From: Spirogloea muscicola
Taxonomy: Eukaryota; Streptophyta; Zygnematophyceae; Spirogloeales; Spirogloeaceae
Assembly (NCBI GenBank): GCA_009602725.1
Contig: WELB01000072.1
Location: 207,445 to 249,320, forward strand
Length of the DNA: 41,876 nucleotides
Reading direction: 5' to 3'
A model generated the notes under the pieces. It was not told the origin of the DNA, made no database searches, and saw nothing but the letters and a program-made list of their open reading frames with translations. The stretch's first letter is position 1. Every line of letters begins with the position of its first letter. Positions 1-41,876 of the stretch are shown one piece after another. The position numbers were made by a program, and so were the translations under genes.

Positions 1-13
1 GGCCTCCGCACAC

Positions 14-54
14 GCCGCCGCCGCCGCCGCCGCCTCCGCCGCCGCCGCCGCGAC
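14..54. repeat. (CCG)n microsatellite in 5' flank of the RING-H2 gene
   Basis: Short run of CCG triplets with one CTC interruption, about 130 bases upstream of the RING-H2 start codon. Similar CCG/GGC runs lie near most gene starts in this window (3500-3760, 5581-5632, 12104-12165, 28130-28175). It is probably 5' UTR or core-promoter sequence. Confidence 0.7.
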
Positions 55-181
55 CGGCCATGGCCACGGCCGGACGCGCTCTGCCGTAGCCGCCCGGCCC
101 TTGACCGCCGCCTCCTTCTGGAGCTCGGGAGCCATCGACGCGGCTGCCAGAGCCCGGGCCCTTGCCCCGCGTACCTAAGCC

Positions 182-1734
182 ATGTCCACTGGCTCTCAGC
201 CGCCGCCGGCGGCGTCCGGCTGCTCCGCGGATGGCAGCGGCGACGGCTGCACATTGCGCGCGCTGCAGCTGTACCAGGGCCTCATCTTCCTCACGCCCAT
301 CGTCTTCACCTTCATCCTCCTCATCCTCCTCTGCGTCCTGTACATCAAGCGGCGGCAGCGCTTCCGCCGCCGCTTCGCCCGCTCGCGCGCCATCAGCATC
401 ATGGTGGGCCAGGCCGCCAGCCAGGTGCTCCCCCGCCCATTCTGCATTACTTGCTCGCAGCACTTGTCCGAGCGTCGGCGCCCTCTGCCGGCTGCCGGCG
501 ACATCAGGCATGTGCTAGAGGGTTGCCATGGTTATCTGAAGCTCTGGAGACGGCCTTGACGTTCCGGAGCTTGGGTTGACTTCAGCTGACTTTTACTGAC
601 TTGGCTTACTTGCTTCAGAGGCACGTAGTTGGACAACATAGATTCTTCCGCACAGGGCCAATTCTGCTAATACGATGTGTGGCATGTCTAAGCTGCAACC
701 ATCGGGGAGGTTGCACTGAATAGTTTCTGACTTTCTGACATGATTCTGACTCACTGCAGCAACCACGGAGCCACGGGCTCGACCGCGCCATCACCGAGTC
801 CTTCCCCATCATGACGGCTGCTAAAGCGCCTGCAGCGACTGTTGAGGAGCCCCAGTGAGTGCTGCTGGCCATTCTAGGGACTGTTTACTGTGCCACGTCT
901 TGCAGGGCTGGCAAATATAGAGTCTCTCCTTCATCTGCTCCCACACAAGGGACTGTACTTTCTCTGGATCATTGGCAAGCTGGGAAGCCAAGAGGATAGC
1001 AGATTACATGGAGGGTGGACACAGTCTGCTAGGCGCAGGCACATCAAGCGGCAAAAGCAGGAGTTTGATTTATGCAAAGTGTTAGGCGCAGGGACGTTTC
1101 CTCGCAAAAGCAGGTTTGTGACGAAGGAGAAAGAATGTTGGCGTGTATACTGTGCACGCTAGGTCCCAATCTAGACACTTGGATATGCTACATGATGTTC
1201 CTGTCACTGGTGTCCTTGCGCCCAGTGTCTTGCTCTGCAGAGGCTTCTCGGCTTGTCAGTAAAGCTGGGGTTGGTCACCAAAACAAGCTTAGGTAGCCAA
1301 GAGCAAAGTGCTGACATCAACTGCCTGCCTTAGCACCTGTTGAGCAAGCTTCTTGCCACTTGCTCTTGCCCAGCATGGCGTTGATTGAAACCCGATATGA
1401 TTGGTCATTTGTCTGCAGGTGCCCCGTGTGCCTGAGCGACTACCAGCCATCAGAGCAGCTTCGGCAACTGCCAGCGTGCCGGCACGTGTTCCATGTTGAG
1501 TGCATCGATGCCTGGCTGGAGCACCACACTACGTGCCCCATTTGCCGCATGTCACTCCTGACATCCAAGGTCCTGGACAGCCCACTGCCAGCGGCAGACG
1601 CCTCCCCAGCACAGGAAGAAGTTGGTTCTAGCCAAGAGTGCACCTCTGCTGTAGGAAGCGTGCAACCTGGACAGCCAGCCGAGCAAGTCACCCAGGTTGA
1701 GCAGCACGAGGGCCATGTTGTGCTGCAGGTTTAG
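182..1734 (+). CDS. RING-H2 finger protein, ATL-like membrane E3 ubiquitin ligase (3 exons)
   Basis: Likely RING-type E3 ubiquitin ligase anchored in a membrane, passing ubiquitin from E2 to substrate. Exons by splice sites and phase: 182-424, 760-854, 1419-1734; the joins are in frame (0, then 2) and give 217 aa. Residues 33-55 form one hydrophobic segment, followed by a basic stretch. Exon 2 carries the ATL signature Gly-Leu-Asp at 87-89, then an Ile and a Phe-Pro pair. The RING-H2 reads C114, C117, C133, H135, H138, C141, C152, C155 with ATL-like spacing (CPVC ... CxHxFH ... CPIC). The first ATG after the GC-rich leader was chosen. An alternative exon 1 end at about 403 keeps the same phase. 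The C-terminal ~60 residues are Gln/Glu-rich and unrecognised. The family is secure; the substrate is unknown. Confidence 0.88.
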
Positions 1735-2590
1735 CCGGAGATAGAGGGCGGTTGCTCCTCGATCTGAAGCTTGCGCTGCTTTTAGGCCTAAATCATGAAG
1801 CTTGTCATCATTGACGACATGCTGAACTTAAGAACAATATTTAAATTGGTCTCAATTGCTCCGAGCTTACTTTTGGATATATATATGCAGAAGAGCGTTG
1901 AAGCTCGTTCTATTAAGTCTTTGTGAACTCCTCAATGAGGAATGCTTGACTAATAGTGGTCAATACTTAGTGGTCATTGCAAGAACGATCAAAAGCAACT
2001 GATTGCAAATGATTGACCATGAGGGAGTAACGAGCATTGCTGAGCTAGTACATAACCAGGGTTCCACGACAATCTGTTGCAGAGGCTATAGGATGCCCGA
2101 TCCCTCTCTCTGCTTTTTGACGACATTTCATGTGGTCATATGAGGGCAACAGCAGTCGTGAGCATGAGGCGGAGCTTCAGAAACTCTACACTGTGATGTC
2201 GCTAGGCGCTAAAGAGCACTTCACCTCCGCAGGCAGAGGAATGGAGCTGCACAACAACCTGCAATCTTTTCTTTCCAAATCTCTAAAACATGTTCCCGAG
2301 ACTCAACGATAGGACTGACGAGGGTAAGTAGTGGCTTGTGGGCATCTTGATGCCATGATGCCGAGAGTGATTCTCGTTTTTAAAGATGGGGTTATTAACA
2401 TCCGTGGGTTAGTCTGCCTCACAACCTGTCATGTGGTCTTAGCAAGGGGAAAGCAGTAGTGACACAAGAGGCAGAGTTTACCCTTTTCTTTTCTGATATA
2501 AATTAGTGTATGCAGTAGAGGCGCGTGAGAGCAACTCCATCTGCTAAGGCCCGAGTAAGACATTGCACAACAACCCACCTTTTCCCCCCA
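1735..2590. other. Spacer without recognised gene
   Basis: AT-richer than the flanking coding sequence. Short open frames, for example 2130-2312 (+), show no motif or codon bias. It probably includes the 3' UTR of the RING-H2 gene. Confidence 0.5.
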
Positions 2591-2720
2591 AGCCCCCTAG
2601 AAGCATTCCGTGTACATGAAACAAATGTAGGCCAAAAGGCCAAGTAATAAGGCAAGCTCATCTCAAGATCTACATGACCTAGAGCAGCATTGAGAAGCTC
2701 AACATGGTAATTGACCATGG
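2591..2720 (-). mobile_element. Retroelement 3' UTR fragment (subfamily with the GGCCAATTTGGCC-like tail)
   Basis: Read on the minus strand, this matches the 3' UTR following the YVLTRGY stop of the copy at 24265-24680. Shared pieces are a GTCATGTAGATCT-like block, GCTTGCCTT, then TTGGCCTNNTGGCCTACATTT and a TACACG end. No coding part survives. It lies close to an opposite-orientation copy at 2780. Confidence 0.6.
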
Positions 2721-2779
2721 CAAATATTGCACAGTGGGCGTCTCACTGCCTGCCCACACTGAGCGACGCTTTTTCCGCA

Positions 2780-2960
2780 GTCTAGTTATTCGGACTTGCA
2801 CTTACTGACTAGAAGTTTACTGAAAGCCCATTTGCTGACGTCTTGAAGACTATTATCCTGCTTCTTGCACCATCCGGCCCTATCAGGCCTTGTACAATCC
2901 TTAGGGCTGGCCTCTCACAGCCACTGCTGTCAATTTGTTTCTTTCTTGATGCTGCGATGC
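2780..2960 (+). mobile_element. Retroelement 3' end: last codons plus 3' UTR with hairpin
   Basis: Begins with degenerate codons for YSDLHLLTR, where other copies read GY-stop, and continues into a 3' UTR with the conserved hairpin at 2904-2922 (GGGCTGGC, short loop, CAGCC). The copy at 28676-28850 follows the same order. It is 5'-truncated with only about ten codons left. Confidence 0.65.
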
Positions 2961-3440
2961 TGAAAGTGGCCCTTGCTCCCAAGGATGGGGTACAAAAGAT
3001 CGCAGAGTGCTTGGTGCTACTGGTTGCACAAGCAAGCGTTGATGAGCGTTGATGCGTGTCTGTTCATCCCGTGACACTCGAGGAATGAAATGTCCAGTCG
3101 CTAATTCAAGGCTCGGTGGCAGTAAGTAAGGCAGCCCAAAGAGAAGAAGATAACGAAAGAGAAACAGCGACACTGTCAGCACGGCTGTGCCCGCCACTCA
3201 ACTACGTAGGGAGCTGGGCGTAGATGAGGTGAAGGGCCCCAAGAATTGCCACGAGCGTAGAGATTACGAAGAGCTGTTTGCCGAAATCTGTCTATCGTGT
3301 TTCATCGCTTGGCGGGAGGCAGAGCGGCCCGCAGAGACGAGAAGAATGCCGCTGCTGATATAAAAAAATCATGTACTTGAAACAAACGTATATATAGAAA
3401 ATAGCGGCTGTAGAAAAGCCAGCAGAAGCGCAGGAAGGCG
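2961..3440. other. Spacer with a minus-strand retroelement hairpin remnant
   Basis: No gene recognised. 3405-3423 is a minus-strand version of the GGGCTGGC hairpin. The upstream motif GCTGCTGATAT at about 3350 recurs at 41630 and 41765, which suggests another degraded 3' UTR. Confidence 0.45.
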
Positions 3441-3860
3441 AGAGGCGGTGCCCGGACCGATATCGTTGATCGCATCCCATTCTGGGCTCAACGCCAAGGC
3501 GACTGGCCGCGGCGGCGGCGGAGGCGGAGTCGACGGCGGCGGCGTCGGCGGCGGCGGCGGCCATGGCCGTGCCGCTGATGACCCGCGCGGCGACGCTGGC
3601 AGAGAAGGTGCTCCTTCCCGCGGCGCTCGTCCTCGCCTACGCTCGCACCACCACCGCAGGCGGGCAAGCTGCCAGCGGAGGCTTTGCCGGCGGAGGCGAC
3701 GGTGGCGCTGGCGGAGGCCGCGTCGTTGGCGGCGGCGGCGGCGGCAGCTCCGTCGGCGGCCGCTGAAGCCGCCGTCGCTGTGTGGCCACTCGGCTGTCGC
3801 GCCGCCGCCATGGCCTTCATGGTGGCCACTTGTCTATGACGGCAGCCGCGTCCTAGCATG
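3441..3860. other. GC-rich island with a Gly-rich open frame
   Basis: Strongly GC-rich stretch with GGC-repeat blocks. An ATG frame at 3563-3766 (+) codes 67 residues ending in a poly-Gly tract, and the opposite strand gives poly-Ala/Arg. Islands like this mark gene starts elsewhere here, so it could be the first exon or promoter of an unseen gene. I could not find a following exon on either strand. Confidence 0.3.
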
Positions 3861-4549
3861 CATCATCAGCTTTGCTGTCGTGGCTAGAAAGTTCCAGTGC
3901 TCAAGGGCGGCTGTTAGCGCCAGCCGTTTGTATACAGAGCCTATCTTGGGACTACATCTACGCTACGCTATGCGCAGACTGGGCGGCTCAGGGCCCAATC
4001 AGTAGTTCGTTGTCAGAAAGAAACATAGCTCTTCCAGAAAGAGGAACTCAGATGAGCTGAGGGAGGGGAGAGGAATTCAGCTGCATAAGCTGGAGGCGGC
4101 CTCTGGATGTGAGCCTACTGCTAGCCTCTGCTCTCTACAGCCAGCAGATTGGTACTCCAGTTCTTTGTATCTGTCACACAACAGTGGCATGACTTCTCGT
4201 TGATTTGAGAAGCGAACTGACACCCTCATGTCACTCAAGGCGTCCTCGCCTTGGCTGCTCCCAAGCGCCTCTGCTGAAGCAGACACAATGCCTGCACTAG
4301 CTGCAGCCTCAGTGCCTGGCCTCTGAGAAGTTGCAACTCTTCCAAGTAGCATGCACGAGCACCTGTCAGTGCCTGCCTGTTGATGGCAGCTCAGGTGCTT
4401 CTCCTTAGCAGTTGCCCTGTCAGGTGCTGCCACAGTCTCAAGGTCTACAGGACTCCCGCTTGGCTTTGTCCTCAGAGGAAGCCAAACGCACGGCCTCGCA
4501 CAAGCTTCCTGCACTTGCTGGCTCGTCCGCTATGTACAGCTGAGGGGCG
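3861..4549. other. Spacer downstream of prefoldin 6, with an unassigned minus-strand open frame
   Basis: A 145-codon minus-strand frame spans 4077-4514, directly past the prefoldin stop. It shows no recognisable domain. Part may be prefoldin 3' UTR; the rest is unexplained. Confidence 0.3.
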
Positions 4550-5579
4550 TCAGGCTTGCATCGGCTGCGGCCCCTGCATCTGCTGTAGCCGTCCCTGGAC
4601 TTTCAGCACCTGCACATGACACAGCACCGGCACCAGAAGAGGCGTTCGCTTATCTCTCATCTGCTTCCAGCCAACACGGCAGTGCAGAGTGGATCCATAC
4701 AATTGCAGGCCTACATGTGCACCAATGCAAGGGCTCCATTGCCAGCTAGCATGGCCAGCATAGCCAGCTAACGAGTCGTGCTGTTGTCTAGCTGTCATTG
4801 CTGCTGCCGCCCGTGGCACTGTATGCTTGACCTCTGACTGACCGACCTCGTCTCGCTTGGTGTCCTGCCTTCCCTCCAGCTGCTTCAGCGTAGCATCAAG
4901 CCGCTTCCTGAGCCAGCAGAGCGGCAGTGATGGGGGGGGGACGTGAGTCTGCACGTCAATGTCAGTCTCGCAAAGATCAAGCAAATCTCCTAGACGACGG
5001 ATATTGAGGTCCTCCAGCAAGACTGAGCACTTGCAAGTATGCTGTGGCAGGCTACACTTGTCCAAGCATGCAGCAGCAACGTTGCAGCCTGTCCAAGCTC
5101 TGCCCCTAGAGGTGAGGCACCCTTGACCAGGCAGCCAGTTGCTGGGACGAGGCTGCCTGGCTAGCGACCCTGTTGGGCACCCGACAAGACGTCCTCGACT
5201 GAGGCGGGTGGGCGCCCTCAGCTATGGGCGTCCTCGCCTCAAGCCGAGTAAAGGGTATCGAGGGGCAGGCTCTCACTGCTCGGCAGTGATGTACTCGATG
5301 CGCTTGGCCACGTTGGCGCGCGCCTCCACCAGGTCCTGGCGCACCAGCACCGGCCCGATTAGCTTGTACACCGCCGCGTCGTCCTCCAGAAGCTCCAGCT
5401 CCTGGCCGCCGCCGCCGCGGCAGCCACGGCAACCCCATGGGTTCCATGGTCTGACGGTACGAGAACTCAGAGGCCTCGAGTGTCACGGTGAAGGGGCCTG
5501 GGCCCCACCTTCTGCACCATGTCGTTCTCGCTGTGCTGGATGGTGTACTGCTTGCGCATCTGGTGGTTCCGCGCTATGT
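4550..5579 (-). CDS. PFD6: Prefoldin subunit 6 (PFD6/GIM1), 5' exon missing
   Basis: Beta subunit of the hexameric prefoldin co-chaperone, which captures nascent actin and tubulin and passes them to the CCT chaperonin in the cytosol. Exons in transcript order: 5509-5579, 5277-5401, 4847-4907, 4550-4609; every junction is GT-AG with matching phase. The 105 visible codons follow plant PFD6 without gaps: KQYTIQHSEN, then MVQKELELLEDD, then VYKLIGPVLVRQDLVEA, then KRIEYITAEQKRLDA and a Gln-rich end. This is the beta-hairpin plus C-terminal coiled coil. Arabidopsis PFD6 is about 129 aa, so roughly 24 N-terminal residues are absent. The first visible exon starts in phase 1 after a (CCG)n-rich intron end, so one upstream exon is required. 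An adapter/poly-T artefact lies where it should be. Confidence 0.9.
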
Positions 5580-5580
5580 C

Positions 5581-5581
5581 T

Positions 5582-5622
<41 letters not shown>

Positions 5623-5632
5623 GCCGCCGCGA
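5581..5632. repeat. (CCG)n trinucleotide repeat
   Basis: About 16 CCG units with one CCA interruption, immediately upstream (transcript sense) of the first visible prefoldin exon. On the minus strand the run ends in a CAG acceptor, so it is most likely the 3' end of an intron. Confidence 0.8.
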
Positions 5633-5711
5633 ACAACGCGGCGAGCGAGGGCCGTCCCAAGTCAGTTCCCCACCGCAGCGGCAGCGCCGGCGCTGGCGGC
5701 CACGCCGATCG

Positions 5712-5721
5712 AGATCGGAAG

Positions 5722-5776
<55 letters not shown>

Positions 5777-5777
5777 N
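5712..5777. other. Assembly artefact: Illumina adapter core, 52-base poly-T and an N
   Basis: 5712-5724 is an exact copy of the 13-base TruSeq adapter core AGATCGGAAGAGC. It is followed without a break by 52 T (5725-5776) and the only N in the window (5777). This is read-through or gap-closing residue, not genome. Open frames across it (poly-Phe, poly-Lys) are artefacts. Contiguity across 5700-5790 should not be trusted. Confidence 0.93.
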
Positions 5778-5940
5778 ATGGCCGCCGCCGTCTCGCGCCG
5801 TCGCTGCAGGGACCCCCCCCCCCCGCCCGCCTGGGGCACCCTTTTGAGGCCTCCCCCGACGGCTCGTTGCGCCACCAAGCCTTTGAGTGACATCCCATAG
5901 CCTTGCATTGGAAGAGCCGTTCCGCTGGTCACCTTTCCTT
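5778..5940. other. GC-rich sequence beyond the artefact
   Basis: Contains an ATG-GCC-rich stretch and a run of 12 C near 5813. It may hold what is left of the prefoldin promoter or first exon, but no convincing frame joins the phase-1 exon at 5579. Confidence 0.3.
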
Positions 5941-6110
5941 GCCGTTCCGAGGAATGTTTAACACTCAGTGGCCACTTAGAGTCGCTGTGTGCTGCAGCGT
6001 TTGACTGGCCCCGTCGAAGTGTCTTCATTCCATTCCTGGGCTGGCCAATTGCAGCCGTCGCCCTCTACTGGAAAAAGATCGCTCTCTCTCTCCAGCCGCT
6101 CTGTACCTTA
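5941..6110 (+). mobile_element. Retroelement 3' UTR fragment with hairpin
   Basis: Plus-strand match to the minus-strand 3' UTR at about 40350-40460: the order CACTCAGTGGC, GAGTCGCTGTGTGCT and CTGGCCCC is shared. The conserved hairpin follows at 6038-6056. The CGTCGCCCTCTRCTGG block after it recurs near 41392. No coding part remains. Confidence 0.6.
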
Positions 6111-6741
6111 GCCCCTCACTTGACCATCTTGGTTGTCCTTACAACTCTACTGGCTTGCTTAGGCCTCCCTCTCACTGTATGCGCACTGCGCTCCTCCTCT
6201 CCCCTGCTGCTGCTGGCTCTGGCGTCTCACAAACATCGCCTTACTTTGCAAGTGCTATTCTTGCTGGACTGCCCACAGCTATGGCTTTAGCGCGTGTGCT
6301 GCAATCGAGCATGACGGAGACGACACCTCAACCAAGCCCTGCTAGTTGGGAAGCCGTCCCCACGGCTGTGGGCATCTTTGGGAAACTCGTCTGAAATGTC
6401 CTAGAAAGGCACATATGTGTATTTGGTACTACAGACCGAACTTTCATGTGGAGCTTTCATCCTTTCTTATTTGCTCACTTGCAAGTAGCAAGTATTGGAG
6501 GGTGGCTGATCAATTTGGACGCTTAATCTGAAAGCGCAGGTGGTGGACAGTCTCAGCAGTGCAGCTGTACAGAACACGGACATGACCACCTTCTGGCATA
6601 ATGCTTGTAACAGAGCAACAACAGATAGGCGAAGGCAGATTTCACCTCCTACAGCAGAGCGTGGAGTTTTCAGGCTTCTGACTACACAAATCACGTGCTT
6701 GGTCAGGTGGCAAGAAGGTGCTAATTGATCTCGATCCACAA
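6111..6741. other. Spacer downstream of CPSF73-I
   Basis: No gene recognised. Short frames on both strands have no motifs. The part next to 6742 is probably the CPSF73-I 3' UTR. Confidence 0.45.
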
Positions 6742-9700
6742 TCACAACTTGAGGGGGTGCAAGGCGGTGTGGATGCGCTTGAGGGCGAGGCTGATGCGGC
6801 TCCTCAGCCCCTCGTCCGAGCAGGTCACCTGCTTCATGCCGCCGCTGCCCTCGCTCCTTGCAACGACCGCAATGACGCCATCCACACTCACCCGCAGCTC
6901 TTCAGGGCCTTCCTGCACATTCTCCCGCCCATAAATTCCCGCCAGGAGCTCCTTCACAATTCCAACCTCCTTCATGCCTACCCGCTCCTCTGACTGCACG
7001 CTTTCATCACTACTGCTCGCTGTCAACCTTGCCGACTGCGTGTTGAGGTGCATAACGGTCGCAACCACCGAGTCTGCTATCATGTCACTGGTGGGGTCCG
7101 ACTCCCAGTTCAGAATAACATTCTCACTGCTAGCATGTGCAACTGGTATGATCAAATCAACGAAGTTACATCAGCACCTTGTCATTCATATACATCACGA
7201 GAATGGAGCACAGAGCATAGAAGGTCAGCCAACTTCATGTGGCTGCCTTTTATAGTTGTAGTACAACTATTTCAGACATAGATACAAGTAAAGTGCGCAT
7301 ACAATGGAGGTGATTGCGAACTGTGGATTGACACAGGCAATCAAGGCAACAAATGAGCTGCTTGTTTTGGATTGAGGTAATCCTAGCATGGAAGCTACAC
7401 ATGAGCTCCTCTACCTGTCACATTGTCAAGGACTTGAATTGTTGGCAGCTCAGCTTTGGGCACATCCTCCACGCCCTCGAACATCTGTTGCAGCCGATAC
7501 TTGAGCACTGCAACGAGCCAAGGGCAGAACACACAAGCACACAAGAGTTGACAATTGAGCTATTTGCAGCAACTAAAAGTTCCTGTAATTTCGTCTACTG
7601 TAAACCTTGCTAATGATGCTCACAAATCATGCCTGCCTTACACCCACACTATGTGCAGAATTTCATCTTGTGGCCTCAGTATATTCATGCGTTGATGCTT
7701 GTTGCATAAAGGAAAGATGCCGATGAGTTTCTCTCCAATAGATTGCCATGTGGTGTTCTTTATGATAATCAAGTGACGCCATTCTCAGCCACGGTTGCAG
7801 CCATTAGAGCTGGGTTGGTGCTTTTAAGCTGCCTTCCTCAGCCTCGAGTGCTTCAGTTGCACACCTGTGAAGGACCCCGAATAGGGCATGGATTGACGCT
7901 GAGAGACTCGGCCGGTTGACAGCTGCGTGTAGGTTTGTAGGTCCTCGGGCGCCATGATCTGGTAGCTGCAGGCCAATGACAAAGCCCACTCACGCTGGTC
8001 ATCGTCAGTCCATCATTCCAGCCTTCGGAACTTGATTGGGACACTCTAAATACATCATAATGGTGTTTCATCGAGTTATTAAGAATGCTTGGCATGCTAG
8101 TGCAAGATCACATTCACAACAAGTATGTGAGAATGGGTAGATGATGCTCATTCAGGTACTTGAAGCAATTACCTGAACCCCTTCTTGACAAGTAAGCCGC
8201 TAATGATAGTACCCTCTTTTGGTGTCACATCTGCCAGTCTGCCGACTCCCTTGGCAGTCTTCTCCCCTTTGAAGAACAACTCCACAGTCTGACAATTCTT
8301 GGGTGTCAGGATTTTGGTTTCCCTCTTCTCAAATTGCGTTTCCAACTTGCCCTGTCATGAAGAAGGTCAACCACAATTGACAAACATCCAGATATGACCA
8401 CGCTAGACAATATCATACACTGACCAAGGTCTTAGAAGCATTGGACAAATTACACCTGCCGTGTCTTCATCAAGCACTGTAATAATTAAGCTTCAAGAAA
8501 AATGGATGGATCTGCTGCAGCTCAAACATGCACCGACCTTCAATCTGCCCATCTCGTTGGCTTCACCATGGACTAGGATCACATTAGGTGGCCTCAATTG
8601 CTCCAGGAAGTCGCTTGTTTGCAGAAAGTCCGCATGAGCAGAGAAGGAAATATAGTGGACTCTCATCCGAAGGGGGACTACTTTGCCACTAGAGAGCGTG
8701 ATCTCTTTGGGCTCGTGTAGTATGGTTTTGGCCAAAGTTCCTTCCACAACATAACCAGGAATGACACAAACGTTTCTTTTGTCCTTATATCCCCGGAGAC
8801 AAGATAGTCATGAAGACAACGAAGTCCGGCAGTACACAAAACACACAAGAAACAAGAGACAAGTCAGGAGATCGCCTTCACTTGAATCTCGGGTACTCAA
8901 GTGCCAAGTGCAGGATGATGCCTTCACCCATGCAAATAAACTATGGCGTTTGCATTGACTGCAACCTGGGCGAGGGCTGACGGGATGTCATACTTGGCAC
9001 CAAGTGTCGAAGAGCTGCCGAGAGAGGCCGCTCTGCAAGCCGCCAGGACTAGCCATCACAACCGAAGGTCCATTGTCCTTAAAGTGTTCAATCGACTTGA
9101 GGCTCTGTATGTGCTTGAAGTTGAAGGGGTTCGATATTTCAAATTTCTGCCGTATGTTGTCGTTCATTGAGTTGATATAGGTTTGGTACACGGCCATGCA
9201 CTTCTTTGCCAGTGGTGAACTGTTCAGCAGATACAGGGAGGTGTAAGTCCTTGTGAACATAACAACATCAGTCAATAGTGTGGCCAGTATTCATGCTAAG
9301 TGCAGCAGCTATGTAGGCCAGTCCTGAGCTTTGCAACTGCAAATTCATCTTGCAGGCGCTTATGCGGTGTTTTCCCGCTGCAGTAGCACTCCTCATCAAG
9401 TTCCTGAAGCCATACTCACGCATAGAAGATGGGGATTTGATGGAGCTCAGGATGAGCTGCCCAGTACTCATCCAGAATGAGGAGCAGCTCCTGAGCCCTC
9501 CCTAGAGCAAATGCAGGTATCAGCACCCTCCCACCATTCAGCACAGTCTGTGAGATAATGTCTGTGAATCTTCGCTCCCTATCTCGTCTTGGTGCATGGA
9601 CTTGGATGCCGTAAGTCGATTCTGTGACGACCCAGAAGTTGCAATAAAAGCATCAGCAAAGTCATCTTACTGGAGCCAATCTTTCTTCAAACATCGCCGC

Positions 9701-11847
9701 CACTGCTGTGCTCAAGGAAGGGACGTGGCAAAAGGCAGGCAGATACTGCTGAATACAAGTCAGACTAGTGGCTGAAATGATATATGAAAAGTAACTGGAA
9801 CCAGAGGTACTTGTGGTGGTGGAATCAGGAGCCTTACAACAGTCTACATAGGACTTCCAAATAATATGCACAGCGTCTTATGCATGTGTCTGATCATCAG
9901 CACTGACCAATTATGCAGACCTCTGGTGAGAAAGGAGGGAGCTCTGCAGCACGTAAGTGTCGATCTTCTTCTCTGGAATAATCCCCAGTATACAGGACAC
10001 GAAGTCCAGCAATGTCTACCATGAACATGGCTGCACCCAAGACATGTCCGGCTGTATAACACCAGAATTTGATCCCATTGACTTCCATGCTTTGATGGAA
10101 GTCTATGACCTACAGAACATTGATGCAGAGATGCGTACATTGTCATAATGTTCTCATTAAGAACCCCTACTTTATATGTAAACTAGGAACAAGTAATCAT
10201 CAACTTGAGTCTGTTGACTTGAAAGGTAAGTCAGCCACATACAGTGACATGGTACTCTTGCTGTTGAGGTAACAGGCTATTTTTGCGCAGTGCAACCATT
10301 TGAGGAGATCAAATGAGTGTTTCTTTGGGCAATTCCATTGATTGAGACCTGTGCATACCTCAATCTTCTCCATGCTTTTGAGTATGTCGCTTTCATCAAA
10401 GAGGCTGTCTTCCGCTGAGACTTTGCTGACCTTGATGAAGTCCGACAACAGCAACTTGTAAACAGCCTTCGTTGCATGGGTCATGAAGCCCTCTGCCCTT
10501 GAAGGACGTCTGTAGCATGGTAATTGGTCATGCTTAAAAAGACTTAAGCAGGAGCTTGCTATTTTTTATTGTGACGACTTTGTGTCACTTGTGATACTTG
10601 AGATAGCTTGTGTACTTGAGATAGCTTGTGTGCTTTGTCACACCACAGAGAGCTCGGTGACCCCAAATTCCTGAATGCCTGAGCTAGCACGTAGCGGTTC
10701 TCTGTGTGGTCGAAGCAGGCTCTTTGACATACCTTACGGAGAAAATAGGGTAAAGATGCAGCATGATCCAAGTGGAAGCTGCAACATCGTGACATAAGGG
10801 AAGGTAAGATGTGCAGCAATGTGGAGAACCCTGTGGAAGACTAGGCAAGCTGTGGAGTGCGGTGAAAGAGCTTGCACGCAGCAGCCGCATTGCCTAAGCT
10901 AGTGGAGGCAGCATGACAGTAAGCAAGAGCTTCAAATGCAAGGCTGGGCACTGACTGCGTAACAAGGAGAACGTCGACCACCGAGGGGTCAATCTCATCA
11001 AAGAATGGGAGGCCCGCCATGCCCGAGTATGCCGGGTGGATGCCGCAATCAAACTGGAGGTCATGTTGTGGCTGATATTAGTAGGAATCAGCTGCAATCA
11101 ACCCACAAGAAGCAAGCTAGCCTAATATGACAAGAGCGTCAGCAGACATTGCTGGCAGGACTCATGCAGCAGCTGGCTAAGTGCATGCCACATCCTCTGG
11201 TAGAAGTGTCAAAAGTTCGTCTGCAATGACGCGTAAATTGCAATGACGAACACTATGCTGACAAGTCAATCGTAGCAGCAGCAGAGTGCCTGACCACAAG
11301 AGACCAGCTGCTTGCCAGCAATCCTCATTTCTGGATCTACATCTAGGAGCTAAGTCCAGCATCCAGACTTCAGATACAGATCCCACAATCTCACAAGGTG
11401 CTGAATGACATGCAGAAGGGTTGCCATTACAACTGCTGGAGCAGTAGCAGCCCAACATAAAGCACCAGACGTTTGTTGCGGAAAGACGAGATTTGCTTGC
11501 AGTCTGCACAACTGGTGACATGCACCAGGCCTTGCCATACAGTATCTAGGTTGTAGAGTGCGACTTTGAACCCTGGATGGTGGAGTCTGTGAGGATTATG
11601 GACTCTGCATTTATAAGCAGGTTCCTCCAGCTTGTAGCCCACATATGGAAAAGTCTCCAGGCTTTGGTTTCCAAATGCTAGGGTTTAGGGTTGTGGTTTG
11701 GGCTTGGGCTTCTTTACTGACCAGCAGGTGCTTGCCCTTGTACGTGAGATAGACGCAGGAGCGCCCGACCTCGCTGCCAGCTCCCAGCGGAATGATCTCC
11801 ATCTTGTCCTCGCCACCCTCCAGCGCGCCGCCCTCGCGCTTCGACAT
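6742..11847 (-). CDS. CPSF73-I: CPSF73-I, cleavage and polyadenylation specificity factor endonuclease (12 exons)
   Basis: Zinc-dependent metallo-beta-lactamase/beta-CASP endonuclease that cuts pre-mRNA at the poly(A) site within nuclear CPSF. Exons in transcript order: 11722-11847, 10956-11053, 10733-10778, 10359-10509, 9908-10109, 9420-9621, 8994-9219, 8538-8783, 8173-8351, 7865-7965, 7415-7507, 6742-7142. About 689 aa against ~693 in Arabidopsis. Catalytic motifs are all present: HFHLDH (residues 75-80, split by intron 2), [32 protein letters not shown] and ILVHGEANE. The C-terminal domain ends at 6742 with an ALKRIHTAL-type stretch. The start is the ATG just before SKREGG; the longer frame begins with GTG. 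Exon 4 carries one extra G at 10489-10491 (minus GGG) that breaks the frame between KGR and GFMTHATKA. Assignment certain; intactness unproven. Confidence 0.93.
10595..10630. repeat. 18-bp perfect tandem duplication in CPSF73-I intron 3
   Basis: The unit ACTTGAGATAGCTTGTGT occurs twice in direct succession. Intronic, with no sign of function. Confidence 0.85.
11679..11692. repeat. Telomere-like TTTAGGG motif in CPSF73-I intron 1
   Basis: Plus strand reads TAGGGTTTAGGGTT, two units of the plant-type telomere repeat, in intron 1 of CPSF73-I. Similar short motifs occur in two introns of the methyltransferase gene near 39118 and 39334. Confidence 0.6.
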
Positions 11848-12230
11848 CACTGCGTCCCACCGCACAAAGTCCTCTGCTTCGCACTACCGCAGGCCCTGTC
11901 CGTCTCCTGGCATGCTCAGTCCTCCTTGGCTCAAGATAGGAAGCAGCGATGCCCCGCCGCTGGCAAGAGCCGCGGCCGCGCAAGCCGCTCGGGGCTCACG
12001 AGACATGGCTTCTGCTGCGGCCTCCGAGGCCCCTGGAAGACGCCGAGGCGCACGCCGCCAGCTGACCGGTCACCACGGCAGCTGCCGCCGGCAGCATCGC
12101 AGCTGCGGCGGCGGCGGCGGCGGCGCTGGCGGCGGCGGCAGCGGCGGCAGTGCCGGCGGAGGCGCGGCGGCACGCGAGCTGCGCGGCCGCGGGGAAATGT
12201 GGTACGATGGCTAGAACTGCCCCGGCAAGA
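11848..12230. other. GC-rich 5' region of CPSF73-I with (GGC)n
   Basis: Contains the CPSF73-I 5' flank and a GGC-rich run at about 12104-12165. A plus-strand ATG frame at 12005-12214 (Gly-rich, ends after MWYDG) could be the first exon of a divergent gene, but no second exon was found. It may be a shared promoter island. Confidence 0.35.
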
Positions 12231-12960
12231 GGTGCAACTTAGCTGACGGCGACGGTAACGGCAGTCAACTGTGTTGCAAATGGAAGCGGCAGTAACTCCC
12301 CGTCAACCCTGGTGGGCCCGAGCCAGCCGACAAAGCGTGAAGGGGGGCCCCCACACGCGTGCCACGCCGCGCAGATCGCGGAGGTCGGCAGGCCATCCGG
12401 GATCGACGGTGGAGCGGGCGCCTTGCGACCACGTCGGATCTGCGCCGGATCGGGTCCGCCAATGCGAGCCCTTGACGGGGCTCCTCGTGGCGCATACGGT
12501 CCGAGCCGGATGCATCGTGCGGCATTTCGTGGGCGATGGCGACGGGATCGGGCGGCTGAGAAGCTGCCCGACTCACTCCAGTGGAGTTACCCGTCGGGGC
12601 GCCGGCCACTCTGCCGTCAGCTAACCCGGCTAGCGGCTTCGTCCCGTTTTCCCGACGGTTTGGAAGGCCCTCAGATGCTACTTAATCCCAATTTCACAAC
12701 GGATTTGGAGGCCCACCAAATACCGCCGCTGCGTCAGGTGAATCCGGCGCAAAGCGGGCACGTAGAGGGTGCGTGGCATTTCGTCCACATTTCATCGTGC
12801 CGCGGACAAAAGGGCACTTAATGGTCATTCCAGGCCGGTGAGCCGAGTTACCAAATGGATATGGCGGCGGGCGCTACTAACGGCGTGTCGCCAGCAGTCC
12901 CCTCCCCCTCCCACCCACCGGACCACCAACTCTGACCTCCTATCCGGCCCCCTTCCATAG
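12231..12960. other. CpG-rich block of unknown origin
   Basis: About 700 bases, rich in CG dinucleotides and free of the CAG/CTG texture of neighbouring introns. Long open frames exist on both strands (for example 12312-12821 plus, 12265-12609 minus), as expected from GC bias, with no recognisable domain. It could be an unrelated transposon piece, foreign DNA or a degraded gene. Confidence 0.35.
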
Positions 12961-13336
12961 CCTGGCTAGCGTCGAGCCAGGGCCCGGCGCCGGCCTGCAA
13001 GCTTGGGGGGGGCCCGCCTCCCCCCGCCGCCCGGCCCTCCCCTCACACTAGCCCCCGCCGTCGCCGCGCAGACGAAGCGAGCTATAATTTCCAAAGGGGG
13101 CGCGGGTGGCTATCAGTGGATAGCCAGCCCGAGAAGGACTCATAAGGTGGCGCAGAGCTTCGGTGCACGCGGGAGCTCGAACCTCGGCAGCGCCGCAGGC
13201 AGCGAGGCGGCTCGCATTGCGTCGTTTTCTTGCTTCGACGCGGGAGGCCCCCGAGGCAGGCCCGGGCAGACGGAGGGCCGGGCCGAGCTTGCTGTGTGAG
13301 AGCCGGGCCGGGCTGGAGGGCCCTGCTCCGGCCGCT
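12961..13336 (+). promoter_or_regulatory. GC-rich 5' flank of phytochrome copy 1
   Basis: Very GC-rich with C and G runs, and a single AT-rich TATAATT at about 13083, roughly 250 bases before the start codon. I saw no obvious light-response element such as a CACGTG box. The promoter role is inferred only from position. Confidence 0.35.
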
Positions 13337-16300
13337 ATGGACGGCGGCGTGATGGTCAATGTCGGCCCGTACACCTTCCACAGGAACTACGCGCGGCCTC
13401 AGGACGAGGTCGACGCCTCCATCTGGGTGGCCAAGCACTCCAAAGGCGGCAGCCCGTACCATGCTGTGAAGCAGACCCGGCTCATGCAGAATGCTTGGAA
13501 GGTGAGCTCAACGACGTCAAGCTGGTGACAGCCCTTCTTTCTTACGTGGGCATCACAATGCTAGTTGCACTTATGATAAAGCAGCTTGCAGTTGCAAAGC
13601 AATGCTCCTGCATTGCTCTGCAACCCGTACTCGCAGGAAACTGCAGCCGCGGCAGGCTAACTGTAGCAGCTCGCAAACACAGAGACAGGCATATGCACAC
13701 TGGCACTGATGTCATTCCAGACTGTGTCCAACCACGGCCAGTGAGCTGATTGTCGAGCTCGTCTGCTGGTGCCTGCATCTAGGTCATCACAGAGGACGGC
13801 GACAAGGAGAAGGAGGTGAGCTCAGTAGAGCACAAGCCTGTCACAGTGAACGGCGCGGATGTGCACGCCTACCTGCAGCACGCCCACCGGCCAGGCTACA
13901 TCCAGGGCTTTGGCACCCTCCTGCTGGTCCACGCGAAGAAGTACAAGGTCCAACTGGCAGCCCTTGTATCCATCGTGCTCATGTCAGAGCTGCAGCTTTC
14001 GTGACCCTGCAGCAGCTTCACAGAGCTCGTTTCACGTGTGGCTTCTGAGTGCGACGGACAGAAAGGACGGAAAAGGCCGTGTAGAGGGAACAACGACAGC
14101 CCCTGAGAGTTCCTCGGATGTGCAGATTCTCGCGCTGGCAAAGAACATCTTCGACTTCATGGATCACGAGGAGGACGTCGACGCACATGACTTGCTTGGC
14201 AGAGACTTTCGGAACCTGTTGGAGCCAAAGGTGCGAGGCCTAACGCACCAGTAGTCGTCTGCTTGTATGACCATACACTGACACAGTCAACCTAAAACCT
14301 AATCCTTAGCTCTCACTCCTCCTTTGGCACATAGTCTCAGTGCTTACCTTCAGGCGGCGGGTCTGCAGAGCGCGGAACTGCTAAGGCGAGCCTTCACATT
14401 TCCGGACCTGAACATCGTCAACCCGCTTCGTGTGGCCACTGCCAAGTCAAGTGCGTATTTTGTGTACCAGTGGCCTTGTGTGGTTGCTGCAACACCGCAC
14501 ATTCAGTAGATGGCCTCTGCATGGGCCGCAGGCACAGCTCTGCATATGTATGGGCAGGCATTAGTCATGCTTGCAGCCCAGGCCCGGCAAATTAGCCACA
14601 TTGATACGCAGGCTGCGTCATCTCCAAGCATCGGGCCAGTTAAAAACCCTATGCAAGTGCGTATCCTTCATAACTTACACACTGCTACGACCTTGTCGAC
14701 CTCCAACTGTGCAGAAAGACCATTGTATGCCATCATCCACAGGACAACAGAGGGAGTTGTCATTGACTTTGAGCCAATTTTACCAGAAGGTCTTATCATA
14801 TCCTTGACTATTGTAGCTTGCAAGCTCTTTGAAGGAGGCAAGCAGTGAAGACTGGACGCAGCTTGGGGGCCTACAGTGGATTGCTACTTGTATGTTACCC
14901 TTGTTATCTGCCTGACTGAAGTTCTCTCTGGAGTATGCAGAACTTGCTCAGCTTGAAGCTGGTGCAATTGAGAAGCACGGACTGGCCAGTGCCAGTATCA
15001 CCAAGCTCCAGCAAGTCGCACCTGGCGAGCTGCAGAAGCTTGCTGACACAGTAGCACAAGTGAATCTCCTCACTCAGCAGTATCTCTCGTACCTGCATTC
15101 TGGACCATTGATAGTGGAGTTTAACACTTCATTCCGCGTTGACTTAGAGTGGCCCCTGTCAGGCTCCATCCCTTGAGGAAGAGTCACCTACAAAATCTCG
15201 AGCAAATCAGGTTAATCAAAATCAAGTGTGTGTGGCGCTTATTGGCACTGGCTTTGCTTCCACAGGAGGTGAAGTCTCTCACGGGGTATGAAAGGGTGAT
15301 GGTCTATAGGTTTCACGAGGACCAACACGGAGAGGTAATGTCCTTGTTCTGCACACATAAAATAAGGTCGTTCTGCAGTGTATGTGCAAGCTTCCTTTCA
15401 AACAACAACGGTTGCCTACAGGAGCCACAATACCTTCTATAAATATAACGCCTTCTTTGGTGAAACAGGTCATCTCCGAGGTCAAGGAGGACTTCTTGGA
15501 GCCATATTTAGGTCTACATTTTCCAGCCAATGATGTTCCCCAAGTGAGCCTATCTTCTTCTGCTGCACTAGCTACAACACCGTCTAATTCGCCTATTGTC
15601 GACACAGCTGTGAGATGGACCAATACTCGTAGATGCTGGAGGACATCTTGTACCTCTTTTACATCTTGGCAGCAATAGATGAGCTCAATTCACAGTAATG
15701 AAGTTGACCTATGATGAGTGCCCTACGCTGTTGGATGAGTATGGCAGGCTACAAGGGAGGCTTATGTCAAGGTGCGTTTGAGACTCATAGTGGACAACGA
15801 AGCTCCCAATGTGGACATCATTCAGGACCCCGCATTGCCGCAGCCAATGATTCTCACTGCATCCACTCTGCGAGGTGCGACCCTCATGGCTTCTGGGAGC
15901 AACTTCACCCTTTAACTTGACTGGAGCAGAGTCAGAACCAACTGTTTTAGCCTGAATGCCAAGATCACGGAGCTTGAAGCGAGCTTCAAGGGCCAGCAGC
16001 TTCCCCTTCTCTTTGTGCGAGTGTTATGCTATTTCTGACTCTAACCAGGTCTTCCCACTTCTGCAAGCAGGGGTGTCTGGCTGCCACAAAGAGTACTCCA
16101 GGAACTTGAAGTGCTCGGGTACTCTGGTCATGGCCATAGTCGTTACAATTGGCCACGCCAGAATTGCACGGTTGTGGGGTCTGGTGGTCTGCCATCATCG
16201 AAACGGCCCTAAGATGGTCCCCTATCCTCAACGCTATGCCTGTGATCTGATTAAGGAGGTACCCTTCGGTCTTTCTTCACCTTGCCTACTGAATTTGTCG

Positions 16301-19300
16301 GGATTGTCAAGGCACTGCCTTTCGTTTGAGTTACTTATGATTAGGCACGTGAGGTCACCGCAGGCTTAGATAAATATCGGATAAGCTCTTGTGTTGCTGC
16401 AAAAAGGTTGTCAGTGCACCTGCAAATACTAATTGCTGGCAGGTGCTACCCTGCAAGGAGGGAGGGAGGGAGGTGGGGGTGGGTAATGGGGGGCCTCTGT
16501 ATGTACTACTGCATATGATGCTATTGCACAGTAGGCATTTCACTGAAGCAATTATGTTGTTGCTCAAGGTCAGGCAACTGTTTCTGCAGGCACTCGCTCT
16601 GCAGCTAGCAATGGACATTGAGGCGAGTGAAGAGGCGCACCAGAAGCGGGAGATGCACACGAGGGCCATGCTGTGCAGCATGCTGACAAGATATGCTCCG
16701 CTTGGGATCATCACTCAGAACCCTGGCGTCCATGACCTTGTGAGCACTGACTTTATTATCAGATGCACTGAATATTGTTTTCTTAAGCACATGTACTGCC
16801 ATGTCAACAGTGCTGGGGTTGCATTTGGCAGGCATAGCTAATATACAGTACGGTATCTAAGAAATGCAACAGGCATATGCTTGCCCTTCCTTGTCATCCT
16901 GTTATTTTAATCTTGTGGGCTCCAACCATCCCACTCGCGGGTCACAGGTCCCATGTGAGGGTGCCGCTCTCATCTGTAAAGGGCAGGTCATTGTGAGTGG
17001 GACGGCGCCTCGCGAGTCAGAGGTCAGGCTTTCCCTTGCTTGCCTCAGGCTCTTATCCATTACTTCGCCAATACGGCGACCTCTGCCGTGATATATAAAA
17101 ACCTGCTTAACAACCCCTGCTAAGTATCATGCGACTTGGCATATCAGGTTGCCGACCTTGCCAAATGGCTGCTGGAGAAGGACGATGTTGAAGAGGGGGT
17201 CTACGTGACAAACAGCCTGGAGGGCGCAGGTTACCCTGGAGCTGCAGCCCTCGGGCCTACCGTCTGTGGCCTTGCTGTTGCTGTGGTCAACAGAGAAGGG
17301 GACCTGATCATGTGGTTTCGGAGTGGTAATGTTCACATTCCCTCTTCGTCGTCCATACACTTGGTCCTGAGTCCCCACAAGGCTATGCAGTACTAGCTCC
17401 ACATCTGCAAGTAGTTTATGAGGGCTAGAAGTACATGCAGTATTACTGAGCGCTTAGTGTCTTAGACATCCTCTCACGATCTGCTCACCGTTGTTTGTAG
17501 TTGCCCATTCTCTCTCATCTACCTAGCAATTTTTTAATGTTGCCATGTTGTGCATACGCACAGGTATTGCCCAGACCATCAAATGGGCTGGTGATAAGTC
17601 TACACACGCTCCGCCTGATGGCGTCAATCTCCACCCTCGCTACTCGTTCGACGCATATTATGAGATAGCCCGCCAGCAAAGTCCTGCGTGGGAAGATCCA
17701 GAGGTATATGTCACTGTAAACGTGGTCTGTACAACCAAGTGTGGCAAGAAGGTTCAGCTGGATCCTTTGAGTGGGTAGGCTGTGAAGATGCTGGGGAAGC
17801 CAACAAGAAAGCAAGATAAGCTCCCAGCAAGCACTGCACCACTGATCAAAGATTTGAAGCTTTCATGGAGCAGATTGAGATGATGCAAATGCTGAGGCTG
17901 CTTGTAAAGGACTCGCTGCCGGAGAACCCAGACTTGTATGCTATTCGTTTTAAGATTCAGGTATACCAATGGAATCACCTCGTATGTGGCATCACTACCT
18001 TGAGTGAAATGTAACATGTCCCTTTAGATGTTGACCAGTCACTTCAGACCATCTTTGAGCACTCAGATTTGCATCTCTCACCTTGTATGGTTTCAGTCAC
18101 CTAGCATGAGAGTGGTGCATTGTGCGGCAATTATTATTCTTGACCCTGCTCCTTGCCTGGTAGAATTCGCCGTCAGATAAAGCTTGGGAGACGGCTTGAG
18201 AGGACTTAGTGTCAAGAAGTGCAAATTACACAAGCCACTTTGGGTTATGTTTCTGGACAGTTCTGAAGTTTTGCAATTCGTGTTTGACTGTGACTGCTCT
18301 CTTGATCGGCAGACCCATCTCAATAATGAGCGTCTGAAGGTTCAGCGGCAGCTCATTGAAGTCTCGAGGAAACTCCACTCTGGCATGGAAGGCGCCAGAA
18401 CACCAGTCATTGGACTCTCTGGAAGTTGCAATGTGTATGAGTGGAATACTCGCGCAAGCAAGCTGATGCAACTTGATAAGGTAGCAAGCTGTGATGGCAC
18501 TCGCGGTCCAAACACGTGGAGATTTGAGCACCTGAATGTGTATGACTTTGGTCAATTCGACTGACCTATCACAGTACCCTGGCTGCTGGAACCAATTAGC
18601 AGCTAGAAGCTGTCAGCTGAAGCACACCAATCCGTTGCATATGAGGCTGTGTCTCATTCACTTCACAACCCTTTAAAATGCTCAACGCCGTAGGAGATAT
18701 TTAATCAGCTGCTCATTGCAACTGTCAAGCTTCAACATGATGCTGATGCTTATGTCATGCTGCTACCTTTTCTGCTCATACCTTCTTATTGACGCATAAT
18801 GATGTTGCTGCATTGCAGGGTGCTGTCATGGGGAAGCCATTTTCGTCTGTCATTGCAGAGGAGTCTCATGAAATCTTCCGACATGCCCTCGAGGCTGTGT
18901 CGGCTGGCAATGAGCTGGAACCCATTGACCTGTGCCTGAAAGCAGGTGATGGAGACCGCCTGTACCTCCTCATGTCGCTCTATGGCCAGCACGACATGCA
19001 TGGCAAGCTGGTGGGCATACGGATGGTGGGCCAGGACATCAGCCTCATCAAGCTCCTCTCTAGACAGGTACTTTTGTCCCAAGCAGACAGGAACAAGGGC
19101 CTAGCATTAACAAACAAGATTTCGGCTCTGCAGTTGATCTGTTGATTGCATTTTCCATCATTCTCTGGGTAGTACTGGCCTCTGTGGCCGATCAGGCGCA
19201 ATGTACATGGGCTGACTTTGTTGGTGGTGCTCCTCAGGCCCAGCTGGCAGGCGCCGAGTTGGGCCGAAGGCTGGACGGAACAGACATGCTGGCCTTTGGG

Positions 19301-21905
19301 ATAGACAAGGACTGGAAAATAACACAGTGGAACCGGCACATGGAGGAGGTGCTGGACATTGGCAAGGACAATGTGTTGGGGAAGCACCTGATACGTGACG
19401 TGCTGAAGGGCAACCCCATGATTATGGACCCGGTCTGCACAGTCTACCGTACTGCCACTCACATCACTGTAGTCAAGCTTTGCATATGATAAGCTCGTGT
19501 CATTTCCGTGATTCTTTGCTCTGCAGGCAATTGGGAGATACGGATCTTTGACATGATGAATGTACGAGTAGGACCACACTTATATGTCTGGTGCTGATAT
19601 TGCTTCTAAGTGGCTGCCGTCAGACTTCTGGTTGGGTTATACTCTCCAACAATTGTGGCGCCTTTGTGGTCGTACTTGGGCTGACAGTGCTTGCTTCTCT
19701 TACTTCAGGAAGATGCCCTTGTTCTGTTTGACATTGGTCTTGGCCAAGCCCTGCAAGGTCGCGACCTCCGGAACCACGAGTTCCGCTTCCGCACCATGGA
19801 TGGCCAACAAATGGACACTCTCTTGCACGTCATCTCCAGGTATTCACACATTCAAGCATTGCTCTTATTGCAGGGGCAGATCTGCTTGACTTTACGAATG
19901 TAGTCATGGCTGTCATGCCACTAATGTCCAAGTGACCAATTGCTTGATGATTACTTGACTGCGAAGCCTATATTTCACTGATTTTTGTATGCTGCTTGGA
20001 ACAAAATTAGGCTGGACACGAGCAAGGTACCAGTAGGAGCAGTCTGCTTCTTGCAAGACATGGTGGAGAGGAGGACAGCTGAGAACGCAACAGCTGTGCG
20101 GATCGTTGGCGAGGCTGCATCACATGCAAAGACTATGCAGCTGGCCTGTCTCTGCCATGAGGTTTGTCCCTTCCTGCATTTCTGCTTCCATACTGTATGA
20201 TGGCAAGCTTTTTTCCATGAAAGCTTGCCAAAGAACCTGGGAGGTTCATAATGTGACTGCAGCGGTGGACAAATCACATCAACATTGTTCAAAATGCAAG
20301 TGCAGATTAGTAGCCCTCTCGATGGAATCTTAAAGAGCATCAAGTACATGGAGGACACAGAAATGACACGACAGCAGCGGGAACTGGTGGCTACTACTTC
20401 AGTTTGCGGGTAAGGAGTGACTTGCAAGCTGTCTTCCATTTTCTGTATCAAGGCAATTTGTGCTTGAGCCAAGGCATGCCTTGACTTATCTTGTCCCTCA
20501 CTGTTGGGGACAGGTTTCAGCACATTGCGGTACATATGCGGTGTTGTGTTAAAGAGTCGTCCTGTCTGCCATGAAGTCCATCAGCCCTTTCCAGCAACTT
20601 TCATATCACTTGCCACAGATCTTCAATCATCCTAATCTCCTTTCCTCTGCAGGGAGTTTCTGCAAGGAGTTGTCCAGAACATGCTAAACGCAAGCCTCAT
20701 TCGAGAGGGACGACTTGAACTTCTCACTGAAAATTTCATGCTGTCACAAGTCATGAGTGAGATATTAGCGCAGGTGACAATCCCCAGTCTAGTGAGGGTG
20801 CAGTCACATGATTGAGGAGTGATGGGTCACCCAATAACAGCTGCATGTTAGGTTGACATGGGCAAGTCGTGTATATCAGATTTGTCTGCATGTACCTGAA
20901 GTCAGCCGTTCTTCCCCAACAACATTCGATGGAGGAGGGATAGATGCCGCTGAATGGGCTGCAGTGGACTATTTTATCTGACCTCTGCTCGTTGTGGACA
21001 TACAGGAGTCATCTCATGCGCTGGAGCGGGGGCTGAAGCTGTATGGCACACAGGACCCTGCCTGCAACAGTGCCATAGTCACTGGGGACAGCCTCAGAGT
21101 GAAGCAGGTCGTGGCAAACTTCGCGAGGAATGCCGTGGAGAGCACAGCCGTAGGCTGGGTTGAGATCAAGCTGAAGGCAGCAGCCCCCTCCAAGGAAGGG
21201 ACGTTCAGATTCATCTTCAAAGTCTCCGACTCTGGCAAGGGCATGTCTATGCAGCGACTCACTGACACCTTCGAGATGCAGCCGCAAGACCGGCCAATCA
21301 GGGCCAGGTGCGTGCTGGTGAATCATTTCTTTGTCATACATTTGACTAGACAATGGCCCTGCTTTGATATGTTGCATGGCAGCATGCTCATTGCTTGCTC
21401 ACAGTGGCTGGCTGATCCAAATAATCTCAGTGAATGATTAGTTTGTGTCTGCAGATTGAAAGCTACTTCAGTATTAATCAAGCTTTATCAATGGAATTAG
21501 CTAGAGTATGTATTCAGCATTCTCTTTGTTGAGCTTTTCTGGGAATGTCACCATCTGCGAGTGTAGGCAGCAGCTACCTACGCTGATGTTTGTCTGATGC
21601 CTTGTGACAACAGGGGCTCTAACCCGGGGCTTGGCCTGGGGGTCTGCAAGAACCTCGCCAAGATAATGGGTGGCAGCCTCTCATTCGAGTCTCGAGAGGG
21701 GCAAGGCTCAGGCTTCTCCCTCGACCTCGAGCTGCCACTCGCACCTCCAGGAGCAGAGGTCCACAACTCCAGTGATGCGCTGATCGAGCAGGAAGGCGTA
21801 ATCCACACCACCATCGGCGAGTGGAGTACGACAGAGCAGCTTCAGGCAGCGCAGGTCGTGAGCCCCACGGCGCCGCCCTTCTGGCCCCTCAAGCCACCCA
21901 GCTGA
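13337..21905 (+). CDS. PHY: Phytochrome copy 1 with histidine-kinase output (24 exons, 1170 aa)
   Basis: Red/far-red photoreceptor. Exons: 13337-13501, 13783-13947, 14126-14230, 14369-14450, 14715-14789, 14941-15059, 15266-15334, 15469-15543, 15748-15874, 16071-16258, 16590-16739, 16948-17022, 17148-17325, 17564-17703, 17874-17960, 18313-18480, 18819-19067, 19238-19432, 19709-19839, 20011-20161, 20306-20409, 20653-20773, 21006-21307, 21614-21905; all phases join and the frame stays open. Domains: PAS ~85-195; GAF ~215-390 with bilin-binding Cys332 (GCHKEY) and NDVP for the usual DIP; PHY ~391-571 with PRYSF at 549-553; PAS repeats ~600-740 and ~740-850; HisKA with His897 (CHEISSPLDG); HATPase with Asn1015, DSGKGM and GLGLGV. 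The first 55 residues lack the usual Ser/Gly-rich extension. The tail ends soon after a GEWST motif. Confidence 0.93.
16457..16493 (+). other. G-quadruplex-prone run in phytochrome 1 intron 10
   Basis: Five or more G-triplets separated by single A/T bases (GGGAGGGAGGGAGGTGGGGG, then GTGGG), followed by a G6 run. It fits the G3+N1-7 pattern. Intronic; any role is unknown. Confidence 0.6.
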
Positions 21906-22130
21906 GCTCAACGTGATAACAGGGCAGCTGTCTAATCTTGAGTCACTTGACAGGCTTGTATATGGATCTGCGAGGGGCCCGCAGAGACTTTGACAGGGTA
22001 AACCACTAACTCTTGCAACTTGCCTTTTTACTCAGCCTGCATCCCCTGACAGTCCAACACTGTAACACAATGCAGGATGCATTCTAGCTCGTTGTGTTGT
22101 GAGTGTCTTGTGCTCCACTTTTATTACGTG
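21906..22130. other. 3' flank of phytochrome copy 1
   Basis: Probable 3' UTR and spacer. I found no remnant of the long C-terminal extension carried by phytochrome copy 2. Confidence 0.45.
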
Positions 22131-22640
22131 GAAGCTACCTTTGAGCTCTTGTAGGTGCCTTTAGGAACACACCTCTAGCCTGCTGCTGGGGTTGACTGAG
22201 AGTCCGGCAAGAGTGACCGCCTCACAAATGTAGCTGCTCATGCCGTAACCACTGTGGTAACAGCTGTAAAGCCAGTGCTCACCCCTACTGCAGTCGTTAG
22301 AGATGCCAACCATGCTCTGGTGCAGGAGTAGGTGAACAAATTTGTGTGCGCAGTGATATAGCTGACCATTGTTTACTATTTTTTTCACCACGTTCAAGTG
22401 AGGCAGCAGCAATGCAGCCTTCCCTGTACCCGCCTTCCAATTTCTCTGCATCCATGACCCCCGACTGAGACAAGTCATCCCCAAGAACCCCATCTTGAGT
22501 TGCCATGTCTTGAACCTCAGTTAGCCACTTGATATACACGGGCTGCTCCTTGCATGCTGCAAACAATTCCCAGCACGCAATTAACCTGACATCTGGACAC
22601 CCAGGCCTGACCTCTAAGTATCAGTGCTGCACATAGTGAA
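22131..22640 (-). other. Unassigned minus-strand coding-like segment
   Basis: On the minus strand, 22605-22365 reads as a continuous frame of about 75 codons with ordinary composition (CWELFAACKEQPVYIKWLTE, then VQDMATQDG and DDLSQSG). It runs past a possible CAG acceptor near 22605 and ends at a possible donor (ATG|GTCAGC) near 22366. A second open stretch lies at 22161-22340. No known domain. It could be exons of a small gene or a degraded element, converging on phytochrome copy 1. Confidence 0.3.
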
Positions 22641-22831
22641 TGACTATACATACAAGCACCACTCTGGACAGTTGACTGACTGGTCGTGGTTGCTCAGCCT
22701 GGGCAGGCGCCTGCCACCTGAGCTTGCGCAAAGCCTGCACTCGTCTGTACCAAGTGCTTCCGTTTAGTCACGGTAGCCCTGACCTGGACTTGATAGTGGT
22801 GGAGTCCACCAAGAAGGGCAGCAAGAGCGTG

Positions 22832-23376
22832 TCAAGGCCACACTACAGAAGTTGCTTCAACCGCTCTAGCTTCCTTCAGCGAAGCCGGATGCTCACCCAC
22901 ATGAGGGTTGAAATCCACAACGAAGGCTGCCACGATCCCCTTGGAGGCGCTTGGCTGGCCCGTGTCAACGGCACACTCCTCCACCGTATCCCTCACGAAT
23001 TGCAGACCGCCCTCGTAGCCGAGCTCGGCATACGCTGCATCTGAGGCCCCCTCGACAGCTGGCGACCGCTCGACAGACAAGGTCCTCCGCTGCTCCCACT
23101 TCCTGCGCTGCCACAAGCATCGAGAGGCCTGCTCGAGGCGTGCGAGTATGGCGGCCTTGGCGCGTGCTGCATTGTGCGCAGCAGGGCTGCTCGCAGTGAG
23201 GAGAGAGGCGAGCGCGCAGACCTGCCTTTCCTCCCGTCCGTGCCACTGGGCCTGAAGCCGCCCTGCGCTGTGGCCTTGCTGTCAGCTAGGAGCAGCGGCT
23301 CCTCGAGCGCCTCTACATCGGCAGCCGCCGCTGCGGTCGCCGCTGTTGCTGCTGTGGCGCTTGCTGCAGGTGCCAT
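22832..23376 (-). other. Unassigned minus-strand open frames, possible gene 5' end
   Basis: An ATG frame from 23376 gives an Ala-rich start (MAPAASATAA, then EEPLLLADSK). An overlapping frame, about 23232 to 22832, reads VCALASLLTASSP, later RRKWEQRRTL, YEGGLQFVRDTVEECAVD and GIVAAFVVDFNPHVGEHPAS, with GC at third positions as in real genes here. The two frames are offset, so a splice or a frame error is needed to join them. I do not recognise the product. Confidence 0.35.
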
Positions 23377-23630
23377 CTCCGCTCATCCGCGACCCCTTCG
23401 CCATTGACTCATCAGAGTCGCCTGGCTGTAGTCGACTGCCCCGGCGGATAGCGCTGGCAGCACCGAGCGCGTAGAGCAGGGCGACGCCGGGGACAACCGA
23501 GGCTGCAGGGGTCTGCGGTGATGGCGAACAAGTGGCGAGGAGCTGAGAGGCGAAGTGCAATGGGTCTCGGTGCCAAGCCCAGGGCTGAAGGCTAGAAGAA
23601 TGTGTGACGTAAAGAAGAGTGATCGATTCA
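23377..23630. other. Spacer between unassigned frames and a retroelement copy
   Basis: Moderately GC-rich. No feature could be supported. Confidence 0.4.
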
Positions 23631-24260
23631 GACAGGGGACCCGCTACCACCGATGTGGTCGACCGCTCCAACCTGGGGCTCTCTGCCTCGCGGGCCGGCC
23701 ACGCTGCCTTGAAGGCCGCTCGCTGCAAGGCGGCCAAGCACTCCGATCACCCACCTGCCGACGAGTTCGTCCCCTTGGCGGTGGACGTGCACGGGGCTCT
23801 TGGGTCCCAGTGGCTTGACCTATTGGCTAGGCTTGCGCGGCGGGCTGTGTCCCGCAGACGCGGCGAGCCAGCCGACTTCAACGCCGCGGGCTCGTGGGCT
23901 CAGGTATATCGGATGCGCCTCTCTGTATCCCTGCAGCGGTCCATGGCCCACGCTCCGCATCTGCGAGCTGGCCGTGCTCTCGCTGCGGGCTCTGGCTTTC
24001 GTCAGGGTGATAGCTTCCCGGCAGCTAGTCTGTCGGATCTGAGGCTCCTCACTCGTACTTATTGAGTGATCCATCCTCCCCCTGTTTTACCATTGCATCC
24101 TCAGGCCCCTTTGTAGCTGCTCACCGCTCTTAGGCCCCTCTGAACCTTTGTGAATTCTTTTTGGGCTGGCTTTTCGCAGCCCTTGCCCCCATTGGGAGTG
24201 CCACTTCTTCTTGCTACCGGGAGACTAGTTTCTCTGATCGGCGGCTGTTTAGAAGGTGCT
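23631..24260 (+). mobile_element. 5'-truncated retroelement copy with intact protein end and 3' UTR
   Basis: The frame 23619-24065 enters homology near the DVV motif. It continues through DHPPADEFVPLAVDVHGALG, AQVYRMRLSVSLQRSMAHA and LRAGRALAA to SLSDLRLLTRTY and a stop. The minus-strand copy at 24700-25480 has the same order with about two-thirds identity by eye. The 3' UTR includes the hairpin 24163-24183 and a CCCATTGGGAG tail also present at 40150-40345. The module suggests the end of a non-LTR-type polyprotein (nuclease-like domain); no reverse transcriptase is present. Confidence 0.65.
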
Positions 24261-24264
24261 CGCC

Positions 24265-24680
24265 CATTGAGAAGAAATCGTGTATTAGAAAGAAATGTAG
24301 GCCAAATGGCCAAGTACAAAGGCAAGCACATATGAAGATCTACATAACCTGCAGCAGATTGACCCGCTCAATAACCACGGGTCAAAACATAAAGGTCACT
24401 AATTGATGCATGAATGCTAGATGCCAGAAATGGAGCCCTTCTGCCACCAACTAGAGCTCGCCCAGCTTTCTGGTGCAAGGCACTAGCCTGAGCACGCTGC
24501 AAACAGGCCGAAACTCGTCGTCGCAAGAGCGACAGATATGCAGCTGGCAAGCCCATATCAGCCGGCAACACACTGCACGTCGAGTGTAGCCTAGATTGGC
24601 AATGTTTTTAAGCAGTGTGGAAACGAGGACCCAGACAGCTATAGATGTCGATTGCCGCTGGCAGGAGCTGATCGCATTGG
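24265..24680 (-). mobile_element. Retroelement copy, second subfamily (ends SDLYVLTRGY)
   Basis: Minus-strand coding end 24368-24571: CLQRAQASALHQKAGRALVG, later SISDLYVLTRGY and stop. Another frame upstream reads LLPAAIDIYSCLG, the counterpart of PLAIDIHGALG. The 3' UTR (24365 down to 24265) carries GGCCATTTGGCCTACATTTC and ends in ATACACG. It abuts the plus-strand copy tail to tail. Frame breaks show it is dead. Confidence 0.6.
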
Positions 24681-24689
24681 GGATAATCG

Positions 24690-25480
24690 GAGTAGTAAAA
24701 GAAGAAAGTAAAAGGTGGGGCTACATATAACGAGAAGGGGGCCAGAGGAAGCCAGAGGAAGCGCTAAGAAACCAAAGCAGACAAAGAAAGAAAGCAGCTA
24801 CAAATCACTCAGTAACCCCTGCTAAGCAGCCGCAAATCAGAGAGGCTAGGGTCCTGGAAGTGGGTCCCCTGGACAGAGCCAGAGGCAGCAGCGAGGGCTC
24901 TCCCGGCACGAAGGTGCAGCGCACGGGCCATGGACCTCTGCAGCGAGACGGCCAAGCGCATGCGATACACTTGCGCCAGCGACCCGGCTGCAGGAAAGTC
25001 TACCGGTTCACCATGGAAGCGACGGGCGATTGCGTGGCGGGCGAGCTGGTTAAGTAGCTCAAGCCACCGAGCGCCCAGTGCCCCATGGATGTCAATTGCC
25101 AACGGGAAGAACTCGTCTTCCGGTGGATGGTCGGCGTACTTGATCTCTTTTGCCCGAGCGGCGCAGGCGACCGCATACCCAGCCTTGGTGGCAGACTGGG
25201 CTGGGTGGGAGCGGTCAAATGCGTCGGTAGTCACCACATCCAGAAGCAGACGTGGCCCGCCGGCCTGTGGGGTGGCCACCAGGTCGACGCGACGAGCGTG
25301 GAGACCGTCGGCCCTGGCCTGGAGCGGCATGACGCCGGAGTGCTCCGCTGCCACCGCGAAGCCAGCCTCCACCAGGATGCTGTGCATCGCGTCCCGGAGG
25401 CGGTCGTGGGCCGCCGTCCTCTCGCCGCCATGGGAACAGCGCAGGACGTGAGCAGCCAGCTCGCCAGGCTTGGCCCCTTT
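24690..25480 (-). mobile_element. Longest retroelement copy: zinc-knuckle-like and nuclease-like protein end
   Basis: Open minus-strand frame from about 25475 to the stop at 24809. Order: HVLRCSHGGERTAAHDRLRD (Cys/His cluster and AHDxLRD); EAGFAVAAEHSGVMP; RRVDLVATPQ; LLLDVVTTD; AARAKEIKYAD; FFPLAIDIHGALGARW; VYRMRLAVSLQRSMA; LSDLRLLSRGY. The VDLV, LLLDVV and AKEIKY spacing resembles the PD-(D/E)xK restriction-like nuclease at the end of R2-type non-LTR elements; this is inference. The 5' end is cut off where an opposite-strand fragment starts at 25481. The 3' UTR runs to about 24690. Confidence 0.65.
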
Positions 25481-25540
25481 TTGGGCTGGCTTGTCCAGCC
25501 CCTATCCTCAATGGGCGAGCCCTTTCCTCATATAACAAAG
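25481..25540 (+). mobile_element. Retroelement 3' UTR fragment with hairpin
   Basis: Hairpin 25483-25502 (GGGCTGGC, loop, CCAGCCCC) followed by CTCAATGGGCGAGC, a tail shared with 27550-27575 and 24250 (minus). It sits at the broken 5' end of the longer minus-strand copy. Confidence 0.55.
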
Positions 25541-25880
25541 CACTATCCGAAGAGAAAGCGCGCGGTGCGCATGAAATTGGAAGAGAGGCCAATTGAAGCA
25601 TTCCAAAGGTCCTGATAACGGGGAAATGGAGCATCCAAAGGGGTGAAAGATAGAAGCGCGGCCAGATTGACTGGTGATTGGGAAAGGCCAGCCCAAAGGA
25701 ATGGACAAGGTCTGAAAGAAGAAGAAAGTGCTCGCCCATTGAGAATAGGGGCTGGAACAACCAGCCCGAAAAAGAATGAACAGAGTACGAGAAGGGGGCC
25801 AGGGGAAGCGCTAAGTAACAGAAACAAAGCTGCTACGAGACACTCAGTAACCCCTGCTAAGCAGCCGCAGATCAGAGATG
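25541..25880 (-). mobile_element. Nested minus-strand retroelement 3' UTRs
   Basis: Two hairpins (25686-25694 region and 25748-25767) and the block GTTACTGAGTG / CTGCTTAGCAGGGG near 25846-25870. That block equals the sequence around the stop codon of the copy at 24809. GCGCGGTGCGCATGAAAT at about 25560 recurs near 26850, 27010 and inverted near 27520. At least two insertions are layered here. Confidence 0.55.
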
Positions 25881-26290
25881 CTGGGCTGAAAGGGGTCCAG
25901 GATCAGGGGTTTGGGAGTGCGGTGGTTAACTTGTAGGGTTGTCGATTCAAGGGCTAGTTTAGCTTGAATTCAGGGTCGCGGGTTTGCCTGAGTTCAGGAT
26001 ATAGCGGTGAGCCAGGCGGCGCGGGGGATCTACGGCCGGCGCCTCCCACGGAGCTGTCGACCAGCAGCTTCCACGAAACTTCATCTTCGCCCCGGCCGCT
26101 CGTGCGGGTTGCCGCACTCGACGACGCGTGGCGCCGCGTGGCGGCGGCCGTCCGCCTTCCAGCTGGCGTGCTCTCTGGCGGCGAAGGCGGCCACCGCCAC
26201 CCCCACCACGAAATGTTGGCGACGAGACGGGATAAGCGAATGGGGGGTTGCCACCACCTTTGAGACGGCGGCAATGGGGCGTGGTGTAGC
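25881..26290. other. GC-rich segment with an unassigned plus-strand frame
   Basis: A frame at 25964-26263 (+) includes VRVAALDDAWRRVAAAVRLP with strong GC third-position bias. It has no known domain and no clear exon partner. It may be an internal fragment of a mobile element. Confidence 0.3.
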
Positions 26291-26700
26291 AATGGCGGCC
26301 TCTTACAAACCTTGTGCATTCCTTCAGGCTGGCCTCTTACAGCCATTGCCTTACATTACAGGAGCTGTTAGTCTTTGCTGTGAGACTTTTTTCCCCTTTT
26401 TTTTTTGCTAGGGGACAGAAAAGAGTGGCAATTCGCGCGGTGCGCAAGACTTTGCAAGGGTCTTGAAGCGGGAGCTAGTATGCAGTGCGGGCAGATGTAG
26501 TGCAGAGATTGGGGCGACAGAACGCGAAGCTCTAGGCCAGAGGAGCTGAGGTAACAGGGCGAAACCACAGCTGAAGGCACAGGAAGCACCCACGAGTGAT
26601 GTATGTAGATTTTTAGATGTGCTTGCCTTTGTACCTGGCCATTTGGCCTACATTTCTTTTCTAATACACGATCTTTTCCTCGAGTGAGCACGTACAGAGG
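26291..26700 (+). mobile_element. Two plus-strand retroelement 3' UTR fragments
   Basis: The first has the hairpin 26327-26344 (GGCTGGCCTC, loop, CAGCC). The second, about 26600-26675, carries GCTTGCCTTTGTACCTGGCC, ATTTGGCCTACATTTC and ATACACG, the tail of the YVLTRGY subfamily. A minus-strand LYVLTRG codon stretch follows at about 26675-26697, again tail to tail. Confidence 0.55.
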
Positions 26701-27005
26701 CAACAGGCGCATTAAGGGAGCCCGAGCACCTCCACGGAAGCCCAGCGGAGATGTGGAACTTTAATGAGCAGCCGGCAGCTGTACGGGCGAGCAAGTGGTA
26801 AGGAAGACCTGAGCTCTTCCTAGGGGGCGGGGGCTGTGTATGCAATAGTGCGCGGTGCGCATGAAATGAAATCGTGGCCAATTCAAGCCAATATATTTTC
26901 AGACGGAAACGATTGCGAAGGAATGGGGGCCTTGTTGACCCTTCCTGGAGCTGCTAGAGGGGTGGGGCAGCAATAGTGGCAGGAGGGATGGCAGGGTGCG
27001 AAGAG
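26701..27005. other. Spacer with dispersed GCGCGGTGCGCATGAAAT motif
   Basis: No gene. The motif at about 26850 and the following GGCCAATTCAAGC are shared with the inverted-repeat arm that starts at 27006. Confidence 0.4.
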
Positions 27006-27140
27006 TGAAGGCGCGCTGGGCGCATGAAATGGAATGGAGGCCAATTCAAGCTAATACATCGTACAGGCAGAGTCTAGTGCAAACTAAACAAGGCTACATA
27101 ACATGGAGACCTAAACGAAGGTGCCTAAGGTGACATTAGT
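27006..27140 (+). repeat. Left arm of a ~130-bp inverted repeat
   Basis: Reads GGCGCGC..GCGCATGAAAT, GGCCAATTCA, GGCAGAGTCTAG.GCAAACTA, AACA.GGCTACATAA, then GTGCCTAAGGTGACA. The reverse complement of 27400-27533 follows the same order with only scattered differences. A spacer of about 260 bases separates the arms. Confidence 0.75.
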
Positions 27141-27399
27141 ACCCACAGGTGAGCACAAACAAATCTGACGAGCTAACTTGGGGAGCTGGAGCGCTGCCAC
27201 GAAAGCCGGAGTCCTGACTTAGAGCGCGCCCTGCACGTTGATGAAGAGCCAATGCCTGCGAGCGCTGCACACTTCTTTAAAATATATATATATATTCAAA
27301 TAACTGCACACTAAGGAAAAGCTATGCCCAGAAAGACTGGACAAGGTCCAGGTGGTGGTGACGAGACACCTCTTCGTTTGGCTTTGGACATTGTCCATT
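27141..27399. other. Spacer between inverted-repeat arms
   Basis: Includes a (TA)n run near 27283. No coding frame of note. Confidence 0.5.
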
Positions 27400-27533
27400 C
27401 TTTGTCACCTTAGGCACCTTGGATTCGGTTTCCGTATTATGTAGCCCTGTTTAGTTTGCCCTAGACTCTGCCTGAACAATGTGTCGGCCTGAATTGGCCA
27501 CCATATCATTTCATGCGCACCGCGCGCCTTCTC
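27400..27533 (-). repeat. Right arm of the inverted repeat
   Basis: Reverse complement of the left arm. It runs directly into the plus-strand hairpin at 27539-27557, so this arm looks like part of a plus-strand retroelement 3' UTR and the left arm a minus-strand copy that lost the hairpin. Confidence 0.75.
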
Positions 27534-27600
27534 TTTGTGGGCTGGCTCTGCCAGCCCCTCTTCTCTATGGGCGAGCAATTTCTTTGACGAGACAGGGGAG
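27534..27600 (+). mobile_element. Retroelement 3' UTR hairpin and tail
   Basis: Hairpin 27539-27557 (GGGCTGGCTCTGCCAGCCC) followed by TCTATGGGCGAGC, as in the copy at 25481-25540. Confidence 0.6.
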
Positions 27601-28108
27601 GACATTCCCGTGGGGTTGGTTGCTTGGTGGTTGGTTGGCTGGGGTGGCATATGGGAGCCACCTGGGCGGCGTGGCCCCGTCCCACAGAAACAGTAAGGCG
27701 GCGGGGATACGATGGCGGACGGGGCCACCAAGCGGCTGCCGTCGTGGCCCGCCTCCCAGGCTTCGCCCCCCCCCAACGGCGGCTGGCCCGTCTGACCATC
27801 TAGCGCCCCCATCAAAACTGATGGCCACGCCGCCACTGCAGCTCGCGCCGCCCTTCCCCCGCGCCGTGCTCCCCCGCCGCATGACGCGGCCCGGCCTGCG
27901 CGCGTCGACGCCGCCGTCGCCGCCGCTGCCGCCGCCGGCGGCGGCGGCTCCTGCGCGGGTCGAGCGAGGGCCTCCCTTCCAGCGCCCGCATGTGCGCGGC
28001 TGACTCCCCGGCGGCTGTCGCAGCAGGGCGGCGTGAGGATCCGGTTTTGTAGCAGTGGTGGAGCGCTGCTGAGGGGCCCTGCGTGGGCGGCGCCAGTCGC
28101 GTCTGGCG
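27601..28108 (+). promoter_or_regulatory. GC-rich 5' flank of phytochrome copy 2
   Basis: GC-rich leader region. A 60-codon upstream ATG frame at 27821-28003 (Pro/Ala-rich) ends before the phytochrome start and could act as a uORF or be chance. No defined promoter element was recognised. Confidence 0.35.
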
Positions 28109-28141
28109 ATGGCGAGCCTCCTTGGCGTCAGCAGCGGCGGC

Positions 28142-28172
<31 letters not shown>

Positions 28173-31100
28173 CGCGGTACAAGAAGAACTTCTCCGGGGC
28201 GCAGGCGGCGACCGATGCGCGCCTGGACTCGGACTACGAGGCGCACTCGCGCGCCGGCACGCCCCGCAGCTTCGACTATAAGGGCCAGGTGGTGCAGCAG
28301 TCGCGCCTCGTGCAGCACTCATGGCGGGTGCGCGCCTCAAGCCTTGCTCTCCCCTTCCTCCCAGCCTCTCATTTGCTGGTCTTTCGTGGTCGTTCGACTG
28401 TCCACTTCCGCTCGCGCCACTCGTAGACGCCGACATTTGCGATTGTCGGCGATCCCACACCTACTGCTTGCCCCAAGGCAACCGTGAGTTTGATCGATGA
28501 TCGACTCATCCCCGGGCGTGGTCGGTGCTACTGCTGTTACTGGTGCTACTGCTCTTTGCGTTGTGGAAATTGAGCAGCCAAAGAGAGCTTAGAGTCAATG
28601 TGGACGCGAGCAGTGCTCCACTTGTGCAAACCTGGGCTGTGTGAGGCTGGGCCTGAAGGGCACTCGGTTGCGGTTAGCTACTCAGACTTGCACCTCCTGA
28701 CTAGAGGTTACTGAGCGTTCCCTGGCTGATGTCTTAGTCCTAGTTCTTCGCACTCCGGCTCCTTCAGACCTTGTCCTTTCCTTGGGGCTGGCCTTTCCCA
28801 GCCACCAGTCAATCTGGCCGCGCTTACTCTCTGTTGTGGCTCCACCTTAGAAGGGCACTTTGCTTGCGCAAGTGAAACTATCAAGCTATTCTCTGACTGT
28901 TTTCTGAGGAGGGTGGATAACGCTTGCTGCTAAGCAGCAAGCATTACGGCATCATGACGTTGTTTCACAGAAAGAGGGCAGCAAGTGCCTATGGCATGCA
29001 GCACAGTCGTCATTTTAGTCAGAGCTCGTGTGCAGCCTTAGGAAACGGTCCTGTCAAAGTGTACAGACTGTGTCATCTGTAATGAGGTGACCGAGTTTTG
29101 TGAGTGCTCTGAGACGTGGTAGATGGCCCCAGGCACGTGGCCATTGGGGACTTGCGGGCATGACCCTAGTACATAGTCTTTACTGAGCAGGAGAGGCATT
29201 TGCTCCTATTCCTACTGCAGATGCCAATCAGAAACCGCGCGCAGGAGGCGAGCAGGCACATGGAGGACCTACCAGATGCTGCAAAGGAGGTCGACGTGGC
29301 TGCCTATTTGCAGCACATGCAGCGCCCTGGCTTCATCCAGCCTCACGGCACTCTGCTGATGGTCAACGAGCAGTTTCAGGTCACAGCTCTGCCTTTGTTC
29401 AGGCTTGGACTTGGAAATGGGATGCACAGTAGGTTGGCACTCCCAATTGGGTTTCGGTAATCTTCAGCACACATGATTGTTGCATCTCCAGTGCATATCT
29501 AGGTGACAGACAGGCCGTCAACAACATTTGGCGTCCAGTATATTTTGCTTGCTGGCACCATAGACGTGAATTGAATGTCTGAGTTAGAGGACTGAAGAGT
29601 ACTGAAGAGTACTGAAGAGTACTGAAAAGATCATCAAATAGCTGAGCAGCATCCCTGTTTATGCATTGCAGCACTTATAGATTTTTCACACAGACAGTGG
29701 CATAGTGATGGATTTGTTGAGGGCTTGGAATTCTGTAAACATGAGGCCTCCAGTCTTGCATAAACTCACTACAACAATTACACGCCTCTTAGGGCTGTAA
29801 TGTTGTTGCAACTGGCAACCATGCAGATCTTAGCTGCAGCTGGAAATGTGTGGCACTACGTGGATGAGGAGTTCGAAGGTCAGCCAGTGCAGGCTCTGCT
29901 GGGCCGGGACGTTCGATCCTTCCTGATCAGTAATGTAAGCATCCTGCCTCTTCTTGCCAGCAGTATCGAGTCTGTACCCTTCCTAACATGGCTGCCATAT
30001 TCTGCATCATTGGTGCAAAGGGACTACGTTGCATGGGTTTCCTTCTCAGGCTTGGCCCTATCACCACTAGCAGCTGCAAGCTTGCAGATGCTTGCTGCTG
30101 CTCAATTGTATTATAAATTACATGAATATGTACTGAGCTTCACATGTGTGCTTGTCTTCAGTTACCAAATGCCTTTGAGACAGCGTTCACCTATGATGAC
30201 ATCAGTATAGCAAATCCATTGGTCGTCAGGACGGCAAAAGCACGTGAGCTCTTGACAGCCTTGGTGGGGACAACTGAGTAGCACCACATATTAATGTCTG
30301 CTCACGAAGAGGTCTGACATGCTCGATGCAAAGCTACAGCCTATATGCCCCTTCCATCTGAAGTATTGTGTCCACGTGCCAATCATTTAAGATAATTAAA
30401 TGTTGTTTGGTTACTTGTTGCTGCTCATTTATGCTTAGGGCGGCCAATCTATGCTATAATGCATAGGTTGCAAGAAGGTGTTGTCATTGATCTTGAGCCA
30501 ATTGCAGCAGAAGGTATGGGAAGTACAGCTGACTTCCTCTGCTGGTTTCATGTCTTTCTCCTTCATGTGGACAATAATTCCTGATGAAGTAGCAGGAATG
30601 AAGTTGATGATACATTCATAAGGTGGACAGTGCAGGCAGAGGCAGACAAAAGTTGAGGTACATATCTGACAAGCAATGGGAGTCGCTTACACTGCTAATC
30701 AATCCCTTTTGAGCTGTGACAGAGGCAAATGAGATGGAGGAAAGAGCTCTGGAAAAACACGACAGGGCGAGTGCCAGCATTGCAATATTGCAAGCTATGT
30801 CTTCTGCTGGAATCAGCGACTTGGCTGAAACGGTTGCTAAGGTGCTCAATACAGCCTTTTGTCGGTGACCAAGTATCGCAAAAGAAGCCTCGAAGCCTCG
30901 AAGCCTCGAAGCCTCGAAGCCTCGAAGCCTCGAAGCCTCGAAGCCTCGAAGCCTCGAAGCCTCGAAGCCTCGAAGTCTCGAAGCCTGAAGCTTTGTAGCC
31001 TTGACGCCTTAAAGCCTTGAATTTGAAGCCTTGCAGCCTTGCAGCCTTGCAGCCTTGGAGCCATAAGCCTTGAGGATGTGAGGTTATCCATTGATCGAAA

Positions 31101-34100
31101 GTTTGCAAAGTGTCCAGCATTGCTGAGTAGCCTCTATAGCGATACTCCCACAGCTGCTGTACTTAATCACAACATATGTCTGCCGTTGTAAGCCTCGTAT
31201 GCTTTTGGCAATTGTACATTGCGCACCAGGAAATAAAGGCCCTCTCTGGTTATGATAGAGTCATGGTGTACAAGTTCCACGAGGATCAGCATGGAGAGGT
31301 GCCATTGCCCTTCTGAATATTCTCCCCTGCCTGTAATGTGCACAACAAGTTGAACTTTGAGATGGTTGCGCTCATTGTGTTGTCTCTGACGCGCTGCACA
31401 AAGCTGTTTTGCCAGGTTACAAGCCGAAGCTATGCCTTTTGTCGCGTGTTTGTGTACGAGTCCTTACCTCCTTGATGTTTAAAATATGTCCCGTAGGTCA
31501 TTGCCGATGCTAAAGAAGACTGGCTACCTACTCTGCTTGGTCTTCATTACCCTGCAAATGATGTGCCCCAGGTAAGGCCTCAAACACTTGATGTGGCTGA
31601 GAGTGGTTACATCTTGCAGATGCTGTACAGTTGCTGTAAGCTGCTGTTTGCATTGTGTATATACGTGCACACAGCTTCAATTTGCTTCTTGCAGCTGTAT
31701 GGGTGCCCTTGTCTTGCTGCATTTTGACTTTGAGCAAGGTCTTTTTGTATGCAATCTATAGGCAGCAAGGGAGATGTTTGTACAAGTGCGCTTACGGCTC
31801 ATCTCAGACATGGACGGCGTAGATGTTGAGATCATACAAGACACTTCCTTGGAGAAGCCCATCATCTTATCACGATCTACTATGCGAGGTTGCAACGATG
31901 TACTCAAGGCTTGGCGGGCATATGCTGTGTTCTGCATGCCGCTAGCTGTCATTACGAGCTACACAGTGAGAGTTTACCGAGGGCATCTGCAGACCATTAG
32001 TGGGTCTGAATTGGATCACTCATGTATCCATCATCACCAGCTCAACTGCATCCAATTTGACGTGCTACTCTGATTTCTGGATGGCGGAACTTAGGAGTTG
32101 CTGGCTGCCACAAGGAGTACTCGAAGAACATGGGTTGCCAAGCCTCGCTGGTTATGGCAGTGGTCGTCAATGTTGCTCAGGCGCGATCGCTGAAGCTGTG
32201 GGGCCTTGTTGTCTGCCACCACCACTCTGACAAGCGTGTCTTGCCGTACCCTCAGCGGTATGCCTGTGATTTCATAATTCAGGTATGCATGTCTACATGC
32301 CGAGAGACCAGCTTATATGCAAAATATCGTGCTATGGTGCCTTCTTCTTCTAGAAGCAGGGGAATAGAGGGAGCAGGCCCCTCACCATCGCAAGATTGCA
32401 TCATCTACTTGATCAGTGCGCAGCATTTGAGTGTAGGTAGTCATTCAACAGCATGGTGTCGATAGACTTGACCAATTGTAATTGGATCTTTGTTTTTCTG
32501 CACTATTTCTAAGGCCCTTCATTGCAATCGTGTGCAGGCATTTGCTTTGAAATTAACAACGGAAATTGAGTCGGCGGAAGATGTAAAAGATAAGCGAATT
32601 ACTCAGACGCAGGCCGTTCTTTGTGGGATGCTTACTAGAGACGCTCCGCTTGGTCTTATCAAGCAAAAGCCCAATATCCTTGACTTGGTGAGTAGTACAT
32701 CGTGTCATGCCTACAAGTATACTCTCATTCATTGAAAGAAGGAACCTTTGATCGATCTGAGTTTTGTTGCACCATACTTTGCCGACGGGTTTGCTAAAGC
32801 TTGCAGCAATTGACCTTCCATCGTCAGGTCCCAGCTGATGGAGCAGCTCTTATCCATGCTGGCAAGGTCTACCCTCTTGGCTCTGCTCCCAGTGAAGAAC
32901 AGGTTGGCATCTGTCGTTTCAAAGCCTTCCTGCTTGGCTGCCAGCTTCGGTGCCTTTTCCCCATAGTGACTTCACTATGATGAGGTCTTAGTTATGTACA
33001 TATCGAATTCTCATGTCATAAGCAAAGTGTGGCATTGCAGATCCTGGATCTGGCCAAGTGGATGACAGATATGAAGGGCGCCAGAGGACAGCGTCTTTGT
33101 GAGCAGCAGCCTTGAAGTAGCTGGTTACCCACGTGCCTTAGAGATAGCTCCTGCTGTCTGTGGACTTGCTGCCTCTCCAATCTCAGAAACAGGGGGCTTT
33201 CTCATGTGGTTCCGCACTGGTAAGCTTGTCTGCACTTATGCAGATTAGACTGCACGAAGCAATCATCACAAGACCTCCCTGAATGTCATGCCTTTATGAG
33301 AGAAGGGTTTGCAGCACATGGACATGCTATAAGTGGTGCTCACAGGCAGCATCTCCACTTTGTCCAGGCGTCACCAAAACCATCAAGTGGGCTGGAGACA
33401 AGGCTTCTCACAAAGTCAAGGAGGGCGCAAATATGCACCCCCGTCTGTCTTTTGATGCATTTCTGGAGGTTGCAGGCCAGCAGAGCTCTCCATGGGAGGA
33501 CAGTGAGGTCAGTCATTTATTGAGCACTATGCAGGAAGTGGTCATCCCTGTGGTCATTCCAGTAGTGAGGTGCTATGACTAAGACAAGAATGCAATCTTC
33601 ATGTCATGTGCAGGTTGATGCAATGCAAGGTCTCAAGCTGATTGTACGGGACTCTCTTCCTGATCCTGCTGTGAATGACCTCCGATTGAAAATTCAGGTG
33701 TGTACTAATAGAATGTCTAGCAAATGTGACCGGCCAGTTTAAAGCTGTTATTAGGTATTAATTAACATCATAACAAGAGCTCCTTAGTGTTCTTAGCCAT
33801 GATCCAATATACTACAGCACTCCTATCACGTATATCAGTATTTGTTGCTCCACTTGTCCAATATTTCAGCCTTTCAGCAGAGACAGAGAGCACCTGATTT
33901 GTTGCTCCACTTGTCCAATATTTCAGCCTTCCAGCAGAGACAGAGAGCACCTGAATAATAGCCCCAGCTATGGAGCAAGTCAGAGTACTATGAACCATAT
34001 ATATGTAGGCACACTTGACATGATTACTTGATGACGTCATTTGCAGACAAGATTGAATCAGGAGCGTTTGAAGGTTCAGAAGCAGCTGTTGGATGTGGCT

Positions 34101-37100
34101 CGCAACCTCCAGACCGAAATGGAGACTGCAAAGACTCCCATCATTGGCCTCTCAGGAGCTGGGGAAGTGCTGGAATGGAACATGAAGGCGTCGGAGTTAA
34201 CAAAGCGCAGCAAGGTACAAAGCTCGTGATATATGTGCCATTACGTGCAAGTGGGGGATAAACTGCAGTACAAGCACTGACCTGTTACAGTTGTGATGTA
34301 TTTGACCCCAATTTCAAGCTCGATCAGTGCCTGCACACACCTGCCAAATTCATTCCTTCTACTTCTACCTGTGTGTGCAGGAGAATGTAGTAGGACAAAA
34401 TCTTCTCGATGCAGTACTCTGTGAAGAGTCAAGAGATGACTTCAAGATAGCCTTGAACAAGGTGATTGAAGGAGTCGAAGTAGAGCCAGTCGATTTGTGC
34501 CTTCGGGCTTGCACCAAGGAAAACGGACCACTTGACCGGAAGCTGCACCTTCTGAGTACCTTTTATGGTCACCATGATGTTCATGGTAACCTGCTTGGTG
34601 TTCGTATGGTGGGCCAGGATATAAGTACCATCAAGCTCCTCGCTGGCAATGTTAGTCCTTTTGTACCTACCCAGCTTGCATCAGTGTTCCATGTACTAAT
34701 AATCCTGCCAGTATTCTGGGTCTTTCCCTGGCTGTCGGTCACTTTCTCTCTTAAGGACTTGACTTGGAATTGGTACTTGGTGCGTAAACAGGTTACTGTG
34801 GGGCTGGAGGAAACGAGCTCGCTGTTGGACCAGGCTGACATGCTAGTGTTTGCAATTGATGAGACTTGGCGCGTTTGTGAGTGGAATGCGAGCATGGAGA
34901 AGTTGAGTGGTGAGGCGGGATGAAGTCCTGGGCAAACGTCTAGTGGGGGAAGTTCTTAGCAGCTCCCCCATGATCATGGTGCCAGAACCAGTAAGTCTCA
35001 AGCATGATCCACAATCTGGTCAATTTCTTCCGGGATTCTGATGACTTAAGGCTTATTAGACAGGCAGAGGTCACAACCAGGTGCACAGAGTGTGACGATG
35101 CAGGTACTTCAGGCCATCCACATGCTACAGTTGCAGAGGCCCAACCCAGTAACTAGGCATATTAGTATCAGCATACTGACGAAAATGTTAGTCACCTTCT
35201 GGCAGGACTCGCTTGTGAGCTTCGAAATTGGTCTATGCCAGGCTCTGCATGGACAGGATTCTCGCAACCATGAGTTTCACTTTCAAAGTCGGGACGGGAA
35301 GCAGATGGACACACTGATGCACATCATTAGCAGGTACCTGAGACCTTAGGTCTTGACGGCTGTGTGCTGATTGTTTGGACATTGTCAGCAGGACGGTTGA
35401 GGTGTGCGTGAAGTGTCATACATTGTATCATGTGGGTACATAATGCTACGTTACATTGGAGACGTGCACAAACATATCTTGAACTTCACACTCTCACCAT
35501 CAGCAAAGGTCATGTCATACTAGTGACTTTTGTGTTCTCAAACTTTTCTCATTGCTTGCAATAGGAAAGGGGAGAATGGGGAGCCTGTGGGAGCTACGTG
35601 CTTCATGCAAGACATGTTGGAGAGAAGGGCAGCCGAGAATGCGTCCGCAGTTAGAATAGTTGCTGAGGCTGCATCACAGGCAAAGACGATGCAGCTAGCC
35701 TGTCTCTGTCATGAAGTACGACACTGCAACTTGTCTACCCTATACACCGTTCATGTTTTATAGCTTTTTTTGGTGTTCTGTCATACAGAAGCCTGTCAAG
35801 CTGCATGGTAATGTCTTCAATTCCGTGCCCATCAGTTCAGTTGCAAATAGGTCACCTGCATTGCAGCTACTTCTCAGTATGCATGCTCCTCTGTGCCAAT
35901 TCCAAGTTGAGTATCTAAGATGGGTAGCAAATATTATCTCAACACCTTTCTGTCTTTACAGATACGCAATCCTCTCAATGGCATATTGAGCAGCATCAGC
36001 TTTATGGAAGACACCAATATGACTTCTGAGCAGCGAGATCTTGTTCTTACGACTGCTACTTGCGGGTACGCAGAAAACTACAGAAGAAGGCTTTGTTTTT
36101 CATATGCTTGCAATTCTTGTGGGTAAGTTTAAGTGAAGCTTGGATGCTGCCTTATTCAGCCATCTTCTTTAATTCATTGCTCCTCTGAGTCACCAGAAAG
36201 TACCTTCGGCAAGTGGTAGACGACGTACTAGACTTGAGCAAGATCGAGGAAGGAAAGTTGGAGTTTGACGAGCTCGAGTTTCTTCTAGAGGAAGTCCTGG
36301 AGGCGGTCCTCGCGCAGGTCAGTGGCATCTCATCAAGCTTGCGCTTCTCATTGTTGTTGTGCTGTAGAAGTGGTCGAGTTCAATGTATCCTTGCCTATGA
36401 GGTAGCTTACAGAAATGGTTGGTGACTATCCACCTTTCTCATCTTCACAGGAGGCCTTCGCCGCCTTTGAGAAGGGACTTCAGCTCTACTGCGTCATGGA
36501 CCCAGCGTGCGCCAACGTCTGCGTCAAAGGCGATGGCCTCCGTGTGCAGCAGATCATTGCCAATTTTGCAAGAAACGCAGTGGATTATACGACTCATGGG
36601 TGGGTGGAGATCAAGCTCCAGGCAGCTGAGCCACAGAAGCCAGGCAGCTTCAGATTCCTCATCAAAGTCTCAGACTCTGGCAAGGGAATGTCAGCTGAAC
36701 AGCAGGAGACCATTTTCCAGGTGCCAGAACAGCCACCAGTGGATCATCCAAACAATCGGTACGTGCCATGTCAAGGAAGCCAACTGCACTCATGGAGGAG
36801 GTGCAATCGCAGTACGATCAGTGTGATGATCATGGGAGTCTCTGTTGCTGTTCTCAAAGCACGCAAGGCAAGTGAAAGTTCCTTCTTGCATGGCCTGTTG
36901 ATCATTTTCATTGCCTGTTGCATGCAGGAGGTCGTTTGGCATGAGCGGTTTGGGGCTCGTTGTCTGTCACAAGCTTGCCTGCCTGATGGGTGGCAAGGTG
37001 ACCTGCGAGTCTCGATTGGGTGTTGGCTCCTGCTTCTCGCTCAACCTGGAGCTCCCCCTGCAACTGGCGCCCAAGTCGGCGAGCACGCTCTCAACAGCAC

Positions 37101-37765
37101 TCCTCAGTAAGGACGCTGCGGAGCTGGAGAGCAGCAAGCGGGGCGTGATATATACGAATGTGGGTGAGTGGAGCTCCAAGGAGGAGCTTCGTGCGGCGCC
37201 GGTGATGGGCCCCACGCTGCTGCGTGCTCGGGAGCTGGTGGAGGTGAGCGAGGAGGCGGCAGTCGGCTCGTCCGCAGCTCCTGAAGCCAGGTTGTCGCCA
37301 GCGACTGCGGTGATGGTACGCCCCAGTGGGGTGGAGAGCGAGCAGGAGGCAGGCACTTCATACACTCCGGTAGTCAGTCCTCAAGACAGACACTGGGAGC
37401 AGCCGCAAGCAGCTAAGCAAGGAGAGGCTCCGCAGGCATGCAACTTGAGGCAAGCGGAGGCGGCCTCGGTGGCGGACGTTGCCGCGCACGACGCACTGCG
37501 GCACTTGGAGGCGCTCTACAGCGGGAGGGTGGCCGTGCAAGTGGTACGTGAGGTAGTGGAGGCCAAGGAGGTCGCCGTGCTCCTGCAAATACACCTCCTC
37601 GACCCCCACAACGGCAACCGGCTGCTGGGGTCGCTCACGCAGTGGGGCTCTGCGCCGCGCCTCAGCACGCTCGGCGAGACGCTGCGCGCCGCGACGAGGA
37701 GCGCACTCATCGCTGCCACACATGCCTTCACGCCTCCCTCCTTACCAAGCCCACCTGCTGATTGA
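28109..37765 (+). CDS. PHY: Phytochrome copy 2 with histidine-kinase output and long C-terminal tail (24 exons, two frame slips)
   Basis: Paralogue of copy 1. Exons: 28109-28327, 29221-29379, 29827-29934, 30162-30243, 30439-30513, 30723-30841, 31230-31298, 31497-31571, 31762-31888, 32095-32282, 32538-32687, 32828-32902, 33041-33219, 33368-33507, 33614-33697, 34047-34214, 34381-34650, 34792-34990, 35206-35333, 35565-35715, 35962-36065, 36197-36317, 36451-36758, 36928-37765. The N-terminus has a poly-Gly tract, then [15 protein letters not shown] and SFDYKG as in plant phytochromes. Bilin Cys349 (GCHKEY), PRLSF 566-570, His920 ([11 protein letters not shown]), acidic [13 protein letters not shown], Asn1038, DSGKGM, GLGL. 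About 200 extra residues follow a GEWS motif. Exons 13 (near 33077-33088) and 18 (34917-34919) each shift the frame by +1, giving stops at 33113 and 34921; otherwise ~1377 aa. Sequencing error or early pseudogene. Confidence 0.9.
28130..28175 (+). repeat. (GGC)n encoding poly-Gly in phytochrome 2
   Basis: In-frame GGC repeats with one AGC interruption code a run of Gly near residues 10-20, in the flexible N-terminal extension. The length may vary between strains. Confidence 0.8.
28676..28850 (+). mobile_element. Retroelement 3' end inside phytochrome 2 intron 1
   Basis: Reads [11 protein letters not shown] and stop (28678-28713), then a 3' UTR with hairpin 28784-28802. It is the intact-sense counterpart of the degenerate copy at 2780-2960. 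It sits in intron 1 in the sense direction and does not disturb an exon. Confidence 0.7.
29589..29630 (+). repeat. 10-bp tandem repeat in phytochrome 2 intron 2
   Basis: About four copies of ACTGAAGAGT, the last degenerate. Confidence 0.85.
30884..31075 (+). repeat. 8-bp minisatellite in phytochrome 2 intron 6, with degenerate tail
   Basis: Eleven perfect head-to-tail GAAGCCTC units plus one GAAGTCTC variant (30884-30979), followed to about 31075 by looser AGCCTTG units of 8-9 bases, including three GCAGCCTTG in a row. It starts 43 bases after the exon 6 donor. There are no spacers, so it is not a CRISPR array. Confidence 0.95.
33841..33954 (+). repeat. 57-bp tandem duplication in phytochrome 2 intron 15
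   Basis: Copies 33841-33897 and 33898-33954 differ at a single T/C. The near identity points to a recent event. The unit contains a polypyrimidine-AG stretch that could mimic a splice acceptor. Confidence 0.93.
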
Positions 37766-38682
37766 GAAGGGTGCCCATGCACCATAGAACTTAGGTGACC
37801 TGCAGTTGTGGGTTGTGTTCCCTCTTGTTGCATTCTGGAGCTTTGTCTCCTGTGGTACTACAGTGTTAGTGCAAACTGGTGCTAATTATGCTTGCTACCT
37901 CTGGCAAGCTGAGCTTGGCACTCTATCGTATGCGATGCTCCACTATCAAAGCATGCAGATGTGAATATGTCCTTTGTTGCTTCAGCAGCGGAAAGCACTC
38001 ACAAAATCAGTGCTTGCACTGGTTCCTCTCTCAAAAACTCATGACTTGGAGCAGGTGAAGGGGGCCACGTGCCAGGTGCAACACCAGCTCTCAGAGACCC
38101 AGTCATTCGGCTCCACACAGCTCTTTACAGCTCAAAGTTGGTGCTTATGAACTAGGCTAGGTGGCCAGCACGCCTTGCTGGCCTTACTAAGTTGCACATC
38201 GCCAATTTCCTTGCCATTTTGGCACTACTAGCAGCATGGAGCAGTTATTCATTTGGTTACCATCGCGCACTTTCTCATTGGCCCTGTGCAGATGGCTGAA
38301 GTAGTGGATCAAGTCTCCTGCACAGGGGGCCACAACAGCACAGCATTGAGATAGCCTCACCCGAGCAACCATAGCCATGCACAATTTTGAGTCTTGCATT
38401 TGCTCTGCAGGTTGCTAGTTGCACCTGGGACTGGCAATCTCGGAGTCTCCAGGTCGTCAGTATCATGTCCTTCTCTGTGATATCCACAGCGAGCAGTGGA
38501 GCTCAGGCAGGTTGGAGGCAGCCGGCAAGCAAATCCTAGATAATTTGAAAAATATGTAGGCCAGTAAATAGTGATGAGCTTACCTGCGCTAGCTGACATT
38601 GCCCAATTGTAGAACTCCAGTAACACTCAGGCTTGCTTTCTCAGGGTCGCCCACAAAACAGAACCCACTATAACACCAGTCT
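37766..38682. other. Spacer between convergent phytochrome 2 and methyltransferase genes
   Basis: Holds the 3' UTRs of both genes. No further gene recognised. A weak GTAGGCCAGTAAATAGTGAT..GCTTACC stretch at about 38555 may be an old retroelement tail. Confidence 0.45.
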
Positions 38683-39911
38683 TCACAGCGAAGTCGCTCG
38701 CAGGGCCTGGGCAGTGTACAGATAGAGGGGGATACCGTCGACTCGCCGCATTGCTGAGGGCATAATGTCGTTGCCAAAGCTCCAGCAGAAGGACACCACT
38801 CTCGCCTTGGGGCGCAGCTGCAACATGGTCGTTGCAGTGAGATACGCTACAGTGAGAGCAGGCGCAGGGTCGCTAGGGCTGCTGGCACCGCCACTCAAAT
38901 GCGTAGTTGGTCAAGAAATGCGGGCCACAAGCCTCGCTTCATCAAAAGTTCGTCGAGCCAGGTGGATTACGTCCAGGTTCCACGACTCAGTCTGGCTGGC
39001 ACTCAATGCTGCTGCTTTTCATGGATAAGTGGGGATGCGCAGGCATAGCTTTGCATCGGGCTCAGGGTATTAAGGGCCTTGGGATTCAAGGGTGTAATAT
39101 CTAGGGGTTTTGAAATCTAGGGTTAGGGTTCAGCAGGAGGTCTGCCGGCCGGGTGCGCAGGGAGCTGGGCTGCGAGTCCACGTTACAGAGCTTCCAGTGA
39201 GGTGGATTCAAGGGGTGTAAGACCTGCTGGCGCAAGCGGGGGAGGAGCCGCCGGTTACCGCGCTCGCTCAGGTACAGCGTCACTGCCCCCAGGGCACACC
39301 CCATTGCCAGCCATCAGACGACAAAGGCGACGCCTAAACCCTTAACCCTAACCTAACCCTAAATCGTAAACCCCAATCCAAAACTCTACTATCTAGTGGC
39401 CAACAGTCAGCTACAGCGATGGAGGAGGGCTCTCACCGACGGAGGCTGCGGAGAGGTCGGCGCTCTCAGCGTCCTGCAGCGAGAGCGTGACGGAGGCGCC
39501 CAGGCCCTGCTGCGAGACGGCCTTCTGGGCTGCCGCCAGGAGCTTTGGGTCGAGCTCCACGCCGTGGCCCCGCGCGCCGTGCAGCTTTGCAGCTGCCGCC
39601 ACCGCAGCCACCGCAGGCGTTCAGTGATCGGCGGCTGACCCAAGAAGCTCAGCAACGGCGCCTAGCTGCGGCCAGCTGTGCGGCAATAAGAGTTTACGGT
39701 GTTGGGTTTTGAATTTAGCACCGGCAATGAGGAGGCGGCCGTCGCCGCAGCCGAGGTCGAGGACGGCGTCGCCGGGGCCGACGGCGGCGAGTGCGAGCAT
39801 GGCGGCGGCGACGTGGTGCGGGGTCGGGACGAACGGCGCGAGGCGAGCGCCCACGAGGTAGCGCGCCCACGAGGCGAGCCACAGGCCCTGGCCCGCGCTC
39901 CCAGCCAGCAT
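38683..39911 (-). CDS. Class I SAM-dependent methyltransferase, ATPSCKMT/FAM173-like (4 exons)
   Basis: Likely protein-lysine methyltransferase; the animal family member methylates the mitochondrial ATP synthase c-subunit. The plant/algal substrate is unproven. Exons in transcript order: 39722-39911, 39437-39592, 39224-39282, 38683-38817, joined in phases 1, 1, 0; 179 aa. A hydrophobic start is followed by the family hallmark APFVPTP. Motif I is VLDLGCGDGRLL (residues 50-61), motif II GVELDPK (E76, D78), then VVTLYLSERGNRRLLPRL and a final RPKARVVSFCW stretch, as in this family. The start is the first in-frame ATG before the conserved core; an open frame extends further up to about 40025 without an ATG, so a longer N-terminus or targeting exon is possible. 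It converges on phytochrome 2. Confidence 0.82.
39118..39130. repeat. Telomere-like motif in methyltransferase intron 3
   Basis: TAGGGTTAGGGTT on the plus strand, within the last intron of the methyltransferase gene. Confidence 0.55.
39334..39363. repeat. Telomere-like CCCTAAA run in methyltransferase intron 2
   Basis: Imperfect units of the C-rich telomere strand (TAAACCC, TTAACCC, TAACC, TAACCCTAAA). It is in inverted orientation to the motif at 39118, about 200 bases away. Confidence 0.65.
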
Positions 39912-40119
39912 CGCATCGCCCGCCGGCGTCGTTGTGAAGCCGAAGTTCAGGGTCTGGCTTCGCCGCCTCCGCCGCGGACTCGACGTCGAAGGTAGGGGCC
40001 CTTTCTTCTTTATGTGGGCGCCCACGTATGTTCAGACGAACTCGGAGTTCAAGGGCTCAGCAATGGCACGTAGTTGGGGGCGTGGCATGCAGGAACTCGG
40101 GCCTTAATTGGGGAGAGCG
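39912..40119. other. 5' flank of the methyltransferase gene
   Basis: GC-rich leader, then ordinary spacer. It may contain an upstream exon of the methyltransferase, since the reading frame stays open to about 40025. Confidence 0.4.
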
Positions 40120-40350
40120 GCTATGGACGAGATAGTTCGTAGCATGGGAGATGGAGAGGCCAAGAGATAGACTCTTCCAGTAGAAGAAGTGGCACTCCAA
40201 TCGGGGGCAAGGGCTGCGAAAAGCCAGCCCAAAAAGGATTGACAAAGGTTCAGGGGGGCCTACAAGCGATTAGCAGCTACGAAGGGGCCTGAAGATGCTA
40301 TGTCAGAAGAGGGGGAGGATGGATCATTCAGTGGTTACGAGTGAGGAGTA
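40120..40350 (-). mobile_element. Retroelement 3' end, same subfamily as 23631-24260
   Basis: The reverse complement follows 24050-24255 almost block by block: LLTR plus stop, GATCCATCCTCCCCCT, CAGGCCCCTT, GTAGCTGCT, the hairpin at 40211-40230, then AGTGCCACTTCTTCT. Only the last few codons remain. Confidence 0.7.
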
Positions 40351-40650
40351 GAGGGCGATGGCTGTGGTTTGACAGCCCAGAAAGAGAGTGAGCAAACTTT
40401 GAAGGGGCCAGAAAAGTGCTGAAGCACACAGCGACTCAAAGTCGCCACTGGGGTGCTCAATATCCCCTGTTGAGCAGCCGAAGGTCACAATAACTAGTCT
40501 CTGAGTAGCGGGTCCCCTGCCTGTAGCCAGAGGCTGCAGCCAAAGCGCGACACAGCACGCAGATGAAGCGCGTGTGCCATTGACTGCTGCAGCGAAGTAG
40601 ATTGGCAAGACACATGTATGGACCCAAGCCGCCTGCTGCGATGCGGGTCC
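40351..40650 (-). mobile_element. Retroelement 3' end, degraded coding part
   Basis: Minus strand has broken codons matching SLQRSMAHALHLRA (near 40560-40600) and the GGGTACT-type stop region around 40465-40490. The 3' UTR block AGTCGCTGTGTGCT is shared with 5941-6110. Multiple frame breaks. Confidence 0.55.
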
Positions 40651-40990
40651 GCTCAGTGGCCGCGGGTCAGCACGTGGAGGTTGCTGGTTGATGGCCAGAT
40701 ACTGGACTGCAGGTATCGAGCCCTTCTGCCACCAACTAGAGCTTGTCCAGCTTTCCAGTGCAGACAGCCTAAGTAGTAGAGCATGAGCCCGCTGCAGACA
40801 GGCTGACACACGGTGTTGCAAGAGCGACAGCATTGCTGCAGGCAAGCCCATGCTGACCGGAAGCACATCCTCGCAACATGCATACTCTAGTCTGGCGATA
40901 CTCTCCAGAAGAGCGTGGAATGAGGACCTATGCCCTTACAGGTGTCAACTGCAGCTGGAAGGAGGTGATCATTGCGGGGGTAGTCAGATT
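40651..40990 (-). mobile_element. Retroelement copy of the YVLTRGY subfamily, frame-broken
   Basis: Minus strand: a PAAVDTxxxxGP stretch near 40950, then MGLPAAMLSLLQHRVSACLQ, a frame change, then HWKAGQALVGGRRARYLQSS and LHVLTRGH with stop at 40653. It corresponds piece by piece to the copy at 24265-24680. Inserted beside the preceding copy. Confidence 0.6.
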
Positions 40991-41139
40991 GGTGCTGCAT
41001 AAAGTTCCCTGCACTGCCCAACGCGTGACCTTCAGGGCCCAGCCTGCAGTCTTGCGTACTGTGAATGAGGAAGCATCAAAGTTGCTACGTCTGGCTGGCT
41101 TTTTCCGCCCCTTGACTTAAGCAGCCACTTCATTGTCTC
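40991..41139. other. Spacer between retroelement copies
   Basis: No supported feature. Confidence 0.4.
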
Positions 41140-41400
41140 GTGAGCACCAAAGCATGTCGATGCTGGGCCTCTATAAGCTTTCGTGACAATGGCGACAGCC
41201 CATCGCCCCTTTTACAAGGGCTGCTTTTAATTTTCCCAAGGGACGATGCTCGTGCTTAAGATAAGGGGCGGCTGTAAAAGCCAGCCTTTATATCGTTTGG
41301 GCTGGCCTCCACAGCCATTGCCCCCTTCAGGGAAAGCCTTTCCTTTTCTGGCCCCAAGTTTCTTTCTTTGTGCTGGCTAAGCACTGCGATCGTCGCCCTC
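41140..41400 (+). mobile_element. Retroelement 3' UTRs with two hairpins
   Basis: A minus-sense hairpin at 41268-41286 and a plus-sense one at 41299-41316 (GGGCTGGCCTCCACAGCC) lie back to back. The CGTCGCCCTCTGCTGG block near 41392 is also found at 6057. Confidence 0.5.
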
Positions 41401-41469
41401 TGCTGGAAGAGCCTTCTTCCTTTCTTTCCTCTTGGAAAGAACTCTTCCTCACGACAACCATGAATAGGA

Positions 41470-41600
41470 TGTGTATTGAGTGATGGAGGGCATGAGTGGC
41501 CAAGGACAAAGGCAAGCACATTGACAGATATTCATCGCCTGCTGCTAAGCTGACCCGCTCAGTAACCCCGGGTCAGCACGTAATAACCGAGGCACGAGGT
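41470..41600 (-). mobile_element. Retroelement 3' end (VLTRGY, stop, GGCCA tail)
   Basis: Minus strand: GTGCTGACCCGGGGTTACTGA codes VLTRGY and stop near 41560-41580, followed by GCGGGTCAGCTTAGCAGCAG and GTGCTTGCCTTTGTCCTTGG, as in the copy at 24265. Confidence 0.65.
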
Positions 41601-41876
41601 GCGCACGAACGAGGGGAGCGGGAAAGAAATGCGGCTGCTGATATTAAATATCAGAGAATTGGAGCGGAGGAGGGAGGGGGAGGAAAGGAGGGCAGCGGCA
41701 CAATGTATCCCCAGGCGGGCGCCGGGGAGGGGGGGAGGAGCGGATAGGGGAAAAAGAAAGCGGCTGCTGATATGAAAGAATCGGCTGTGAAATGCCAGCC
41801 AGATGCATACAGGTGTTCATGACGGAGCCAAAGGCTAGGCAGACAGGGCGCCCTCAATACCCCCGTGTCAGCAGTA
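41601..41876. other. Purine-rich window end with repeat remnants
   Basis: Long AG-rich stretches with G runs (41665-41745), two GCTGCTGATAT motifs (about 41630 and 41765) and a degraded hairpin at 41782-41802. The window ends within this repeat zone. Confidence 0.45.

Follow-up and report, generated by a model that had tools for sequence, protein, structure and literature searches.

The adapter motif and the T run that meet a single N in a contig of Spirogloea muscicola are almost certainly artefacts at an unclosed scaffold gap, in an assembly to which Illumina reads contributed at least in part, where a GC-rich first exon stayed unassembled and the gap was probably filled with an adapter-bearing read. 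The window, the whole stretch of DNA that was analysed, is 41,876 bases long and corresponds to C72:207445-249320. Its letters at the site are as follows.

5712-5724, plus strand: exact match to the Illumina TruSeq adapter core AGATCGGAAGAGC, an artefact that reads into the gap
5725-5776, plus strand: homopolymer of 52 T, gap-edge filler and an artefact, from a repeat and homopolymer scan of the window and a genome-wide comparison of A/T runs
5777, no strand: single N, the sole N of the window, an unclosed gap

The sequence-only reading had placed all three elements exactly. Position 5777 is the only non-ACGT letter in the window. The T run is its longest homopolymer, followed by a run of 12 C, and is anchored in sequence on one side and borders the N on the other. 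The name of the 13-base core and the sequences of the two arms that can follow it are those we take to be TruSeq. The 13-mer is the sole match in the window even when up to two mismatches are allowed. Since 1.15 matches would be expected by chance at that tolerance, the weight rests on the exactness of the match; by our arithmetic, both strands of 41,876 bases with equal base frequencies would yield an exact 13-mer about 0.001 times. No base of either arm continues the 13-mer at this site, so the arm cannot be named. Such a continuation is not required of a truncated adapter residue. The site resembles TruSeq adapter contamination in carrying the common core, which both known arms follow at other sites, and it differs from fuller contamination in keeping just the 13 shared bases.

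The distribution of the 13-mer across the assembly points to the same origin. The 153.1 Mb in 471 contigs hold 63 exact copies, compared with about 4.6 expected by chance at equal base frequencies (our arithmetic) and with none for a control 13-mer of reversed letters in the same assembly. These counts bear out the earlier statement that a chance occurrence is very unlikely. There are 45 forward and 18 reverse copies (binomial p = 0.0009). The plus strand of a scaffold is arbitrary, and a real motif should show no preference for it, as directional gap filling could. All 63 sites were read together with as many as 300 flanking bases per side, the window's own copy being taken from the window. 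A run of N begins at most 160 bases 3' of the 13-mer at 56 sites, of which 27 have a single N as the first gap, and at one more (L057) the contig ends two bases beyond the adapter. Thus, 57 of the 63 copies lie at a gap or a contig end. As a rough background, 16 stretches of 3 kb were drawn at random from 39 of the 471 contigs, each of which bears adapter, and 2.2% of their non-N bases were no more than 173 bases away from an N run; the figure is based on five N runs, three of them 2.6-3 kb long and possibly withheld sequence. Mean GC content over the 100 bases that precede the 13-mer is 80% across the 63 sites, versus 55.6% in the random stretches. Given the count of 63 versus 0 and the placement at gaps, a chance match at the window site was rejected.

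What follows the 13-mer is also informative. At least three bases of one of the two arms continue it at 43 of the 63 sites, where we estimate about two by chance, and exact continuations of every length from 0 to 12 bases are present, those of a single base being ambiguous where they open a poly-A run. Such a spread of lengths would be expected from variable-length leftover adapter at read ends. Six sites have neither a gap nor a contig end nearby (L005, L009, L010, L040, L043 and L053). In three of these (L010, L040 and L043) a TruSeq arm continues the 13-mer for 9-11 bases, and L009 leads into 13 A; all four therefore look like residue within closed sequence, and adapter copies are not all at open gaps. 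The remaining two, L005 and L053, have no arm continuation and an upstream GC content of 55% and 53%. They look like genomic matches in our judgement, so the 13-mer by itself is no proof at every place, and matches of this type would be false positives in an adapter screen. In both L005 (on C6) and L053 (on C183) the 13-mer occurs as GCCGTAGATCGGAAGAGCTGTT, perhaps a shared repeat. By this sorting, which is our own judgement, 61 of the 63 copies resemble leftover adapter, whether at the edge of a gap, at the end of a contig or in a closed join, in keeping with the earlier claim that adapter had become fixed in the assembly. The figure of 63 covers the complete 13-mer and, with shorter residues possible before poly-A, is likely a lower bound. 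The 7-base word of the adapter stands directly before 24 T once genome-wide, on C96.

The T run belongs to a second and larger class of gap-edge sequence. With sequence on their left, there are 294 forward and 295 reverse T runs of at least 30 bases, and with sequence on their right there are 285 and 327. The anchored ends of A/T runs thus total 1,201, a sum in which a run flanked by sequence on both sides enters twice. A sample was formed by the first 20 runs listed, all of which read as T outward; runs reading as A outward were sampled solely at adapter sites. An N adjoins 19 of the 20, and the remaining run, of 33 T, stops 47 bases short of an N. The adapter word AGATCGG is absent on either strand from all 20 stretches. 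Poly-T is therefore a separate gap-edge product, and the window's T run is a common one that stands behind an adapter residue by happenstance. Nine of the 20 runs are 122-124 bases long and none is longer than 124, which is also the length of the longest tail at an adapter site. This constant limit suggests a ceiling set by software or by read length.

An alternative would derive the adapter and the 52 T from one molecule, with a short insert read through into the adapter and on into a dark-cycle tail. It could explain why the adapter adjoins the homopolymer here and why an A run (13 sites) or a T run (19 sites) of at least 20 bases occurs within 60 bases after the adapter at 32 of the 63 sites, although at one of these sites, L018, the run sits beyond the N. 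Direct read-through, however, predicts a whole adapter ahead of the tail, instead of 13 bases here and 0-12 continuation bases elsewhere. Tails of both A and T are also at odds with it, as are the sampled poly-T runs, nearly all of them at an N and none with the adapter word. We regard this origin as improbable.

Some of the fill appears to be shared between copies of a locus. Six pairs among the 63 adapter sites have the last 20 bases before the adapter in common. In five pairs, the aligned parts of the flanks are 91-97% identical, yet the match is perfect over the last 30-103 bases; in the sixth (L020/L024), identity extends across all 300 bases. The pairs L016/L042 and L021/L047 are similar by eye but fail the test of identity over 20 bases. 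At the paired sites, it seems that the same read, with its adapter, was placed in two copies. Bases next to the gap at paired sites, among which the window's own site does not appear, may stem from the other copy.

The conserved gene next to the gap, said in the sequence-only reading to lack its first exon, is an ordinary chaperone gene, that of prefoldin subunit 6, on the minus strand and has exons 2-5 within 5579-4550. Exon boundaries are predicted from GT/AG signals.

5509-5579, minus strand: exon 2, the first in the window (DIARNHQMRKQYTIQHSENDMVQK), with matches in C72, C48 and C146
5277-5401, minus strand: exon 3 (ELELLEDD...EYITAEQ)
4847-4907, minus strand: exon 4 (KRLDATLKQLEGRQDTKRDEV)
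4550-4609, minus strand: probable last exon (VLKVQGRLQQMQGPQPMQA, then a stop), read from translation alone
5778-6069, minus strand: far-side sequence, upstream of the missing exon 1, from alignment to both other copies

Exon 4 has matches in C72 and C146, and none is listed for C48 at E <= 0.001. The gene matches profile PF01920 with 63 bits against a cut-off of 27.6, and joined exons 2-4 match prefoldin subunit 6 (PDB 6nr8, chain 6) over 85 residues (E 2.2e-18). The three minus-strand frames of 5990-5501 show no N-terminal exon, which is missing from the window owing to the gap. The ATG at 5778-5780 was considered as a start codon and rejected; on the minus strand, GGCGGCGGCCAT continues as upstream sequence in both other copies. 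The upstream neighbour of the prefoldin gene is marked by a CPSF73-100_C domain on the minus strand (6742-7170, 70.7 bits), the 3' end of a gene for a pre-mRNA 3'-end-processing endonuclease.

Two further copies of the locus show what the gap has removed. They lie on C48 (L074) and C146 (L075), with a DNA identity of 89% and 87% to the region 4500-5711 of the window. An excerpt of PMC11547041 describes a whole genome triplication in S. muscicola, and the three-fold prefoldin locus fits such a triplicated genome. On the near side, L074 (with its N at 3002) matches as far as window position 5668 and L075 (with its N at 3051) as far as 5707, the window's own edge being 5711. On the far side, 5773-6069 aligns with L074 2864-2597 (79%) and L075 2941-2651 (85%). 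L074 shows the beginning of exon 1, with an ATG and MAAAATRELQRQLDAAA that run as far as the N, and MAAAAARE is readable up to the N of L075. On the far side of the gap, the window's sequence stops upstream of the ATG that can be read in L074, which places the missing exon 1 of the window within the gap. The loss of the first exon, which had been deduced from the window's letters, is thus supported by the start of exon 1 in an interval absent from the window.

The other copies, too, are each interrupted by one N, at most about 50 bases from the corresponding spot. Neither stretch contains the adapter word or an A or T run of at least 12 bases. The absence of the T run bears on the poly-Phe and poly-Lys frames listed in the window, which are spurious, as had been proposed. 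For the 100 bases on either side of the gap, GC content amounts to 79% and 78% (window), 85% and 82% (L074) and 83% and 77% (L075); the failure lies in the same GC-rich stretch in all three. A rival view is that the adapter itself caused the break, with contaminated reads misleading the assembler so that exon 1 was removed. The adapter does sit exactly at the break. Both other copies, however, break nearby without the adapter word, which implicates the local sequence and makes this view improbable. Single-N gaps lacking an adapter in both copies indicate that the adapter is probably a symptom of the failed assembly of the GC-rich exon 1. The sequence-only reading is therefore to be refined in two respects: poly-T is uncoupled from the adapter, and the adapter is probably a symptom rather than a cause.

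The far-side alignments extend five bases past 5778, across the N and four T's; on the minus strand, 5773-5777 reads CATNAAAA in the window, opposite CATCAAAA in the two other copies. Either these final four T's are real sequence or the agreement is coincidental, and in both cases the adapter and the rest of the run are unaffected. This alignment of four A's beside the N, and the existence of genomic-looking matches such as L005 and L053, speak for a real 13-mer match beside a real poly-T, for example a retroposed poly-A tail, a reading with next to no probability since the T run lies directly at the N, neither element is in the two other copies, both associate with gaps genome-wide and run lengths top out near 124; a genomic poly-T was rejected on its absence from the other copies.

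The preferred explanation, an unclosed gap with an adapter-bearing fill, can be laid out as a series of events, in which we infer the software step, the origin of the T run and the causal role of GC-rich drop-out. The minus-strand prefoldin-6 gene would have lost its GC-rich first exon during assembly. Gap filling would then have lengthened the contig at its left edge, using a read with its 3' adapter still attached, of which 13 bases survive, and a spurious T run would have been appended after this residue. The fill would not have reached the opposite side, and one N would mark the unresolved join. The GC-rich drop-out is likely the root cause, with adapter and poly-T as its symptoms.

A related loss is known from vertebrates. 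The part of PMC8081667 on which we draw reports that earlier assemblies miss 5' UTRs and first exons, to a degree that follows their GC content. The case here is alike in that a GC-rich first exon is lost at a gap; it differs in that the organism is an alga with three gene copies, all broken near the same spot. Judged by their titles and abstract openings, none of the published accounts found is on point for adapter or homopolymer at gap edges. The chances seem evenly balanced that, in this triplicated assembly, many genes have lost a GC-rich first exon at much the same place in each of their three copies and one read was filled into several copies. If so, apparent 5' truncations, losses of genes and contrasts between subgenomes close to gaps would amount to systematic artefacts wherever the assembly is used to study the origin of land plants.

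The relevance of the site is one of quality control only. Frames crossing 5712-5777 are not genes, and the prefoldin-6 annotation should read 5'-incomplete. The assembly needs masking of about 61 adapter residues, by our sorting, and about 1,200 homopolymer ends. Left as it is, the site could invite a biological reading of its poly-Phe or poly-Lys frames, or of the first exon that is lost.

Over the window as a whole, neither Rfam at gathering thresholds nor ARAGORN with the bacterial code gave a match. A RING-H2 finger exon lies on the plus strand at 1315-1734 (zf-RING_2, 53.2 bits). Two neighbouring plus-strand stretches, 18747-21437 and 34306-37765, contain PAS and HATPase_c (histidine-kinase-like) exons, the HATPase_c match at 36902-37765 being slightly below its cut-off. 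These are perhaps a tandem pair of phytochrome-like sensors, a label that we assume. Repeats include an array of 17 copies of the 8-base unit GAAGCCTC at 30884-31021 and two tandem copies of a 57-base unit at 33840-33954 that match at 98%.
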